Assembly: GCA_029667085.1 (NCBI GenBank) | Contig: JARUHJ010000001.1 | Coordinates: 1-64,000 of the forward strand | Source of the DNA: Deltaproteobacteria bacterium IMCC39524 | GTDB lineage: Bacteria > Desulfobacterota > Desulfuromonadia > Desulfuromonadales > BM103 | Direction: 5' to 3' | DNA: 64,000 bases | In this document: positions 1 through 64,000 of the stretch, one piece after another | How the letters are laid out: every line of letters begins with the position of its first letter | Numbering within the stretch: position 1 is the stretch's first letter | The notes under the pieces: generated by a model | Told to the model about the DNA's origin: nothing | Databases searched by the model: none | Seen by the model: only the letters and a program-made list of their open reading frames with translations | Translations under genes and position numbers: made by a program

Positions 1-179
1 GCGAAGAGAGTTTCGTCTTCTACGGCCTGATGAATCAACTGGCGCAACCGGTGAAAATAGTAGGCTGCAGTGTTCTTGTTAACATCAACCAGGGCAGCGG
101 CTGTTCGGGCCGTTGACCCTGAAATAAAGAGCTCAATTAAGCGTTGTTGTTTGGACTCACTTAAACGACTTTTACGCAT
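1..179 (-). CDS. IS1595-family transposase, N-terminal part
   Basis: The reading frame starts at the ATG whose complement is at 177-179 and runs off the left edge after 59 codons. The peptide begins MRKSRLSESKQQRLIELF and continues with GSTARTAAALVDVNKNTAAY and YFHRLRQLI. This is the typical N-terminal zinc-ribbon/helix region of ISXO2-like (DDE, IS1595) transposases. The catalytic DDE part lies outside the window, so integrity cannot be judged. The gene points away from the interrupted chemoreceptor. Confidence 0.8.
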   Translation of the reverse strand, partial: MRKSRLSESKQQRLIELFISGSTARTAAALVDVNKNTAAYYFHRLRQLIHQAVEDETLF

Positions 180-220
180 ACTGCTATCCTAGACGAAATT
201 CAGTTATCTAGGACAGCCCC
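1..220 (-). mobile_element. End of an IS1595-family (ISXO2-like) insertion sequence
   Basis: The window opens inside an insertion sequence read on the minus strand. Its outer end is at about 220, where the minus strand begins GGGGCTGTCCTAGATAAC, a plausible terminal inverted repeat followed about 40 bases later by the transposase start. Immediately to the right the sequence becomes chemoreceptor coding sequence, so the junction at 220/221 is the insertion point. The IS1595 family usually makes 8-bp target duplications, so bases 221-228 (AAGATTTA) are predicted to recur at the other end of the element, outside the window. The family call rests on the transposase N-terminus; the end sequence is inferred. 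Confidence 0.8.
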
Positions 221-243
221 AAGATTTAAAAGTCGGAACAAGA

Positions 244-2001
244 ATGAGCCTGGGATTTGGTTTGATCCTGGTTTTGATGATCACGACCATGGTTGTTACC
301 TTCTGGTCGCTCAGTAAAGTTGAATACAATACAGAATATTTAAGTACAGAGAGCTTGCCTTTTACCTTGCTGGCAGATCGCATGGTTGTTAACGCTCTGC
401 AGGTTCAGCAGTTTGCGACGGATGCATCGGCAACCAAGGACATTGCTGTTCTTGAAGAGGCGAAAAGCCATTACCAGGAATTTCTTGCTGGTGCCGACAA
501 GTTCAAGGATATGTATCGTGAGGAAAATGATGCTACGGCATTACGTGCAGCTGATCAGCTCGTCGCTTCTATGGATGAGATGTTTGAGACTGCACAACGC
601 ATGACCAGGGCTTATATTGATGAGGGCCAGGAGGCAGGCAATGCCGTGATGCAAGAGTTTGATGCTGACGCTCAGAAACTCACAGGCATGGTCGCTACTT
701 TGCGTGGTCACCAGGTTGAAGAGATCAATGCTCAGGTCAGCAACATTATGCAGGCGTCCAGTCAGGTCAAAACTCTGCAACTCATTATTGGTTTTGCTGC
801 GCTGGTGATCGGTGTACTGGTGACTGTCTTGATCACCCGGAGTATTGTTAAACCACTGACTGTTGCTGTTGACACTGCGCGTGCCCTTGCTGTCGGTGAC
901 CTGACGGTCAAAATTGATCAGGTGAGCAAAGATGAAACCGGACAGTTGCTTGCGGCAATGCGGGACATGGTTGTCTCTAGCCAGGAAGTTGCTGCAATGG
1001 CCGGCAAAGTTGCCGATGGTAATCTGCAGGTGCAGATCAAGGCGCGTTCTGACAAGGATGTTCTGATTCACTCGCTGGGCAATATGGTTGAAAAGCTTAA
1101 AGACGTCATTAATAACGTCAAGCTTTCTATCGAGAACGTTGCTTCAGGCTCGCAGGCCATGAGTGCTTCGAGTGAAGAAATGTCTCAGGGTGCAAGTGAG
1201 CAGGCCGCCGCGGCTGAAGAGGCTTCTTCCAGCGTTGAGCAGATGACTGCCAATATCCGCCAGAATGCTGATAACGCCATGCAGACTGAAAAGATAGCCA
1301 CCCAGTCTTCCGGTGATGCCCGTGAAGGTGGCGACGCGGTCATTGAAACCGTTGGCGCCATGAAGGAAATTGCCGGCAAGATCATGATTATCGAAGAGAT
1401 CGCTCGTCAGACCAACCTGCTGGCACTAAATGCTGCCATTGAAGCGGCCCGTGCAGGTGAGCATGGTAAAGGTTTTGCTGTTGTTGCCGCCGAGGTTCGT
1501 AAACTTGCGGAGCGCAGCCAGAAAGCTGCCGGTGAGATCAACGAACTGTCAACCAATAGTGTAGAGGTCGCAGAGAAAGCAGGAACCGTCCTTTCCGCCC
1601 TGGTGCCGAATATCCAGAAAACAGCTGAGCTGGTCCAGGAGATCAGCGCCTCCAGTCGCGAGCAGGATGCCGGTGCCGACCAGATCGCCAAGAGTATTCA
1701 ACAGCTTGATACCGTCATTCAACAAAACGCGTCCGCTTCTGAAGAGATGGCGAGCACTGCGGAGGAGCTTTCCAGCCAATCAGAGCAGTTGGCTGAAATG
1801 ATCGCTTTCTTCTCTGTTGATGATGGTACTCATGGTCAAAGGTTTCAGCGCAGTGAGAACTCTGCTAGCAAGCGTCCTTCACAAGTGAAGATCGCCCATG
1901 TCGCCGAACCTCAGTTCAAACAAACCCGTCAACCTGATGGGGACGTTTTTGAGGCGACCGGTAAACGTGACTCTCTCGACAACGAATTTGAAACTTTCTA
2001 A
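244..2001 (+). CDS. Methyl-accepting chemotaxis protein, 5' end removed by IS insertion
   Basis: Transmembrane chemoreceptor of 585 residues from the first in-frame ATG. It has a remaining TM1 (about 1-23), a periplasmic four-helix-bundle-like region (to about 175), TM2 (about 176-198), HAMP (about 198-255) and a long cytoplasmic coiled coil. The signalling tip, around residues 380-428, contains [20 protein letters not shown], the CheA/CheW-binding hairpin. The C-terminus ends DNEFETF and fits the x-aromatic-x-x-aromatic CheR/CheB tether. The frame is open upstream to the IS end and reads [13 protein letters not shown], the usual start region of such receptors, so roughly 5-15 N-terminal residues and the native promoter and RBS are lost. 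No good Shine-Dalgarno precedes 244, so expression is doubtful. Followed directly by cheW. Confidence 0.85.
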
Positions 2002-2011
2002 GGAGGCTGCA

Positions 2012-2527
2012 ATGGAAGAGAACAACACAGTCAGCAGCCAGCAGTATGTAACCTTCAGCCTCGGTGAAGAGCTCTTTGGTGTCGAAGTTTCTCGCACACG
2101 GGAGATCCTGAGCCTGACCCCGGTTACCAGTGTGCCGCAAACACCTGAGTATCTGCTGGGTGTGATCAACCTGCGTGGCCAGGTGGTGCCTGTCGTTGAT
2201 ATGCGCCTGAAACTCGGTTTGCCTGCCGGCGCAGAGACAGAGGACACCTGTATCATAGTGGTTGACGTTCAGGTTGATGGTGAAGTGATCACCGTTGGTG
2301 CCCTGGCCGACGCGGTTCGTGAGGTCCTGGATATTCGCTCCGACCAGATTGAGCCACCACCACGGCTTGGTACCCGCCTAAACACAGAGTTTATTAATGG
2401 TATGGGCAAGGTCGATGAGCAGTTTATGATTCTGTTGAACATCGACAAGGTTTTCAATAGCGATGAGTTTGCCTGGGTTCAGGATGCAGCAGAGACTGCT
2501 GCTGAGGAAGAGCCCGTAGAGGCATGA
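2012..2527 (+). CDS. cheW: Chemotaxis adaptor CheW (copy 1)
   Basis: Couples chemoreceptors to the CheA kinase in the cytoplasm. 171 residues of a single CheW (SH3-like) domain, with the typical run from QYVTFSLGEELFGVEV through TREIL and LLGVINLRGQVVPVVDMRLK to a C-terminal FINGMGKVDEQFMILLNIDK. The start at 2012 is chosen because AAGGAGG lies 6 bases upstream, just after the mcp stop at 2001; an open frame upstream to 1898 overlaps mcp and is not needed. It is nearly identical to the cheW at 6815, also at the DNA level, and the two genes have exactly the same length. mcp and cheW form a two-gene cassette that occurs twice here. Confidence 0.93.
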   Translation: MEENNTVSSQQYVTFSLGEELFGVEVSRTREILSLTPVTSVPQTPEYLLGVINLRGQVVPVVDMRLKLGLPAGAETEDTCIIVVDVQVDGEVITVGALADAVREVLDIRSDQIEPPPRLGTRLNTEFINGMGKVDEQFMILLNIDKVFNSDEFAWVQDAAETAAEEEPVEA

Positions 2528-2659
2528 TTTCAGGTTCTGGAAGACAATCAGGGGGGGGCGGGGCAATCAACACTCCTGTGTTCTTTTTGATAGAGCGTTA
2601 TATTGAGCCTGTCCTCTAACGGGGTTTCTCGTTTTATATCTGACCCAAAAGGTTCATTG

Positions 2660-3070
2660 ATGAAACTGAAAATTGTCATTATAGACGACGAAGAAAGTAT
2701 TCGGAATACGTTTCGATGGCATCTGCAAGACATGGGGCATGAAGTATTTACCTTCGCCGCACCGGTCGAGTGCGATGTCCAGGCGTACTGCTTATGTCAG
2801 CAGAGTACACCTTGTACTGACGCTCTTCTGATCGATTACAATCTGCCTAGTATGAACGGCCTCGATTTTATTGAAAGTCTGATTAAGCACGGCTGCAAAG
2901 GTGAGCCCAGGAACATCCTTTTGATGAGTGGTGATACCACCCGGATAGATATGAAGAAAGCGGCCGCTCTCGGTTGCTCCGTTGAGCAGAAGCCACTTTC
3001 CTTGGAAACTCTGGAGAGGTGGATCAGTGAAGTGCAGTTGCGTAAACAGGGATGCAAGAGTGCACCCTGA
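2660..3070 (+). CDS. Single-domain response regulator (CheY-like)
   Basis: Stand-alone receiver domain of 136 residues without an output domain. Receiver landmarks are visible: the acidic pair in IIDDEES, the phospho-acceptor Asp in LLIDYNLPSMNG, the Thr/Ser position after LLMSGD, and the conserved Lys in EQKPLS. The start MKLKIVIIDDEE (2660) is preferred over the open upstream frame (2603) because receivers begin directly at this strand; upstream AAAGG is a weak ribosome site. It carries a Cys-rich stretch (about residues 38-52, CDVQAYCLCQQSTPC) not usual in receivers. It lies about 130 bases after cheW and ends before a terminator. Its partner kinase is unknown; the orphan kinase at 9007 is a candidate. 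Confidence 0.85.
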   Translation: MKLKIVIIDDEESIRNTFRWHLQDMGHEVFTFAAPVECDVQAYCLCQQSTPCTDALLIDYNLPSMNGLDFIESLIKHGCKGEPRNILLMSGDTTRIDMKKAAALGCSVEQKPLSLETLERWISEVQLRKQGCKSAP

Positions 3071-3130
3071 GTATTGACATTCTGGTTTGTGTGATAAACC
3101 AGACTTCTCGCAAACAAAATCATCAGGAAT

Positions 3131-3166
3131 GCCCGACGGATAATAATCCAGTCGGGCATTTTTTTA
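3131..3166 (+). terminator. Rho-independent terminator
   Basis: GCCCGAC (3131-3137) pairs with GTCGGGC (3151-3157) and is followed by ATTTTTTTATT. It ends the mcp-cheW-receiver unit. Confidence 0.85.
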
Positions 3167-3170
3167 TTCT

Positions 3171-3656
3171 TTATAACGATGATTTGAGAATTTCTTCTCG
3201 GTGTGTCAACGCTGAGGCAATGTGTGCCACGACATGTGCCAAAGTTGTTTCTTGAGGGTACCTTTGTCAGGTTTCAGTCCGACGATTGGTCCTGAAATTG
3301 TTGGTTGTAATTAATGCTTGCTAGAACGGTGTTGTAACTTTTTGAAATGATAGATTTTTTATGTTTTTCCTCTTTTCAGAGTAGGTCGTCCGTAATTGTT
3401 GGCTCATTAATTGAAGTAGATGGTCTGCCAATCAGGGTATGCGTCTTTGGGTTCGAGGCATTGCCCACATAAAGTGCTTTCGGCTGAGATGATTGAAATA
3501 CCCATCTATCCATTGGATTAAGCCGACCTGAAAGTTATGAGATTTAAAACAAAATCCAGCCTTACGGGATGCAGACCCTCTGAATGTGCGATCAGGGTTG
3601 TGATATCCATAATTAACTAAACCCTTATGTACAGGGTTCCAACAAAGGAGTAAGAA
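3171..3656. other. Gene-free stretch upstream of the binding-protein gene
   Basis: About 490 bases with no convincing ORF and moderately AT-rich. A short inverted repeat, AACCCT...AGGGTT (about 3628-3646), sits just before the ribosome-binding site of the next gene. No clear promoter or known RNA family was recognised. It presumably holds the promoter of the 3657-7330 operon. Confidence 0.5.
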
Positions 3657-4613
3657 ATGAAAAGATTTGTCATGTCTGTTGCAGTAATGATTCTTGTGTC
3701 GATGGTCGCAGTGTCAGCTTTTGCGGCAACCAAGAAGGTTCTGTTTATCGATTCCTACCATGAAGGTTACGCCTGGAGTGATGGTGTCCTCAATGGCGTT
3801 AATACCGGTCTTGAAGGTAAGGATATTGAACTGCAGGTGGTGCGCATGGACACCAAGCGCAACAAAAGTGATGATTTCAAAAAATCTGCAGCGCTGAAAG
3901 TCAAATCAGTTATCGAGGGATTCAATCCCGATGTCGTGATTTCTGCTGATGACAATGCTGCCAAATTCCTGATCATGCCTTATTATCAAAATGTCGATCT
4001 ACCATTCGTTTTCTGTGGTGTCAACTGGGACGCTTCTGTTTACGGAATGCCCTACAGTAACGTGACTGGCATGGTTGAGGTTGCTCCGGTCAAGGAACTG
4101 TTAGAACAGTTGAAGCAGTATGCCCCTGGCGAGAAGATCGGCTACATCGCTGCTGATGTCCTGACCACGCACAAAGAAGCAGATAACTACAAGGCGGTTC
4201 TCGGCATCGACACGGTCAACTACTACGCCAAAGACATGGCAGACTGGAAGCAGGGTTTCGCGCAGCTGCAGGGGCAGGTGGATACCCTGATTGTCGGCAA
4301 TACTGCTGGCCTCGATGGCTGGAATGAGGACGAAGCAGCGGCCTTTGTTACGGCTAACACCAAAGTTCCCTCAGGGGCAACCGACGAGCATATGGCCCCT
4401 TACGCTATGCTTGGTTTTACCAAAATCCCGGAAGAGCAGGGTTTTTACGCCGCCACTACAGCATTGCAGATTCTTGATGGGGTCTCTCCAAAGAGCATTC
4501 CGGTTGTTAAGAACAAGGACGGCAAACTCTATGTTAACATGCAGATCGCAAGGGCTATTGGTGCAGAAATTCCTTTCGAAATCCTGAGTTCTGCCAGCAA
4601 TGTGATTGAGTAG
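3657..4613 (+). CDS. ABC-type periplasmic substrate-binding protein (ABC_sub_bind family)
   Basis: Exported binding protein of 318 residues. A signal peptide (about 1-23, hydrophobic core ending AVSAFAA) precedes a mature part with KKVLFIDSYHEGYAWSDGV and VRMDTKRNKSD, features of the PF04392-type family often encoded beside sensor kinases, GGDEF proteins or chemoreceptors. The ligand is unknown. AAAGGAG lies just upstream of the ATG. There is no permease or ATPase gene nearby; the next gene, about 100 bases on, is a chemoreceptor. I infer that it hands a ligand to the receptor rather than feeding a transporter. Confidence 0.8.
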   Translation: MKRFVMSVAVMILVSMVAVSAFAATKKVLFIDSYHEGYAWSDGVLNGVNTGLEGKDIELQVVRMDTKRNKSDDFKKSAALKVKSVIEGFNPDVVISADDNAAKFLIMPYYQNVDLPFVFCGVNWDASVYGMPYSNVTGMVEVAPVKELLEQLKQYAPGEKIGYIAADVLTTHKEADNYKAVLGIDTVNYYAKDMADWKQGFAQLQGQVDTLIVGNTAGLDGWNEDEAAAFVTANTKVPSGATDEHMAPYAMLGFTKIPEEQGFYAATTALQILDGVSPKSIPVVKNKDGKLYVNMQIARAIGAEIPFEILSSASNVIE

Positions 4614-4718
4614 TTTTTAGACATTGTCTGAATCATAACATGCACCTGCACGTCTGAAAGCGTGCGGGTGTAATACAAAAAAGATGATGACGTGCCGACT
4701 CGATAAAGGAGTTTCTGG

Positions 4719-6803
4719 ATGGCGGTTACAGTTAAACGAAAATTGATGCACAAGTTCCTTTTTTCCATCCTTACGGTGATTATCGTGGGCATGGCCGGTC
4801 TGACTTTTTTCTCCTATACCATGGCGAAAGATGCCTTGCGGGAAACTGTAGAAAAGCAAGTCACCCAGATTGTTGAGTCAACGGTCAAGTCAATGTCCTT
4901 CTGGGTCAAGGACCGCCGCCTGGATGTGAGCAACTGGAGCAAGCAGAAGGTCTACCAGTCTTCGGTGCAAGACTCTTTCCTGGGCAAGGCTGCTCGAAAG
5001 GGCGCAACGGCTGAGCTGGTACGATTAAAGGAAGAATATGGGTACTACTCGGATATCCTCCTGCTCGACAAGACTGGTAATGTTATTGCCGCCTCTAGCC
5101 CGGCTCTGATTGATGTCGAGACGCTGGATGGCAAGAACTATTTCAAAGAGGCGCTATCCGGAAATCTTTTTGTCTCCCAGGTTTTCCAGAGCAATCAGAC
5201 AGCTCGTCCAATCTTTGCCATTGCCAGCCCGGTGCTTAAGGGAGAAGCTGTTGAAGGTGTTCTGTGCGGTTTCGTAGACATGGACTATTTCAATAGCTTG
5301 TTTGCAGGGAGTGTCAAACTCGGCAAGACGGGCTATGCCTTTATGTTTAACAAAGATGGCGTTGTTGTTGCCCATCCGGATCCGCAACAGATTCTGAAAA
5401 CCAATATGGCTAGCCTGGAGTTTGGTCCACAGATGCTTGCCAAAAGAAACGGCGCACACCTGTATAGCTATAAGGGCCTGGAAAAGTTTGCTTACCTGGC
5501 GCAGGATGATGACCTGGGTTGGACCTTGGCAGTGGGTGTAGGTACCGAAGAGCTCAATGCACCGGCCATTAGGATCAGAAACATTAATTCGTTTCTGGCT
5601 CTTGTTATCATGGGTATTGCTGCGCTAGTGGTTTATATCGTTGCGCGCAAAGTTGTCGTTCCGATTACGAATGCTGCACAACTTGCTGAAACAATCCGCC
5701 TTGGGGATCTTTCTGAGCGTTTGGATACTGACCTTAATGACGAAGTTGGCCAACTTTCTGATGCCTTGAATGCCATGGCCGACGGTCTGGAACAAAAAGC
5801 CCAACTGGCAGGGGCTATCGCCGATGGAGATCTCACGGTTGATGTGCGACTTGCTTCTGAGAATGACCAGCTGGGTAAGGCTTTGCAAACCATGACCGAA
5901 GTTTTAAATGATGTTATCCAGCAGGTCATGGTCGCTACGGGTAATGTTGCCTCCGGAAGTCAGGCTCTGGCTTCGGCAAGTCAGGAGATGTCTCAAGGCG
6001 CCACAGAACAGTCGGCTTCTGCAGAAGAGGCTTCCAGTTCGATCGAGGAGATGTCAGCCAATATTCGCCAGAACACAGACAACGCGATGCAGACAGAGAA
6101 AATTGCCGTCAAGGCGGCACAAGAGGCCGAGCAGGGTGGTGCGGCCGTTGCTGATACGGTTGCTGCAATGAAGGAGATCGCCAACAAAATTGTGATCATC
6201 GAGGAGATAGCCCGCCAAACGAACCTGTTGGCTCTGAACGCAGCGATTGAGGCTGCTCGTGCGGGTGAGCACGGTAAAGGTTTTGCCGTTGTTGCTGCTG
6301 AGGTTCGTAAGTTGGCAGAACGCAGCCAGACGGCTGCGGGTGAGATCAACAGTTTGTCAGTCTCCAGTGTGGAGGTTGCCGAGAGTGCCGGGTCAATGCT
6401 CGACAGTATTGTGCCGAGTATTCAAAAAACTTCGGAGCTTGTTCAGGAAATCGCAGCGGCCAGCCGTGAGCAGGATGCTGGTGCTGACCAGATCAACAGT
6501 AGTATTCAGCAGTTGGACAAGGTTATTCAGCAAAATGCTGCTGCGACCGAAGAGATGGCATCTACCTCTGAAGAATTGACCAGTCAGAGTGATCAATTAA
6601 AAGACATGATGGCCTTTTTTAAAGTCAAGGATTTTGATGTTCCGAGCCAGCAGCTTGCACGCCGAAGTGGGCCCATAGCTTCATCGGGGAGTGCTCCGTT
6701 GTTTGACCGCCCCGCTAAGGAAATACCCCGGCTTGAAAACGCCAATGGTGAGGTCGGTCGTGGCAGTCATGACGATATAGACAACGAATTCGAGACCTAT
6801 TAA
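4719..6803 (+). CDS. Methyl-accepting chemotaxis protein with dCache-like sensor
   Basis: Chemoreceptor of 694 residues. TM1 is at about 14-33. A large periplasmic dCache-like domain (about 35-285) contains [18 protein letters not shown] and [11 protein letters not shown]2 is at about 288-310, with HAMP about 311-365 and a further HAMP-like stretch to about 400. The cytoplasmic signalling hairpin is almost identical to that of the receptor at 244-2001 ([20 protein letters not shown] around residue 490). The tail ends DNEFETY, a CheR/CheB tether-like sequence. The start follows AAAGGAG. The upstream binding protein may deliver ligand to the sensor domain. The stop overlaps the region just before cheW. 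Confidence 0.93.
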
Positions 6804-6814
6804 TGGAGGCTTCT

Positions 6815-7330
6815 GTGGAGGACTCAAATACTGTAAGTAGCCAACAATACGTGACTTTCATCCTCGGTGAAGAGTTGTTTGGTGTTGTGGTCTCTCGAAC
6901 GCGGGAGATTTTGAGCCAGACGCCGGTCACCAAGGTGCCGCAAACACCTGAGTATCTGCTTGGTGTGATCAACCTGCGTGGCCAAGTGGTACCCGTGGTC
7001 GATATGCGCTTGAAGTTGGGGTTGACTGCCGGCGCAGACACAGAGGATACCTGCATTATCGTGGTTGACGTTCAGATTGATGGTGAAGTGATCACCGTTG
7101 GTGCCTTGGCCGACGCCGTTCGTGAGGTTCTGGATATTCGCTCCGACCAGATTGAGCCAGCACCGCGGCTCGGCACACGCCTTAAAACCGAGTTCATCAA
7201 TGGTATGGGCAAGGTTGATGAGCAGTTTATGATTCTGTTGAATATTGACAAGATTTTTAATAGCGATGAGTTTGCCTGGGTTCAGGATGCGGCCGAGCAT
7301 GCTGTTGACGAAGAGCTTGCAGAGGCCTGA
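6815..7330 (+). CDS. cheW: Chemotaxis adaptor CheW (copy 2, GTG start)
   Basis: Second CheW of 171 residues, nearly identical to the one at 2012-2527. An ATG at 6803 overlaps the mcp stop codon, but alignment of the two cassettes shows that GTG at 6815 sits exactly where the ATG of copy 1 sits. Both follow GGAGGCT at the same spacing, and with this start both genes are 516 bases long. The 6803 start would add four residues and has no ribosome site. The near identity of the two copies suggests duplication or gene conversion. A terminator follows. Confidence 0.92.
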   Translation: MEDSNTVSSQQYVTFILGEELFGVVVSRTREILSQTPVTKVPQTPEYLLGVINLRGQVVPVVDMRLKLGLTAGADTEDTCIIVVDVQIDGEVITVGALADAVREVLDIRSDQIEPAPRLGTRLKTEFINGMGKVDEQFMILLNIDKIFNSDEFAWVQDAAEHAVDEELAEA

Positions 7331-7357
7331 ACTCAAAACTTGACAAAGTCACCAGGA

Positions 7358-7391
7358 GGGGCCCGGGGAGAATAAACGCTCCGGGCCCTTA
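7358..7391 (+). terminator. Rho-independent terminator after cheW
   Basis: GC-rich hairpin of GGGCCCGG... with ...CCGGGCCC (7359-7388), followed by a short T-rich run (TTATTC). Confidence 0.7.
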
Positions 7392-7466
7392 TTCTATGGT
7401 AGCTGCATCACTGTTGAGAATGCCCATTTCTCTGGAGACCCTTGAATCTTAAGAGGGTTAAATTCC

Positions 7467-7530
7467 CCCGCTGCTTGCCGCGAAGAGATAAAAATGATCG
7501 TACTGATGCCCCGCTGCTTGCGGCGAGGTT
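7467..7530. repeat. REP-like palindromic repeat pair
   Basis: Two related units, CCCCGCTGCTTGCCGCGAAG (about 7467-7486) and CCCCGCTGCTTGCGGCGAGG (about 7510-7529), each fold around GCTTGC. This is the form of REP-type extragenic palindromes. They lie in the gene-poor interval between cheW and a cheY-like gene. Whether they recur elsewhere in the genome cannot be seen here. Confidence 0.5.
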
Positions 7531-7562
7531 GTTCATTCCGTCGGTTTTTAATGGTAGGACAA

Positions 7563-7606
7563 AACAGCAAGGCCACCTTCACTTGTGGGTGGCCTTGCTG
7601 TTTTTA
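7563..7606 (+). terminator. Strong hairpin with T-tract
   Basis: AACAGCAAGGCCACC (7563-7577) pairs with GGTGGCCTTGCTGTT, followed by TTTTATAAT. It stands alone in the interval, with no obvious gene directly upstream except the REP-like repeats. Confidence 0.75.
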
Positions 7607-7963
7607 TAATCACAGACACTCAAAGCAATGTTTAAAGCTAAGAGGCAGAAAAAGAATCATGCCTTTCGCTCGTCTCTTTGATCTCCTTGACTCTGTGGTG
7701 AAATGAATCGGTCGGTCTATTATCTGTTCATGAGCACATGTCAAGCCGGTATACAGCAGTGTGACATGACAACCGGTGTAACTGGCACAGTTCCGCTTGA
7801 TGTTGATCGCCTGTTAATTGGTTATTTTCTTTAACTGCTTGTTTTTGTTTTGTTAAAAAGAAAAAAATGACTCTGTAATGTTCTGGCATGCTTATTGATA
7901 CATGTACTTGTCAGAGACTTGATTCTTAGGTGCTTTTGGATGGATTTTTTGAGGAGTAAAGTT

Positions 7964-8332
7964 ATGGGAAAACGTGTCATGGCAGTAGACGATTCGGCCA
8001 CCGTGCGCAAAGTGTTGCAGGCGACTCTGGTTTCGGCTGGGTACGAGGTCGTTGAGGCCGTTGATGGTGCTGATGCACTGAAAAAGCTTAGCGGTGACTC
8101 CGTTGATATGCTTGTAACTGATTTGAATATGCCGAATATGGATGGCATAGGCCTGATTAAGGAAGTCAGACAAAAGCCTGGTAATCGTTTTATGCCGATT
8201 ATCATGTTGACCAGCGAATCCCAGCCCGAGAAAAAGAGTGCCGGCAAAGCCGCGGGGGCTTCGGGGTGGATCACCAAGCCATTCAATCCGGACCAGTTGC
8301 TGGCCGTCGTGCGTATGGTCTGCCCGGCCTGA
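7964..8332 (+). CDS. CheY-like single-domain response regulator
   Basis: Receiver of 122 residues. The signature residues are present: VDDS near the N-terminus, the phospho-acceptor Asp in LVTDLNMPNMDG, Thr/Ser in MLTSES and Lys in ITKPFNPDQ. The LNMP..DG, LTSES and TKPF pattern is that of chemotaxis-type CheY/PilG-like receivers that bind motors or pili. The start MGKRVMAVDDS follows GAGGAGTAAAG; an open frame from 7895 is unlikely to be translated. It is transcribed alone, with terminators on both sides. Confidence 0.9.
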   Translation: MGKRVMAVDDSATVRKVLQATLVSAGYEVVEAVDGADALKKLSGDSVDMLVTDLNMPNMDGIGLIKEVRQKPGNRFMPIIMLTSESQPEKKSAGKAAGASGWITKPFNPDQLLAVVRMVCPA

Positions 8333-8360
8333 GCAGCTATAGGAAAAGACTGTCACTGAG

Positions 8361-8378
8361 CCCCCCCCCACACACACT
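8361..8378 (+). repeat. Poly-C / CA simple repeat
   Basis: A run of nine C followed by ACACACACAC lies between the cheY-like gene and its terminator. It is a slippage-prone tract outside coding sequence. Confidence 0.6.
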
Positions 8379-8413
8379 TGCTGATCGTTTGTACAAGGTC
8401 GCGGTTACAGTTT

Positions 8414-8448
8414 AAAAGCCGGACAGCACTGCTGTCCGGCTTTTCTTT
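8414..8448 (+). terminator. Rho-independent terminator
   Basis: AAAAGCCGGACAGC pairs with GCTGTCCGGCTTTT, followed by CTTTG. It terminates the cheY-like transcript. Confidence 0.88.
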
Positions 8449-8563
8449 GCTAAACAAACAAAATCTGGGCTTTTCTTCCATGTTAATCACTTGTCTTGCT
8501 AGCGGATAAGCTTCTTCTATGATATATATAATGAGAATAATTTTCGGTTTAGTGAGGTGCTTG

Positions 8564-8956
8564 ATGTCCCATGAAAACGTAAAAGTGCTGATTGTTGAAG
8601 ACGACCCGGATTTTGCGGAGAGCCTGATGATTGCTTTGGGTGTTCGTGACTGTCACGTGGATATCGCACGTACAGGTGAGGAGGCCATCCGTAAATATCG
8701 TAGCCTCTGCTACGATATCGCTTTTATGGATATCAAACTTCCCGGTAAAAATGGTGTAGAGAGCCTGGCAGAAATCCGGAGTTTTTGTCCTTCGGCCAAG
8801 GTTGTGATGATGACGGGGTTCAGTGAAGCGACTCTTCTGGATACCGCTCTTAAGGCAGGTGCCATCGACATCCTGCGCAAACCCTTTCGCTTGAAAGAGA
8901 TGTTCGGCTTTATCGACAAACTTCAAAACGATTCTCCAGCGGTGGTTAAACATTAA
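8564..8956 (+). CDS. Single-domain response regulator
   Basis: Receiver protein of 130 residues. The acidic pocket is in LIVEDDPDF, the phospho-acceptor Asp in AFMDIKLPGKNG, and the Thr and Lys switch residues in MMTGFS and ILRKPFRLKEM. The sequence is closer to NtrC/AtoC-type receivers than to CheY, but no output domain follows. The start at 8564 (MSHENVKVLIVEDD) follows GAGGTG; the frame is open to 8519. It lies 50 bases upstream of the large hybrid-free histidine kinase gene, a likely phosphodonor. Confidence 0.87.
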   Translation: MSHENVKVLIVEDDPDFAESLMIALGVRDCHVDIARTGEEAIRKYRSLCYDIAFMDIKLPGKNGVESLAEIRSFCPSAKVVMMTGFSEATLLDTALKAGAIDILRKPFRLKEMFGFIDKLQNDSPAVVKH

Positions 8957-9006
8957 TTGATTATTGACAAGCGTCTGTACTCCCTCAAATCCTGCAGGCG
9001 CTTCCC

Positions 9007-12000
9007 TTGTTCTGGCCGATGGGCTCATCAACAAACATGTCTTTTCTATTCTCACTGAAACGCGCTTTAACTGTTAACTTCCTGGTGGTTGCCGCTGTTC
9101 CTGTTCTCCTCTTTGGTCTGTTCACTATTCAACTGATTTCCAGTCATCAGCTTGATGGTGTGCGTGAGCGCAATGCTACGCAAGCCAGAAGCATCGCTGA
9201 CGAGGTGGATTCCTTCCTTCTGGAAGTCCGATCGGACTTGCGGCACGTTGAGCAGGTCCTTTCTACAAAAGAGATTTTACAGCCAGGCCGCGCTGATGAT
9301 TTTCTTGCCAACATGGTTCGTAACTCCCGCTTCTTTGAGTCCATTTACCTGCTTGATGATCAGTATAGAGTGGTTAGCCTCGGCGTGTTGCCTAAATTGC
9401 TGGCACGAAGTGAAGACTTCATTGGCCTGGATTTTTCCGGCCATCAGCTTTTTCGGTCTGGCGAAGATTTAAAAATGCCAGTCTGGAGTAATACTTTTGT
9501 CTCCCTGGTGACAGGTGAACCCTCTGTGACCCTTGGGGTGCCAATGCCTGGAGGCTTTCTGCTCGGGAATATCCGTTTGAGCAGCCTTGGAAAATTACTG
9601 CAAAGATACTCTAGTGCCGGTATTGAAGTTTCGATCATTGACCAGGGCGGTACCCTGGTCGCTCATAATGTTACAAAAAAGGCTATGCAGCGGCTTAACT
9701 TCGGTGGCCACCCTGCTGTTGTCTCGGCCATGGAGGGTGTTGAGTCGACCCGCGAATTCAAACAAGGGCCATTGCATAACCTTGAGAGCGTCAGCCCGGT
9801 TTTGACCTCGGGCTGGGTTGTTTGGGTTGGCCTTGATATGCATTTCATCCTGGCTCCGATCAATGATATTCGCGACTTGCTTATCTTTTTTATGGTCATT
9901 GCTGTCTCTCTGGCCAGCATTATTGCTCTCTTCAATGTTCAGCGTCTGATGACACCTTTGATTGCCTTGGGTGACCGTACCAAGCTGATTGCAGATGGAC
10001 TTTATGATTTCCGCTTTCGTCCCTCGGGGTTTGTTGAGATCGATGAACTCGCCAATCAGATTGCGAGCATGACTCACGCCATCAAAATGCGTGAGGAGTC
10101 AATCGTCACCAATGAACAGCGCTTTCGTGATCTGGTCAACTCGATCGATGGCATTGTCTGGGAGATGGAATATCCTTCGTTTCGTTTCTTGTTTGTCAGT
10201 AAACAGGCAGAGACTATTCTCGGTTATCCCTTGCAGGACTGGTATGAAGTAGAGTCCTTCTGGGAACAGAAGACACATGCCGAGGATCTGGCCCAGGCGA
10301 AATCCTACTGCCAGTTGATGTCAGAAAAGCATGAAGATCATGACTTTGAATATCGCATGATCGCTGCTGACGGCCGGATTGTCTGGATCCGCGATCTGGT
10401 CACAGTGGTTGTTGAGGACTGTCGTCCCGTCCGCCTGCTCGGGGTTATGATTGATGTCACAGAGCAGAAGGAACTGCTGGATGATTTGAGCCGCAGTGAA
10501 CAAAATTACAGGGAGATTTTTAACGCAACCAGCGATGCCATCTTTATCCACGATTCAGAAACAGGCCAGGTCCTGGACGTGAATCAATCGATGCTGAAAA
10601 TGCATAACACGACCTACGAGGCCGCTCTTGTCGGCGGTATGGAAGCGATCAGCCAGGGCGAGGGTCCCTACAGCATGGAAGCGGCCAAACTCAAATTGCA
10701 GTTTGCAAGAGAACATGGCAGCTGTGCTTTTGAATGGCACTCGCGTAAAGCGACAGGCGAGTATTTCTGGACCGATGTCAACCTGCGCAGAGCGATGATC
10801 GGTAACCAGAGTCGCATCATTGCGACTGTTCGTGATATTTCTGATCGCAAAGAAGCGGCCGAAAAACTCCGGGAGGCGAATGAAAGCCTGCTCCTGCTCA
10901 TTAATCGCATGCCGATTGGCTGCATTTTCTGGTCACCTGAATTTACGGTCAACATGTGGAACCCTGCGGCCGAAGCGATCTTTGGTTTTACAGAGGAGGA
11001 AATGGTCGGGTGCTCGCCATTGGATACCATTGTTGCAGAAGAGCTGCGCGGCGAAATGCTAGCCCTGTGGCCCAGACTGATGTCGGGCGACACGTCCGCT
11101 CACAGTGTCAACGATAACCTGACCAAGGCAGGGAAAACCATTATCTGTGAATGGTACAATACCCCCGTAAATGATCTCTCTGGCGAGATCATCGGTGTTA
11201 TCTCCATGGTTCAAGATGTTTCAGACCGTAAAGCGGCGGAGAAAGAGCTGGAACGATACCGCCATCAGCTGGAAGACCTTGTCAGGCAACGGACTGAACA
11301 GTTGGAGAAAACCCAACAAGAGTTGGTCCAGAAAGAAAGACTCGCGGTTCTGGGGCAGCTGACGGCCACTGTCAGCCACGAAATACGTAATCCCCTTGGT
11401 ACTGTTGCAAATTCCCTTTATCTCCTCAAGGATGCCTTGCCAGGGGATGATTTTCCTCATCTGGCCAGACCTCTGCAACTGGCAGAGAGGAATGTTGAAC
11501 GTTGTGACAGTATTATCAGTGATCTTCTTGATTTCTCCCGCCAGCGTACAATTGAAAAAGAAGCCGTTGCGATTGATGAATGGCTTGCAGAACTCCTTGA
11601 TGAGCTCAGTTTCCCTTCTGACGTTAACTGTCATTGGTTGCTTAATTCTAAGGCTGTTGCTTTGGTTGACAGCGAGCGATTACGCAGGGTTATGGTGAAT
11701 GTGATTACCAACGCCCTGCAGGCTATGGATGAGGCCTCTGTGGTTGATAAATCCCTGGAGATTATCACCATGGCTGCCGATGGACGCTGTGAAATTAACG
11801 TGTGTGACACCGGGGTAGGGATGAGTGAAGAGGTTATGTCACGCATCTTTGAGCCGATGTTCAGCACCAAAAACTTTGGCGTTGGCCTGGGTGTTCCGAT
11901 TATTATGAATATTATGGAAGGGCATGGCGGTGGCGCGATCTATCAAAGCTCTCTTGATAGGGGTACGACTGTGAAGCTGTGGCTACCGTCCGTTCTGCCT

Positions 12001-12012
12001 CATTGGAAATGA
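9007..12012 (+). CDS. Multi-PAS sensor histidine kinase
   Basis: Membrane sensor kinase of about 1000 residues. TM1 is at about 22-44. An extracytoplasmic sensor (about 45-285, Cache-like) is followed by TM2 (about 290-310) and HAMP (about 312-362). Three PAS/PAC units follow (about 372-492, 497-618 and 628-745), and then a coiled coil (about 745-785). The HisKA H-box is ATVSHEIRNPLGTV. The HATPase domain has NVITNALQAMDE, DTGVGM and the G2 box FGVGLGVPI. There is no attached receiver, so the adjacent receiver (8564) is a likely partner. The start is uncertain: TTG 9007 has AGGCG upstream, while ATGs at 9019 and 9037 lack ribosome sites; MSFLFSLKRAL (9037) is a natural-looking N-terminus. Confidence 0.9.
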   Translation: MFWPMGSSTNMSFLFSLKRALTVNFLVVAAVPVLLFGLFTIQLISSHQLDGVRERNATQARSIADEVDSFLLEVRSDLRHVEQVLSTKEILQPGRADDFLANMVRNSRFFESIYLLDDQYRVVSLGVLPKLLARSEDFIGLDFSGHQLFRSGEDLKMPVWSNTFVSLVTGEPSVTLGVPMPGGFLLGNIRLSSLGKLLQRYSSAGIEVSIIDQGGTLVAHNVTKKAMQRLNFGGHPAVVSAMEGVESTREFKQGPLHNLESVSPVLTSGWVVWVGLDMHFILAPINDIRDLLIFFMVIAVSLASIIALFNVQRLMTPLIALGDRTKLIADGLYDFRFRPSGFVEIDELANQIASMTHAIKMREESIVTNEQRFRDLVNSIDGIVWEMEYPSFRFLFVSKQAETILGYPLQDWYEVESFWEQKTHAEDLAQAKSYCQLMSEKHEDHDFEYRMIAADGRIVWIRDLVTVVVEDCRPVRLLGVMIDVTEQKELLDDLSRSEQNYREIFNATSDAIFIHDSETGQVLDVNQSMLKMHNTTYEAALVGGMEAISQGEGPYSMEAAKLKLQFAREHGSCAFEWHSRKATGEYFWTDVNLRRAMIGNQSRIIATVRDISDRKEAAEKLREANESLLLLINRMPIGCIFWSPEFTVNMWNPAAEAIFGFTEEEMVGCSPLDTIVAEELRGEMLALWPRLMSGDTSAHSVNDNLTKAGKTIICEWYNTPVNDLSGEIIGVISMVQDVSDRKAAEKELERYRHQLEDLVRQRTEQLEKTQQELVQKERLAVLGQLTATVSHEIRNPLGTVANSLYLLKDALPGDDFPHLARPLQLAERNVERCDSIISDLLDFSRQRTIEKEAVAIDEWLAELLDELSFPSDVNCHWLLNSKAVALVDSERLRRVMVNVITNALQAMDEASVVDKSLEIITMAADGRCEINVCDTGVGMSEEVMSRIFEPMFSTKNFGVGLGVPIIMNIMEGHGGGAIYQSSLDRGTTVKLWLPSVLPHWK

Positions 12013-13420
<1,408 letters not shown>

Positions 13421-13448
13421 TTTAACAACCCAAAACTAGGACCAGAAG

Positions 13449-14336
13449 ATGAAAAAGCCAAGCGACGAAGAGCTGATCGAGGAAATTCGGCAGCGTTTTG
13501 AATCGAACCACAATGCTCTCAACGACATGCGCGCGATGACGCGCAAGCTGGAGTCGATGAACGAGAAATTGAAGGACTCCGAGGCCTTGAAGAGTCAGTT
13601 TCTTTCAAATATCCGCAACGAAATTAATAACCCCCTCTCCGCGATCATGGGCTTGTCCGGTCAGTTTTTTGACCAAGATTGTGATCCTGCCGTCTGTCGG
13701 AAAACGATCTGCATGATTTATGCGGAAGCTTTTAATCTCGATTTCCAGCTGCAGAATGTTTTTATGGCTGCCGAGCTTGAAGCCGGTGAGGCTGAAATTT
13801 CTTATGCGATGGTTGAGATAGTCAGCATCCTGACGGGCTGTATTGACAAGCTGGCCTATCGCATCTCGGAAAAAGAAATCGAAATTACACAGTCGGTTCC
13901 CGAGGACCTGATCTTCCCGAGCGACGCACAGAAGTTTGAAGCTGTCCTCATCAACCTGCTCGCCAATGCTGTTGAGTTCAATCACAATGGCGGAACGATT
14001 AATGTTGATATCAAGGAGACCCGCTCCGGATTGACCGTTACTGTGATCGATAATGGCCCGGGGATTAATCCTGTTGATCAGGAAGTCATCTTTGACCGCT
14101 TCAAACAACTTGATGTCGGTACCACCAAGGGGCACAGAGGTCACGGCCTTGGTTTGAGCATTTGCTGGTCGCTTGCCGAGCTGCTCGGTGGGACTCTGGA
14201 TCTGGACAGCCAACCCGGTAACGGCTGTCGTTTTGTGCTCTCCCTGCCGAGACCCGATGTGGAAGTCGCTGTGCACGCTAAAGACGGTAATTTTTTTCTC
14301 TTTGATGAGTCTGATGACGAGGTAGAGACGTTCTAG
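13449..14336 (+). CDS. Histidine-kinase-like protein with Asn in place of the phospho-acceptor His
   Basis: Soluble protein of 295 residues between cheB and cheD. The N-terminal 50 residues form a charged coiled coil with no membrane segment. The dimerisation/H-box reads FLSNIRNEINNPLSAIMG. Aligned with the usual FLxNxSHExRTPL it has Asn57 where the phosphorylated His should be; the following Glu and the Pro-Leu are kept. The ATPase half keeps the N box (NLLANAVEF), G1 (DNGPGI) and G2 (GHGLGLSI), so nucleotide binding is plausible. The C-terminus ends DDEVETF, close to the EFETF/EFETY tails of the two receptors here. I infer a pseudokinase acting as scaffold or regulator in adaptation. A sequence error at one codon cannot be excluded. 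Confidence 0.85.
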   Translation: MKKPSDEELIEEIRQRFESNHNALNDMRAMTRKLESMNEKLKDSEALKSQFLSNIRNEINNPLSAIMGLSGQFFDQDCDPAVCRKTICMIYAEAFNLDFQLQNVFMAAELEAGEAEISYAMVEIVSILTGCIDKLAYRISEKEIEITQSVPEDLIFPSDAQKFEAVLINLLANAVEFNHNGGTINVDIKETRSGLTVTVIDNGPGINPVDQEVIFDRFKQLDVGTTKGHRGHGLGLSICWSLAELLGGTLDLDSQPGNGCRFVLSLPRPDVEVAVHAKDGNFFLFDESDDEVETF

Positions 14337-14340
14337 ACTT

Positions 14341-14844
14341 ATGATGAGCCAGACCACAGGTACAGTAGAGACTCTCTCTCCAGCACGCCACTACCTTTAT
14401 CCGGGCACGCTTTTCGTGCACCGCAAGCCTCATTTGATCACAACGGTGCTCGGCTCCTGTGTTGCCGTCTGCCTGTGGAATCAAACCTCGCAGCTCGGTG
14501 GCATTAACCACTACCTTTTGCCACTCTGGAACGGTGAGGGGCTGCCGACTCCCAAGTACGGCAATATCGCGATTGCCAAGTTGTATGAAAAGGTCCGTGC
14601 ACATTCCAACCCGGGCGATAAACTGATTGCCAAGGTCTTTGGCGGCGCCTCCATGTGGGAAAAAACGGACGGTCTCCTGGCCGTTGGGCAACGGAATATC
14701 GATTTTGCCCTGGAAACCCTGGAAGCCCTCGGTATTTCGGTGGTTGCTAAAGATCTCGGTGGTCATCAGGGTCGTAAAGTCATTTTTAACAGTGGTGACG
14801 GTTCGGTTCTGATGAGAAGACAGCGGCCAATGGGCAAGTCCTGA
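14341..14844 (+). CDS. cheD: Chemoreceptor glutamine deamidase CheD
   Basis: Converts specific receptor glutamines to glutamates and in some bacteria binds CheC. 167 residues with the CheD active-site Cys40 in TVLGSCVAVCL, the catalytic His57 in GGINHYLLP, and GGASMW followed by GQRNIDFALETL. The gene begins 4 bases after the kinase-like gene (ATG 14341; a second ATG follows at 14344), so it is probably translationally coupled to it. No cheC is seen. Confidence 0.95.
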   Translation: MMSQTTGTVETLSPARHYLYPGTLFVHRKPHLITTVLGSCVAVCLWNQTSQLGGINHYLLPLWNGEGLPTPKYGNIAIAKLYEKVRAHSNPGDKLIAKVFGGASMWEKTDGLLAVGQRNIDFALETLEALGISVVAKDLGGHQGRKVIFNSGDGSVLMRRQRPMGKS

Positions 14845-14966
14845 CCCTGTTGGAGTCATCTGTCATTTCATACAAGTCTCCATCTTCAGCCTCCCCCCTT
14901 TGAGTTGACTCTCTTCTGCTCACGATGAAGAGCAGTGTGATACGTAAACCCTTTTCTCAAAATTCC

Positions 14967-15018
14967 AACGCCGGAACCGGTTATGCGGCAAATACATAAT
15001 CACGGGTCCGGCGTTTTG
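14967..15018. terminator. Possible bidirectional terminator hairpin
   Basis: AACGCCGGAACC (14967-14978) pairs with GGGTCCGGCGTT (15004-15015), with a loop of about 25 bases and a short T run after it on the plus strand. It lies between cheD and the convergent small gene and overlaps the last codons of the latter. Confidence 0.45.
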
Positions 15019-15190
15019 CATTTCCCCGGTTTAGTTCTGACCTTTTGGCAGATCGGTGCAATGGTTCACGTCGCTTCTTTTTACCTTGGGCTGTTTTCCT
15101 GGCGGTGACCCTGTTGTTGGCATGCTTACGGGGAAACAATTGACTGGTCGCTGCCAATAGAAAAGCAAACAACATAATGATCTCAAACAT
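14981..15190 (-). CDS. Small single-pass membrane protein with basic tail
   Basis: 69-residue protein, not recognised. The start at 15190 (MFEIIMLFAFLLAA) has a near-perfect ribosome site, AAGGAGGTCAAA, directly before it; the longer frame to 15226 lacks one. Residues 1-16 form a hydrophobic helix, followed by a strongly basic, presumably cytoplasmic tail (RKTAQGKKKRREP, AKRSELNRGNAKRR). It lies alone between cheD and acnB on the opposite strand. The composition fits a tail that could touch nucleic acid or phospholipid head groups, but no function can be assigned. Confidence 0.65.
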   Translation of the reverse strand: MFEIIMLFAFLLAATSQLFPRKHANNRVTARKTAQGKKKRREPLHRSAKRSELNRGNAKRRTRDYVFAA

Positions 15191-15351
15191 TTTGACCTCC
15201 TTCGTCTGTGATTTTGAGTAAAACACTATGTGTTGTCAGAATATGTCACGCTGCCGGTGTCTCAGTTTTGCGTTTTTTATTGTGACTAAACGAAAGAAAA
15301 TTGTGGTGAAATTATCTGTTGAATAAGAGGTAAATGAGGGTGGTTTGTGCG

Positions 15352-15380
15352 TTGACGGAGGGGTGGAAATCGTATACAGT
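15352..15380 (+). promoter_or_regulatory. Sigma70-type promoter of acnB
   Basis: TTGACG (15352-15357), a 17-base spacer, then TACAGT (15375-15380). The start would be near 15388, about 95 bases before the acnB ATG. Confidence 0.6.
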
Positions 15381-15483
15381 ATGCAGGTTTCAGCTCAGCT
15401 ATACCCTAAAATTTCATAAGAACGAGCACTTTATATTCGGTGGCGATCTTTCGCTGCTAACAACTTGATGAAGGAGAGAGAAG

Positions 15484-18015
15484 ATGATTGAAGCTTACTT
15501 GATGCATGAAAAAGAACGTAATGCCCAGGGGATTCCTGCGTTGCCGCTGACCCCTGAGCAAACTACCGGCCTCTGTGACCTGCTGCAGAATCCGCCTGCA
15601 GGCAAAGAAGAGTTCCTGATGAATCTTTTCACCGAGCGTGTTTCGCCCGGCGTTGATCCTGCTGCTGAAGTCAAGGCCGGTTTCCTGGCCGAGATCCTGA
15701 CCGGCGCGAAGAGTTCTCCCCTGATTGACAAAAAGCGTGCTGTTCAGATCCTCGGCACCATGATCGGTGGTTACAATGTTCAACCGCTGATCGGTGCTTT
15801 GAGTGATTCTGCTTTGGCTGATGAGGCTGCTGCTGCACTCTCCGGCATGACCTACGTATATGATGCTGCGGATCAGGTCATTGAACTGTCCAAGAGCAAC
15901 GCTGCGGCGAAAAAGGTTGTTGAAAGCTGGGCTGCTGCTGAATGGTTTACCAATAAGCCGGTCCTGGCCGAAATCATTAAGGTCAAAGTCTTCAAGGTTG
16001 AAGGTGAAATCAACACGGATGATTTCTCTCCTGCCGGTGACGCCTGGAGCCGTCCTGACATTCCATTGCACGCCCTTGCCATGGGTAAAACCCGTTTCCC
16101 AGGTGGTATCGAAGAGATCGCCAAGTGGCGTGCTGAAGGCCACCAGGTGGCTTTCGTCGGTGATGTTGTTGGTACAGGTTCATCCCGCAAGTCGGCTTGT
16201 AACAGCGTGCTCTGGTGCATCGGTGATGATATCCCGGCCGTTCCCAACAAGCGTCGTGGTGGCGTAATCATCGGTGGTGTTATCGCCCCGATCTTCTTCA
16301 ATACTGCACAAGATTCCGGCACTCTGCCACTACGGATGGACGTTTCCAATCTGAACATGGGTGATGTGATCACCATCAATACCGCAAAAGGTGAAGTCAC
16401 CAACGAAGCTGGTGATGTTGTCTCCACCTTCGAGATTAAGCCGGATACGGTTGCTGACGAGTTCCGTGCCGGTGGCCGGATTCCACTGATTATCGGCTGT
16501 GCCGTAACCAAGCAAGCTCGCGAAGCTCTGGGCATGGGCGAGACGGATATCTTTGCCCAGGCTGCTAACCCAACTCCTAAAGCGGGCCAGGGTTACACCC
16601 AGGCTCAGAAGATGGTTGGTCGCGCCTGTGGCGTTGATGGCGTTCTGCCCGGTTCTTCCTGCGCTCCGATCATGACTACTGTTGGCTCCCAGGACACCAC
16701 GGGCCCAATGACCGCTGATGAGATCAAGGAGCTGGCTTGCCTGCGCTTCAAATCTCCTATGGTCATGCAGTCCTTCTGTCACACGGCTGCTTATCCGAAG
16801 CCGGCTGACGTGAAAATGCACGCCAACCTGCCGAAATTCATCTCCGATCGCGCCGGTGTTCCCTTGCGCCCGGGCGATGGTGTTATTCACAGCTGGCTGA
16901 ACCGTCTGCTGGTTCCCGACACTGTCGGTACCGGAGGTGACTCCCACACCCGTTTTCCGATCGGCATCAGCTTCCCCGCCGGTTCCGGCCTGATCGCCTT
17001 TGCCGGTGCTCTCGGCTTTATGCCTCTTGATATGCCTGAGTCGGTTCTGGTGCGCTTCAAGGGGGAGTTTAACGAAGGCATCACCCTGCGTGATGCTGTC
17101 AACGCCATCCCTTACTGGGCCATCAAGCAGGGGCACTTGACTGTTCCGAAGAAGAACAAGGTCAACATCTTCAACGGTCGTATCCTGGAGATGGAAGGTC
17201 TGCCAAACCTGTCGGTTGAGCAGGCATTCGAGCTCACGGATGCTGCCGCTGAGCGTTCCGCTGCCGCTGGTTGTATCAAGCTCTCCGAGGAGAGTGTCTG
17301 TACTTACCTGCGCTCCAACGTTGCTCTGATGAAGAAGATGATCGAAGAAGGTTATCAGGATCCAGAGACACTACAGGGCCGCATTGACGCCGTCAACGAA
17401 TGGCTCAAGGATCCCAAGCTGCTCGAAGCCGATGCCAACGCTGAGTATGCTGCAGTAATCGAAATCGACCTGTCCGAGATCACCGAGCCGATTCTCGCTT
17501 GCCCGAACGATCCTGATGATGTCAAGCTTCTCTCCGACATCCAGGGGACCCCGATTCAGGACATTTTCCTCGGTTCCTGTATGACCAACATCGGTCATTT
17601 CCGCGCAGCTGCTGAGATCTGGCGCGGCGAGAAGTTCAACCCGAATGTTCGCACCTGGGTCTGCCCTCCGACCCGTATGGATCAGGATAAGCTGAAAGAA
17701 GAGGCTGTCTTCTCGGTATTCAGTGCCATGGGTGCCCGTCTGGAAATCGCTGGCTGCTCCCTCTGCATGGGCAACCAGGCGCGTGTTCCTGATGGCGTCA
17801 ACATGTTCTCCACCAGTACCCGTAACTTCGATGACCGCATCGGTAACGGTGCCCAGGTTTATCTCGGCTCCGCTGAGCTCGGTGCTGTCACCTCAACGAT
17901 GGGTAAGTTGCCAACTCCGGCTGAGTACCTCGCTGTTTACAAGGAGAGGGTTGCTCCTAAGAAAGACGAGATTTACCAGTACCTGCAGTTTGATGAGATG
18001 GATGGGTACAAGTAA
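15484..18015 (+). CDS. acnB: Aconitate hydratase B (bifunctional aconitase 2 / 2-methylisocitrate dehydratase)
   Basis: TCA-cycle enzyme interconverting citrate and isocitrate through cis-aconitate with a [4Fe-4S] cluster. 843 residues, close to E. coli AcnB (865). An N-terminal HEAT-like region (1-160) is followed by the swivel domain placed early, as is typical of AcnB (about 165-370, GEINTDDFSPAGDAWSRPDI and GDVVGTGSSRKSA). The catalytic domains come last. Cluster ligands are expected in FLGSCMTNIGHFR and the CxxC of AGCSLCMGNQAR. The ATG follows AAGGAGAGAGAAG. It is transcribed alone, with a sigma70-like promoter upstream and a strong terminator downstream. Confidence 0.97.
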   Translation: MIEAYLMHEKERNAQGIPALPLTPEQTTGLCDLLQNPPAGKEEFLMNLFTERVSPGVDPAAEVKAGFLAEILTGAKSSPLIDKKRAVQILGTMIGGYNVQPLIGALSDSALADEAAAALSGMTYVYDAADQVIELSKSNAAAKKVVESWAAAEWFTNKPVLAEIIKVKVFKVEGEINTDDFSPAGDAWSRPDIPLHALAMGKTRFPGGIEEIAKWRAEGHQVAFVGDVVGTGSSRKSACNSVLWCIGDDIPAVPNKRRGGVIIGGVIAPIFFNTAQDSGTLPLRMDVSNLNMGDVITINTAKGEVTNEAGDVVSTFEIKPDTVADEFRAGGRIPLIIGCAVTKQAREALGMGETDIFAQAANPTPKAGQGYTQAQKMVGRACGVDGVLPGSSCAPIMTTVGSQDTTGPMTADEIKELACLRFKSPMVMQSFCHTAAYPKPADVKMHANLPKFISDRAGVPLRPGDGVIHSWLNRLLVPDTVGTGGDSHTRFPIGISFPAGSGLIAFAGALGFMPLDMPESVLVRFKGEFNEGITLRDAVNAIPYWAIKQGHLTVPKKNKVNIFNGRILEMEGLPNLSVEQAFELTDAAAERSAAAGCIKLSEESVCTYLRSNVALMKKMIEEGYQDPETLQGRIDAVNEWLKDPKLLEADANAEYAAVIEIDLSEITEPILACPNDPDDVKLLSDIQGTPIQDIFLGSCMTNIGHFRAAAEIWRGEKFNPNVRTWVCPPTRMDQDKLKEEAVFSVFSAMGARLEIAGCSLCMGNQARVPDGVNMFSTSTRNFDDRIGNGAQVYLGSAELGAVTSTMGKLPTPAEYLAVYKERVAPKKDEIYQYLQFDEMDGYK

Positions 18016-18050
18016 TCGGTTTAAAACCGGTTGGTCAAAATACATGAACA

Positions 18051-18089
18051 CAGAAAAGGGTCGTCCCGATACGGGACGACCCTTTTCTG
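18051..18089 (+). terminator. Rho-independent terminator after acnB
   Basis: Perfect stem CAGAAAAGGGTCGTCCCG / CGGGACGACCCTTTTCTG around a 3-base loop, with its own T run inside the stem, typical of a bidirectional terminator. Confidence 0.9.
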
Positions 18090-18123
18090 TTGGCAATGAG
18101 ATATTTTCCCAAATTTAAAGTTT

Positions 18124-18153
18124 TTTCTCTGCGGCTTTGCCCCTCTGCGTTAA
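18124..18153 (+). repeat. Dispersed CTCTGCGG-CTCTGCG type intergenic repeat
   Basis: CTCTGCGGCTTTGCCCCTCTGCGT, a motif that reappears with variation at 29010-29036 and, inverted, at 28941-28963 and 52842-52880. The remainder of the acnB-to-18330 gap shows nothing else. Confidence 0.5.
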
Positions 18154-18329
18154 TACTTTTTTGTTTTAAAGCCTTTGAAATCAAAGCCCTGCTCAGAGCG
18201 ACGTCGAACGATACTTTCCTGTTTCTGCTTGCACTCCTGTGATTCCCCAGTTAGATTAATACATGGTGTTCCCCAGTGAATGCCGCAGACTGAGATCCTC
18301 TTCCTTAACCTTGATGCAAGGCTTCTCGG

Positions 18330-19769
18330 ATGTCTGAAGACAATATCCTCTTTCAACAAATCAAAAAATATTGTCGTCGTGATGTAGCGACTTGCGAGCC
18401 CGGAGATAGCGTCCTGAAGGTCGCCCAGATCATGCGTGATCTGCGCATCTCCAGTGTGATTATCTGTGAGGGCAATGAGCCGACCGGAATTTTAACGGAT
18501 CGTGATTTGCGTAACAAGGTCGTTGCCCAGGCTATTGACCCCCGCACGATTACAGCACGTGAGATTATGAATGCTCCTCTGCTTACGGTCAGTGAGAATG
18601 ATTTTATCTTCGAAGCTCTTTATCGTATTTCCAAGAATAATATCCATCGCATTTGTGTTGTTGACCAGGATAACCGCCTCTCCGGAATCATCACTGTCAC
18701 TGATATCATGCGTCTGCAAACCCACTCTCCACAGAAGTTGGTGCGTGATATCGACCAGGCAGCGACCCTTGAAGAGCTAAAGCTCTACCACAACCAGATT
18801 CAGGACCTGGTTATTCATCTGGTTGGAACGGGAGTGCCGCCCCGAGAACTGGTGAGGATGATTGCCCTCCTCAACGATCAACTGCTTCTGCGCCTCATAG
18901 AGTTGCTGCGAGCCAGACAATTTAGAGATCTTACCGATAAATTTGCGTTCATTGTTCTGGGCAGCGAAGGGCGGCGGGAGCAGACTCTTACGACTGACCA
19001 GGATAATGCCATTGTTTATGCTGACGATCTTTCTGAGCAAGATATTGCTGGGATAGAGGCTTTCTCCGAAGTTTTGATAGATTCACTCATAGAGATCGGC
19101 GTCCCTCCTTGTCCCGGCGGCATTATGGCCAAGAATGCATTCTGGAGGCGTAGCTTCAGCGGCTGGTGTGATGCTCTTGATGATTGGCTTTCGGTGCCAT
19201 TGCCGGACAATATTCTCAACAGCGGCATGTTTTTCGACCTTCGAACTGTTTATGGTGACATAAGTCTTGAAAAAGCCCTGAAGCAGAGGCTTGCCGAGCA
19301 CTTCAGCAAAGGCTCGATGTTCCTGACCCATTCGGCTGCCAACGTGAATCGCTTCAAACCTCCACTTGGTCTTTTTGGCGGCATCAAGGCTGAACAAGGG
19401 GAAGAACATAAAGGGCAGGTAGAGATCAAAAAGGCTGGAATCTTCGCGATTACCGAAGGAGTGAAAGCCCTCGCCATGGAAGCAGGGATCATGAATGGCG
19501 GTACCCGTGAGCGCATCCAGTCCCTGGTCGACAAGGGTGTGTTGAAGCGTAAATTCGCCGATGATCTCGACGCGAGCTACAACTTCCTGGTTTATTTGCG
19601 CCTGCGCTGCCAGGTGAATGAGATTCGGGCAGGTCGCGAGCCAAGCAACTACATCACCTTGAGTAAGCTCAACCACATGGAGAAAGGGCGTTTAAAGCTC
19701 TCGTTTGAAGAAGTCAATGAGTTCCATGAGTTCCTGAGAGTCCACTTTCGTGTTCACCTTCTTCGTTGA
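18330..19769 (+). CDS. CBS-domain / DUF294 putative nucleotidyltransferase
   Basis: Cytoplasmic protein of 479 residues. Two CBS domains (about 10-130) form a nucleotide-sensing Bateman module. They are followed by a helical linker and a GlnD-like nucleotidyltransferase (DUF294 N-terminal domain, about 150-290) with GSEGRREQTLTTDQDNAIVY, whose GSxxR and DxD/N features match the catalytic pocket. A DUF294 C-terminal helical domain covers about 315-475. Relatives are often called signal-transduction proteins; the modified target is unknown. No good Shine-Dalgarno is visible (ATGCAAGGCTTCTCGG precedes the ATG). Its 3' end overlaps the next lipoprotein gene if that starts at 19750. Confidence 0.85.
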   Translation: MSEDNILFQQIKKYCRRDVATCEPGDSVLKVAQIMRDLRISSVIICEGNEPTGILTDRDLRNKVVAQAIDPRTITAREIMNAPLLTVSENDFIFEALYRISKNNIHRICVVDQDNRLSGIITVTDIMRLQTHSPQKLVRDIDQAATLEELKLYHNQIQDLVIHLVGTGVPPRELVRMIALLNDQLLLRLIELLRARQFRDLTDKFAFIVLGSEGRREQTLTTDQDNAIVYADDLSEQDIAGIEAFSEVLIDSLIEIGVPPCPGGIMAKNAFWRRSFSGWCDALDDWLSVPLPDNILNSGMFFDLRTVYGDISLEKALKQRLAEHFSKGSMFLTHSAANVNRFKPPLGLFGGIKAEQGEEHKGQVEIKKAGIFAITEGVKALAMEAGIMNGGTRERIQSLVDKGVLKRKFADDLDASYNFLVYLRLRCQVNEIRAGREPSNYITLSKLNHMEKGRLKLSFEEVNEFHEFLRVHFRVHLLR

Positions 19770-20481
19770 ACGAATATCTGCACGCTTTCCCCTGCAATTA
19801 TTGAGGCTACTTGTTCCCTTCTTATTGTTCTCTTCCCTGTTGCTGACCGGGTGTCGCAATCCCGTTGACTCCTCTATCTTTGATTCTCTTGCTAAAACCA
19901 ATGTTGACATGATCGCCGATAGCAGCTTGCGTGAGTTAAATAGGCTCATGGGGGAGTTGCTGGTTAAGCTCTATAAACGGAATCCCTCGCAGCTGGATCG
20001 TGCGCCTGGTATGTCGGTCGGTCAACGGCAGGCCCAGATTTTCGACACCTCCGGACGTTTATCCTTTGCTGAATTGAATTATCAACAAGGGACTGATGCT
20101 TTGAACCTGGCTTTCGATCCGTTGTTCCGGGGTGATCGTGTGTTCGCCTTGATGTCGGGGATGGTGGGGATGGTGCGAAGCTCTTACGATTGGCAGGAAG
20201 AGCAATTCATGCTCGACTCCCTGGATGAACAGCTGTTGTTTAATTCGGCACGAAATATCGAAGTGATTGCCTGGCGTTTGAGCAATAGCAGAGACGCTGG
20301 TGGAAAATTACTGCTTCTCTCCAATAGCCAGCCCGGTGAAGAAGAGAACCTGAGTTATGAGCGCATTTTCGGTAAGATGATCGCCATTCAGGATATGATG
20401 GCGTTTACTGTTGTGGGAAAGTGGGAGAGGGGCTTCAACAGCGTGTTGCAGAAGGCGGTTTTCTTCCCGATGGGTTTATAA
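19750..20481 (+). CDS. Predicted lipoprotein of unknown function
   Basis: 243 residues. Residues 14-35 form a signal peptide with lipobox LLLTGC, so the mature protein is probably an acylated envelope lipoprotein. The mature part is mostly helical, without a domain I recognise. The GTG at 19750 overlaps the preceding gene by 20 bases; a later start inside the leader (for example TTG near 19800) would still leave a functional signal peptide. The overlap suggests co-transcription with the CBS protein. Confidence 0.7.
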   Translation: MFTFFVERISARFPLQLLRLLVPFLLFSSLLLTGCRNPVDSSIFDSLAKTNVDMIADSSLRELNRLMGELLVKLYKRNPSQLDRAPGMSVGQRQAQIFDTSGRLSFAELNYQQGTDALNLAFDPLFRGDRVFALMSGMVGMVRSSYDWQEEQFMLDSLDEQLLFNSARNIEVIAWRLSNSRDAGGKLLLLSNSQPGEEENLSYERIFGKMIAIQDMMAFTVVGKWERGFNSVLQKAVFFPMGL

Positions 20482-20950
20482 TCGCTTTGCTTTGTTCGCG
20501 TTCTGTGTTGATTTACTTGGCTTAAGAAAGTTCGATGCCTCGGAGGTGCAATCCTAATCTCTCGCATTTCACCTCTATACAATAGGCAAGCCTACCACCA
20601 CCGGAATGGGCTTTTCTTGTATTGCAGGTTTAGTAATGATTTGCATTTCAGACAAACTGAGTATCCCAGAACAATGTAGGAATATAAAAAAGAACCTTTC
20701 TCCCTTGACCTCAACCTATGCCTGAGTATCTTGGGCAACCTATTGGTCGGCAGATTCTTTACCTGTTCTGCTTTACATGCCCATGCTAGAGGTGTGGTCA
20801 GGTGTGTTTGAGTTACAGAAATCTAAAACACAATAAATTAGGTGCCTTGCACTTTTTTCGGTTGAAGTTTAAAAAAAAACTTTACAAATGATATTTGGTG
20901 CATACATACTGCAATTGCTTCAAACATAGTACTTTAGTTTTAAAATAGAC
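20482..20950. other. Gene-free stretch before the tandem riboswitches
   Basis: About 470 AT-rich bases with no supported ORF. A weak hairpin, AAGCCTA...TGGGCTTTTC (about 20592-20618), could end the lipoprotein transcript. A promoter for the riboswitch transcript should lie near its right end, but no convincing -35/-10 pair was found. Confidence 0.45.
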
Positions 20951-21028
20951 TCCGAACGGGCAAAGCCAGAGAGATCTGGTGACGCAAAGCCACGGATCCT
21001 GACATTCAGGATAGCCGGGTTGCCGAAG
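20951..21028 (+). promoter_or_regulatory. GEMM-I cyclic-dinucleotide riboswitch aptamer, copy 1
   Basis: The conserved GEMM-I core is present in order: GGGCAAAG, a stem CCAGA-GAGA-TCTGG closed by a GNRA tetraloop, TGACGCAAAGCCACGG, a variable stem TCCTG-ACATT-CAGGA, then TAGCCGGGTTGCCGAA. The base aligned with Vc2 G20 is G, the form normally selective for c-di-GMP. It is followed about 45 bases on by its own terminator. Confidence 0.9.
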
Positions 21029-21074
21029 AGATGAATCACGTTTCTTCCGTCTCCGCTGTTCTAAGGAATACAAG

Positions 21075-21112
21075 AAGCGCTCATCTTCGGTAGAAGATCG
21101 GGCGCTTTTTTT
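21075..21112 (+). terminator. Riboswitch expression platform terminator, copy 1
   Basis: AAGCGC-TC-ATCTTC hairpin with GAAGAT-CGG-GCGCTT, followed by seven T. It is placed as expected for ligand-controlled transcription termination or antitermination. Confidence 0.85.
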
Positions 21113-21124
21113 ATGAAGGTAACT

Positions 21125-21253
21125 ATGAAGCACCTGTCCGTCGCTTATGTCGATGGTCAGTTGAGTTTCTCCGAACGGGCAAAGCCAGAGAGATCTGGTG
21201 ACGCAAAGCCACGGGTCCTGGCATTCAGGATAGCCGGGTTGCCGAAGAGATGA
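21125..21253 (+). CDS. Possible 42-residue leader ORF running through aptamer 2
   Basis: Directly after terminator 1, GAAGGTAACT precedes an ATG that opens 42 codons. The first 15 are unique (MKHLSVAYVDGQLSF) and the rest are aptamer 2 read as codons, ending at TGA 21251-21253. Translation would unfold aptamer 2. It may be chance; the same aptamer sequence in copy 1 has no such ORF. Confidence 0.25.
   Translation: MKHLSVAYVDGQLSFSERAKPERSGDAKPRVLAFRIAGLPKR
21170..21248 (+). promoter_or_regulatory. GEMM-I cyclic-dinucleotide riboswitch aptamer, copy 2
   Basis: Nearly identical to copy 1, 219 bases upstream, with two differences in the core (GGATCCTGA becomes GGGTCCTGG). The GNRA-capped stem, GACGCAAAGCC and TAGCCGGGTTGCCGAA are all kept, and the Vc2-G20 position is again G. 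The two copies form a tandem array, each with a terminator, upstream of the Pal-like lipoprotein gene. Confidence 0.9.
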
Positions 21254-21293
21254 ATCACGTTTCTTCAGTATCCGCTATTCTAAGGAATACAAG

Positions 21294-21335
21294 AAGCGCT
21301 CATCTTCGGCAGAAGATTGGGCGCTTCTTTTTTTT
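21294..21335 (+). terminator. Riboswitch expression platform terminator, copy 2
   Basis: AAGCGCTCATCTTC pairs with GAAGATTGGGCGCTT around GGCA, followed by CTTTTTTTT. Same design as copy 1. Confidence 0.85.
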
Positions 21336-21386
21336 AATGCAAAGACTCACTTACAAAGACTTTAACTTCTTAAAGTTCGCCAAGCT

Positions 21387-21472
21387 TCACCCCAGGGGCA
21401 GCTCTAAAGTTTTTTTCGCCTCCTGTAAAAAACTTGTCCTTCAGGTTTTGCTGTTCCCTGGGGTGTTTTTTA
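21387..21472 (+). terminator. Third, nested terminator-like structure before the lipoprotein gene
   Basis: CACCCCAGGG (21388-21397) pairs with CCCTGGGGTG (21456-21465), followed by TTTTTT. An inner hairpin, AAGTTTTTTT / AAAAAACTT, lies within the loop. RNA polymerase must pass this third barrier to reach the gene at 21535. It may be a switch element or the remains of another leader. Confidence 0.6.
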
Positions 21473-21534
21473 AACAAAAGAGGGTATTTATCAATAGCTG
21501 AGGGCCTTAATTTTAACAGTGAGGAGTCGAAACA

Positions 21535-22131
21535 ATGAAAAATTTCATCATGCTACTTTTAACCGTTGTCACCATGCTTTGTGTCGTTTTAATTGCAGGA
21601 TGCGCTAAAGACCTTGTAGTGGAACCCATAGACGCCGAAGCACAAAATGGGGCAGTACAAAAGAAGCAAGCCTCGCAGAACGTAGATGACGCAGATGTTC
21701 TGGAAAATACAACAGTCATAAACGTTGGACTGGAGCGCGTATATTTTCCGTTTGACCAGTTTACCTTGACCACCAAGGCTCGAAGGGTCTTGGATGCCAA
21801 TGCAATAATATTGAAATCTTCTCCTGCCTTGAAGGTAAGTATCGAGGGCCATTGTGATTCTCGCGGTTCAGATGAATACAATCTAGCCCTTGGCGAACGA
21901 CGTGCTCATGTTGTCAAAAACTATCTTGTTTCGCTGGGCGTTGCATCGGATCGCTTTGAAACGATCTCCTACGGGGAGGAATTGCCAGCAGACTCAGCGA
22001 TGACTGAATCTGCCTGGGCAAAGAATCGCCGTACTGAGTTCAAGACCATCAACCAAACTTTCTTCAATAACGATATAGCTCCGATCGAGAAAAGCCAGAT
22101 AGACCTGGTGACGAAAAGCCATGGGTCCTGA
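21535..22131 (+). CDS. OmpA/Pal-like peptidoglycan-associated lipoprotein
   Basis: 198 residues. The signal peptide ends in lipobox VLIAGC, predicting an outer-membrane lipoprotein. After a low-complexity linker comes an OmpA-like domain (about 62-170). It has VYFPFDQFTLT, SIEGHCDSRGSDEYNLALGE (the peptidoglycan-binding Asp/Arg region) and SYGEELP...WAKNRRTEF, so it should bind peptidoglycan diaminopimelate non-covalently. Normal Pal proteins end near NRRxEF; here about 28 extra residues follow, the last 17 encoded by a degenerate GEMM aptamer. GTGAGGAG lies 7 bases before the ATG. It is preceded by two GEMM-I riboswitches, so expression is probably set by a cyclic dinucleotide. There are no tol genes nearby, so it is probably not the housekeeping Pal. 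Confidence 0.88.
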   Translation: MKNFIMLLLTVVTMLCVVLIAGCAKDLVVEPIDAEAQNGAVQKKQASQNVDDADVLENTTVINVGLERVYFPFDQFTLTTKARRVLDANAIILKSSPALKVSIEGHCDSRGSDEYNLALGERRAHVVKNYLVSLGVASDRFETISYGEELPADSAMTESAWAKNRRTEFKTINQTFFNNDIAPIEKSQIDLVTKSHGS

Positions 22132-22160
22132 TTTACAGGATAGCCGGGTTGCAGAGGAGA
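22081..22160 (+). promoter_or_regulatory. Degenerate GEMM-I-like aptamer, copy 3, overlapping a coding end
   Basis: Recognisable by order and spacing: GAGAAAAGCCAG, CTGGTGACGAAAAGCCATGG, GTCCTGATTTACAGGA, TAGCCGGGTTGC. It departs from copies 1-2 at key points. GGGC becomes GAGA, so the Vc2-G20 position is A; GACGCAAA becomes GACGAAAA; and the first stem has no GNRA loop. The first 51 bases are translated as the C-terminus of the lipoprotein gene. The downstream hairpin (about 22207-22230, TCATCTTC-TGTA-GAAGAT) has lost its outer stem and T-tract. It may be vestigial, or act on the next gene at 22262. Confidence 0.6.
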
Positions 22161-22261
22161 TGAACCCGTTTCCTTGTTCTCTGTTATTCAGGGAACACAA
22201 GAACTGGTCATCTTCTGTAGAAGATTGGGTGATAATTTTAAGTTGGTAATAAGGGGGTTTT

Positions 22262-22705
22262 ATGGTTTTTCGTACATTGTTGGTTGCTGTCAGTTTCATA
22301 TTGCTGTTTACCGCTATGGCCCATGCAGACATGAATGCCTACATCCATGATCTCAACGTTTCTGTGCAGGGCGATATTGGTGGCTACAAGACAAAACTGG
22401 GCGTACGGTTCGGTACGTCGAAGTCCCAGGTCGAAGCGGTTTTTCGGTCTGTTGAAAGCCCGGCCGAGGTGGCCGTTGTTTTGTGGCTCGGAGAGCAGTC
22501 ACGACAGTCGCTCGATACGGTTCTGAAGGTCTATCGTTCTCAAAAGCCGCAAGGCTGGGGAGCGATGGCCAAAAGTCTCGGGATCAAACCTGGGTCAGCA
22601 GCTTTTCACGCCTTAAAGCAAGGTGATATTCAACTTTCTATGCATACCGGCACATCACAAAGGAAAGGGGGAAATAAAAAAACCAAAAAGAGCAAACACG
22701 GCTAG
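22262..22705 (+). CDS. Small secreted protein of unknown function
   Basis: 147 residues. The N-terminal signal peptide has its hydrophobic core at 5-17 and a likely cut after AMAHA. The mature protein is small, with a very basic C-terminal tail (KGGNKKTKKSKHG). No domain was recognised. AAGGGGG precedes the ATG at suitable distance. It lies downstream of aptamer copy 3, in the same direction as the rest of the locus, and so may belong to the same cyclic-dinucleotide regulon as the Pal-like lipoprotein. Confidence 0.7.
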   Translation: MVFRTLLVAVSFILLFTAMAHADMNAYIHDLNVSVQGDIGGYKTKLGVRFGTSKSQVEAVFRSVESPAEVAVVLWLGEQSRQSLDTVLKVYRSQKPQGWGAMAKSLGIKPGSAAFHALKQGDIQLSMHTGTSQRKGGNKKTKKSKHG

Positions 22706-22888
22706 TTGCTTATTTAATAAAGCAAGAATTAGAAATTGTAGCCCTTGTTCTCATGCACAATTTACTTGCTATTGCTTTCTTCAAGCTTTTGTTCTTAGTA
22801 AACACCAAAAAGTCATAATGTTCCAATGGAGCAATGCTTGTTCCTTATTTATGTCTGATGAAATCAATAAAAATTGAGGAGTAGGACC

Positions 22889-23149
22889 ATGGAGATCAAA
22901 TTAGCTGAAGCCATCGTTGAGGCTTGTGACCAGAATGGTTTCAAAGTTGAGTTACAGAAAGAATATTCGGTTCCCTGGATGCGTGGACGAAAGACCGTCG
23001 GTGTAGAGATAGCCGGGGGAGATTTGACCAAAGTTATAGCTTCAATAGTGAATAACCCCCACTTTTTTATCGAAGGTGAATCACCGAAGTTCGATATCAA
23101 AAATGATCTTAGTGTGAGTCCTTTTCGACTTAGTTTGATCCTGCACTAG
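22889..23149 (+). CDS. Small cytosolic protein of unknown function
   Basis: 86 residues from the ATG at 22889, which has GAGGAG upstream; the frame is open to 22874. There is no signal peptide or membrane segment. It is a mixed alpha/beta sequence (MEIKLAEAIVEACDQNGF...VGVEIAGGDLTKVIASIVN) and no family was recognised. It ends 26 bases before a PilZ gene and is probably co-transcribed with it, so a link to c-di-GMP signalling is an inference from position only. Confidence 0.65.
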   Translation: MEIKLAEAIVEACDQNGFKVELQKEYSVPWMRGRKTVGVEIAGGDLTKVIASIVNNPHFFIEGESPKFDIKNDLSVSPFRLSLILH

Positions 23150-23175
23150 TCAGTAATTTGGAGGAGCTTTTATTG

Positions 23176-23571
23176 ATGCTGATAACTAAAGATTGTGGGA
23201 TGCCAATTATAAAACCATTCGGCAGCCGTGTAAAAGTTGCGACAACGGTTCACTATGAACCATGCCATGAAATGGCTCTTTCTGGCCTGAGTGAGGATTT
23301 AAGTGTTGGTGGACTTTACCTCCAGACAAATCTTGTGTTAGACCTTAATGAAGTATTTAAAGTGACCTTTCCTCTGCCAGGGCAAGAAAAAGTAGTTTCA
23401 TGCGAAGCAAGTGTAGCGTGGACCAACTTCGCTGTAAATCAACGGAAACCGGAAATACCATATGGTGTAGGTTTACAGTTTGAAGACCTTTCGCTTGATA
23501 ATTTATTAGCATTGTCAACCTTTGTGGATCATCACAATAAATTGTCAAAAATGACTATGCCCTCTGTTTAA
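23176..23571 (+). CDS. PilZ-domain protein with incomplete c-di-GMP motif
   Basis: 131 residues forming one PilZ domain, a fold that usually binds c-di-GMP. The second binding motif (D/NxSxxG) is present as DLSVGG. At the first motif (RxxxR), alignment with the paralogue at 24596 shows Pro-Phe-Gly-Ser-Arg, so the first Arg is lost and binding may be weakened or absent. The C-terminal part, SCEASVAWTNF...PYGVGLQFEDLS, matches the paralogue closely. The start at 23176 is chosen because GGAGGAG lies about 10 bases upstream. Confidence 0.85.
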   Translation: MLITKDCGMPIIKPFGSRVKVATTVHYEPCHEMALSGLSEDLSVGGLYLQTNLVLDLNEVFKVTFPLPGQEKVVSCEASVAWTNFAVNQRKPEIPYGVGLQFEDLSLDNLLALSTFVDHHNKLSKMTMPSV

Positions 23572-23806
23572 TTTGCCCCCCGTTTAAGTGCATGCCGGGT
23601 GCCGTTAGGAACAATGAGTTATGGAACGAGTGGTGGGTGTTTAATGTTGCCGGGCTCAAAATTGAATTGCAACACTTGGATTATCTGCAGGTGTCCCTTC
23701 CTGCTTGTCAGGATCAGTAGGAATTGTGCTTTTTCGCCAATCTGGTGCATTCAGTACAATGCGAGCGGATAAAAACCCCCTACTTTATTGCTTAATTCTG
23801 TGCTCC

Positions 23807-23835
23807 TTGACGTAACCCTCAGAATGACCTAGTAT
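23807..23835 (+). promoter_or_regulatory. Possible sigma70 promoter for riboswitch copy 4
   Basis: TTGACG (23807-23812), 17 bases, TAGTAT (23830-23835). The predicted start near 23842 is just upstream of the aptamer, as needed for a riboswitch leader. Confidence 0.5.
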
Positions 23836-23851
23836 AAAATTCTGTTTACTC

Positions 23852-23928
23852 TCCGATAATAGCAAAGCTAGGGCGACCTAGTGACGCAAAGCCAGGGGTC
23901 ACACTGTGACAGCCCAGCCACCGAAGAG
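23852..23928 (+). promoter_or_regulatory. GEMM-I cyclic-dinucleotide riboswitch aptamer, copy 4 (A20 type)
   Basis: Core elements: ATAGCAAAG, stem CTAGG-GCGA-CCTAG with GNRA loop, TGACGCAAAGCCAGG, stem GTCACACTGTGAC, then AGCCCAGCCACCGAAG. The base aligned with Vc2 G20 is A, the form reported in Geobacter relatives to favour cyclic AMP-GMP (3',3'-cGAMP). The sequence has clearly diverged from copies 1-2 but is structurally complete, with compensating stem changes. A terminator follows and then the gene at 24052. Confidence 0.85.
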
Positions 23929-23954
23929 GGTTTAGGGATAAGCATACCTAAACG

Positions 23955-23987
23955 TCTATCTTCACTATCGAAGATAGGCTTTTTTTA
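23955..23987 (+). terminator. Riboswitch expression platform terminator, copy 4
   Basis: CTATCTTC pairs with GAAGATAG around ACTATC, followed by GCTTTTTTT, 65 bases before the next start codon. Confidence 0.82.
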
Positions 23988-24051
23988 TGGGTGCAGATAA
24001 AAACCGCTAGATGGTCATATCAAAAACAATTTAGCTATGGGTTGAAAATAT

Positions 24052-24450
24052 ATGCCAGCCAAACATTTTATTGATAAAGAAGCTAAGCTTATTGTGACAA
24101 CATGGGAAGGTGATGCCGCTGATATAGAGTTCATTGAAGCGATAACAAAATATCAGAAAGACATTCAATTAAATCCAGAATACATAGAGTACAATGAAGT
24201 TGCTAATTTTTGTAAAATCACAAGCATAAAGCTTACGCCAAAGGGCTTGAAAACGATTGGGCGAATCGCGTCAAAAACAGATCAGTATAAATTCAACAGC
24301 AAGCTTGCTCTTGTTGTCAGTTCAGGCGCTGCCTTTAACCTCGCAAGGATTTATGCGTCGTTTAGAAATATACAGAACGGTACAAACAAAGAAATACGTA
24401 TTTTTAAAAGTGAGGTAGAAGCAATGGGGTGGGCTCAAAATAAAACATAA
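24052..24450 (+). CDS. SpoIIAA/STAS-like (SEC14-like fold) protein
   Basis: 132 residues, soluble. The pattern fits the widespread SpoIIAA-like family: IDKEAKLIVTTWEG at the start, a central YIEYNEVANF and LTPKGLKTIGRIAS, then SKLALVVSSGAAFNLARIYASF and an EIRIFKSEVEAMGWA ending. The biochemical role is unknown; members are small regulatory or ligand-binding proteins. There is no strong ribosome site before the ATG (GGGTTGAAAATAT). The gene lies directly behind GEMM-I copy 4 and its terminator, so it is the probable output of that switch. Confidence 0.75.
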   Translation: MPAKHFIDKEAKLIVTTWEGDAADIEFIEAITKYQKDIQLNPEYIEYNEVANFCKITSIKLTPKGLKTIGRIASKTDQYKFNSKLALVVSSGAAFNLARIYASFRNIQNGTNKEIRIFKSEVEAMGWAQNKT

Positions 24451-24595
24451 CCATAAAAAATGTGCCAGCAGGAAAACGGCCTTCTTTCCTGTTCAATTCA
24501 TAACAAACGCTTATCTTTGCTTCTCTCGCAATTCACTGTTTGTGCAAGCTTAGATTTAATAGAAGACAATCTTCACAAATATGAGGAATGCTACA

Positions 24596-24964
24596 ATGCC
24601 TTTGCATAATGGCGAACCACCTGAAAGACGTTCTAGCGTTCGGCTCAAAGCGGAGCTAAGGGTTTACTACGGTGACCACCAAAGTAAATTGCTTACAGGC
24701 TACAGCATAGATTTAAGTACAGGAGGGATCTTCCTTAGCACAACATGCCCATTCGATGTTGATGACATTGTAAAGTTGAAATTATCAATACCGGGTGAAG
24801 AGGAAAGTACAGTCTCATGCGATGCACGTGTTGCATGGATTAATTACGAGGACAAGCGCCTTAAGCCTGAATTTCCAACAGGTGTCGGTCTGCAATTTGT
24901 CGATCTTACACCGGAAAACTTCGGTTCAATAGTAGGTTTTTTAGAGGTCGAAGCAGCTTGGTAA
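24596..24964 (+). CDS. PilZ-domain protein
   Basis: 122 residues, a single PilZ domain with both c-di-GMP motifs: RRSSVR (RxxxR) near residue 13 and DLSTGG (D/NxSxxG). The C-terminal strand pattern (SCDARVAWINYE, PTGVGLQFVDLT) resembles the TIGR02266-like Myxococcus/Geobacter PilZ group. The start at 24596 follows ATGAGGAATGCTACA, where GAGGA is the ribosome site; the ATG at 24581 has none. Possible roles include motility or surface control through protein contacts. Its paralogue lies at 23176. Confidence 0.9.
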   Translation: MPLHNGEPPERRSSVRLKAELRVYYGDHQSKLLTGYSIDLSTGGIFLSTTCPFDVDDIVKLKLSIPGEEESTVSCDARVAWINYEDKRLKPEFPTGVGLQFVDLTPENFGSIVGFLEVEAAW

Positions 24965-25010
24965 CTTTTTTCAGTACTTCAGAAATTTCATAAGTCACGA
25001 TGTATAAGGC

Positions 25011-25051
25011 AAAAAAAGCCCCGACCTGCTTTCACGGATTGGGGCTTTCTT
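25011..25051. terminator. Bidirectional terminator between convergent genes
   Basis: AAAAAAAGCCCC pairs with GGGGCTTTCTT; A and T runs lie on both sides. It separates the plus-strand PilZ gene from the minus-strand agmatinase-like gene. Confidence 0.85.
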
Positions 25052-25178
25052 GTAAGTATTGCTGCAAGTCCTTCTTAGGGGGACTAGGGATATTTGATAC
25101 ACCAAATGTCAACACAGAAAGCTCTTACAGCACATATGTTTAATACCGAACCTCTCAGAAGTGATTTAACCGGAACGA

Positions 25179-26102
25179 TTATTCGTAATCCATTTGTGAC
25201 TGGTTACCGACCTCTGGCTTAAGATTGAACTCCTTGGCACAACCCCAGAATGAAATGATTTTCAACAGGAGCTTCGCCGCTGTCATCTCGGAAACCCGGC
25301 TGGGTTCCGGCACAATCTCCACCATGTCAACGCCGCGCAGGTCGATCTCTTTTTTGGAAAAAAGGGTCTCAAGGACTTCAATCATCTGGTACCAGAAAAA
25401 GCCGCCCGGTTGTGGTGTGCCGACACCGGGGACGGCGGCAGGATTGAAGACATCCATATCGATCGACAGGTAGACCGGCCCTTCAAGTGAGTTAACCCTT
25501 TGCAGGAAAGACTCCCATTGTCCTTTTCCGCGCAAATCCCAGTCCAGAAAGAGAGAGATGTTGGGATTCTTCTCGATGACCTTGACCTCACTCTCATAGA
25601 TCGATCGTATCCCGGCCATGACAATTTTGTGCCCTTGGCCCAGAAGTCGGGTGACCGGGCAGGCGTGACTGTACTTGCTACCTTCGTAGCTGGTGCGCAT
25701 GTCGGCGTGTGCGTCAAGAAAGAGGACTGTGCCCGGTTCCGGCATGCGGGCCTCAACCAGGGAGGGGGTCAGAGAGTGCTCGCCACCGAGGCCGATAAAG
25801 AGGTTGCCTTTAGGCAATAATGCTACGTATTCAGTCAGTTTGACATGAAACTCTGCGTCGGAAAGAGATCGATCATCGGTAAAATCGGGCAGAACATTGA
25901 GCTTCATATGCTTGAAAGGCGACCAGCCGGCGTCTTCTTCATAAAACTCAAGTTGTTCTGTAGTGTCCAGTATGGCTTTCGGGGCTTCTGCCGTGCCGGG
26001 TTTGAAAGAGACTGTCCTCTCGAGAGGGATTGGCAGAAGGAGGATATCTGCTTCGTCGATTGCTGCATCAGGCATGGCCAGAAATTGCGAGGTGTCAGAC
26101 AT
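25179..26102 (-). CDS. speB: Agmatinase / arginase-family ureohydrolase
   Basis: Probably hydrolyses agmatine to putrescine and urea. 307 residues with all manganese-site motifs of the ureohydrolase fold: GLGGEHSLT (about 105), FLDAHADMR (about 130), and YLSIDMDVFNPAAVPGVGTPQPGG (about 215-238). The SHACPV stretch after YEGSKY is typical of bacterial SpeB. The arginase family contains several substrates, so agmatinase is the most likely rather than proven assignment. An arginine decarboxylase is not in the window. Confidence 0.88.
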   Translation of the reverse strand: MSDTSQFLAMPDAAIDEADILLLPIPLERTVSFKPGTAEAPKAILDTTEQLEFYEEDAGWSPFKHMKLNVLPDFTDDRSLSDAEFHVKLTEYVALLPKGNLFIGLGGEHSLTPSLVEARMPEPGTVLFLDAHADMRTSYEGSKYSHACPVTRLLGQGHKIVMAGIRSIYESEVKVIEKNPNISLFLDWDLRGKGQWESFLQRVNSLEGPVYLSIDMDVFNPAAVPGVGTPQPGGFFWYQMIEVLETLFSKKEIDLRGVDMVEIVPEPSRVSEMTAAKLLLKIISFWGCAKEFNLKPEVGNQSQMDYE

Positions 26103-26259
26103 GGTGGATCCTTAGTGTGTGATGTAATACGGAGATTAACGTTTTGGGACAGGCACAGAATACAGAAATTCAGAGGATAAAACGATATAAATTATACGAT
26201 CAGTAATCAGGGAGCAGGGAGCAGGGAGCCCTGCCTTTCTCCTCTAGCTCTGGTCTTAA

Positions 26260-27561
26260 TCAGAGGTGCAACTCTTCTGCAACAGCTTCAGTCGTAGCTG
26301 TCATTAAGCTGTTTAGCTCTTCATCATTGATGATGTAGGGGGGCATGACATAAACGAGTTTGCCGAAGGGCCGAACCCAGACGCCCTTGTCGACAAAGCG
26401 CCTGGTGATGGAAGGCATATCCACAGGTTGTTCCAGTTCCAGAACTCCGATCCCGCCTTTGATGCGGACGTCTGCTACACCATCCCAATCCTGACAGGGC
26501 TGCAGGTGCTCAAAGAAAGTCTCACTCATTCTGGCAATGCGCTCTTGCCACGGGCTATCAAGCAACAGGTCGATGCTGGCGTTGGCTGTGGCGCAGGCCA
26601 GCGGGTTGGCCATGAAGGTCGGGCCATGCATGAACGCTTTTGGAGCCTTGCGTGAAATGGCCTGGCTGATCTCTGAGGTCGTCAAGGTTGCTGCCAGAGA
26701 CATGTAACCACCGGTTATCGCTTTGCCCAGGCACATGATGTCAGGAACGATTTCTGCCTGCTCACAGGCAAAGAGGGTGCCTGTACGGCCAAAACCGGTG
26801 GCGATTTCATCGGCGATCAGCAGGACCTCGTAACTGTCGCAGAGCGATCTTACCTGGCGCAGATACTCTGGAGCGTAAAAACGCATGCCGCCTGCCCCTT
26901 GAACAAGCGGTTCAAGGATTACGGCAGCTATTTCGCTATGGTTCTTTTTGATCAGATTACGAAAGTCAGCGATATCTTCATCGCGCCAGTCGGCATCCTT
27001 TGTCACCGTTGGAGCCTCGGCAAAGAGATGCTTCGGGAGAGCCTCGGCAAAGAGATGGTGCATGCCTGTTTGCGGATCACAGACCGCCATGGCTCCGCAG
27101 GTGTCACCATGGTAGCCGCGCCGGATTGTCAACATCCGCTGTTTGCCTGGCTGTCCCTTTGAGTGCCAGTACTGGATAGCCATCTTGATAGCAACTTCGA
27201 CGCTGACGGACCCTGAGTCGCAAAAGAACACGCGTGTAAGAGGCTCCGGCGTCAAAGTGATCAGACGTGCGGCAAGTTCTGCGGCCGGGCGATGGGTCAG
27301 GCCACCGAACATTACGTGTGACATCTCATCAAGCTGCGCCTTAGCGGCTGCATTGATGACAGGATGATTGTAACCATGAATGACCGACCACCAGGACGAC
27401 ATGCCATCGATCAATTGACGACCATCCTCAAGGGTTAAATGGACACCTTGTGCGTTTTTGACGGAGTAGGGTGGGAGAGCCCCCTCAAGGGGTGCATAGG
27501 GATGCCAGACGTGATTTTTTTCGAATTCGAGCCAGTTGCTGTCATCCAGGAGATTGGGCAT
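26260..27561 (-). CDS. bioA: Adenosylmethionine-8-amino-7-oxononanoate aminotransferase
   Basis: Biotin synthesis: transfers the amino group of S-adenosylmethionine to KAPA, giving DAPA. 433 residues, a fold-type I PLP enzyme aligning end to end with E. coli BioA. Matching blocks are HVWHPYAP, DGMSSWWSVIHGYNHP, FCDSGSVSVEVAIKMA, RGYHGDTCGAMAVCDP, LLIADEIATGFGRTG and the PLP lysine segment CLGKAITGG. The ending is VWVRPFGKLVYVMPPY. No other bio genes are adjacent. Confidence 0.96.
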   Translation of the reverse strand: MPNLLDDSNWLEFEKNHVWHPYAPLEGALPPYSVKNAQGVHLTLEDGRQLIDGMSSWWSVIHGYNHPVINAAAKAQLDEMSHVMFGGLTHRPAAELAARLITLTPEPLTRVFFCDSGSVSVEVAIKMAIQYWHSKGQPGKQRMLTIRRGYHGDTCGAMAVCDPQTGMHHLFAEALPKHLFAEAPTVTKDADWRDEDIADFRNLIKKNHSEIAAVILEPLVQGAGGMRFYAPEYLRQVRSLCDSYEVLLIADEIATGFGRTGTLFACEQAEIVPDIMCLGKAITGGYMSLAATLTTSEISQAISRKAPKAFMHGPTFMANPLACATANASIDLLLDSPWQERIARMSETFFEHLQPCQDWDGVADVRIKGGIGVLELEQPVDMPSITRRFVDKGVWVRPFGKLVYVMPPYIINDEELNSLMTATTEAVAEELHL

Positions 27562-27654
27562 GATCGTTGGTCCTTAAAGCTTGATCAGGTGAGTTTCCTG
27601 CAGCTTAGCGGAAAAATAAGGCCTGAACAAGGAATGTATGAGGTTAGGGAGCTT

Positions 27655-28305
27655 TCAGGACGAACTGTCCTCTTCATGCTTGGCACTGTGCTGGTACTGC
27701 TGGGGTAATAGCTTGCGTCGCAGCCACGTCAGCAACAGGCAGGTGACGAGTGCCAATGCTACCAACAATCCCAGTCGTCCGGTTAATGTCTCGGCGCGCT
27801 GCCAGCTGGTTCCACCGAGAAAGCCGAGCCCCGGATAGCTGATCCCCCAGAGGATGCCGCTGATAATTGAGTAGAGTGTGAATGTCGCAGGGCGCATCTG
27901 GCTGGCTCCGGCAACAAAAGGGACCAACCCGCGAATCGGGCCGAGGAAGCGGCCGAAGAACACGCTCTTGCCGCCATGCTCATTAAAGAATATCTCGGTC
28001 AAACGCAGTAGGTTTTGGCGTTTTTTCAGTAGCCGCCATTTCCAGAGATGAATGCCGAAGCGTGCTCCTAGCCAGTAGCTTAAGAGATCTCCAGCCAGGG
28101 CACCGCATGCTGCAGCGGTCATGATCGCCTCAATCGGGGCCTTGCCCTGGAAGGCCAGCCAACCGCTGAAAACCGTCAAGACGCTGCCTGGCATGATCAG
28201 CCCGACTCCGACGAGAGCTTCAAAAAAGGCGATTAAAAAGACCGCGGCGATGAATAACCCTCCGCCCGGTATAAGATTGAATATCTCTTGAAGCCAATGT
28301 TCCAT
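27655..28305 (-). CDS. DedA-family membrane protein
   Basis: 216 residues with about five hydrophobic segments. The DedA signature is clear: FFEALVGVGLIMPGS near residue 28 and FFGRFLGPIRGLVPFVAGASQM around 118-138, including the membrane-embedded Arg residues. DedA proteins are linked to lipid carrier or phospholipid translocation and envelope homeostasis; the substrate here is unknown. It lies 22 bases downstream of the HD-domain gene and 93 bases upstream of bioA on the same strand, possibly an operon. Confidence 0.9.
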   Translation of the reverse strand: MEHWLQEIFNLIPGGGLFIAAVFLIAFFEALVGVGLIMPGSVLTVFSGWLAFQGKAPIEAIMTAAACGALAGDLLSYWLGARFGIHLWKWRLLKKRQNLLRLTEIFFNEHGGKSVFFGRFLGPIRGLVPFVAGASQMRPATFTLYSIISGILWGISYPGLGFLGGTSWQRAETLTGRLGLLVALALVTCLLLTWLRRKLLPQQYQHSAKHEEDSSS

Positions 28306-28327
28306 CGCGCCCGCTCTATTTCAGGGT

Positions 28328-28867
28328 TCAGGGTTGGAACTTCTGGTGCCACCGGTTAAAAATATCCACCTTCTTCTTGTCAAAATGACTTAAAGAAGAG
28401 CGGACTTTTTCAGCCGTACGTTTGCCCGGCGTTGTCTTGGAGTAGAAGAGGTCGGCGTAAGCGATAATCTTCTCTTCCAGGGTCTGTGGGCTCATGTCTC
28501 GATGTGGCAACGGAAGCTCTTGTCCCCTAATGTCTTCAACGCTTAAGCCGACTCCGATGTGGCGTTCGCACACTAGCGCATGACGTGGGAGCCCTTCTTC
28601 GCGTAGCAAATCAGCGCCAATAATCCCGTGACAGATATAGGGCTTGTCACCGAAGCAAGCCAACTTTGGAGTGTCGGTATAGAGCATGCCAATATCGTGT
28701 AGCAACGCTGCCTGCTCGACAAATTCGATATCAACAGTTTCGGTTCGTTCGACATGTGTTGCTACGCTCACAGCCAGTTTGGCAACCTGGATGCTGTGCG
28801 CCAGAAGGATATTTCTGGCCTCTTGGTTGACACCGTAATATTTATCAATTAAAGCAAGTGGTTGCAA
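28328..28867 (-). CDS. HD-domain metal-dependent phosphohydrolase
   Basis: 179 residues. HD superfamily: the first His in LLAHSIQVAKLA, HD in ALLHDIGMLY, further His in CHGIIGADLL and ERHIGVG, and Asp in IIAYADLFYS. It is compact, with no extra domain and without the extended GYP motif, so a c-di-GMP phosphodiesterase role is not indicated. Members of this type hydrolyse nucleotides or are annotated only as HD proteins. It precedes dedA. Confidence 0.85.
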   Translation of the reverse strand: MQPLALIDKYYGVNQEARNILLAHSIQVAKLAVSVATHVERTETVDIEFVEQAALLHDIGMLYTDTPKLACFGDKPYICHGIIGADLLREEGLPRHALVCERHIGVGLSVEDIRGQELPLPHRDMSPQTLEEKIIAYADLFYSKTTPGKRTAEKVRSSLSHFDKKKVDIFNRWHQKFQP

Positions 28868-28940
28868 ATTATTACCTGAGGTGAAATATAACTCTTGTTG
28901 TGCTGGTTCATGGTTGCAAAATCTAAAGATAATGTTTAAT

Positions 28941-29037
28941 ACAAAGCCGCAAAGAACGCTGAGGAAAATCTCTTAAAGCTGTGAAGAATGGTTTGAGCCT
29001 GACAACTCCTCTCTGCGGCTTCGCGCCTGTGCGTTTA
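28941..29037. repeat. Inverted pair of dispersed CGCAGAG-type repeats
   Basis: AAAGCCGCAAAGAACGCTGAGG (28943-28964) and, inverted, CCTCTCTGCGGCTTCGCGCCTGTGCGTTTAAG (29008-29039) flank a 45-base spacer between two minus-strand genes. They belong to the same repeat type as 18124-18153 and 52842-52880. Confidence 0.5.
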
Positions 29038-29076
29038 AGTCTGTCTTGGCTTTGTTTTGATTGTCGCTCCGTTGAT

Positions 29077-29607
29077 TCATTGAAGAACCTGGAACGTATG
29101 AATTACTTGATCCATAACACCTGAGTAAAGCTTTGTGTTTTCTTTCCGTATCGTAAGGGAGATCAGGTAGCTGCGGTTGGCATTTGAGAATTGATAACTT
29201 TCGAAATGCTTTTCTGCCGAAACTCCGACAATGTGTGTGGCATCGCCAGCCGGCAGCGCGACCTGCTCTTCCAGTGAAATTTCCAGATCTGTAAACTCCT
29301 GGTAAAGTCGAGCTATTTGCTGCTCTGGTTCGATCATCTTCCGTTCCTGAGATATGAGTCTCAGAAGTGTGTCGTCAGCCTGTGGAGGCTTCCAGCGGAG
29401 CTCGCCGCTATTACTGCCGTAGGTGAGACGACGGTCCTTGGCCCACAAAAGCGGGTATTCGATAGCACACTCGAGTACTGCGTCGACATACATGCCGGTT
29501 TTGATCTTTGATCCGCTCTCCTGCATGGCGGCACAGCCCTGGAGCAGAAGACTGCAGGCGAGCAACAGGGCAGGAAACGAGCTAAATGTCAGGTATGGTG
29601 GGATCAT
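29077..29607 (-). CDS. Predicted lipoprotein of unknown function
   Basis: 176 residues from the ATG at 29607, which begins MIPPYLTFSSFPALLLACSL; the frame is open to 29652 but the upstream 15 residues would spoil the signal peptide. The lipobox is LLLQGC, so an acylated envelope protein is expected. The mature region is alpha/beta with no recognised domain. It stands between the MFS transporter and the HD gene on the same strand, separated from each by more than 90 bases. Confidence 0.7.
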   Translation of the reverse strand: MIPPYLTFSSFPALLLACSLLLQGCAAMQESGSKIKTGMYVDAVLECAIEYPLLWAKDRRLTYGSNSGELRWKPPQADDTLLRLISQERKMIEPEQQIARLYQEFTDLEISLEEQVALPAGDATHIVGVSAEKHFESYQFSNANRSYLISLTIRKENTKLYSGVMDQVIHTFQVLQ

Positions 29608-29701
29608 GGCTCTGCCAGAGTTTGAAGTTTGACTCTTCCTCCAATTATACACAGCGTCAAGAAAGAGTGTAACTACTTGTATTTTTCTCCAACCGCCTGG
29701 T

Positions 29702-30925
29702 TCAACTGCTCCAGACGGTTTTTGTGTGTTTTATAAACGGCCAGATGAGAACGGCAACAAGCAGAACCTGTGTGATAAGAAGAATCGTGAAACAAAAGCT
29801 GAGACCAGAACGATCGGCCATCATTCCGACCAAGGGGGCGCTGATCACAAAGCCGAGCCTGAAGGTTAGTGATTTAAGAGAAAGAATGCTGGCGCGTTCA
29901 TGCCGATCACTCTGCTTTTGTAGAGCGAGGCGCAGAAAAGGCCCTTGAATACCGCGCATGATTGTGAGCAGGAAGTAGAAGGCGAAGCCCCAGATAAGTT
30001 GGTTGAAAGCCAGGCCTGTATAGCCAATCGCGATCAGTGATAAAAGGAGAATTGGTGTCCCTCTTGCCCCCAGGTGGTATTGGATGCGATGGCTTAAGAG
30101 AGAGCCGAATGAAACACAGAGGTTGGCAACGGCCCAGATCGGGCCGAACCATACCAGGGGAACATTGATCGATTGCATGTAAGGTTGAATCAGCCAGACT
30201 GGATAAAAAGATGCCAGCCCCAGCATGGCGGCGAGCAGGATACTGTAACGCAGGCCAGGTTTAAGTAAGAAGGCTTTGCGCGCAATTCCCAGGGCTTCGC
30301 GCAGATGGGAGGCTGTATGTCGTTTTGCTGCAGGGATCTCCTTCAGATTGCGGCAAACAAACAAGGCGGAAATCCAGACACCTATCTGCAGGAGGAAGGG
30401 CAGGAGGGGAAACCAGGCGTAGAGCGCTCCTGCGCCGATTGCGCCAGCGGCCTCCCCGGCCTGTGCCCAGGCGGTCATGCGGCCATCATGTTTCGCGTAT
30501 TCCTCTTCCTTGCCTTCATGTCGAAGTGTTTCGTAGAGCAGGGCACTGTCTGCTCCGCTGATAAACGCATATGAGATGCCAAGCTGTATCTCGGCAACGA
30601 GAACGCCGGAAAATGAACCGGCGAAGGTATAGGTTGCCCAGCCAGTGATGCCGAACAGGCATGCGAGGTTGAGGGCAAACCGATAACCCAGACGGTCACT
30701 CAAGTAGCCTGACGGAAACTCCATGATCAGGGTTGCCAGGGAAAAGAGTGCTTGCAGCATGAGGATCTCAGAAAGGCTTAAACCGATCTGATCCTTCCAG
30801 AAAAGAGTGATGATGGCCATGGGCAGCAGGGCCATCTTCAGGCTGGCAAAGATGTTGAGAAGGAGGATGTTTCTTTTGAAGGTCTGTGGCGCGTGGTGCG
30901 TGGCGAGCGGAGAGGGGGTAGACAT
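29702..30925 (-). CDS. Major facilitator superfamily transporter
   Basis: 407 residues with about 12 hydrophobic segments. The MFS motif A-like loop after TM2 reads GYLSDRLGYRFAL, and a related PLVGMMADRSGLS occurs in the second half. The substrate cannot be told; the closest flavour is drug or metabolite efflux (YttB/TetA-like). The first codons (STPSPLATHHAPQ) come from a GCGCGTGG-type repeat that recurs in intergenic regions here, so translation may really begin slightly downstream. Confidence 0.85.
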   Translation of the reverse strand: MSTPSPLATHHAPQTFKRNILLLNIFASLKMALLPMAIITLFWKDQIGLSLSEILMLQALFSLATLIMEFPSGYLSDRLGYRFALNLACLFGITGWATYTFAGSFSGVLVAEIQLGISYAFISGADSALLYETLRHEGKEEEYAKHDGRMTAWAQAGEAAGAIGAGALYAWFPLLPFLLQIGVWISALFVCRNLKEIPAAKRHTASHLREALGIARKAFLLKPGLRYSILLAAMLGLASFYPVWLIQPYMQSINVPLVWFGPIWAVANLCVSFGSLLSHRIQYHLGARGTPILLLSLIAIGYTGLAFNQLIWGFAFYFLLTIMRGIQGPFLRLALQKQSDRHERASILSLKSLTFRLGFVISAPLVGMMADRSGLSFCFTILLITQVLLVAVLIWPFIKHTKTVWSS

Positions 30926-31040
30926 ATTCAGATCTTAGAGGCCTGCGGCACAGAAGATTATATTACATGTAGACGTTTAACACCGAGTGTCAGCAGTGTG
31001 CATGAATAGTCTCCACGCCACACGCTATGTGCCGCAAGGT

Positions 31041-31247
31041 TTAAACCCAATAAATACAGGCCGAGGGACAATTGTCCATGGCGGACTCTATCTTAGCTTC
31101 CGGGGCGCCGGTGGGGTTGTGAACGACAGCTTTCTCGTGAGCGTGTCCGTTGTGACTGTCTTTCATGCTGAAGACCTCAGGACAGACCTGGGTGCAGACT
31201 TCACAGCCAATACAGCAGTCGGGGTCAATTGCGGGTGTGCGTGACAT
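31041..31247 (-). CDS. Ferredoxin, single [4Fe-4S] (Desulfovibrio type)
   Basis: 68-residue electron carrier. The Cys pattern CIGCEVCTQVCPEVF gives three cluster ligands plus an extra Cys, and the remote fourth ligand is in DNCPSACI near the C-terminus. This layout matches small Desulfovibrio-type ferredoxins with one cluster; the second half-site is missing. A His-rich insert (DSHNGHAHEK) lies in the middle. The reverse-strand leader CAGGAGCGCACAC provides a ribosome site. Its partner oxidoreductase is unknown; no redox enzyme gene adjoins. Confidence 0.9.
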   Translation of the reverse strand: MSRTPAIDPDCCIGCEVCTQVCPEVFSMKDSHNGHAHEKAVVHNPTGAPEAKIESAMDNCPSACIYWV

Positions 31248-31361
31248 GTGTGCGCTCCTGGTAAACGAATTGTGATTAGACGTATTAGATTACTGCAAAA
31301 GAAAAATCTTGGCTAGGAGATTGTCGACTATCTAGTGCCTTATCTGTGTCTGGGGCAACAG

Positions 31362-31395
31362 GAAACGGCCTGGCAGGTATGCCAGGCCGTTATAA
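31362..31395 (-). terminator. Hairpin downstream of the mscS-like gene
   Basis: AACGGCCTGGCA pairs perfectly with TGCCAGGCCGTT around four bases (31364-31391). On the minus strand it is followed by TTTCCTGTT, a weak U-tract. Confidence 0.6.
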
Positions 31396-31421
31396 AAAAT
31401 GTCGCAAATCTTGGACGCGTC

Positions 31422-32231
31422 TTACTTGGCGGAAGCCTCTTGCTGGTAGAGATGGACATCGCGCTGAGGGTAGGGGATGCCAATACCTTCTTCATCAAAG
31501 CGTGTTTTCACCGCGGCGTGCAAGTCGAAATGGACCCCCCAGTAGTCCGCTGCGTTCACCCAGGGGCGAAAGGCGAAGTTGACACTGTTATCGGCCAGGG
31601 CAAGGACACCGATCGTTGGGGCCGGCTCTTCAAGTATCCGGCTTTCTTTGGCGAGGATATCTTCAAGGACCTTCTTTACATGGCTTAAGTCCGCATCGTA
31701 GCTGACGCCGACAACCATGTCTATGCGCCGGGTCGATTTGGTCGAATAGTTGATAATGTTATCGCCGATCAACTTGCCGTTTGGAACGTAGACAGTCTTG
31801 TTGTCACCCGTTTTTAGTTGGGTAGAGAAGACGTTGAGGGTTTCGACGACACCGAGAACACCTGCCGCTTCAATAAAGTCGCCAGCTTTGAACTGTTTAA
31901 AAATCAGAATCATAACGCCTGCGGCGAAGTTGCCGAGTGAATCTTTCAGGGCCAGGCCAATAGCAAGACCGGCGGCACCAACAACGGCGACCAGCGATGT
32001 GGTTTGTATGCCCAGCTTGTTTAATGCCGCGATCACGGCAAAGGTTACGACGAGCGCGTTAATCAGGTTTCCGACAAAGCCGGTCAGAGCCTGGTCGGTA
32101 TCACGGCGCTCCATCAGGCCTTTGACCAGTCGGGCAATCATCTTGGCGCCCCAGAAACCGATAGCGAGAATAATGATAGCGTAAGCAATGTTTGTGAACA
32201 TTTGTGTCGCCACTGAAACCTCCTGTGTCAT
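31422..32231 (-). CDS. Small-conductance mechanosensitive channel (MscS family)
   Basis: 269 residues. There are three N-terminal membrane helices (about 12-30, 52-72 and 78-105). The pore helix contains VGAAGLAIGLALKDSLGNFAAGV, the Gly/Ala-packed TM3 of MscS. Then come the beta domain with GVLGVVETLNVFSTQLKTGDN and VPNGKLIGDNIINYS, and the C-terminal alpha/beta domain ending IPYPQRDVHLYQ. Its role is release of solutes under osmotic downshock. The length is close to E. coli MscS (286). Confidence 0.94.
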   Translation of the reverse strand: MTQEVSVATQMFTNIAYAIIILAIGFWGAKMIARLVKGLMERRDTDQALTGFVGNLINALVVTFAVIAALNKLGIQTTSLVAVVGAAGLAIGLALKDSLGNFAAGVMILIFKQFKAGDFIEAAGVLGVVETLNVFSTQLKTGDNKTVYVPNGKLIGDNIINYSTKSTRRIDMVVGVSYDADLSHVKKVLEDILAKESRILEEPAPTIGVLALADNSVNFAFRPWVNAADYWGVHFDLHAAVKTRFDEEGIGIPYPQRDVHLYQQEASAK

Positions 32232-32313
32232 CTTGAACTCCTTAACTGAAAGTCGCTGGAATTGTTGATTAAATTAATTGTCTGCACTTTTGGCGGAATA
32301 AAACCTCGTCTTA

Positions 32314-33690
32314 TTACATATCGTAACGTTTGATTTTTTCAACCAGGGTCGTGCGATTAAGGTTCAAGAGGGCGGCGGCACGGGCCTTGATGTTTCTCGA
32401 TTTCTCCATCGCCTGTTTGATTAAGGTTCGTTCGACCTTTTCTATGGTTTCTGCGAGGTCGAGACCTTCCTCGGGGATATGCAAGATCGGGAGGTTGCCC
32501 TTTCCCTCCGCAGTGCCGCTGATTCTTGAAGGGAGGTCGTTTTGGCCGATCACGTCGCTGTCAGTCAGGGCGATAGCGCGCTCAATGACATTCTCCATCT
32601 CGCGAACATTTCCCGGCCAGGCGTAGTTTTCCAGGGCTCGAACGGCCTCAGTGGTCAACTCCAGTTGTGGCCGGTTCATGTCAATACATATTTTTTTCAG
32701 GAAATGCTTGGCCAGCAGTGGAATGTCCTCACGGCGATCCCGGAGTGGTGGCAGGAGGATGGGGATAACGTTCAGGCGGTAGTAAAGGTCTTCCCGGAAC
32801 TCACCAGATTTAACACGATCCTCAAGGTCTGAGTTGGTTGCTGAAATGACACGGACGTCCAGGTTGACTTTACGTGAAGATCCGACCCTCTCCACCTCCT
32901 GTTCCTGGAGGACTCGCAGCAGCTTCATCTGCAGATGGAGAGGCATGGTGCCAATCTCGTCGAGAAAAATCGTGCCCTTGTTGGCGACCTCGAACTTTCC
33001 CGGCTTGTCGGCGATGGCCCCGGTGAAGGAGCCACGGACATGGCCGAAGAGTTCGCTTTCCAGGAGGTCTGCCGGGATGGCTCCACAGTTGATGTCGATA
33101 AAAGGTTTCTCTCTGCGCGTGCCGTTAAAATGGATAGCACGCGCTACCAGCTCTTTACCGGTCCCTGACTCACCGAGGATCAGGACTGTTGAGTCCGTAT
33201 GGAGCATCTTCTCCATTCGGGAAAAGACCGGCTGGATGGCCGGGCTGTTGCCAATGATGTTGTCGAACTTGTACTTGCCGCGTAATTGCTGGCGAAGATA
33301 AAGGTTCTCAGCGACCAGTCTGCTCTGCTTGACGGCCTTGGCGATCAGAACTTTTAATTTCTCAAAGTTGAGAGGCTTGGTGATGTAGTCAAAGGCGCCT
33401 TCTTTCATCGCCTCGACAGCTGTTTCAGCTGACGCATTGCCCGTGATGAGAATGACGTTGCTGGGAATGGCGTGCTCTTTGACGTGCTTGAGGATGTCTA
33501 TGCCGCTGACACCTGGCAGGAAAAGATCGGTAATGATGACATCATAGCCCTTTACCGAGAGTAAACTCAGCGCATCTTCGCCAGCGGCGACAGCGTCTAC
33601 TCGATAGCTCTCGCGTTCCAGCAGCAGGGTGAGGCTTTCGCGACTGCCTGCTTCGTCGTCTATGAAGAGAATCTTTGCCGAATCGCTCAT
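32314..33690 (-). CDS. Sigma54-dependent response regulator (NtrC family)
   Basis: 458 residues. An N-terminal receiver (1-120) has FIDDEAGS, phospho-acceptor Asp in IITDLFLPG and ITKPLNFEKL. The AAA+ domain (about 135-375) has Walker A GESGTGKE, the sigma54-contact loop as GSFTGA (usual GAFTGA), Walker B GTIFLDEIG and an Arg finger region PLRDRREDIP. A Fis-type helix-turn-helix lies at the C-terminus (NIKARAAALLNLNRTTLVEKIKRY). It activates sigma54 promoters on phosphorylation. No kinase is adjacent; the target is unknown. It is divergent from pyc. Confidence 0.95.
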   Translation of the reverse strand: MSDSAKILFIDDEAGSRESLTLLLERESYRVDAVAAGEDALSLLSVKGYDVIITDLFLPGVSGIDILKHVKEHAIPSNVILITGNASAETAVEAMKEGAFDYITKPLNFEKLKVLIAKAVKQSRLVAENLYLRQQLRGKYKFDNIIGNSPAIQPVFSRMEKMLHTDSTVLILGESGTGKELVARAIHFNGTRREKPFIDINCGAIPADLLESELFGHVRGSFTGAIADKPGKFEVANKGTIFLDEIGTMPLHLQMKLLRVLQEQEVERVGSSRKVNLDVRVISATNSDLEDRVKSGEFREDLYYRLNVIPILLPPLRDRREDIPLLAKHFLKKICIDMNRPQLELTTEAVRALENYAWPGNVREMENVIERAIALTDSDVIGQNDLPSRISGTAEGKGNLPILHIPEEGLDLAETIEKVERTLIKQAMEKSRNIKARAAALLNLNRTTLVEKIKRYDM

Positions 33691-34140
33691 AATCTTTAAA
33701 GCGTTCCCTTTGCTGATCTCTTGTGAGAGTGCGTCATGAATTTGACGTTAATGGCAAACTATCATGGAGATTAAGGGTTTGCAAGAATATTTGAGCACGC
33801 CTGATGATTAACCGTTATTCAAAAGAGAAGGGCAACGTCTGGTTTGGTACGATAAGATCCCTAACCTGACAGGTTTGTCAGCTCCCCTGTTGTTCAGTGT
33901 CACTGAAATGCTGGCTTTCGAATCAAGGTATTTTTTATCAGTTATTTCAGAGGCTTGAAAATAGAACGGTTTTTTGCTTGACATACGCCCTTGCGTTTTG
34001 CTTAGATTGCGCCTATGGAGAATGACGTAAGTATTTAAATTCATTGAAAATTTTTATTCATACTAAATATTTAGCACGGCTATATTTTTTTAGTTTACAT
34101 AAATGGCCCGTGCTTGAATCCCTTCAGGAGTGTAATCGAT
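33691..34140. other. Divergent regulatory region between the sigma54 activator and pyc
   Basis: 450 AT-rich bases without a supported gene. TTGACA at 33978-33983 followed by TTAGAT (34002-34007, 18-base spacer) is a possible but imperfect sigma70 promoter for pyc. It would give a leader of about 125 bases. No operator was recognised. Confidence 0.4.
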
Positions 34141-37100
34141 ATGCCTATTAAGAAATTCCGTAAGGTTATGGCTGCAAACCGTGGTGAAATTGCAATCCGG
34201 ATCTTCCGTGCGTGTACGGAACTTGGTATCAATACGGTGGCTATCTATTCAGAAGAAGACAAACTGTCTCTGCATCGTTACAAGGCTGACGAGGCCTACC
34301 AGATCGGCAAGGGCAAGGGACCGATCGATGCTTATCTGAGCATTGACGAAATTATCGATCTGGCGCGAAAAAAAGATGTTGATGCGATCCATCCGGGTTA
34401 TGGCTTCCTTTCAGAAAATGCTGAATTTGCTGAAGCCTGTGAGCGCGCCGGTATCGTTTTCATCGGTCCTACTCCGGAAATCCAGCGTCGTGTCGGAGAT
34501 AAAATCTCCGGTCGCAAGGTTGCCGTGGATGCCGGTGTTCCCGTTGTCCCAGGAACAGATGATCCGATCAAGAGCGAAGAAGAGGCGTTGATCTTCGCCA
34601 AGTCTGTTGGCTACCCGATTATCGTCAAGGCGAGTTCAGGTGGTGGCGGTCGCGGTATGCGCGTGGCGCAGAATCAGAAAGAGCTTCTCGAGGGGCTCAA
34701 GTCGGCTGCCTCAGAGGCCAAAGCGGCATTTGGCGATGCCACTATCTTCCTGGAGAAGTTTGTCGAGGATCCAAAGCATGTTGAAGTGCAGATTCTCGGC
34801 GATAACCACGGTAATATCGTTCATTTCTACGAGCGGGATTGCTCCATTCAGAGGCGCCATCAGAAGGTTATTGAGATTGCGCCTTCACTCTACCTCAACA
34901 ACAAGAAACGCAAAGAGGTTTGTGATTATGCTCTGGCTCTGGCAAACCACGTTGGCTATCGCAACGCCGGTACCGTTGAGTTCCTCATGGATAAGCAGGG
35001 CAACTTCTACTTCATCGAAGTGAACCCGCGCATCCAGGTTGAGCATACTGTTACAGAGTTGGTCACCATGCGCAACCTCGTGCAGGCCCAGATTCGTATT
35101 GCTCAGGGCCATAAACTCTCGGATCCGGAGCTTGGCATCAAGAGCCAGAAAGATATTGAGCTCCGCGGCTATGCAATCCAAAGCCGGATCACAACGGAAG
35201 ATCCAACCAACAATTTTGCTCCTGATTTCGGCACGATCAAGGCTTATCGTACGGCGGCTGGTTTTGGCGTGCGCCTCGATGCTGCGGCCGGTTACGCCGG
35301 GGCGATCATCTCTCCCCATTATGATTCCCTGCTGGTCAAGATCTCTACCTGGGGACTGACCTTTCCCGATGCCTCCAGAACAATGCATCGCGCACTGCAG
35401 GAATTCCGTATCCGCGGCGTTAAGACCAATATCGGCTTCCTTGAGAAGGTCATCACTCACCCGGTCTTCCTCGAAGGCAACTGTGATACCTCTTTTCTGG
35501 ATCAGCATCCCGAAGTCTTTCAGCTCCCGGTTAAAAAGGACCGCGCCAACAAGATCCTCAGCTATATCGGCCACACCACGGTCAATGGTTACCCGGGTAT
35601 CGCACCGGAGAAGCGCCTTAAGTTCTCCGATCTGCGCGAGCCAGAAATCCCGGAAATCGAATATGGTCAGCAACACCCACGCGGAACCCGCGACATCCTG
35701 CTCGACAAGGGGCCGGAAGGTTTGGCCCGTTGGGTGCTCAAGAATCGGCAGTTGATGATTACCGACACCATCTGGCGTGATGCACACCAGTCACTGATGG
35801 CGACGCGTTTTCGGACTCATGATCTTGATCTGATCGCCGAAGCAACCGCACATCTGGGTGGTGGTCTTTTCTCCCTCGAAATGTGGGGTGGGGCGACCTA
35901 CGACGTGGCTATGCGCTTTTTGACCGAGGACCCATGGGAGCGTCTCGAGCGTCTGCGTAAAAAAGTACCGAATATCCTGTTCCAAATGTTGCTGCGCGGC
36001 TCCAATGCAGTGGGCTATACCAACTATCCTGACAACGTGGTTCAGGAGTTCACGGTCAAGGCAGCTGAGAGCGGTATCGATGTTTTCAGGATCTTCGACT
36101 CCCTGAACTGGACCAAGGGCATGCAGGTCGCCATGGATGCAGTGCGCGAGCGTACCAATTCGGTTTGCGAAGCCTCCATGTGTTACACCGGAGACATCCT
36201 CGACCCCAAACGCGACAAGTACCCTCTGGAGTACTACGTTAATCTGGCAAAAGAGCTGGAGAACATGGGTGCCCATATTCTGGCGATCAAAGATATGGCC
36301 GGACTGCTCAAGCCGTTTGCTGCAGAAAAGCTGGTCAAGGCCTTGAAGAACGAGATTGGCATTCCGATTCACCTCCACACTCATGATACTTCGAGCAATG
36401 GTGGCTCCATGTTGATGATGGCCGCCCAGGCCGGCGTTGATATTGTCGATGTTGCGCTTTCGTCAGTGTCGGGTCTGACTGCACAGCCGAACATGAATGC
36501 TTTGCTCGCGACTCTCGAAGGCTCTATCTGGGATCCGCAGTTGGATCAGGGGGGTATGCAGAAACTGGCGAACTACTGGGAGACAGTACGCACCTATTAC
36601 GAGCCTTTTGAGTCTGAGTTGCGCAGCGGAACTGCTCAGGTTTACCATCACGAAATTCCCGGTGGTCAATATTCCAACTACAAGCCGCAGGTCGAAGGCC
36701 TCGGTCTTGGTCATCGTTGGGAAGAGTGCAAAGAAATGTATCGCAAGGTCAACGACCTCTTTGGTGATGTCATCAAGGTCACCCCGTCTTCCAAAATCGT
36801 GGGCGATATGGCGATGTTCCTGGTGCAGAACAACCTTGAGCCGGAAGATGTCTTTACCAAGGGCGCAGATCTGGCCTTTCCACAGGGTGTGGTCGATTTT
36901 TTCAAAGGCATGATCGGGCAACCGGTTGGTGGCTTCCCTCCGGAATTGCAGAAGATAATCCTCAAGGGAGAGCAGCCTCTCACCTGTCGGCCAGGTGAAT
37001 TGCTTGAACCTGTTGATTTTGCCGCCAAGCAGGAGGAGCTGCAGACCAAGCTCGGCCATAATGTCAGCGAGCGCGATGTCCTCTCGGCCGTACTCTATCC

Positions 37101-37596
37101 GGGTGTTTTTGAAGAGTATGATCGGTTTCGCCAGGAATACAGCGACACCTCTTTCCTGCCGACTCCAGTCTTCTTCTACGGGCTGGATGTCGGTGATGAG
37201 GTTAGCATAGACATCGAGGCCGGCAAGACCCTGATTATCAAGTTGAACGCTGTTGGCAGAGTCCATGAAGACGGTACGCGTAATATCTATTTTGAGCTGA
37301 ATGGAGAGCCACGCGTGGTGAAGGTCAAGGATTTGTCCGCTGAGACTGATGTCGTCAGCCATGAAAAAGCTGATCCTGCCAATGTCAAACATGTTGGCGC
37401 GCCCATGCCGGGAAAAGTCTTCAAAATCATGGCTGTTGTTGGAGAAAAAATTTCAGCAGGGGAGACTTTGCTCACCACTGAAGCGATGAAGATGGAAACC
37501 AACGTCAAGGCCAAGGTTGATGGAGTGGTCGCGGAAATTCGATTTGGTGAGGCTGATCAGGTTGACCAGGGCGACCTATTGGTTATTCTTGAATAG
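34141..37596 (+). CDS. pyc: Pyruvate carboxylase
   Basis: Anaplerotic enzyme making oxaloacetate from pyruvate, bicarbonate and ATP. A single 1151-residue chain as in full-length Pyc: an ATP-grasp biotin carboxylase (about 1-450; ANRGEIAIRIFRAC, KASSGGGGRGMR and FIEVNPRIQVEHTVTE), a carboxyltransferase TIM barrel (about 530-800; TIWRDAHQSLMATR, FDSLNW, HLHTHDTS), an allosteric/PC domain, and a C-terminal biotinyl domain with the modified Lys in TTEAMKMET. The start at 34141 is chosen for CAGGAGTG about 10 bases upstream; the frame extends to TTG 34114. It stands alone. Confidence 0.97.
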   Translation: MPIKKFRKVMAANRGEIAIRIFRACTELGINTVAIYSEEDKLSLHRYKADEAYQIGKGKGPIDAYLSIDEIIDLARKKDVDAIHPGYGFLSENAEFAEACERAGIVFIGPTPEIQRRVGDKISGRKVAVDAGVPVVPGTDDPIKSEEEALIFAKSVGYPIIVKASSGGGGRGMRVAQNQKELLEGLKSAASEAKAAFGDATIFLEKFVEDPKHVEVQILGDNHGNIVHFYERDCSIQRRHQKVIEIAPSLYLNNKKRKEVCDYALALANHVGYRNAGTVEFLMDKQGNFYFIEVNPRIQVEHTVTELVTMRNLVQAQIRIAQGHKLSDPELGIKSQKDIELRGYAIQSRITTEDPTNNFAPDFGTIKAYRTAAGFGVRLDAAAGYAGAIISPHYDSLLVKISTWGLTFPDASRTMHRALQEFRIRGVKTNIGFLEKVITHPVFLEGNCDTSFLDQHPEVFQLPVKKDRANKILSYIGHTTVNGYPGIAPEKRLKFSDLREPEIPEIEYGQQHPRGTRDILLDKGPEGLARWVLKNRQLMITDTIWRDAHQSLMATRFRTHDLDLIAEATAHLGGGLFSLEMWGGATYDVAMRFLTEDPWERLERLRKKVPNILFQMLLRGSNAVGYTNYPDNVVQEFTVKAAESGIDVFRIFDSLNWTKGMQVAMDAVRERTNSVCEASMCYTGDILDPKRDKYPLEYYVNLAKELENMGAHILAIKDMAGLLKPFAAEKLVKALKNEIGIPIHLHTHDTSSNGGSMLMMAAQAGVDIVDVALSSVSGLTAQPNMNALLATLEGSIWDPQLDQGGMQKLANYWETVRTYYEPFESELRSGTAQVYHHEIPGGQYSNYKPQVEGLGLGHRWEECKEMYRKVNDLFGDVIKVTPSSKIVGDMAMFLVQNNLEPEDVFTKGADLAFPQGVVDFFKGMIGQPVGGFPPELQKIILKGEQPLTCRPGELLEPVDFAAKQEELQTKLGHNVSERDVLSAVLYPGVFEEYDRFRQEYSDTSFLPTPVFFYGLDVGDEVSIDIEAGKTLIIKLNAVGRVHEDGTRNIYFELNGEPRVVKVKDLSAETDVVSHEKADPANVKHVGAPMPGKVFKIMAVVGEKISAGETLLTTEAMKMETNVKAKVDGVVAEIRFGEADQVDQGDLLVILE

Positions 37597-37718
37597 CGCA
37601 AGCCATCGAACCGGGGGAGGGGAGTGTGGTGAAAATCTTCACTTCCCTCATTTGAGAAAAAATGATATTTCTTGTGACTGATAAATTTTTACTAACTTGA
37701 AATTATCATGATGCGGGG

Positions 37719-38201
37719 ATGGATCTTATGTCAATAAACTGGCTGCTTCTGGGTGGACACCAATTACAAAAACGCGAGGTGATTCCTGACCAGGATGTGC
37801 AGAAAACTGAAGTGGTCACCGAGTGCTATTGTCCCAATGGGCATTCGGTCCTTTCCGATGGGCACAAGTTCCAGGGCCATCCGGGACTCTCACTCATGCT
37901 TAAGAGCAAAACGAGTGAAGGTTTGCTCATCATCAGTCCGGTCCTTGGTGACCGGGATAGAAACTTTGTAGGCTTTGAAAGAAAGGCCGGCGAGGTTGTC
38001 GATATCTGTTGCCCGACTTGTTCGGAAGCTTTTCCAATCTACAACCAGTGTCCCTGCGGTGCCCACCTTGTCGCTCTCTTTACGTCACCCAAGGCTCATT
38101 TTGCTCAGTGCATCGGTATTTGCCAGCGCCTTGGTTGTCTGCACTCGGAGCTGCTCAGCGAGCGTGATCTTCGTCTTTACAGCCGGCAGGATTATCTCTG
38201 A
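37719..38201 (+). CDS. Cys-rich, probably zinc-binding protein of unknown function
   Basis: 160 residues. Metal-site-like groups are CYCPNGH (about 36-42), CCPTCSEAF (about 97-105), CPCGAH (about 111-116), and further Cys near 130-140. The pairs suggest one or two zinc ribbons. It has no signal peptide. No family name can be given. ATG 37719 and ATG 37728 are both possible; GGGGATGG favours the second slightly. It lies between pyc and livK as a single gene. Confidence 0.65.
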   Translation: MDLMSINWLLLGGHQLQKREVIPDQDVQKTEVVTECYCPNGHSVLSDGHKFQGHPGLSLMLKSKTSEGLLIISPVLGDRDRNFVGFERKAGEVVDICCPTCSEAFPIYNQCPCGAHLVALFTSPKAHFAQCIGICQRLGCLHSELLSERDLRLYSRQDYL

Positions 38202-38349
38202 GCTGTCGGCCCCCATGTAAGTCTTGCTTAGCGTGTTGTTATCTCTTCTTGAACTCGCTTTCCCTTAGTCCTCAATTTTTTTGTCATATAATCCAGTGAC
38301 AGGATCGTTTCCTCCTGCAATCTTTGGCCTTTCGTCTTTCGATTAAATC

Positions 38350-38378
38350 TTGACGCGTGAAGGGCTATCCCTTATAAC
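38350..38378 (+). promoter_or_regulatory. Sigma70-type promoter of livK
   Basis: TTGACG (38350-38355), 17 bases, TATAAC (38373-38378). The start would be near 38385, about 85 bases before the ATG. Confidence 0.72.
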
Positions 38379-38469
38379 AAAATACTATTGAATTGGTCTG
38401 GAATCTGGGTTCGTTGAACGTCTGACGTTTTCAGGTTAAACAACATGTTGATTTTCTAAAGGAGGCAGT

Positions 38470-39591
38470 ATGCGTAAGACAGTACTAAAAAAGCTTATCC
38501 TGGTTGCTCTGTTGAGCATGGTTGTTCCCGCAACAGCTTTTGCTGCGGATACAATCAAGATTGGTGTAGCTGGTCCTCATACGGGCGATCTCGCCCCTTA
38601 CGGTATCCCGACCAAGGAAGCTGCCGAGATGGTTGCTGACCAGGTCAACGCCGCTGGCGGCGTTCTTGGTATGCAAGTAGAAGTTATGCCGATGGACGAT
38701 CAATGCAAGCCTGAGATTGCGACCAATGCTGCGACCAAATTGGTTTCCCAGGGTGTTGACGTGGTTATCGGTCACGTTTGTTCCGGCGCGACCAAGGCTG
38801 CTCTCGGTATCTACAAAGAAGCTAACATCATTGCCGTTTCCCCTTCGGCAACCAACCCACCTCTGACTCAGAGCGGTGACTATCCAAACTTCTACCGCAC
38901 AATTGCTCCTGATGATGATCAGGGAAAGCTTGCTGCTGAATTTGCGACCGACAAGCTTGGTGCCAAGAAGATTGCTATCCTTCACGACAAAGGTGACTAC
39001 GGCAAAGGTTTTGCCGATTTCTCCAAGCAGTTTGTAGAAGCCGGTGGCAAAGCTGAGGTTGTCCTGTTTGAAGGTGTTACTCCCGGTGCCATGGATTACT
39101 CAGCTGTCGTACAAAAAGTTCGTCGTGAGGGTGCTGATGCGGTTATTTTCGGCGGCTACCATCCTGAGGCCTCCAAGCTGGTTTCTCAGATGAACAAGAA
39201 GCGCATGAAAATTCCCTTCATTGGTCCCGACGGTGTTAAGGGCAACGGTTTCCTCGAAATCGCTGGCAAAGACGCTGAAGGCGTTTACGCGACGGGTCCG
39301 ATGGACGTTTCTGCCTATGCTGAAAACCAGCAGGCAAAAGCTGATTACACCAGCAAATATGGCAAAGAGGCTGGGACCTTCTTCGATCAGGGTTATGCTG
39401 CTATGCAGGCGATTCTGAATGCAATTGAAGTCTCCGGTGGCACCGACTATGCCGGTCTGGAAAAAGCTCTCAGAAGTTCTTATGTTGAAACTGCCGTTGG
39501 TAAGATTAAGTTTGATGCTAAAGGTGATGCCGAAGGTGTTGGCTTCTCTGTCTTCCAGGTACAAGGTGGTCAGTTCGTTGAGCTGAAGTAG
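38470..39591 (+). CDS. livK: Branched-chain amino acid ABC transporter, periplasmic binding protein
   Basis: 373 residues. A signal peptide (1-26, ending ATAFA) is followed by a Leu/Ile/Val-binding-protein fold (type I periplasmic binding). Typical segments are IKIGVAGPHTGDLAPYGI, QVNAAGGVLGMQVEVMPMDDQCKPEIA, GHVCSGATKA, VSPSATNPPLT and FRTIAPDDDQG-like. It delivers branched-chain amino acids to LivHM. AAAGGAGGCAGT gives a strong ribosome site. A terminator after it should make livK more abundant than the permease genes. Confidence 0.95.
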   Translation: MRKTVLKKLILVALLSMVVPATAFAADTIKIGVAGPHTGDLAPYGIPTKEAAEMVADQVNAAGGVLGMQVEVMPMDDQCKPEIATNAATKLVSQGVDVVIGHVCSGATKAALGIYKEANIIAVSPSATNPPLTQSGDYPNFYRTIAPDDDQGKLAAEFATDKLGAKKIAILHDKGDYGKGFADFSKQFVEAGGKAEVVLFEGVTPGAMDYSAVVQKVRREGADAVIFGGYHPEASKLVSQMNKKRMKIPFIGPDGVKGNGFLEIAGKDAEGVYATGPMDVSAYAENQQAKADYTSKYGKEAGTFFDQGYAAMQAILNAIEVSGGTDYAGLEKALRSSYVETAVGKIKFDAKGDAEGVGFSVFQVQGGQFVELK

Positions 39592-39616
39592 TCGGCTGGA
39601 TGTGAATTGTTTAAAG

Positions 39617-39650
39617 CGGGGGATAGGCTTAGCCTATCCCCCAGTTTTTT
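39617..39650 (+). terminator. Terminator between livK and livH
   Basis: GGGGGATAGGCT pairs perfectly with AGCCTATCCCCC, followed by AGTTTTTTG. Partial read-through would explain unequal expression of the binding protein and permease. Confidence 0.88.
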
Positions 39651-39739
39651 GTGTTATAACTAAGCAACAAGAAGTAACTAAGTAAAAGCAACCGGGTCGT
39701 CGGTTGTAATCTCACTTTTAAGGACAGTGGAAAACATCG

Positions 39740-40642
39740 ATGGAATATTTTCTTGAACTCTCAAGTAGCGGTTTGGTCCGAGGCAGTATTTACGCCCTGA
39801 TCGCGCTGGGTTACACGATGGTATACGGCATCATTCAGCTGATAAATTTCGCCCATGGTGAAATTTATATGATTGGTGCTTTCGTTGCCCTGATCGTCTC
39901 CGGGGTGCTGACGATCTATGGCTTTTCCGGGGTCTCTATTCTTATCCTGGCTGCCCTGATCGCTGCGATTTATGCGGCGGCTTATGGCTATACCCTGGAA
40001 AAGATCGCATATCGGCCTCTGCGGAATGCTCCACGACTCTCGCCATTGATCAGTGCTATCGGTATGTCGCTGTTTCTGCAGAATTATGTTCTTCTCGCAC
40101 AAACCCCTGATTTCCTGCCGTTTCCTGCGCTTATCCCGGATTTCGATTTTATGGAACCGATTGCGCATATCATGGGTTCGCCTGAGTTGGTGATTCTGGT
40201 GACAAGTGCTGTCAGCATGGTTGCTTTGACTGTGCTCATCAAATATACCCGAATCGGTAAAGCAATGCGGGCGACACAGCAGGATATGACCATGGCTCGC
40301 CTGGTTGGTGTCAATGTCGACAATGTCATCTCAATGACCTTTATTATCGGCTCTGTCCTGGCGGCAATCGGTGGTGTCCTGGTTGGTTCCTACATCGGCC
40401 AGATCAACTTCTATATCGGTTTTATGGCAGGCGTGAAAGCTTTTACAGCCGCGGTTCTTGGCGGTATTGGCAACATTCCCGGGGCCGTTCTTGGTGCCCT
40501 CGTTCTGGGCCTTACCGAGGCGTATGCCGCTGGCTATATCTCGAGCGCCTACGAAGATGTTTTTGCCTTTGGCGTCCTGGTACTTATCCTGATATTGCGT
40601 CCTTCCGGGCTGCTTGGGAAAGCCGTTAAATTGAAGGTCTGA
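39740..40642 (+). CDS. livH: Branched-chain amino acid ABC transporter permease LivH
   Basis: Inner-membrane permease of 300 residues with about eight hydrophobic helices. The LivH start region is YALIALGYTMVYGIIQLINFAHGE, and the cytoplasmic coupling region reads GKAMRATQQDMTMARLVGVN (EAA-like). It ends GLLGKAVKLKV. It forms the channel with LivM. AAGGACAG lies upstream of the ATG. Confidence 0.96.
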   Translation: MEYFLELSSSGLVRGSIYALIALGYTMVYGIIQLINFAHGEIYMIGAFVALIVSGVLTIYGFSGVSILILAALIAAIYAAAYGYTLEKIAYRPLRNAPRLSPLISAIGMSLFLQNYVLLAQTPDFLPFPALIPDFDFMEPIAHIMGSPELVILVTSAVSMVALTVLIKYTRIGKAMRATQQDMTMARLVGVNVDNVISMTFIIGSVLAAIGGVLVGSYIGQINFYIGFMAGVKAFTAAVLGGIGNIPGAVLGALVLGLTEAYAAGYISSAYEDVFAFGVLVLILILRPSGLLGKAVKLKV

Positions 40643-40666
40643 TCCTAAAAAGATGGTGTGAATACA

Positions 40667-41893
40667 ATGGCGAATAATGTTAAACAATCTGTCCTGATTG
40701 CACTCTGGTTTGTGTTCTTGACCTTCCCATTGCTGGTGGTTAAGGTTAATACACTCAAAAATATCGTTGAGTGGCGCTGGATAAATATGCTGTGGGTTGC
40801 TATTGGCGCTTTTGCGCTGTCCATCGTATGGCGCTGGGCAATGGCTCAGCGACAACTCAAAAGCAAGAAGGCTGAACTGGGCGAAGAAGAGTTGGCCAAG
40901 CCCGGTTTTGGACTGAGATTGCTGGAAGATCCGAAAATCTTCAAGCCGTTTCTGGCGGTGCTTGCCCTGGTGACCCTTGTCTTCCCCCTGGTTGTCGACA
41001 TCTACCAAACCAATATCATGGTTCTGGCCCTGATTTTCGTGGTCCTCGGCCTTGGCCTCAACGTCACGGTTGGCCTCGCTGGTTTGCTGGACCTCGGTTA
41101 TGTCGCTTTCTTTGCTGTTGGTGCTTACACCTATGGCGTCTTAAACAGCTTCTTTGGCTTTGGCTTCTGGATAAGCCTGCCGATCGGTGGCTTGATGGGT
41201 GCCTTGTTCGGGATCGCTCTGGGTTTCCCGATATTGCGCTTGCGTGGTGATTACCTGGCAATCGTAACTCTTGGCTTCGGCTCCATCGCCAAAATTGTCA
41301 TTGAAAACTGGGAAGAGGTCTTCAACGGCGCCAAGGGCATCGCCGGTATTCCTCGTCCAGGGTTCTTCGGTGCGGAAATGACTATCACCGCCGCAACGAC
41401 CTATACCTATTATTTGATGATTCTGATGGTTGTCTTCGCCATCTTTATTACCAATCGACTCAAAGACTCGCGTATCGGGCGTGCCTGGATGGCCTTGCGT
41501 GAGGATGAAATTGCCTGCGTGGCAATGGGCGTTGATATGGCAAAAACCAAGTTGGGTGCCTATGCTTTCGGAGCTTTTTGGGCTGGCCTCGCTGGCGTTA
41601 TCTTTGCTTCGCGAAATACTTACATCAACCCCAATAGTTTCACCTTTATGGAGTCAGCTCTGGTTCTTTCCATTGTTGTCATGGGCGGTATGGGGTCGAT
41701 CGTCGGTGTTATTATCGCGGCCTTGGTGCTGATCCTTATGCCTGAATATTTAAGAGCCTTCGCTGAATACCGAATGCTGATGTTTGGTGCGGTGATGGTG
41801 CTGATGATGATCTTCCGTCCCGAAGGGTTGATTGCCAACGTGCGCCGGAAATACACTGGTCGCAAGGTGACGACGGAGGGTGCCAATGTCTGA
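40667..41893 (+). CDS. livM: Branched-chain amino acid ABC transporter permease LivM
   Basis: 408-residue permease. The long N-terminal extension with two extra hydrophobic segments resembles E. coli LivM. The core has LGLNVTVGLAGLLDLGYVAFFAVGAY, FPILRLRGDYLAIVTLGFG and the coupling segment RAWMALREDEIACVAMGV. ATG 40667 is preferred; GTG 40658 is possible, and neither has a strong ribosome site, so coupling to livH 24 bases upstream is likely. Its end overlaps livG by 8 bases. Confidence 0.94.
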   Translation: MANNVKQSVLIALWFVFLTFPLLVVKVNTLKNIVEWRWINMLWVAIGAFALSIVWRWAMAQRQLKSKKAELGEEELAKPGFGLRLLEDPKIFKPFLAVLALVTLVFPLVVDIYQTNIMVLALIFVVLGLGLNVTVGLAGLLDLGYVAFFAVGAYTYGVLNSFFGFGFWISLPIGGLMGALFGIALGFPILRLRGDYLAIVTLGFGSIAKIVIENWEEVFNGAKGIAGIPRPGFFGAEMTITAATTYTYYLMILMVVFAIFITNRLKDSRIGRAWMALREDEIACVAMGVDMAKTKLGAYAFGAFWAGLAGVIFASRNTYINPNSFTFMESALVLSIVVMGGMGSIVGVIIAALVLILMPEYLRAFAEYRMLMFGAVMVLMMIFRPEGLIANVRRKYTGRKVTTEGANV

Positions 41894-42686
41894 AATGAAT
41901 AACACATTGCTTGAGGTCAATGACCTGACCATGGACTTTGGCGGCTTGCGTGCTGTCGATTCTGTTTCGCTGAACGTCTGTGCAGGTGAGATTGTCGCCC
42001 TGATCGGCCCCAACGGTGCAGGAAAGACAACCTTCTTCAATTGCGTAACCGGGATTTATAAGCCGACCAACGGTGATGTTCTGGTTCATCCACCCGAAAA
42101 GAAATCGCAGAAAATCAACGGTTTCAAGTCTAACCGGGTTACGACAATCGGTATGGCAAGAACGTTTCAAAATATTCGCCTGTTTCAGAATATGACGGTT
42201 CTCGAAAACGTTATGATTGGTCGTCACTGTAGGACCACAACGAATATTATTGGTGCTATTTTACGCGGCAAGAAGACCAAGCGTCAGGAACGGGAAACGG
42301 TCGAACGAAGTTATGACCTTCTCGAAAAGGTTGGTCTGCTTGATGATGCCGATGAGTTTGCCAAGAACCTGCCTTACGGTGCCCAGCGTCGACTCGAGAT
42401 AGCCCGTGCCATGGCGACGGATCCTTTCCTTCTGTTGCTTGATGAGCCTGCTGCAGGCATGAACCCACAGGAGACCAAGGACCTCGACGAGCTGATTGTT
42501 CGCATCCGCGATATGGAGAAAATTGCAATCCTGCTCATTGAGCACGATATGAAACTGGTTATGAATATTTCTGATCGAATTTACGTTATGGAATACGGCA
42601 AGGAAATTGCGCAAGGGGCGCCAATGGATATACGCAACAACCCGAAAGTCATCGAAGCTTATCTCGGGGAGGAAACCGATGCTTGA
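41886..42686 (+). CDS. livG: Branched-chain amino acid ABC transporter ATPase LivG
   Basis: 266 residues. Walker A is LIGPNGAGKTT. The LivG-type insert falls between Walker A and the signature. The ABC signature is the variant PYGAQRRLEIARAMA in place of LSGGQ, as usual in LivG. Walker B is LLLLDEPAAGMN, with H-loop IEHDM. The start at 41886 (MSEMNNTLLEV) follows GGAGGGTGCCA and overlaps the end of livM. Confidence 0.96.
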   Translation: MSEMNNTLLEVNDLTMDFGGLRAVDSVSLNVCAGEIVALIGPNGAGKTTFFNCVTGIYKPTNGDVLVHPPEKKSQKINGFKSNRVTTIGMARTFQNIRLFQNMTVLENVMIGRHCRTTTNIIGAILRGKKTKRQERETVERSYDLLEKVGLLDDADEFAKNLPYGAQRRLEIARAMATDPFLLLLDEPAAGMNPQETKDLDELIVRIRDMEKIAILLIEHDMKLVMNISDRIYVMEYGKEIAQGAPMDIRNNPKVIEAYLGEETDA

Positions 42687-43386
42687 GCTACGTAATGTCG
42701 ACACCTATTACGGAAACATCCAGGCACTTAAAGGTATTTCCATTGATGTAAACGAGGGTGAGATTGTTACTTTGATCGGCGCCAACGGTGCCGGCAAGAG
42801 CACTACCTTGATGACGATCTGTGGTGTGACGCCGCCGCGAAGTGGAGAAATTTACTTCAAGGATACGCCGATCCATAAGATGTCGACAGAAAAGATCGTT
42901 GCCATGGGCCTCGTTCAGGTTCCTGAGGGTCGGCGTATTTTTCCGACCATGTCAGTTCTGGAGAATCTGGAGATGGGAACGTTTCTGCGTCGAGATAAAA
43001 GTGATATCCAGAAAGATATTGATTATGTTTTTGATCTCTTCCCGATCCTGGCCCAACGCCGTTCCCAGATGGGTGGTACCCTAAGCGGCGGCGAGCAGCA
43101 GATGCTGGCGATATCCAGAGCCTTGATGGCACGTCCCCGTGTGCTTTTACTCGATGAACCGTCTCTGGGGTTGGCGCCTTTGATAATTAAACAGATCTTT
43201 GAAATTATAAAAAAAATCAATCAGGAGCAGAAGACCACGATCTTTCTGGTCGAGCAGAATGCCAACCAGGCATTGAAGTTAGCGGATCGAGGTTACGTTA
43301 TGGAAAATGGTCATATTACCCTGACTGATACTGCTGCCAACCTGTTGGATAACGAACAGGTTAAATCGGCTTATCTGGGACTATAG
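42679..43386 (+). CDS. livF: Branched-chain amino acid ABC transporter ATPase LivF
   Basis: 235 residues. Walker A is LIGANGAGKST, signature TLSGGEQQMLAISRALM, Walker B VLLLDEPSLGLAP and the H/Q region VEQNANQAL. It pairs with LivG on the LivHM permease. The ATG at 42679 overlaps the livG stop by 8 bases and has GGGGAGG upstream; the open frame to 42607 lies wholly within livG. It is the last gene of the liv operon, followed by a terminator. Confidence 0.96.
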   Translation: MLELRNVDTYYGNIQALKGISIDVNEGEIVTLIGANGAGKSTTLMTICGVTPPRSGEIYFKDTPIHKMSTEKIVAMGLVQVPEGRRIFPTMSVLENLEMGTFLRRDKSDIQKDIDYVFDLFPILAQRRSQMGGTLSGGEQQMLAISRALMARPRVLLLDEPSLGLAPLIIKQIFEIIKKINQEQKTTIFLVEQNANQALKLADRGYVMENGHITLTDTAANLLDNEQVKSAYLGL

Positions 43387-43419
43387 CTTCAAGGCATTGA
43401 TTGTTAGCTATTAAGGTCG

Positions 43420-43458
43420 CGGGAGTGGTTGATAATCAACCACTCCCGCTTTCGTTTT
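43420..43458 (+). terminator. Rho-independent terminator after liv operon
   Basis: CGGGAGTGGTTGA pairs with TCAACCACTCCCG around TAA, followed by CTTTCGTTTT. Confidence 0.88.
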
Positions 43459-43510
43459 AGAGGTGCTGGAGTATGTAGGGGGAGTTGATGGTAAGGGCCG
43501 TCGAACAGCA

Positions 43511-43648
43511 TTAACCAGGGCCGTCGAGGATGTCAGCCAAAAAATCAATAAAGCCTTCCGTCAGCCCCTCTATATCGACGCCAAAGAAGTAGTAGGCTAT
43601 GAACAGGGCAAAGGCACAGACAATAATTGGCACGATGATCTTTTTCAT
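43511..43648 (-). CDS. Small single-pass membrane protein (45 residues)
   Basis: A short minus-strand gene starting at 43648 with MKKIIVPIIVCAFALFIAYY and ending TAA at 43511. CCAAGGAGAACTTC lies directly before the ATG, an excellent ribosome site. Residues 4-22 form one membrane helix; the rest is acidic and amphipathic (GVDIEGLTEGFIDFLADIL). It is convergent with livF. The function is unknown; size and layout resemble small membrane regulators or stabilising subunits. Confidence 0.7.
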   Translation of the reverse strand: MKKIIVPIIVCAFALFIAYYFFGVDIEGLTEGFIDFLADILDGPG

Positions 43649-43955
43649 GAAGTTCTCCTTGGACTAGATTATAACGGCAAGTTTCTACTTTTCCAGTCAC
43701 ATGTAAATAAATAAATAGATTAAAGATTGTATAATTGAATTTTTATAAGCTAATAACTTTTAAAATAAATATAAAAAAATATAAGTAAGTATAGTGGATA
43801 TTTTTTATATAAAAATTTATTTAATTATGTATAACAATGCATAATTAAGCCCTTTTCTAGGGCGTCGATTCGGTTGCATGACTTGCACAAAAAAATGGTT
43901 CGAAGAAGGTTTCGAATCGCCGTAAAAGTGATGTGTTGTGCGTATTTGAAAGAGT
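43649..43955. other. Strongly AT-rich gene-free stretch
   Basis: Around 43690-43850 the sequence is almost all A and T (runs such as TATAAAAAAATATAAG and TTTTTTATATAAAAATTTA), unlike the rest of the window. No ORF, hairpin terminator or known RNA was identified. It may be an upstream activating or curved-DNA region for the leuB promoter. Confidence 0.5.
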
Positions 43956-43984
43956 TTGACAAAGAAGGTTTCCCTTCTTATAGT
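43956..43984 (+). promoter_or_regulatory. Sigma70-type promoter of leuB
   Basis: TTGACA (43956-43961), exactly 17 bases, TATAGT (43979-43984). It is the best-matching promoter in the window. The start would be near 43991, 60 bases before the ATG. Confidence 0.78.
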
Positions 43985-44023
43985 GACATCCTTAAATTTT
44001 AACAGATTACAGACTGACCATAA

Positions 44024-45142
<1,119 letters not shown>

Positions 45143-45147
45143 ATGAA

Positions 45148-45172
45148 CCGCGTGGCGCGTGGTGCGTAGCGT
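45148..45172 (+). repeat. GCGCGTGG-type dispersed repeat
   Basis: CCGCGTGGCGCGTGGTGCGTAGCGT between leuB and asd. Related stretches occur at 30886-30907 (opposite sense region of the MFS gene), 31012-31026, 51273-51286 and 54840-54917. Confidence 0.55.
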
Positions 45173-45217
45173 AAATTCAAAGGCTAAAGCCAAATCCATA
45201 TACAAGGAAACAAGAAG

Positions 45218-46318
45218 ATGAAAGTCGGTATCGTTGGTTGGCGTGGAATGGTTGGTTCTGTCCTTATGCAGCGCATGCAGGAAGAGAACGATCTGGCCGG
45301 TATTGAGCCGGTATTTTTCTCCACTTCGCAGGCGGGACAGGACGCGCCCCTGGGTGCTGGTACCCTCAAGAATGCTGATGACATCGAAGAACTCAGCAAG
45401 CTTGATGTTGTGATCACCTGTCAGGGTGGTGATTATACCAAAGCCATTCATCCCCAGCTGCGTAAAGCAGGTTGGGACGGTTATTGGATTGATGCCGCAA
45501 GCTCTTTGCGCATGGAGACCGATGCGGTCATTATTCTCGATCCGGTTAACCGCAACGTGATCGATGAAGCCCTGGCCAATGGCGTCAAAGATTTTATCGG
45601 TGGCAACTGTACCGTCAGCCTGATGCTGATGGCGATCGGCGGTCTGTTCCGAGCAGGTCTGGTGGAGTGGGTCTCCTCAATGACTTACCAGGCGGCATCA
45701 GGCGCGGGAGCTCCGAACATGCGTGAACTGTTGAGCCAGATGGGAGCTCTGGAAGACTCGGTGTCGGACCTTTTGAACGACCCGTCATCAGCCATTCTTG
45801 AAATCGATCGAAAAGTCACGGATTCATTGCGCGGGGATGTCCTGCCGACCAAAGAATTTGGCTATCCCCTGGCCGGAAGCTTGCTGCCATGGATTGATCG
45901 CGAAGTTGAAGATGGTCAGAGTCGGGAAGAGTGGAAGGGTTATGCCGAAACCAACAAGATCCTCGCTTATGCCGAACCGGTTCCGATCGATGGTATCTGT
46001 GTCCGGGTTGGTTCCATGCGCTGCCACAGTCAGGCTCTGACGATCCGTCTTAATAAGGATTTGCCTATCGCCGAGATTGAGGCCTTGATCGACAAGGATA
46101 ACGACTGGGTCAAATTAGTTCCTAATACCAAGGCCGACTCCCTGGGTGAACTGACGCCTACTGCCGTGTCCGGCACCCTTGCTATTCCGGTTGGCCGGGT
46201 GCGCAAGATGAAGATGGGCCCGCAATACATATCGGCGTTCACCTGCGGAGATCAGCTTCTTTGGGGGGCGGCAGAACCTTTGCGGCGCATGTTGCGAATT
46301 CTTAAAGAACAGGTGTGA
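45218..46318 (+). CDS. asd: Aspartate-semialdehyde dehydrogenase
   Basis: Reduces aspartyl phosphate to aspartate semialdehyde for lysine, threonine, methionine and peptidoglycan precursors. 366 residues, of the Gram-negative (E. coli-like) type. The NADP-binding start is [18 protein letters not shown]; there is FFSTSQAG, the catalytic Cys in [10 protein letters not shown], and the acid/base His in [30 protein letters not shown] precedes the ATG. Confidence 0.97.
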
Positions 46319-46380
46319 ATTGTTAAGGCCTGAAGGGTTGTTTTTTTTCTGCAACCCTTAAACGATAGACATAATACAAT

Positions 46381-46418
46381 CTCGGGGGGCTGTTTCAGCC
46401 CCCCGAAAGTTTTCGTCT
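46381..46418 (+). terminator. Rho-independent terminator after asd
   Basis: TCGGGGGGCTG pairs with CAGCCCCCCGA around TTT, followed by AAGTTTTCGTCTTTTC. Confidence 0.85.
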
Positions 46419-46437
46419 TTTCTTCTGGACTCACACT

Positions 46438-47223
46438 TTGATTGCATCCGCAGAAACAGGCCTATACCAGCAAGCAGAGACAATTCTGCACAGACTTGAC
46501 CCCCGGGTGAAGGTTCTCTCCTGCCTGGTTCTGGTTATGCTCTCGTTTGGCGCTGCCGGCTGGATGCAGCTACTCTCGATGATTATAATTGTTGCTCTCG
46601 CGGCATGGTCTATTCACCCCTTTTCTCAGCGGATTTTCAGCCTCTTCTGGCTGTTACGTTGGTTCTTGCTTTTTACCTTTCTGCTGCATCTTTTTCTATC
46701 TCCTGGGCGAACGCTGTGGGGCTTAAGCTGGCTTTCTTTTGATGGCTTGCTTTCAGGGACTTTTGTTTGCCTGCAAATGCTTCTGGCCGTTGCCGCCTCT
46801 GCTCTCCTCGCCATCACCACGACGACACAAAGCTTATCTCTTGCTTTTGTCTGGTTTGTTAAGCCGTTACACTGGTTGGGGTGCCGAACCGATGAGTGGC
46901 AGAAAATCCTGTTGCTGGCCATGGATTTTGTCCCGGTTGTACACGAGGAAATCCGTGCATCAGGTCAAGAAGAGATACGAACTGCCGACGCGGTTCCCTT
47001 TGCTGCCAGTCAGGGGCGTTTCGCTGCTTGGGGAAAGAGGCTGCATGTCTTGATTTTTCGCCTGGTAGATCGAGGCGACGAGATTGCGCATCGTCTGGCT
47101 CTGGATGACGCCGCAACTATACGGCCAATGGTTTTGCCGGCATTTTTGCCTATGGCCCTTTTGGATCAACTTTTTTCCCTGTTTGTCTGCCTGATGATTC
47201 TCTCTTACTGGTTGGTGGGTTAA
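46438..47223 (+). CDS. EcfT/CbiQ-like energy-coupling transmembrane protein
   Basis: 261 residues with about five or six membrane helices. The CbiQ/EcfT hallmark at the start, LHRLDPRVKVLSCLVLV, is present, as is the later RASGQEEIRTADAVPF-type amphipathic coupling segment. The usual Ala-Arg-Gly coupling motifs are not obvious. Such proteins normally work with two EcfA ATPases and a substrate-binding S subunit, and none of these is encoded nearby. The start is TTG 46438 with weak support. The stop is 1 base before the truA ATG, so the two genes are coupled. Confidence 0.75.
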   Translation: MIASAETGLYQQAETILHRLDPRVKVLSCLVLVMLSFGAAGWMQLLSMIIIVALAAWSIHPFSQRIFSLFWLLRWFLLFTFLLHLFLSPGRTLWGLSWLSFDGLLSGTFVCLQMLLAVAASALLAITTTTQSLSLAFVWFVKPLHWLGCRTDEWQKILLLAMDFVPVVHEEIRASGQEEIRTADAVPFAASQGRFAAWGKRLHVLIFRLVDRGDEIAHRLALDDAATIRPMVLPAFLPMALLDQLFSLFVCLMILSYWLVG

Positions 47224-47224
47224 G

Positions 47225-47959
47225 ATGCGCACAATCCTTTTGAATGTAGAGTATGACGGCACTGCCTATGCTGGTTGGCAATTGCAATCCAACATCCTCA
47301 CTGTACAGGAAGTCGTTGAATCCGCCCTGACACAAATTCTTGGTTACGCCGTCCGGATCCATTCTTCCAGCCGGACTGATGCAGGTGTCCATGCCCGCAA
47401 CATGGCTGTACATTTTCGGACGGAAAGCACTATCCCTCTCACAGCTTTCTGTGCAGGAGCGAATGCTTTCCTGCCTGATGATGTTGTTATCCGGCAAGCA
47501 AGAGAAATGCCGGAGGACTTTCACGCCCGCTTTTCATCCAAGGGTAAATGGTATCGCTATACGATTTACAACGCCGATGTGCGCTCGCCCCTTGCTTGTC
47601 GAACCGCCTGGCATCTACGCGGCACCCTGGATCTGGAACTGATGCGAGAGGCTGCTCGTCTTCTCGTCGGTGAACATGATTTCCAGGCTTTTCGAACAAC
47701 TGGTTGCATCGCCAAAACAACTGTCCGGGAAATTTTTCAGATTGAGGTGAATACGAATCAGGAATTTATTTACCTCGACTTTAAAGGTTCCGGTTTTTTA
47801 CGGAATATGGTTCGGATATTAGTTGGCACCTTGGCTGAGGTAGGGCAGGGGAAACGGCCGCTGAGTGACCTGGAAAAACTTCTCCAGGGCGAGGCCGATT
47901 TAAGTTCCGGCGCTACCGCCCCGGCACACGGACTGTGTCTTCAGGAGGTGTGGTATTAA
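47225..47959 (+). CDS. truA: tRNA pseudouridine(38-40) synthase
   Basis: Makes pseudouridine at positions 38-40 of the tRNA anticodon stem. 244 residues. The catalytic Asp is in HSSSRTDAGVHARNM; the start is LLNVEYDGTAYAGWQLQ and the end FLRNMVRILVGTLAEVGQGK, typical of TruA. The ATG comes 1 base after the previous stop. Confidence 0.97.
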   Translation: MRTILLNVEYDGTAYAGWQLQSNILTVQEVVESALTQILGYAVRIHSSSRTDAGVHARNMAVHFRTESTIPLTAFCAGANAFLPDDVVIRQAREMPEDFHARFSSKGKWYRYTIYNADVRSPLACRTAWHLRGTLDLELMREAARLLVGEHDFQAFRTTGCIAKTTVREIFQIEVNTNQEFIYLDFKGSGFLRNMVRILVGTLAEVGQGKRPLSDLEKLLQGEADLSSGATAPAHGLCLQEVWY

Positions 47960-48055
47960 CCCCGGCTTTTTACCCGTTCTTCTCTTAGTTCTCTATCCTT
48001 CTCTGTGAGTTTTTTCTTATAGTCCCAGACCTGTTAAAAATAGCTTCGATTCTTC

Positions 48056-48084
48056 TTGACTAGCCAAGTCCCCTGAACTAAATA
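48056..48084 (+). promoter_or_regulatory. Sigma70-type promoter of guaB
   Basis: TTGACT (48056-48061), 17 bases, TAAATA (48079-48084), about 45 bases before the guaB start. Confidence 0.6.
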
Positions 48085-48094
48085 TAGCGGTTAA

Positions 48095-49597
<1,503 letters not shown>

Positions 49598-49611
49598 TAA
49601 ACATTGAGACT

Positions 49612-49702
49612 TGGGGCTAGGGACTGAAGGCTGGTAATAACCACTTTCTGTCTCTAGTCTCGAATCTTGAATCCAAACCCCAGCCTCCAGCCCCTAGCCT
49701 CC
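49612..49702. repeat. Long imperfect inverted repeat between guaB and guaA
   Basis: GGCTAGGGACTGAAGGCTGG (49615-49634) and CCAGCCTCCAGCCCCTAGCC (49680-49699) are complementary at 18 of 20 positions around a 45-base loop. It ends 10 bases before the guaA start codon, next to the ribosome site. It may be a dispersed intergenic repeat or influence guaA translation. Confidence 0.65.
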
Positions 49703-49711
49703 AGAGGTCAT

Positions 49712-51271
49712 ATGCAAGACATTCATTCTGAAAAGATACTGATACTAGACTTCGGATCGCAATATACTCAACTGATCGCACGCAGAGTGCGTGAAGCTCA
49801 TGTTTACTGTGAGTTGCACCCCTTCGATATGACTCTCGACGAGATCAAGTCTTTCAATGCTACGGGCATTATCCTTTCCGGCGGACCGAAATCAGTCTAC
49901 GAAGAGGGTGCTCCGGCTATTGAAGAAGAACTTTTCGAGTTGGGAATACCGGTCCTGGGCATCTGTTACGGTATGCAGTTGATGTGTCACCACTTCGGCG
50001 GCAGGGTCGTGCCGGCAGGGAAACGTGAGTACGGCCACGCCGACCTGCTCGCCAAGAACACTCCCGGCCCTCTTTTTGACGGCTTCTTCGTTGATGGTCA
50101 TAGCCCGGTCTGGATGAGCCATGGTGATCATGTTGAGATTCAGCCCCTGGGCTTTGAAGAAATTGCTGTCACCGAAAATGCGCCGGTCTGTGGTATCCAG
50201 AATCTTGAGCGTAATCTCTATGGTGTGCAGTTTCATCCCGAAGTCAACCATACTCCGCGTGGCGAGATGCTCATTGATACCTTCGTGCGCAAAATTTGTG
50301 GCTGCACCGGCAAATGGACGCCCGGACAGATTATCGAGGATGCTGTTAGCAGGATCCGGGAACAGGTTGGTGATGAAGAGGTTATCCTGGGCCTCTCCGG
50401 TGGAGTCGATTCCTCTGTGGCCGCTGCTTTGATTCATCGCGCTATTGGTGATCAGCTTACCTGTGTGTTTGTCGACAATGGTCTCTTGCGTCTCGGTGAA
50501 GGCGACCAGGTTATGTCGACCTTTGCAGAAAGTCTGGGTGTTAAAGTTCTCCGCGTTGATGCTGAGGACCGTTTCCTCGGCAAGCTCGCTGGTGAAACTG
50601 ACCCTGAAAAGAAGCGCAAAATTATTGGCAACCTGTTTGTTGATATTTTCGAAGAAGAGTCTAAAAAACTGGCCAATGCCCAATGGCTGGCTCAAGGGAC
50701 AATCTATCCCGATGTTATCGAGTCGGCCGGTGGTAAAACGGGCAAGGCTCATAATATCAAGAGTCATCACAACGTTGGCGGCTTGCCTGATTACATGACT
50801 CTCAAACTGCTTGAACCTTTACGCGAACTCTTTAAAGATGAGGTTCGTACGGTCGGTGAAGAGCTTGGCTTGCCGCATCGCATGGTCTGGCGCCACCCCT
50901 TCCCGGGCCCCGGCCTCGGTGTGCGCATATTGGGTGAGATTAAAAAAGAATACTGCGACATCCTGCGACACGCCGATGCCATCTACATCGAAGAGCTCTA
51001 CCAGACCGGGCATTACGACAAGATCAGCCAGGCTTTCGCTGTGTTTCTGCCTGTCAAGAGTGTCGGTGTGATGGGTGATGGGCGCACATATGAGTATGTT
51101 GTCGCCTTACGCGCTGTCGAGACGAAAGACTTTATGACTGCTGGCTGGTACCCGATGCCTTACGAAGACCTGGCGCGGATCAGTAATCGGATTATCAATG
51201 AGGTTCGCGGCATCAATCGTGTTACTTACGATATTTCGAGCAAGCCTCCGGCAACCATAGAGTGGGAATAA
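49712..51271 (+). CDS. guaA: GMP synthase (glutamine-hydrolysing)
   Basis: Converts XMP to GMP using ATP and glutamine. 519 residues. A class I glutaminase (1-195) has catalytic Cys in GICYGMQLM, and His and Glu in [10 protein letters not shown]. An ATP-pyrophosphatase domain has the PP-loop [12 protein letters not shown]. The C-terminal dimerisation domain ends [16 protein letters not shown]-like. ATG 49712 ([19 protein letters not shown]) has AGAGGTC upstream; the open frame to 49667 lies in the inverted repeat. Confidence 0.97.
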
Positions 51272-51304
51272 ATACGCGGCGCGTGGCAGGAAAGATCGAA
51301 TAAT

Positions 51305-51342
51305 CAGCGGAGAAAGGCTTTTGCCCTTTCTCCGCTGTTTTG
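51305..51342 (+). terminator. Rho-independent terminator after guaA
   Basis: AGCGGAGAAAGG pairs with CCTTTCTCCGCT around CTTTTGC, followed by GTTTTGTT. A GCGGCGCGTGG repeat fragment (51274-51284) precedes it. Confidence 0.85.
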
Positions 51343-51500
51343 TTCTGTAATCCGTCATGACCAAATATAGCAACTCTTGATTATCAAAGAAATCGTTGCT
51401 TTTCTGCTTCTCGATTGAATGTCTCTGCATGAATAAGCTATGATGAAGATTGTCTTAGTTTCTTTGTTCTTTGGTGTTGTTAAAACGGAAGGGAAGGTTC

Positions 51501-51983
51501 ATGGAAAATTTTCAAATGCTTTACTGGTACTGGCTGGTCTTCGGCATGATACTGATGTTACTGGAACTGGCCGTTCCTTCCTTCACGATCTTCTGGTTTG
51601 GCTTGGGAGCACTGGCCGTCGGCGTATTCTTGCTGGTGGTCCCTGGTCTCAGCCTGACCTTGCAGGTTCTGGCCTGGATTATTGCCTCGGCGGCATTTGT
51701 GCTTTTCTGGTTCAAAGTCCTCAAGCCACGTATGACCGATAAAACGACCTCCGGCATCTCCCGCGAGGCGGTGCTTGGTGAAACGGCCATGGTAACACGT
51801 GTTCCAGAAGGCGATCGACGTGGTGAAATACGTTTCTCTGTGCCGATGCTTGGTTCCGATACCTGGCCATTCATCTGCGACGACGAGGTCGCCGTTGGTG
51901 ACCGGGTTGCCGTGCGGGAAATTTCCGGCAACACCATGTTGGTTAAAATTGTCAGTAACACTCAAAGTAAAGGGGAGGGTTGA
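51501..51983 (+). CDS. NfeD-like membrane protein
   Basis: 160 residues. Two or three N-terminal membrane helices (about 8-75) contain FGMILMLLELAVPSFTIFWFGLGAL. A soluble OB-fold NfeD domain follows (about 95-155; LGETAMVTRVPEGDRRGEIRF...VAVGDRVAVREISGNTMLV). NfeD partners SPFH proteins in membrane microdomains. The start at 51501 has GGAAGG upstream. The next gene, an SPFH protein, begins 2 bases after its stop, the classic NfeD-SPFH pair. Confidence 0.9.
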   Translation: MENFQMLYWYWLVFGMILMLLELAVPSFTIFWFGLGALAVGVFLLVVPGLSLTLQVLAWIIASAAFVLFWFKVLKPRMTDKTTSGISREAVLGETAMVTRVPEGDRRGEIRFSVPMLGSDTWPFICDDEVAVGDRVAVREISGNTMLVKIVSNTQSKGEG

Positions 51984-51985
51984 AT

Positions 51986-52834
51986 ATGGGAGGCCTGATC
52001 GTTGTTGTTATTTTTGCCATTCTGGTTATCACCACCATCAGCATGGGGGTGCGGCTTGTGCCACAGGGCAGCAAATGGGTTGTCCAGAGGCTCGGCAAAT
52101 ATCACAAGACCCTGAACCCCGGTCTGAACATTCTGATCCCTTACGTAGACAATGTTGCTTACAAGGTCACCACCAAGGATCAGGTGCTCGATATTCACTC
52201 CCAGGAAGTAATCACTATGGATAATGCGGTGATCCTGGCCAACGCTGTCGCCTTCATCAACGTTGTTAGCCCTGAGAAGGCGGTCTATGGTGTCGAGAAT
52301 TATCACCTGGCTATACAAAACCTGGTTCAGACTTCGTTGCGTTCGATTATTGGTGAGATGGCTCTGGACTCTGCCCTGAGTTCTCGCGATGCAATAAAGT
52401 CCAAACTCAAAGAAGCTATCTCAGACGATATCAGCGACTGGGGAATCACTTTGAAGACGGTTGAGATTCAGGATATCAAACCATCGCAAACGATGCAGAA
52501 GGCGATGGAAGAGCAGGCTGCTGCTGAGCGTGAGAGAAGGGCAACCGTCACTCGCTCCGGTGGTGAGAAAGAGGCAGCTATCCTTGAAGCCGAGGGTCGA
52601 CTTGAGGCGTCCAAGCGTGATGCTCAGGCTCAGGTGGTGCTGGCCGAGGCAACGCAGCGTGCGATCACCAAGGTGACCGAGGCGATCACGGACAAGGAGC
52701 TTCCTGCCATGTATCTGCTCGGCGAGAAGTACATCAATTCAATTGAAAAAATGGCAAGCAGTCCTAACGCCAAAACGGTCTTGCTACCCGCCGATCTGCC
52801 AAGTGCGTTACGCGGTATCCTTGGGGCGAAATAG
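51986..52834 (+). CDS. SPFH/Band 7 (stomatin-like, QmcA-type) membrane protein
   Basis: 282 residues: one N-terminal membrane helix (about 3-22), then an SPFH domain (about 23-190; VPQGSKWVVQRLGKYHKTLNPG and VTTKDQVLDIHSQEVITMDN). A coiled-coil rich in Ala/Glu (MEEQAAAERERRATVTRSGGEKEAA) precedes a short C-terminal tail. Such proteins oligomerise into rings and organise membrane domains or proteases. GGGGAGGGTTGA overlaps the end of nfeD and serves as its ribosome site. Confidence 0.93.
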   Translation: MGGLIVVVIFAILVITTISMGVRLVPQGSKWVVQRLGKYHKTLNPGLNILIPYVDNVAYKVTTKDQVLDIHSQEVITMDNAVILANAVAFINVVSPEKAVYGVENYHLAIQNLVQTSLRSIIGEMALDSALSSRDAIKSKLKEAISDDISDWGITLKTVEIQDIKPSQTMQKAMEEQAAAERERRATVTRSGGEKEAAILEAEGRLEASKRDAQAQVVLAEATQRAITKVTEAITDKELPAMYLLGEKYINSIEKMASSPNAKTVLLPADLPSALRGILGAK

Positions 52835-52841
52835 CTCTCTC

Positions 52842-52916
52842 AACGCACAGGCGCAAAGAAGTGAATCAAGACGCAAAGACAATCGTTTGCAAGGATAACC
52901 TTTGCGTCTTTCTTTC
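52842..52916 (+). terminator. Repeat-derived hairpin / possible terminator
   Basis: AAGACGCAAAG (52868-52878) pairs with CTTTGCGTCTT (52900-52910), followed by TCTTTCCCC. It lies in a CGCAAAG-type dispersed repeat (CAACGCACAGGCGCAAAG at 52842-52859) and could end the nfeD-SPFH transcript. Confidence 0.5.
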
Positions 52917-53006
52917 CCCATGGTGTCTTTATGTTAAACAACTTGGTCTTTTCTGGCTTCTTGTTAAAACCTTCTTTTGTCAACAAACACTGAGCTTGGA
53001 GGTCTA

Positions 53007-54014
53007 ATGTCTCCGAAAAAACCAGGCAAGCCAGCCAAGAAATACAGCCAGGCTGCTCGTTTACACGACGTAATCCGCATTCTTGAGGCACGCTACGGGG
53101 CGACTGTCGACGAGCTCGCTGAAGAGTGTGGTGTGACCCGAAGAACCATTTATCGTGACCTTGACGCCATTCGCGATGCCGGGTATCCATTAATCTCTGA
53201 ACCTGAAGCCGATGGACGGGTTCTTTATAGCTTCATGACCGGCTTCAGAAGACTGCCACCGATCACTTTCTCCCTTGAAGAATTGATGACACTCTACCTC
53301 TGCCGTGGGCAGCTGGGTTTCTTGCAGGGCACCCCTTTTCAGGATGATCTTGACGCCATCTTCGGCCGCATCCATTCCAGTTTGCCTCCACGCAGCGTAG
53401 CGCATCTGGAACGGATCGCAGAAACAGCAGCCCCCAAGTTCCAGGGGCAGAGGGATTATGCCGTAAAGAAAGAGCTACTCAAGGAGTTGCGCAGGGCGCT
53501 TCTTTATCAGTATCAGATCGACTTGTCCTACACGCCAGCACGCCGCGACACAGAAACCTATCGCTTTGATCCTTACACCTTGCTTTTTTACGGGGGCGCT
53601 CTCTATTTGGGAGGCTACGCCCACAATCGCAAGGCCCTGAGGCTTTTCCTGGTTGATCGTATTGAGCAGCTTACTGTACTGGATGATCGTTTTGAAATTC
53701 CTGAAGACTTTTCGGCAGGCGATCTGACCGGCTCTGCTTTTGGGCTGATCGACGAAGAACAGTTCATGGTCAAGGTCCGGTTCGGCCCTGAGATCGGCCA
53801 CCTGATCCGTGAAAGAACCTGGCACTCAAGCCAGCAAATGGTTGAGGAGGGAGATGGTTCGCTGGTTCTGAGCTTTGAGGCCAGCGGTGAGAAAGAGATT
53901 CTCGCCTGGCTTTATTCCTACCTGCCTTACGTTCAGGTCCTTGAACCAAAGGATCTGAAAGAAAAATTCCTGGAAAACTTGCAAAAGGCCATTCAGGGGG
54001 AGTCGTCCCTCTGA
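53007..54014 (+). CDS. WYL-domain transcriptional regulator with N-terminal HTH
   Basis: 335 residues. An HTH_11/DeoR-like DNA-binding domain (about 18-75) contains VDELAEECGVTRRTIYRDLDAI. It is followed by the WYL module (about 140-215), whose ligand pocket includes YQIDLSYTPARRDTETYRFDPY and LFYGGALYLGGYAHNRKALRLF, and a WCX-type C-terminal extension (about 255-330). Such regulators sense nucleic acid or small nucleotides in several stress and defence systems. The start at 53007 follows TTGGAGGTCTA. It is convergent with the FNT gene, 9 bases away; its target is not evident. Confidence 0.9.
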   Translation: MSPKKPGKPAKKYSQAARLHDVIRILEARYGATVDELAEECGVTRRTIYRDLDAIRDAGYPLISEPEADGRVLYSFMTGFRRLPPITFSLEELMTLYLCRGQLGFLQGTPFQDDLDAIFGRIHSSLPPRSVAHLERIAETAAPKFQGQRDYAVKKELLKELRRALLYQYQIDLSYTPARRDTETYRFDPYTLLFYGGALYLGGYAHNRKALRLFLVDRIEQLTVLDDRFEIPEDFSAGDLTGSAFGLIDEEQFMVKVRFGPEIGHLIRERTWHSSQQMVEEGDGSLVLSFEASGEKEILAWLYSYLPYVQVLEPKDLKEKFLENLQKAIQGESSL

Positions 54015-54023
54015 CCGAGGTTA

Positions 54024-54830
54024 CTATTCGCTCGTCCCCTTCAGATAAGCAAACCAATACGCAAATCCGACGAAAACAACACCACCGATGATGTTGCCCA
54101 AAGTAACCGGGATCAGGTTGCTGATGAAGAAGTTTGACCAGGTCAGCTCTGCAACCTCCAGCCCAAGTTTTGCTTTTAAGAGCAGGCCGGTCGGGATGAA
54201 ATACATGTTGGCAACCGAATGTTCGAAGCCACTGGCGACAAAAGCCATGATTGGAACGTAGCAGGCGAGCATTTTGCCGGGGATGTCGCGGGCTGCTGTG
54301 GCCATGAATACGGCGAGGCAGACCAGCCAGTTGCACAGAATGCCGCGGACCAGCGCAACGCTGAAGGAGAGTTCACACTTGGCCGCTGCGATGTTGACGG
54401 CGTGTTCTGCAACACGACCGATCTGCCAGAGCTCAGACTCAACCATCAGCCAGGCCAGAAAAAGTGATCCGACCAGGTTGCCGATGATGACAATGGTCCA
54501 GTTCTCGGCAATCTTCTTCCAGGAGATCTGCCCTTGAAGCGCGGTCTTGGTCAACAGGCTGTTGCCGGTAAAAAGTTCGGCGCCACAGATGACGACCAGC
54601 ATCAGGCCCAATGAAAAGACGCTACCGCCAAGCAGCCGTGAAATTCCCTCTCCCAAGTGTGCGGTGGCGTCTGATGTAATCAGGGTCGCCAACTCAGCCC
54701 CGAAGGCAATATAAAAACCAGCCAGAAGGCTGAGAACCCAGGTGCGTGCCAGTGGCTGGGTCAGGACCCGGCGGCCATTAGTTGCTATCAACTGGGTGGT
54801 TTCTGTCGGTGTTAGAAAACGTTTTTCCAT
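54024..54830 (-). CDS. Formate/nitrite transporter (FNT family)
   Basis: 268 residues with six membrane helices. FNT features are SLLAGFYIAFGAELATL at the first helix, CGAELFTGNSLLT, GNLVGSLFLAW (the first half-helix break), LVRGILCNWLVCLAVFMA and FEHSVANMYFIPTGLL with the conserved His. Members carry formate, nitrite or hydrosulfide; the substrate is not decided by the sequence. No formate dehydrogenase or nitrite reductase is adjacent. Confidence 0.92.
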   Translation of the reverse strand: MEKRFLTPTETTQLIATNGRRVLTQPLARTWVLSLLAGFYIAFGAELATLITSDATAHLGEGISRLLGGSVFSLGLMLVVICGAELFTGNSLLTKTALQGQISWKKIAENWTIVIIGNLVGSLFLAWLMVESELWQIGRVAEHAVNIAAAKCELSFSVALVRGILCNWLVCLAVFMATAARDIPGKMLACYVPIMAFVASGFEHSVANMYFIPTGLLLKAKLGLEVAELTWSNFFISNLIPVTLGNIIGGVVFVGFAYWFAYLKGTSE

Positions 54831-54839
54831 AAAAGTCCA

Positions 54840-54917
54840 GTGGCGCGTGGCGGGAAGCGCGGCGCATTATGAAATAAAAGGTTCTTCTCGCGACACGCTA
54901 CGGGCTACGCGCCAAGT
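54840..54917. repeat. GCGCGTGG-type repeat, inverted pair
   Basis: GTGGCGCGTGGCGGGAAGCGCGGCGC at 54840-54865 and, inverted, GCGACACGCTACGGGCTACGCGCCA at 54890-54914, the latter overlapping the 3' end of the aminotransferase gene. Confidence 0.5.
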
Positions 54918-56110
54918 TCGGGCGAGAGTCCGACATCCTTAGCCAGTTTCTCCCATGCAGGAAGACTCCGCTCTATAATCGCCATGTCTATGCAATAGGC
55001 GATGCGGAAATAGCCGGGGGCACCAAAGCCGGAACCGGGAACAAGAAGGATATTGTGTTTTTGTGCCTGGCGGACAAACTCAACGTCATCTTCAATCGGC
55101 GATTTTGGGAAAAGATAGAAGCCTCCGCCTGGTTTGACCATATTGAAGCCGAGTCCGGTCAGGTGATTGTAGATAAGGTCACGTTTCTCCTGGTACTCAC
55201 CAACGTCGACGCTTTCCCCTTGCAATACTGCGACCAGACGTTGCATCAGCGCCGGAGCGTTGACGAAGCCGAGAACGCGATTGCAGAAGACAGCTCCCTC
55301 CATGAAGAGTTTGACTTCAGACATAGCCGGATTTGCAGCCAGGTAGCCAATGCGTTCTCCAGGCAGAGCCAGGTCTTTCGAGTGTGACGTAACCAGAATT
55401 GAGTTGCGGATATATTTGAAGACTGGAGGCACGCTGTTGCCATCGAAAGCCAGGCGTGCATAGGGCTCGTCAGAAATGACATAGATGTTGCGATCGAGCT
55501 CGGCCTGTTTACGTTCGAGCATTTTTCCCAAGGCTTGCAGAGTCTCTGCGCTGTAGACGGCGCCGGTCGGATTGTTGGGCGAGTTGATGATGATTGCGCG
55601 GGTGTTATCTGTAATGGCCGACTCAATAGCTTCGATGTTCGGTTGGAATGTTTCCGGATCGGTCCAGACCTCGGTTGTGGTGCCGCCGTGGTTGTCCACG
55701 TAGAATTTATACTCAACGAAAAACGGTGTGAGAATAATAACTTCTTCGCCAGGGTTGAGAATTGTTTTTAAGGTTACATTGAGAGCTCCACCGGCGCCAC
55801 AGGTCATTATGATGTGACTGGAGTTGATCGGTACACCGGAATATTTTGCGATATTTTTGGCCACCGCAGCGCGGGTCTCTTCATACCCGGCATTGTTCAT
55901 GTAACGATGCATGCCGAGGTCCGGTTGGTCAACGATGCGACGCAGCTCGCGACGAAACGCTTCTGGTGGTTCAACGGAGGGATTGCCCAGGGTGAAATCG
56001 TAAACATTCTCGGCTCCGAATTCGGCAATCAGGGCGGCGCCTTCCTCGAACATACGCCTGATCCAGGATGAGCGTTCAATAGCGTTGTGTACTTTTATAG
56101 CGACAGTCAT
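54905..56110 (-). CDS. PLP-dependent aminotransferase (class I/II, AspC-like)
   Basis: 401 residues, fold-type I. YDFTLGNPSVEPPE comes near the N-terminus, followed by the cofactor region MTCGAGGALNVTLKTIL, the motif INSPNNPTGAVYSAE, the Asp in VISDEPYARL, and the PLP-binding Lys in TSHSKDLALPGERIG. Its place next to pheA, tyrA and aroA (divergent) suggests aromatic or aspartate/prephenate amino transfer, but substrate cannot be told from sequence. Confidence 0.9.
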   Translation of the reverse strand: MTVAIKVHNAIERSSWIRRMFEEGAALIAEFGAENVYDFTLGNPSVEPPEAFRRELRRIVDQPDLGMHRYMNNAGYEETRAAVAKNIAKYSGVPINSSHIIMTCGAGGALNVTLKTILNPGEEVIILTPFFVEYKFYVDNHGGTTTEVWTDPETFQPNIEAIESAITDNTRAIIINSPNNPTGAVYSAETLQALGKMLERKQAELDRNIYVISDEPYARLAFDGNSVPPVFKYIRNSILVTSHSKDLALPGERIGYLAANPAMSEVKLFMEGAVFCNRVLGFVNAPALMQRLVAVLQGESVDVGEYQEKRDLIYNHLTGLGFNMVKPGGGFYLFPKSPIEDDVEFVRQAQKHNILLVPGSGFGAPGYFRIAYCIDMAIIERSLPAWEKLAKDVGLSPELGA

Positions 56111-56277
56111 AAGGTAGACTCCTTAAGCAAATTATATGATAGGTCTAAAAACTGAGATGCGAGTTTAGCCTTCTGCACGTCGTTGGTCAAGCGGTGTTAA
56201 GCGCCTTGGTTACTTGCTTTTTAATGATTCATAGGATAAATTCACAAATCCCCTGAACAGTGGAAAGGACAGACCTT

Positions 56278-57351
56278 GTGGACCCGAAAAACCTGAAAAA
56301 TTTGCGGCAACAGATTGACACTCTTGACGACCAGATTCTAGGTCTGCTCAATCGACGAGCTGAAGTGGTGGTTGCGGTTGGTAAGGCGAAGGATGAGAAG
56401 CGCGGTGAGTACTATGTGCCGAGCCGTGAGAAGGCGATCTTTGAACGCCTGATTTCCGCAAATAAAGGACCTTTTCCCGATGAAGGCGTACGTAGGGTCT
56501 TTCGTGAAATCATCTCGGCCTCTCTCTCTTTGGAACAACCTCTCAAGGTTGCTTTCCTTGGCCCTCAGGCAACCTACACCCATGTCGCTGCCATGCAGCA
56601 ATTCGGATATTCGGCACAACTTGTTCCGTTAAAAAGTATTTCCTCGATCTTCGAAGAGGTCAGCAGGGGCAGGGCCAGCTATGGTGTCGTCCCGGTAGAA
56701 AACTCTAACGAGGGTGTGGTTTCTCACACGCTCGATATGTTCATGTCCTCTGACCTCAAGATTATCGCTGAGATCCTTTTGCCGGTTTCTCACGATCTTC
56801 TTAATCTCTCCGGGCAGGCCGCCGATGTGCGTAAAGTGATTTCACACCCCCAGGCGATTGGCCAATGCCGTACCTGGCTGGAAGAGAACCTGCCTGATAT
56901 CCCTCTGGTGGATGCCTCAAGTACCGCTTCTGCCGCTCAGCAGGCTGCTGAAGATGCCAGTGTCGCAGCAATTGCCAGCGAAACTGCGGCCTCGCTCTAC
57001 GGCTTGCGTGTGGTCGAACACAAGATTGAGGATAATCGCAACAACTTCACCCGTTTCCTTGTGATCGGTAACGAAATGCAGAGCCCTAGCGGCAATGATA
57101 AGACCTCGATCATGTTCAGCGTCAAGGACCAGGCGGGTATTCTTTATCATATGCTGGAACCTTTCAGTAAACGTGATATCAACCTGGCCAAGATTGAAAG
57201 TCGTCCGATGAAGGGCAAGGCATGGGAGTATATCTTCTTCCTTGATATGGTCGGTCATGTAGAGGATAAAGATATTGCTGATGCGGTAGAAGAGCTGCGG
57301 ACCTGTTGCCAATTTCTGAAGATTCTAGGCTCTTACCCAAAGGCACGTTGA
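56278..57351 (+). CDS. pheA: Bifunctional chorismate mutase / prephenate dehydratase
   Basis: Phenylalanine branch: chorismate to prephenate to phenylpyruvate. About 357 residues. A chorismate mutase domain (about 1-85; LRQQIDTLDDQILGLLNRRAEVV) is followed by prephenate dehydratase (about 90-265; VAFLGPQATYTHVAA, GVVPVENSNEGVVSHTLDMF, NNFTRFLVIG). The C-terminal ACT domain (about 275-355; KTSIMFSVKDQAGILYHML, IESRPMKGKAWEYIFFLD) binds Phe for feedback inhibition. GTG 56278 is preferred because AAAGGAC lies about 9 bases upstream; GTG 56260 is the alternative. Confidence 0.96.
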   Translation: MDPKNLKNLRQQIDTLDDQILGLLNRRAEVVVAVGKAKDEKRGEYYVPSREKAIFERLISANKGPFPDEGVRRVFREIISASLSLEQPLKVAFLGPQATYTHVAAMQQFGYSAQLVPLKSISSIFEEVSRGRASYGVVPVENSNEGVVSHTLDMFMSSDLKIIAEILLPVSHDLLNLSGQAADVRKVISHPQAIGQCRTWLEENLPDIPLVDASSTASAAQQAAEDASVAAIASETAASLYGLRVVEHKIEDNRNNFTRFLVIGNEMQSPSGNDKTSIMFSVKDQAGILYHMLEPFSKRDINLAKIESRPMKGKAWEYIFFLDMVGHVEDKDIADAVEELRTCCQFLKILGSYPKAR

Positions 57352-57384
57352 AGAAGCAAATTTAAGGAAACGACGAATAAAACA

Positions 57385-58251
57385 ATGAAGACCTTTTACA
57401 TAGATAAACTTGCCGTTGTGGGTGTTGGGCTGATCGGAGGGTCACTGGCCCTGGCTTTGAAAGAAGCGGGCGTCGTCGGCCATGTGGTCGGTGTCGGACG
57501 CGGTTTGCCGAACCTGCAAACGGCTTTGCGTCTTGGCGTGGTCGACAGCATTACTCAAGACTTGGCTGAAGGCGTCACAGCCGCTGATGTGGTGTTTCTG
57601 GCGACGCCGGTGCAGTCTCTTGGGTTGGTGGCAAAAGAGGCCATGCCGCATCTCAAACCTGGTGCCATCATTACTGATGGCGGCAGTGTTAAACAGGCGG
57701 TGATCGATGCGATTGAACCGCACCTGCGCGACGACGTGCATTTTGTTCCGGGTCATCCGATCGCAGGAACCGAGAATAGTGGTGCCGAAGCCGCGTTTGC
57801 AACCCTCTATCGTGAGCGCCGCTGCATCCTGACTCCGACAGAGAGGACCGCCGATGCTGCCGTTGAGGCCATGCGCCAGATGTGGCAGCTCGTTGGTAGC
57901 CAGGTTGTGATTATGCCCGTTGAAAAGCACGACCGGGTCCTTGCCGCGATCAGTCACCTCCCTCATATGGTCGCCTACGCATTGGTCAATGCTGTTGGTG
58001 CTTATGACCGTTACGACGAGAATATCCTTGAGTACTCGGCCGGCGGCTTTCGCGATTTTACCCGCATCGCCTCTTCTGATCCGACCATGTGGCGGGATAT
58101 CGCACTGACCAATCGTGACGCACTGGTCGAAATGATGGAACAATTCGAGACCTTTTTTGCAGAGCTAAAAGAAGATGTTGCTCTTGGCTCAGACGAGAGG
58201 CTTTTCGAATTCTTCCGCCGTTCCAAGCAAAGCCGTGACGAAATTCTCTAG
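57385..58251 (+). CDS. tyrA: Prephenate dehydrogenase
   Basis: Tyrosine branch: NAD-dependent oxidative decarboxylation of prephenate. 288 residues. The Rossmann start is VVGVGLIGGSLALALKEAG. Further blocks are FLATPVQSLG, ITDGGSVKQAV and FVPGHPIAGTENSGAEAA, and the active-site region SHLPHMVAYALVNA contains the catalytic His. No ACT or mutase domain is fused. It lies between pheA and aroA in an aromatic amino acid operon. Confidence 0.95.
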   Translation: MKTFYIDKLAVVGVGLIGGSLALALKEAGVVGHVVGVGRGLPNLQTALRLGVVDSITQDLAEGVTAADVVFLATPVQSLGLVAKEAMPHLKPGAIITDGGSVKQAVIDAIEPHLRDDVHFVPGHPIAGTENSGAEAAFATLYRERRCILTPTERTADAAVEAMRQMWQLVGSQVVIMPVEKHDRVLAAISHLPHMVAYALVNAVGAYDRYDENILEYSAGGFRDFTRIASSDPTMWRDIALTNRDALVEMMEQFETFFAELKEDVALGSDERLFEFFRRSKQSRDEIL

Positions 58252-58290
58252 GGACTGTCCCTGAACTTGGACTGTCCCTCTTACTCCTTA
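58252..58290 (+). repeat. GGACTGTCCCT direct repeat between tyrA and aroA
   Basis: GGGACTGTCCCTGAACTTGGACTGTCCCTC contains two copies of the palindromic core GGACTGTCC in a 60-base gap. It resembles short dispersed intergenic palindromes rather than a regulator site. Confidence 0.4.
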
Positions 58291-58310
58291 AAGACAAGAC
58301 AGTATTTTAA

Positions 58311-59612
58311 ATGAACAGTAATCAATCCCAGACCAGAACTGTCGCTCCCATTAAGACCCTCCGCGGTGAAGTCTCCGTCCCTGGCGATAAATCCATCTCG
58401 CACCGTTCGATCATGTTCGGTTCTCTGGCCGAGGGGACGACCCGTGTCAGTGGTTTCCTGATGGGGGAGGATAACTTGTCCACCTGGAAGGCCTTTGAGT
58501 CCATGGGCGTTACCATCTCTCAGACAGGAATAGATGCGCTTGAGATCAAGGGCGTGGGGCTCAATGGCCTGAAAGAACCGGGCGATGTCCTTGATTGTGG
58601 TAACTCCGGCACGACCATGCGTTTGATGACCGGTTTGCTGGCCGGGCAGAATTTCTTTTCTGTGTTGACCGGCGACAAGTACCTGCGCAAAAGACCGATG
58701 AAACGAGTCGTGACGCCCCTGGCAGCCATGGGCGCGCAAATCTGGGGCCGGGATGGTGGTGAAAGAGCTCCTCTGGCGATTCAGGGTGGTGCTCTTACTC
58801 CAACCACTTATGCTTCTCCCGTGTCGAGCGCCCAGGTTAAGTCAGCCGTTCTTCTGGCCGGTCTTTCTGTTGATGGTGAAACGACGGTGACTGAACCACA
58901 CCTGTCGCGGGATCATAGCGAACGCATGCTCTCCTGTTTTGGTGCCGAGGTGAGGCCCTTTGAGGGTGGTGTAAGTCTGACCGGCCGGCCACGACTTTTG
59001 GGACAAGAGGTGGTTGTCCCTGGAGATGTCTCTTCCGCGGCCTTTTTTATGGTCGCCGGTTTGATTACTCCGGGTGCAGAGCTGCTGATCCGCAATGTCG
59101 GTATCAACCCCACCCGTAGTGGAATCATCGATATCCTGGTCGCCATGGGTGGGCAAATGGAAATGCTCGATATCAGGGAACAGTCCGGCGAGCCGGTTGC
59201 CGATGTCCTGGTTCGGCACAGCCAGCTGAAAGGCATTGAAATCTGTGGCGATATGGTACCCCGTGCCATTGACGAATTTCCTGTGATCAGTGTCGCTGCG
59301 GCGTTGGCCGAAGGGACCACAACAATCCGTGATGCGGAAGAGTTGCGAGTCAAGGAAACCGATCGCATCGATGCCATGGTCAGTGAGCTTGGCAAGCTGG
59401 GAGGTCAGGTTGAGGGCCGTCCCGATGGTATGGTGATTACGGGTGTTGAACAACTTAACGGTGGCACAGTGACGTCGCATGGCGATCATCGGATAGCCAT
59501 GAGTCTGGCTGTCGCTGCTCTTTCGGCAAGAGACAGTGTGACGATAGAGGATGCCGCCTGTACGGAAACATCTTTCCCTGGATTCTGGGATCTTCTCGGC
59601 AAATTCAACTGA
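58311..59612 (+). CDS. aroA: 3-phosphoshikimate 1-carboxyvinyltransferase (EPSP synthase)
   Basis: Shikimate pathway: joins shikimate-3-phosphate and PEP. 433 residues. Landmarks are VPGDKSISHRSIMFGSLAEG, DCGNSGTTMRLMTGLLAGQ, GDKYLRKRPMKRVVTPL, VSSAQVKSAVLLAGL, IDEFPVISVAAALAEGTT and the C-terminal SHGDHRIAMSLAVAAL. AACAGTAATC-type sequence follows the ATG; the ribosome site is weak. Confidence 0.97.
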   Translation: MNSNQSQTRTVAPIKTLRGEVSVPGDKSISHRSIMFGSLAEGTTRVSGFLMGEDNLSTWKAFESMGVTISQTGIDALEIKGVGLNGLKEPGDVLDCGNSGTTMRLMTGLLAGQNFFSVLTGDKYLRKRPMKRVVTPLAAMGAQIWGRDGGERAPLAIQGGALTPTTYASPVSSAQVKSAVLLAGLSVDGETTVTEPHLSRDHSERMLSCFGAEVRPFEGGVSLTGRPRLLGQEVVVPGDVSSAAFFMVAGLITPGAELLIRNVGINPTRSGIIDILVAMGGQMEMLDIREQSGEPVADVLVRHSQLKGIEICGDMVPRAIDEFPVISVAAALAEGTTTIRDAEELRVKETDRIDAMVSELGKLGGQVEGRPDGMVITGVEQLNGGTVTSHGDHRIAMSLAVAALSARDSVTIEDAACTETSFPGFWDLLGKFN

Positions 59613-59634
59613 GAATAGAAAGCAGCTTTAAGAT

Positions 59635-60309
59635 ATGAAAGAACTGATTGTCGCCATAGATGGCCCCTCGGGTGTGGGTAAGAGCACTTTGAGTAAATTG
59701 CTCTCTCTTGACCTCGGTTATATCAACCTCGATACCGGTGCGATGTACAGGGCCGTTGCTCTTGCTTCGTTACGGCAGGGGATTGACGCCAAAGACCATG
59801 CAGCACTAAAGCAGCTTTGTGAAAAAATCGTTATAGAGTTTGTTCGCGGAGAGAAGGAAGAGCGTGTGTTGTTGAATGGTGAGGATGTCTCTGCACAGAT
59901 CCGCACACCGGAGATCAGTCTTCTGACCGCCTCCGTAGCGGCTTGTCCTGAAGTTCGCCAGGCCATGGTTGAGCGCCAAAGAGTTCTCGGTGCTGATGGC
60001 GGTGTTGTCCTCGAGGGCAGGGATATCGGCACGGTTGTGTTCCCCAATGCCGATGTGAAATTCTTCCTCAAGGCTTCGTCGGAAGTTCGCGGCCAAAGAC
60101 GTTTCCTCGAATTGCAGACAAAAGGTGTTGACGTTGATCTGGCTCGCACCATCTCCGAGGTTCAGGCTCGGGATATTGCCGACACCAGCCGTACGAACTC
60201 TCCGCTAAGACAGGCCGATGATGCCATTGTCATAGATACCACGGATTTGAACATCACTCAGGTCCTCGAACGCATGTTCACAGTGATCGCCGAATATCGT
60301 CAAAGCTGA
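59635..60309 (+). CDS. cmk: Cytidylate kinase
   Basis: Phosphorylates CMP and dCMP. 224 residues. P-loop AIDGPSGVGKSTLSKLL; NMP-binding LDTGAMYRAVAL; DIGTVVFPNADVKFFLKAS; and the lid region near RGQRRFLE. It lies 22 bases after aroA. The aroA-cmk-ispH-rpsA order is common in this group. Confidence 0.97.
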   Translation: MKELIVAIDGPSGVGKSTLSKLLSLDLGYINLDTGAMYRAVALASLRQGIDAKDHAALKQLCEKIVIEFVRGEKEERVLLNGEDVSAQIRTPEISLLTASVAACPEVRQAMVERQRVLGADGGVVLEGRDIGTVVFPNADVKFFLKASSEVRGQRRFLELQTKGVDVDLARTISEVQARDIADTSRTNSPLRQADDAIVIDTTDLNITQVLERMFTVIAEYRQS

Positions 60310-60333
60310 GAGCCTCCTTTTCGGATTGAAACC

Positions 60334-61188
60334 ATGGAAATTGTTCTCGCAAAAAGTGCCGGGTTCTGTTTCGGCGTCAGGCGTGCCACACAGATGGCTT
60401 TTGAGGCGGCCTCCAAGCATGAGAACATCTGTTCTCTCGGGCCGGTCATTCATTCGCCGCAGGTCGTGAAAGGGCTTGCAGAGCAGGGCGTGAAGGTTGT
60501 CTCCAAGGTAGAGGATATTCCGCCTGGTTCGGTGATTGTCCGCTCTCACGGGATTACCTCGGAAGAGATGGAAAAAATCCATGAGAGCAACCTGACCATT
60601 GTTGATGCGACCTGTCCATTTGTCAAAAAAGCTCAGGAGTACGCCGCTCGACTCAGCGATGAAGGTTATACGGTTGTCATTGTCGGTGAGATGGAACATC
60701 CGGAAGTGCAGGGGATCGTCTCCTACGCAGGCGAAGCCCTGGTTCATGTCGTTGCTGATGCTCATCAGGCATCGGCACTGCCGCGCATGAAGAAAGTCGG
60801 GATCGTCGCGCAGACCACCCAGTTGTATGAAAACCTGAAGGACATTATGGATGTTTGTCTGGCCAAAAGCCAGGAGCTGAGAATCTACAATACCATCTGT
60901 GATGCGACTTCGGTTCGGCAGAACGAGGCTCGTGAAATTGCCATGGACGTTGACCTGATGTTTGTTATCGGTGGTCATGCCAGCGCCAATACCTCCCGTC
61001 TTGCCGCTATCTGTCGAGAAATTCAGCCTCGGACCTGGCATATTGAAACAGCGGAAGAGATCGAACCCGAATATTTTGCTTCCGTGAACAGGGTGGGAGT
61101 CACTGCTGGCGCCTCAACGCCGCGCTGGCTTATTGATGAGGTCCTTGCAAGGATTACGGCGTTGGCATCCGTGGCCGAAGGCTCTTGA
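60334..61188 (+). CDS. ispH: 4-hydroxy-3-methylbut-2-enyl diphosphate reductase
   Basis: Last step of the non-mevalonate isoprenoid pathway, an iron-sulfur enzyme. 284 residues. Three conserved cluster Cys lie in KSAGFCFGVRRA, VDATCPFVKKAQ and NTICDATSVRQNEA. The catalytic Glu and His are in VGEMEHPEVQG, and VTAGASTPRWLIDEV ends the core. It lies 24 bases after cmk. Confidence 0.96.
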   Translation: MEIVLAKSAGFCFGVRRATQMAFEAASKHENICSLGPVIHSPQVVKGLAEQGVKVVSKVEDIPPGSVIVRSHGITSEEMEKIHESNLTIVDATCPFVKKAQEYAARLSDEGYTVVIVGEMEHPEVQGIVSYAGEALVHVVADAHQASALPRMKKVGIVAQTTQLYENLKDIMDVCLAKSQELRIYNTICDATSVRQNEAREIAMDVDLMFVIGGHASANTSRLAAICREIQPRTWHIETAEEIEPEYFASVNRVGVTAGASTPRWLIDEVLARITALASVAEGS

Positions 61189-61368
61189 CGAATTGTCCAT
61201 AAGTTCCTTGGCTGACATTATGTAAAGGCTGTCAGGTGGCTCTGGCAGGCGATATTCAACAGGTTCTTCACCTTTAACTTTACCGTCATTTTTCAAGACC
61301 CTCTCAACCCGCTTAATTGCCCGCTTAACCCCTACTTCAAATCCCGCTTCTGTACGGAAAATAAAGGT

Positions 61369-61397
61369 TTGAATTTTACCTGAGGCTGTGCTATGTT
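61369..61397 (+). promoter_or_regulatory. Sigma70-type promoter of rpsA
   Basis: TTGAAT (61369-61374), 17 bases, TATGTT (61392-61397). The leader of about 65 bases includes a small stem around CCGTTTTTACGG before the ribosome site AGGGGGTAA. Confidence 0.58.
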
Positions 61398-61467
61398 CGC
61401 CGACCATGGCCTAAGAGCCATACCACCGTTTTTACGGCGGAATTTGCTAGGGGGTAACTGGTTAATA

Positions 61468-63198
61468 ATGGAAAGTAACGAAAACACAAACGAAGAAGTA
61501 GAAGGTATGGAGATGGACGAGGATCTTGACATGGAGCAGTCTTTCGAAGAGATGTTCGAAAGCAGCATGCAAGAGCTCAACGTAGGCGACGTAGTGCTCG
61601 GTACAATTGTACAGGTCACAGACGACCACGTGGTCGTCGATGTTGGTTACAAGTCGGAAGGGGTTATCCCTCTCTATGAGTTCAAGGACGAAGAAGGCAA
61701 AATCGACATTAAAGTCGGTGATGAAGTCGATGTCCTCTTTGAGCGTCGTGAGAATGATAGCGGCCTCATCGGTCTCTCCAAAGAAAAAGCGGACCGTCAG
61801 AAAATCTGGGGTTCACTTGAAGAAGGTGCGGTTGTTGAAGGTAAGATCGTTGGGCGCATTAAAGGTGGCCTGACAGTCGATATCGGCATCAATGCCTTTC
61901 TGCCCGGTTCCCAGGTTGACCTGCGTCCGGTTCGTAATCTTGAGAAGTTGCTCGGTGCGAGCTTCGACTTCAAGATTATCAAGCTGAACAAAAGACGCGG
62001 TAATATCGTCCTCTCGCGTCGTGTTCTCCTTGAAGAGCAACGGGAAAGTATGCGTTCTGACACTCTCGAAACACTTTCTGAAGGTCAGGAAGTTGAGGGT
62101 ATCGTCAAGAACCTGACCGATTACGGTTCCTTTATTGATCTCGGCGGCATTGACGGCTTGCTGCACATCACGGATATGTCCTGGGGTCGCGTTAACCACC
62201 CTTCGGATGTTCTCTCTGTTGGTGAGAAGATTAAAGTCAAAATTCTTAAATACGACCGCGAACGTGAGCGTGTTTCTCTCGGCCTGAAGCAGATTACTCC
62301 TGATCCATGGCTGGAAGTTGAAAGCGTTTACCCGGTTGGTGGTAAGGTTAAGGGCAAAGTCGTGAGCCTCACGGACTACGGCGCATTCGTTGAGTTGGAA
62401 GATGGCGTTGAAGGCCTGATTCACGTCTCTGAAATGAGCTGGACCAAGCGTATAAAGCACCCAAACAAGCTTCTTACGGTAGGTGACGAGGTTGAGACTG
62501 TTGTCTTGGCCCTGGATATTCCTAATCGCCGTATCTCCCTCGGACTCAAGCAGATCGAGCCGAATCCCTGGGAAGTGATTGGCGAGAAGTTCCCGATCGG
62601 TACTATTATCGAAGGCCAGGTCAAGAACATCACTGATTTTGGTGTCTTTATCGGTGTTGATGAGGGAATCGACGGTCTGGTTCATATCTCTGATCTTTCC
62701 TGGACCAAGCGTGTTAAGCATCCTTCCGAGATTTTCAAGAAGGGCGATACCGTTAAGGCAGTCGTTCTGAATATCGATCGCGACAACGAGCGCTTCTCAC
62801 TTGGTCTCAAGCAGTTGACTCCTGATCCCTGGGAATCAATTCCTGTCAAGTACTCTCCGGGGACCATTGTTCGCGGCAAGGCGACTTCGGTTACTGACTT
62901 CGGTGTCTTCCTCGAGATCGAAGAAGGTATTGAAGGCTTGATCCATGTCTCTGAACTGAGCCAGGAAAAAGTGGAAAGCCCCAAGGATATTGCGAATGTT
63001 GGCGATGAGTTTGAAGCCGCCGTTCTCAATGTTGACACGGTGGATCGGAAGATCGCGCTCTCTGTCAAGCAACTGAACAGCCATAAAGAAAAGGCAGAAG
63101 TTCAGGAGTTCCTCGGCGCACAGAAGCAGGCGACCTCAAACCTCGGTGCTCTGTTGCAAGGTGCCATGGATCGTAACGGCGAGGACTCACCCGAGTAA
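61468..63198 (+). CDS. rpsA: 30S ribosomal protein S1
   Basis: Binds mRNA on the 30S subunit. 576 residues: an acidic N-terminus (NEEVEGMEMDEDLDMEQSFEEM) and six S1 (OB-fold) repeats. The first two are divergent (GDVVLGTIVQVTDDHVVVDVG; EGAVVEGKIVGRIKGGLTVDI). Four clear repeats follow, each with DYG/DFG and GLIHVSEMSW-like segments. The start at 61468 follows AGGGGGTAACTGGTTAATA; the longer frame to 61393 would run through the promoter. A terminator follows. Confidence 0.96.
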   Translation: MESNENTNEEVEGMEMDEDLDMEQSFEEMFESSMQELNVGDVVLGTIVQVTDDHVVVDVGYKSEGVIPLYEFKDEEGKIDIKVGDEVDVLFERRENDSGLIGLSKEKADRQKIWGSLEEGAVVEGKIVGRIKGGLTVDIGINAFLPGSQVDLRPVRNLEKLLGASFDFKIIKLNKRRGNIVLSRRVLLEEQRESMRSDTLETLSEGQEVEGIVKNLTDYGSFIDLGGIDGLLHITDMSWGRVNHPSDVLSVGEKIKVKILKYDRERERVSLGLKQITPDPWLEVESVYPVGGKVKGKVVSLTDYGAFVELEDGVEGLIHVSEMSWTKRIKHPNKLLTVGDEVETVVLALDIPNRRISLGLKQIEPNPWEVIGEKFPIGTIIEGQVKNITDFGVFIGVDEGIDGLVHISDLSWTKRVKHPSEIFKKGDTVKAVVLNIDRDNERFSLGLKQLTPDPWESIPVKYSPGTIVRGKATSVTDFGVFLEIEEGIEGLIHVSELSQEKVESPKDIANVGDEFEAAVLNVDTVDRKIALSVKQLNSHKEKAEVQEFLGAQKQATSNLGALLQGAMDRNGEDSPE

Positions 63199-63213
63199 TT
63201 CAGTTAAAACCTT

Positions 63214-63251
63214 TAGCGCGTTTTCACTGTCTGTGGAAACGCGCTTTTTTT
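63214..63251 (+). terminator. Rho-independent terminator after rpsA
   Basis: AGCGCGTTTTCAC pairs with GTGGAAACGCGCT around TGTCT, followed by TTTTTTT. Confidence 0.88.
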
Positions 63252-63261
63252 AGGACAATCC

Positions 63262-64000
63262 ATGAAGAAACGTCCCTTTCTGCTGGCATCAGCCCTTTTA
63301 GCAGGCATATTTGTTTTCTTCCTGGCCCTGGCGGTTACTGTTGCCAGTTTCATGGGGCGTCCCGCCAACTTCGTGATTGGCGACAAGATTGGTGTTGTCG
63401 AAGTTTTTGGTGCTATTGCTGATTCTCGACAAGTCATCGAACAGCTTCATGGTTTTCGTGATAATGACAACATCAAGGCCATTGTACTCCGTATCGATTC
63501 TCCAGGAGGCGGCGTTGGTCCGTCCCAGGAAATCCATGACGAAGTGAAAGCCATCGATGCAACAAAACCTGTCATTGTTTCAATGGGTTCCGTTGCTGCT
63601 TCCGGTGGCTATTATATAGCGGCTTCTGCTCGTGAAATCGTTGCCAACCCTGGAACGATAACCGGCAGTATAGGCGTCATTATGGAGTTCACGAATTTTC
63701 AGGAGCTGCTCGATAAAATCGGTCTCAGCAGTGTCGTTGTAAAAAGTGGTGAATATAAAGATATTGGTTCGCCTTCTCGTGTGATGACGTCTCTGGAACG
63801 TGAGATCCTTCAGGATTTGATCGACGATGTCCACAGCCAGTTCGTGGCTTCTGTCGCCGTGGGTCGCAAGCTCGATGAAGAGGCCGTTCGCAAGATCGCT
63901 GACGGCAGAATCTTCTCCGGTCGCAGGGCCATGGATATGGGGCTCGTGGACCGGATGGGTAATCTTGATGTTGCCATTCGGCGTGCCGCCGAACTTGCCG
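63262..64000 (+). CDS. sppA: Signal peptide peptidase SppA, N-terminal part
   Basis: Membrane serine peptidase that degrades cleaved signal peptides. The gene begins at ATG 63262 (MKKRPFLLASALLAGIF) and runs off the right edge after 246 codons. There is one N-terminal membrane helix (about 8-30), then the ClpP-like fold: VLRIDSPGGGVGPSQEIHDE, the nucleophile Ser in SVAASGGYYIA, GSIGVIMEF, and the general-base Lys in KSGEYKDIGSPSR. This is the short (about 300-residue) single-domain type judging by spacing. The ribosome site AGGACAATCC overlaps the end of the terminator region. Confidence 0.92.
   Translation, partial: MKKRPFLLASALLAGIFVFFLALAVTVASFMGRPANFVIGDKIGVVEVFGAIADSRQVIEQLHGFRDNDNIKAIVLRIDSPGGGVGPSQEIHDEVKAIDATKPVIVSMGSVAASGGYYIAASAREIVANPGTITGSIGVIMEFTNFQELLDKIGLSSVVVKSGEYKDIGSPSRVMTSLEREILQDLIDDVHSQFVASVAVGRKLDEEAVRKIADGRIFSGRRAMDMGLVDRMGNLDVAIRRAAELA

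Follow-up and report, generated by a model that had tools for sequence, protein, structure and literature searches.

What part can a histidine kinase play in chemotaxis when its phospho-acceptor histidine is missing? The question is raised by a gene, called X below, lying between cheB and cheD in the window, i.e. the entire 64,000-nucleotide stretch of Deltaproteobacteria bacterium IMCC39524 analysed here. The gene and its surroundings are as follows.

12344..13420, + strand: cheB (receiver and methylesterase), a common but inconstant neighbour of X
13449..14336, + strand: X, an ORF of 295 aa with an ATG start, identified as a pseudo-histidine kinase from the ORF, Pfam, AlphaFold2 and 86 full-length members; soluble, with a long N-terminal helix, a DHp domain carrying Asn57 for His, a HATPase domain and a C-terminal tail
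13602..13637, + strand: altered H-box LSNIRNEINNPL, residues 52-63, with N57 for His and R56 for Ser; E58 and N61 kept
13953..13979, + strand: N box NLLANAVEF, residues 169-177, with Glu176 for the usual Lys/Arg
14283..14333, + strand: X tail DGNFFLFDESDDEVETF, residues 279-295, with the GN[LF]FLFD motif and an MCP-like E-T-F end, predicted disordered
14341..14844, + strand: cheD, the constant partner gene of X, with GGASMW and not the CheC-contact motif GGAxMF

In the window, X is separated from cheB by 28 bp and from cheD by 4 bp. A Pfam scan of the window protein places HATPase_c at 95 bits, well above its cut-off, and HisKA at 25.6 bits, slightly below the cut-off of 26.9, as expected because the H-box is altered. 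The scan recognised no sensor domain and gave no PAS, CheC or CheX match; X is a HisKA/HATPase protein and lies outside the CheC/CheX fold. In the AlphaFold2 model (mean pLDDT 83.5), a long helix (residues 6-71) enters the DHp domain, whose second helix spans residues 80-111; the CA domain is regular and the tail disordered. The top Foldseek matches in the PDB are HK853-RR468 complexes (6rh0, 3dge), followed by DivL (4q20). By sequence and by fold (Pfam HATPase_c; Foldseek), X thus resembles the DHp-CA cores of HisKA kinases.

The H-box of the window protein reads FLSNIRNEINNPL. Alignment to solved structures places Asn57 opposite the phospho-His of GacS, SrrB and YycG/WalK-type kinases. All 86 full-length members of the family carry Asn at this position and all 17 of the nearest kinases carry His, so that X lacks the acceptor expected of a HisKA sensor kinase. 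The flanking residues are equally distinctive: position 56 is Arg in 85/86 members versus Ser in 17/17 nearest kinases, position 61 is Asn in 83, Thr in 1 and Asp in 2 of the 86 versus Thr in 17/17, and Glu58 is kept in every X H-box listed. Asn61 of the window protein is the Asn/Thr at H+4 that is the criterion for HisKA phosphatases. One member (locus L193) has His instead of Arg at position 56 (NIHNEINNPL), one residue ahead of the normal acceptor site. Another conserved histidine was sought as an alternative acceptor and none occurs among the invariant or near-invariant DHp columns; the near-invariant H229 belongs to the ATP-lid/G2 region, outside the DHp domain.

The ATP site is intact. 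Its boxes, N (N169, N173), G1 (D201, G203, G205), F (F215) and G2 (G231, G233, G235), are invariant or near-invariant in a 72-sequence alignment that contains 38 invariant columns. Within the N box, Glu176 is found in 79/86 members, versus Lys or Arg in all 17 nearest kinases. The alignment, Pfam and the conservation among the 72 sequences confirm the claim of an earlier note on this DNA that Asn occupies the phospho-His site while the N, G1 and G2 boxes are intact; the note had proposed a pseudo-histidine kinase that keeps its ATP site and is unlikely to be a normal kinase, to be abandoned should orthologues have His, and Asn in 86/86 supports it. A single base change converts an Asn codon into a His codon. 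Since Asn57 is constant although one base would restore His, and since the nucleotide site is kept, the sequences are most simply read as showing a single loss of the acceptor that was never reversed.

The extent of the family was determined in two ways. A DNA pattern, N[IV]RNE[IV]xNPL, had matches in 73 of the 277 genomes of the class, and the reversed pattern, used as control, had none. Because this pattern itself demands Asn, a profile built from 72 members was searched against the same 277 genomes and a phylum sample, and X was recovered in 77/277 class genomes and in 8 further genomes from two other families of the phylum. The family is sharply bounded, with a drop from 5e-93 for the weakest full-length member to 8.5e-59 for the next generic kinase. 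Thirteen full-length members were recovered by the profile independently of the pattern, all with Asn57 and Glu58 (13/13). X sequences form one clade (FastTree support 0.85). On these sequence criteria X is a distinct family and not a local accident, and family-wide conservation rules out a sequencing error or a pseudogene as its source. It falls within no named family: NCBIfam models all score far below their cut-offs (for the window protein the top model is PnpS, at 150 bits where 400 are required), in keeping with the earlier remark that no named family member with this role was known. No description of a CheD-linked pseudokinase was found in a literature whose coverage is thin for subscription journals.

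The genomic context of X is dominated by cheD, which lies immediately 3' on the same strand in 86/86 loci, with a gap of at most 53 bp. This pairing supports the suggestion, already made from the window alone, that X acts in chemotaxis adaptation. The cheB-X-cheD sandwich that had been taken as the defining unit does not hold: cheB, cheR, cheW and MCP genes are common near X but never constant, cheB is often elsewhere, and X-cheD alone is constant. Judged with a blastp reference set, 24 X loci have no other che gene, and 15 of these are clear of such genes for at least 5 kb on each side. Across loci, no response-regulator gene is constantly linked to X.

Several individual loci may be mentioned here. 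In G014:C67 (L196), X is broken off after about residue 137 and fused out of frame to what is left of CheD, its C-terminal half; one deletion has damaged both genes, taking the 3' part of X and the 5' part of cheD, which may be a real loss or an assembly artefact. Locus L160 (G018:C240) is a second X-cheD pair within one genome, about 50% identical to that of the window; its X likewise has Asn in place of the acceptor His and ends in an E-K-F tail, and its CheD reads GGASTG at the CheC-contact motif. The stand-alone pair L145 is flanked by genes named by eye, an apparent HDOD-domain gene 3' of cheD and an iron-sulphur protein gene 5' of X. In the window, positions 8519-12012, between CheW/CheY genes and cheB, encode a response regulator together with a dCache-PAS histidine kinase whose H-box is normal; only among the loci of the window's family were full-strength relatives of the two seen near X.

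The relation of X to CheC is of particular importance. The window genome has one CheD adjoining CheC in a separate cluster on contig C4 (G000:C4:442016-443052) and another adjoining X, which rules out X as a stand-in for a CheC missing from the whole genome. Within the window's family, all 12 genomes with X carry exactly two CheD, counting as the second CheD of G014 its truncated copy, and all 10 genomes without X carry one or none (Fisher p 1.5e-6, shared ancestry being ignored). CheDs are divided one-to-one between CheC and X, with one X for each extra CheD in this family.

This division is matched by a residue difference at the site corresponding to Met101-Phe102 of Bacillus subtilis CheD. 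In B. subtilis, the F102E change lowers CheC binding to about 10%; the Met-Phe pair is conserved only in species having CheC and is also missing in the CheDs of CheC-less proteobacteria (PMC3513319). Met-Phe is kept in 21/21 CheC-linked CheDs, whereas Phe occurs in 0/86 X-linked CheDs (Trp 27, Ser 20, Leu 19, Asn 8, others). Judged by this site, the CheC handle is gone from the CheD encoded next to X. The missing Phe is the strongest indirect support for replacement of CheC by X; it indicates freedom from CheC and says nothing of binding to X.

The reading that we favour, with a probability of roughly 0.55, is that X, a HisKA protein dead as a kinase, takes the place of CheC in regulating its linked CheD. 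A histidine kinase would have lost autophosphorylation permanently and been recruited as dedicated regulator of the CheD encoded downstream, occupying the place that CheC holds next to the other CheD in these genomes. CheY~P or CheB~P may dock on the DHp helices of the X dimer, in the manner known for HK853 and DivL; the conformation of X would depend on the bound nucleotide and receiver and would decide whether CheD resides on X or on receptors, closing an adaptation feedback loop. The Glu58/Asn61 pair could in addition let X hydrolyse the aspartyl phosphate of the response regulator. The lost acceptor His, the kept ATP site, the constant pairing with cheD and the lost CheC contact of that CheD are observed; binding to CheD, binding to the phosphorylated regulator and phosphatase activity are inferred. 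A more specific version, to which we give slightly less than even odds, would make X a phosphatase-locked HisKA protein whose sole job is to couple the phosphorylated regulator to CheD, the receptor deamidase; this class and its allies would then have reconstructed the CheC-CheD adaptation loop from a protein of unrelated fold.

In four HisKA kinases, phosphatase activity depends on the Asn/Thr at H+4 but not on His, and the acidic residue at H+1 is needed only for kinase activity (PMC3510030). A phosphatase-locked protein would be expected to look like X, with the H+4 residue and no acceptor. Because the acidic residue serves kinase and not phosphatase activity, the constancy of E58 is not accounted for by classical HisKA phosphatase chemistry. 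The E-x-x-N of X resembles the phosphatase motif of CheX (PMC3510030), a likeness that is suggestive only, and Asp61 in two members may not be fit for phosphatase activity. Because the window genome also encodes CheC, X is not the sole candidate CheY~P phosphatase there. The E58xxN61 pair, the CheC-like place beside a CheD without the CheC handle and the MCP-like tail had escaped the earlier note.

This tail, and the two receptors with which it can be compared, bear on one of the alternatives.

244..2001, + strand: MCP ending DNEFETF, same cluster, with a terminus of the CheR/CheB-tether type
4719..6803, + strand: MCP ending DNEFETY, same cluster, with a terminus of the CheR/CheB-tether type

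Variants of GN[LF]FLFD follow the CA domain in nearly all members, and 35/36 members outside families f23 and f25 end in Phe, mostly as E-x-F; the window protein ends DDEVETF. Among MCPs of the same loci, 36/39 have an aromatic end and 30/39 an E-x-[FWY] end, which is found in none of the CheB, CheD, CheR, CheW and CheY proteins of these loci. The two window receptors belong to MCP-CheW cassettes (244-2527 and 4719-7330) with very similar CheW proteins, probably a duplication. A correspondence between tail type and the CheD residue, judged by eye, has exceptions, and no claim is made for it.

X could accordingly be a decoy or scaffold whose MCP-like C-terminus draws CheR and CheB from or to receptor arrays, as its likeness to MCP ends and unlikeness to other Che proteins would allow. 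We consider this improbable. The CheR/CheB pentapeptide rule, xZxxZ, places aromatics at positions 2 and 5 (PMC7390727), whereas EVETF of the window protein has the aromatic at position 5 and Val at position 2; the position-2 aromatic is missing in all members except L093 (EFETF), which rules out a strict CheR pentapeptide. Moreover, Geobacter-like members have lost the terminal Phe though their MCPs retain EFEKF, and the gene partner of X is cheD, not cheR. Tethering of CheR/CheB by the tail is treated here as a rival that concerns part of the family, and could also be an extra, lineage-specific function. A more serious alternative, which we nonetheless regard as unlikely, is a sensor of the DivL kind, binding the phosphorylated regulator and relaying a conformation to CheD or another partner with no phosphatase activity. 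DivL, which has Tyr in place of His, ranks second among the structural matches (4q20) and senses DivK~P without kinase or phosphatase activity (PMC4211667), and CheC, too, works chiefly by binding CheD and less by its phosphatase activity (PMC3513319). However, X retains Asn/Thr61 in 84/86 members and an intact ATP site, for which a pure sensor has no obvious need. Nor is X an orthologue of DivL, having no PAS domain, Asn at the site and 27% identity over the core.

The intact ATP-site motifs are also what would be expected if the ATPase domain of X phosphorylated the histidine of another kinase in a heterodimer. That possibility, which the earlier note had raised for CheA, gains no support and appears very remote: the N-box Lys/Arg is replaced by Glu176 in most members (79/86), the DHp acceptor region is strongly constrained, which is unexpected if the ATPase domain alone mattered, and in the 15 isolated loci no further che gene lies closer than 5 kb. 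As for a decaying paralogue of an ordinary kinase, to which the lost acceptor might point, the phylum-wide set of 86 full-length open frames, the 38 invariant columns and the constant operon position make it barely credible.

Geobacter genomes have no CheZ, and their cheD genes lie in type 2 clusters like that of E. coli, next to genes whose function is unknown; the survey of Geobacter chemotaxis left the non-che genes of these clusters unnamed (PMC2577667). With X there is a concrete candidate for one such gene, and one that allows testable predictions at the level of single residues. If X does replace CheC, identical feedback logic would have arisen twice on unrelated folds. To our knowledge, characterised natural pseudo-histidine kinases are few, DivL being the main one, and none tied to chemotaxis adaptation was found.

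Each of the known systems that X recalls differs from it in a defined way. CheC, a partner of CheD and a phosphatase of CheY~P, is like X encoded beside a CheD, has ExxN-like phosphatase residues and links a phosphorylated response regulator to CheD, as would be expected of X; however, its fold is unrelated to that of a dead kinase, and the CheD adjoining X is without the CheC-contact Phe. DivL of Caulobacter shares the HisKA/HATPase fold, another residue at the phospho-His site and the reading of a phosphorylated receiver, here proposed for X, but it carries Tyr (or Ala) at that site, possesses PAS domains and serves in the cell cycle, whereas X carries Asn, is without a sensor domain and is paired with CheD. 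The HisKA phosphatases HK853, CrdS, EnvZ and NtrB share fold, ATP site and Asn/Thr at H+4 (PMC3510030), whereas X has no acceptor His or sensor domain and has Glu for the N-box Lys/Arg. The C-terminal CheR/CheB pentapeptide of MCPs resembles the terminal E-x-F of most members outside the Geobacter-like branch, although the tail of X is without the position-2 aromatic and is not carried on a receptor.

Follow-up and report, generated by a model that had tools for sequence, protein, structure and literature searches.

Tandem c-di-GMP-type, cGAMP-type and decayed GEMM-I riboswitch copies within 4 kb in a bacterium related to Geobacter

Known GEMM-I riboswitch clusters and the locus

Tandem c-di-GMP-I riboswitches have been described as 347 doublets and 12 triplets (PMC9481103), and the triple system Bc3-5 is known from Bacillus thuringiensis (PMC4759541). 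A mixed cluster of c-di-GMP, c-AMP-GMP and AdoCbl riboswitches was described for Desulfobacca acetoxidans (PMC9481103). Geobacter possesses GEMM-Ib riboswitches for cGAMP (PMC6456294; PMC8835794), including the pilM switch (PMC9262584). The window analysed here (64,000 nucleotides, all features given below being on its forward strand) comes from a bacterium related to Geobacter and contains a 4-kb locus with two tandem predicted c-di-GMP switches (C1 and C2), one predicted cGAMP switch (C4) and one decayed copy (C3). None of the switch types is new, and clusters of both kinds, tandem c-di-GMP-I as well as mixed c-di-GMP/cGAMP, have been published before (PMC9481103); the locus adds a good example to systems of a known kind.

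As in the tandem c-di-GMP-I systems, C1 and C2 are complete aptamer-plus-terminator units (C1/T1 and C2/T2) placed serially before one gene, but here this is a gene for a Pal-like lipoprotein, with an additional long hairpin and with a decayed copy behind the gene. With the D. acetoxidans cluster the locus shares the presence of several GEMM-I switches in a few kb, distinguished by the same G/A pocket base, as well as interspersed genes and a terminator behind the switches. It differs in the absence of cobalamin switches, in its other genes and in the fossil copy, and the D. acetoxidans cluster was predicted to be ON by its authors whereas our model favours OFF. C4 resembles the Geobacter GEMM-Ib switches as an A20-type aptamer with a terminator in a genome with Hypr-type GGDEF enzymes, but the genes downstream of it are an uncharacterised one and one for a PilZ protein instead of a cytochrome or pilus gene. 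In the pilM switch the terminator includes the aptamer strand, unlike at C4.

Aptamers, pocket bases and the decayed copy

A preliminary description of the locus had claimed four GEMM-I aptamers, three of them with adjoining terminators. Covariance-model search with RF01051 (gathering cut-off 35 bits) supports this for C1 (20950..21028; 69.5 bits), C2 (21169..21247; 68.7 bits) and C4 (23851..23926; 54.6 bits), while the third copy proved sub-threshold and decayed. With R1, a covariance model built in this analysis from a training set that included C1, C2 and C4 and excluded C3, the scores were 76.3 (C1), 75.6 (C2), 43.6 (C3) and 77.9 bits (C4). Helices P1b, P2 and P3 are present in the RF01051 alignments of C1, C2 and C4, and across 34 distinct related sequences the aptamer fold is preserved through two-sided changes. 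The three strong terminators are indeed those of C1 (21071..21112; -22.6 kcal/mol for 21066-21112, then a U-run), C2 (21290..21333; -25.2 kcal/mol for 21285-21331) and C4 (23954..23986; predicted hairpin). C1 and C2 belong to a 163-nt tandem duplication with a spacing of 219 bp and are 95% identical. C1 is identical to its counterpart in the related genome G003 (79/79) although the flanks have diverged, and C4 to that in G005 (75/75), where the upstream flank is only 58% identical. The C4 terminator stem is retained in G005, with an A-to-G change there that leaves a G-U pair.

The pocket bases are G20, A47 and C92 in both C1 and C2, and A20, A47 and C92 in C4. In-line probing of homologous aptamers showed that G or A at position 20 favours c-di-GMP or cGAMP, respectively, and a published A-type aptamer gained affinity for cGAMP while c-di-GMP binding was retained (PMC9481103). 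Judged by these bases, C1 and C2 would bind c-di-GMP and C4 would bind 3',3'-cGAMP. The contrast between G20 and A20 thus agrees with the earlier suggestion that more than one messenger is sensed at the locus. Two GGDEF domains encoded in the genome carry Ser at the position that determines Hypr selectivity, together with an intact GGDEF motif, and are Hypr-like following the published rule for this position (PMC6456294).

C3 (22079..22157) scores 34.8 bits with RF01051, just under the cut-off, and 34.2 bits with RF03168 (cut-off 65.9); by its sequence it is homologous to GEMM-I but sub-threshold. P1b is lost, GC/GC having been replaced by GA/GA. The terminator has disappeared as well: its region folds at only -5.5 to -8 kcal/mol, lacks a U-run and is only 80.7% identical to that of G003; an antiterminator-like fold is still present. 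The 5' part of C3 has become the 3'-terminal stretch of the Pal-like gene, which is ~23 C-terminal codons longer than the versions of relatives. C3 is probably a fossil switch, the third of the locus, that stood between the Pal-like gene and the gene for a 147-aa protein (S147); both its aptamer and its terminator decayed while the Pal reading frame would have been extended into the aptamer. The two genes are now probably connected by read-through. In relatives a second GEMM is located upstream of a gene for a giant DUF11 protein. A search of this genome for a protein of that type gave no match, whereas the control search recovered the copies of G001, G003, G011 and G017. To regard C3 as merely the switch of a lost giant gene is only partly right, as in G007 this second position precedes S147.

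Two other readings of these copies were considered. C1 and C2 could belong to the c-di-GMP-I-UAU variant family of Rfam and have an altered ligand, since both exceed the RF03168 cut-off (C1 68.2 and C2 67.0 bits) and cmscan kept RF03168 over RF01051. C1 nevertheless scores nearly equally in both families, the U20/A47/U92 of the RF03168 model consensus is absent and relatives with a G/A/C pocket are divided between the UAU and GGC family names. The G/A/C pocket, which is the ordinary c-di-GMP set, rules out the UAU label as a sign of a new ligand, and we regard an altered ligand as extremely improbable. Rfam variant labels (UAU, GGC) can thus mislead on the ligand if the pocket bases go unread. 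C3, in turn, might be a working variant in which the two C-to-A changes make 5'-GA/GA-3' tandem sheared G-A pairs in P1b; A47 and C92 persist in C3. This is very unlikely given the lost terminator and the coding 5' part, and it was dropped because the motif is not preserved in G003, where P1b of the same site reads TA/GA.

Genes of the two units

The Pal/OmpA-family peptidoglycan-associated lipoprotein (21535..22131), described before as Pal-like, exceeds the TIGR02802 cut-off (130.7 vs 125.35 bits) and scores 80.3 bits with PF00691. Its leader contains a third terminator-like long hairpin upstream of the gene (21388..21471; -32.7 kcal/mol, z=-3.5). Of 136 genomes from the order, 3 possess this hairpin, and only at the same locus; in G007 a single G-C pair of it has become A-U. 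It gave no family match in Rfam. It may exert additional control in the Pal leader. S147 (22262..22705) has an N-terminal signal-like sequence and has homologues in 27 of 98 relatives; profile searches placed it in no family above cut-off. The two GEMM copies with the Pal-like gene are a member of an order-wide GEMM/Pal/giant-adhesin family. In relatives GEMM-Pal is present where the C4 module is absent, and it often adjoins a GEMM-controlled giant DUF11 protein.

Both predicted PilZ proteins stand above the PF07238 cut-off of 22.5 bits. PilZ1 (23158..23571; 40.5 bits) has an intact DxSxxG motif (DLSVGG) and an incomplete RxxxR motif that lacks the first Arg (KPFGSR), and it is not immediately downstream of any intact aptamer. 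It adjoins P86, an 86-aa protein (22889..23149) that profile searches assigned to no family, in G003 also. PilZ2 (24581..24964; 55.4 bits) has both c-di-GMP motifs intact (RRSSVR, DLSTGG) and by sequence qualifies as a PilZ c-di-GMP receptor. The gene directly after C4 encodes a 132-aa protein (24052..24450) with orthologues in G005 (80%) and G013 (57%), and a hairpin lies between this gene and PilZ2. The label SpoIIAA-like given to this protein is not supported: no match was found in Pfam, NCBIfam or PDB sequences, and the predicted model (pLDDT 62) is of too low quality for a fold comparison.

Direction of control and relation of the units

We propose that the locus probably consists of two adjacent transcription units under GEMM-I transcription-attenuation riboswitches, for which the OFF direction is predicted. 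The first unit would consist of C1 and C2, each with its own terminator, in series upstream of the Pal-like envelope lipoprotein gene. As a transcript must clear both, the response should sharpen. In the second unit the cGAMP-type C4 would control the 132-aa gene and, if the two are co-transcribed across the hairpin between them, PilZ2. Without ligand, the aptamer 3' strand GCCGAAGAG and the linker would pair with the terminator 5' arm to form an antiterminator, and the gene would be read; with ligand, the strand would be kept in the aptamer, the terminator would form and transcription would stop. Predicted energies of antiterminator and terminator are -21.6 and -20.5 (C1), -25.8 and -24.6 (C2) and -13.4 and -12.4 kcal/mol (C4), which makes the two structures isoenergetic, and locking of the aptamer strand weakens the antiterminator to -10.1, -11.9 and -8.4 kcal/mol, respectively. 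Folding thus predicts OFF switches, on the premise that it precedes synthesis of the 3' arm. The linkers exceed shuffled versions in pairing strength (-19.1 vs -17.7, sd 0.46), but in a covariation test of aptamer strand against terminator arm the cognate antiterminator strands paired no better than exchanged ones (p=0.67).

The switches could also act as ON switches, which we consider possible but doubtful. In that case a linker hairpin would hold the aptamer 3' strand in the unliganded state while the terminator forms, and ligand would free the linker CGUUUCUU to pair with the base of the terminator 5' arm AAGAAGCG, resulting in read-through. Unliganded full-length folds would suit this, as the terminator wins and the aptamer strand lies in a local linker hairpin; the sequences of C1 and C2 show 8 bp of complementarity between linker and arm, and the Geobacter cGAMP switches of known direction are ON (PMC6456294, PMC9262584). 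Against it, the locked-strand antiterminators of C1 and C2 reach only -10 to -12 kcal/mol vs -20 to -25 kcal/mol for the terminators, and the antiterminator gains more with the strand free in 33 of 36 leaders, which favours the OFF direction. The preliminary description further assumed one integrated envelope programme, in which all four aptamers are functional and act with the PilZ proteins on one output. The elements are physically close, and PilZ genes are slightly enriched within 3 kb of GEMM-I sites genome-wide (4/24 vs 1.2 expected, P=0.03). This enrichment depends on the locus itself, however, which supplies two of the four. Since C3 has decayed, another species (G005) has C4-132aa-PilZ2 on its own and GEMM-Pal lacks the C4 module in relatives, a single programme seems unlikely; the locus is two separable modules side by side.

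Concerning the physiological role, we tentatively suggest that C4 puts a PilZ protein with intact c-di-GMP motifs under cGAMP, that C1 and C2 put the adjacent Pal-like lipoprotein under c-di-GMP, and that the hairpin in the Pal leader is a further attenuator. If true, the c-di-GMP and cGAMP networks would be cross-wired at the RNA level. The locus combines stages of riboswitch evolution, with the fresh tandem duplicate C1/C2, the strictly conserved C4 and the fossil C3, whose sequence appears to have been absorbed by the gene in front of it. It thereby offers a compact natural test of how c-di-GMP and cGAMP signals are separated or joined.

GEMM-I copies and the decay of C3

The preliminary description counted four GEMM-I copies at this locus. 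Rfam's own cut-offs gave three aptamers in the entire 64-kb window, all within this region, namely C1 (20950-21028), C2 (21169-21247) and C4 (23851-23926), whereas the fourth copy, C3 (22079-22157), fell below threshold in both RF01051, the c-di-GMP-I family (34.8 bits vs. a cut-off of 35), and RF03168, the c-di-GMP-I-UAU variant family (34.2 vs. 65.9). Despite this score, C3 is on its sequence clearly homologous to GEMM-I, with 81% identity to C1 over 97 nt and 43.6 bits when the model was built without C3. C1 and C2 form a tandem duplication (219-bp spacing, 163 nt, 95% identity). With ~37 GEMM-I aptamers in a 3.78-Mb genome single copies are expected; the present locus is the densest cluster of the genome.

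C3 is a fossil aptamer. The same-genus species G003 has the same Pal gene (92% protein identity), encoding the Pal-like lipoprotein. The P1b pair of C3 has changed from GC/GC to GA/GA here and is TA/GA in G003, and the terminator has no U-run left and retains little of its stability (-5.5 to -8.0 kcal/mol). In relatives the Pal stop codon lies well ahead of an intact aptamer; here the gene is ~23 codons longer and extends into C3. These codons show zero synonymous and one non-synonymous difference from G003, numbers too small for judging selection. Identity to G003 is 94.9% for C3, not above that of the Pal gene (also 94.9%), 80.7% for the C3 terminator region and 100% for C1. The remaining region is predicted to fold as an antiterminator (-30.9 kcal/mol, z -4.0), and read-through from Pal to the following gene for a 147-aa protein (S147) is therefore the likely state.

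Predicted ligands and control

At pocket position 20 (Vc2 numbering, taken from the alignment) C1 and C2 have G and C4 has A, and all three keep A47 and C92. In-line probing of homologous aptamers showed that G at this position favours c-di-GMP and A favours cGAMP; the A-type aptamer bound cGAMP better, with c-di-GMP binding not fully gone (PMC9481103). Two of the 13 GGDEF domains of the genome (contig positions C4:481937 and C9:53932) combine Ser at the Hypr selectivity position (PMC6456294) with an intact GGDEF motif, and a further, degenerate domain also has this Ser. The genome thus appears to encode matching enzymes. RF03168 and RF01051 score C1 and C2 almost equally, and the Rfam label 'UAU' is at odds with their pocket bases (G20, A47, C92) and was rejected as a sign of a new ligand; relatives sharing this pocket are labelled UAU in some cases and GGC in others. 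Ordinary G/A/C pocket aptamers at L098, L097, L099, L102, L104 and L106 are likewise named UAU or GGC variants by Rfam clan competition.

In C1 and C2 residue C92 lies in the aptamer 3' strand, GCCGAAGAG, and this strand together with the downstream linker can pair with the terminator's entire 5' arm and loop. For transcripts stopping before the terminator 3' arm, the antiterminator is the favoured fold in C1, C2, C4 and most relatives. Antiterminator and terminator energies are near equal (-21.6/-20.5 kcal/mol in C1, -25.8/-24.6 in C2 and -13.4/-12.4 in C4), and once the aptamer strand is locked, as ligand binding would do, the antiterminator drops to -10.1, -11.9 and -8.4 kcal/mol, respectively, which together is what a ligand-OFF attenuator requires. 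The ligand would hold the aptamer strand and weaken the antiterminator, so that the terminator forms. RNAfold takes no account of ligand or kinetics, and in the full-length unliganded fold the terminator is preferred. A permutation test for co-evolution of the cognate strands found no sign of it (p=0.67), since there is hardly any variation on the aptamer side. On these models C1, C2 and C4 are probably ligand-OFF switches; that they are ligand-ON is a good deal less probable.

Between the C2 terminator and the Pal gene lies a long terminator-like hairpin (21388-21471; -32.7 kcal/mol, z -3.5), which may be a third gate in the Pal leader. It ends in UUUUUU, has a near-invariant apical sequence and matched no Rfam family. 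Three of 136 genomes from the order carry it, all in a single genus and at the same locus; in the related genome G007 one G-C pair of the hairpin is replaced by A-U.

Gene modules and encoded proteins

Related genomes G003 (at a second locus), G011 and G017 have a Pal-like gene preceded by one or two GEMM-I copies and a giant DUF11-domain protein preceded by one or two more (Pfam was run on the giants of G001, G003, G011, G017 and G047). Giant proteins of that kind are also preceded by GEMM-I copies in G001, G022, G029, G054 and others. A search for a relative of the giant in the present genome found none, and recovered the same family in G001, G003, G011 and G017. The C4 unit stands apart from these: G005 has it elsewhere, without Pal, with the C4 aptamer 75/75 identical, the terminator present, the 132-aa gene at 80% and PilZ2 at 87% identity, and the upstream flank at 58% only. 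Strong selection therefore acts on C4 and C1, and the locus places two modules next to each other.

In G007 Pal is followed by the 3' end of a GEMM-I with its terminator, then S147; at L100 (G007:C376) these break off the Pal homologue at ~codon 144, with S147 next, a join produced either by recombination between GEMM-I repeats or by misjoining of a repeat in the assembly. In other species of the order, triple tandem GEMM-I units precede genes for giant or Ig-like surface proteins (L102, 4839-5341; L104, 4877-5462). Upstream of the C4-like switch in G005, a ~34-nt poly-C run sits in a hairpin loop (L105, ~6650-6685), possibly a slippage tract or an assembly artefact.

A curated equivalog model identifies the 198-aa protein as Pal-like. 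Both c-di-GMP motifs are present in PilZ2; in PilZ1 the RxxxR motif is missing its initial Arg, and c-di-GMP binding may be poor. The 132-aa protein, encoded directly after C4, is assigned to no family. Between its gene and PilZ2 lies a hairpin whose sequence differs in each of two species, so that PilZ2 may or may not be read from C4. At L003 (G000:C6:62460-63321), a G20 GEMM-I aptamer immediately precedes the gene for a 261-aa protein resembling a receiver-PilZ fusion, which puts a c-di-GMP-type switch ahead of a protein with, by appearance, a c-di-GMP-binding domain.

Comparison with known switch clusters

Tandem c-di-GMP-I switches are common, with 347 doublets (PMC9481103), and G. sulfurreducens has several GEMM-I tandem pairs (PMC6456294). 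Desulfobacca acetoxidans has a mixed c-di-GMP and cGAMP cluster within 7 kb (PMC9481103), and the present locus also mixes switches of both predicted types. Such tandem and mixed clusters are already known, and this locus is a further example. Less usual are the fossil copy C3 absorbed into coding sequence, the extra hairpin in the Pal leader, and a predicted cGAMP-type switch, C4, close to an intact PilZ gene.
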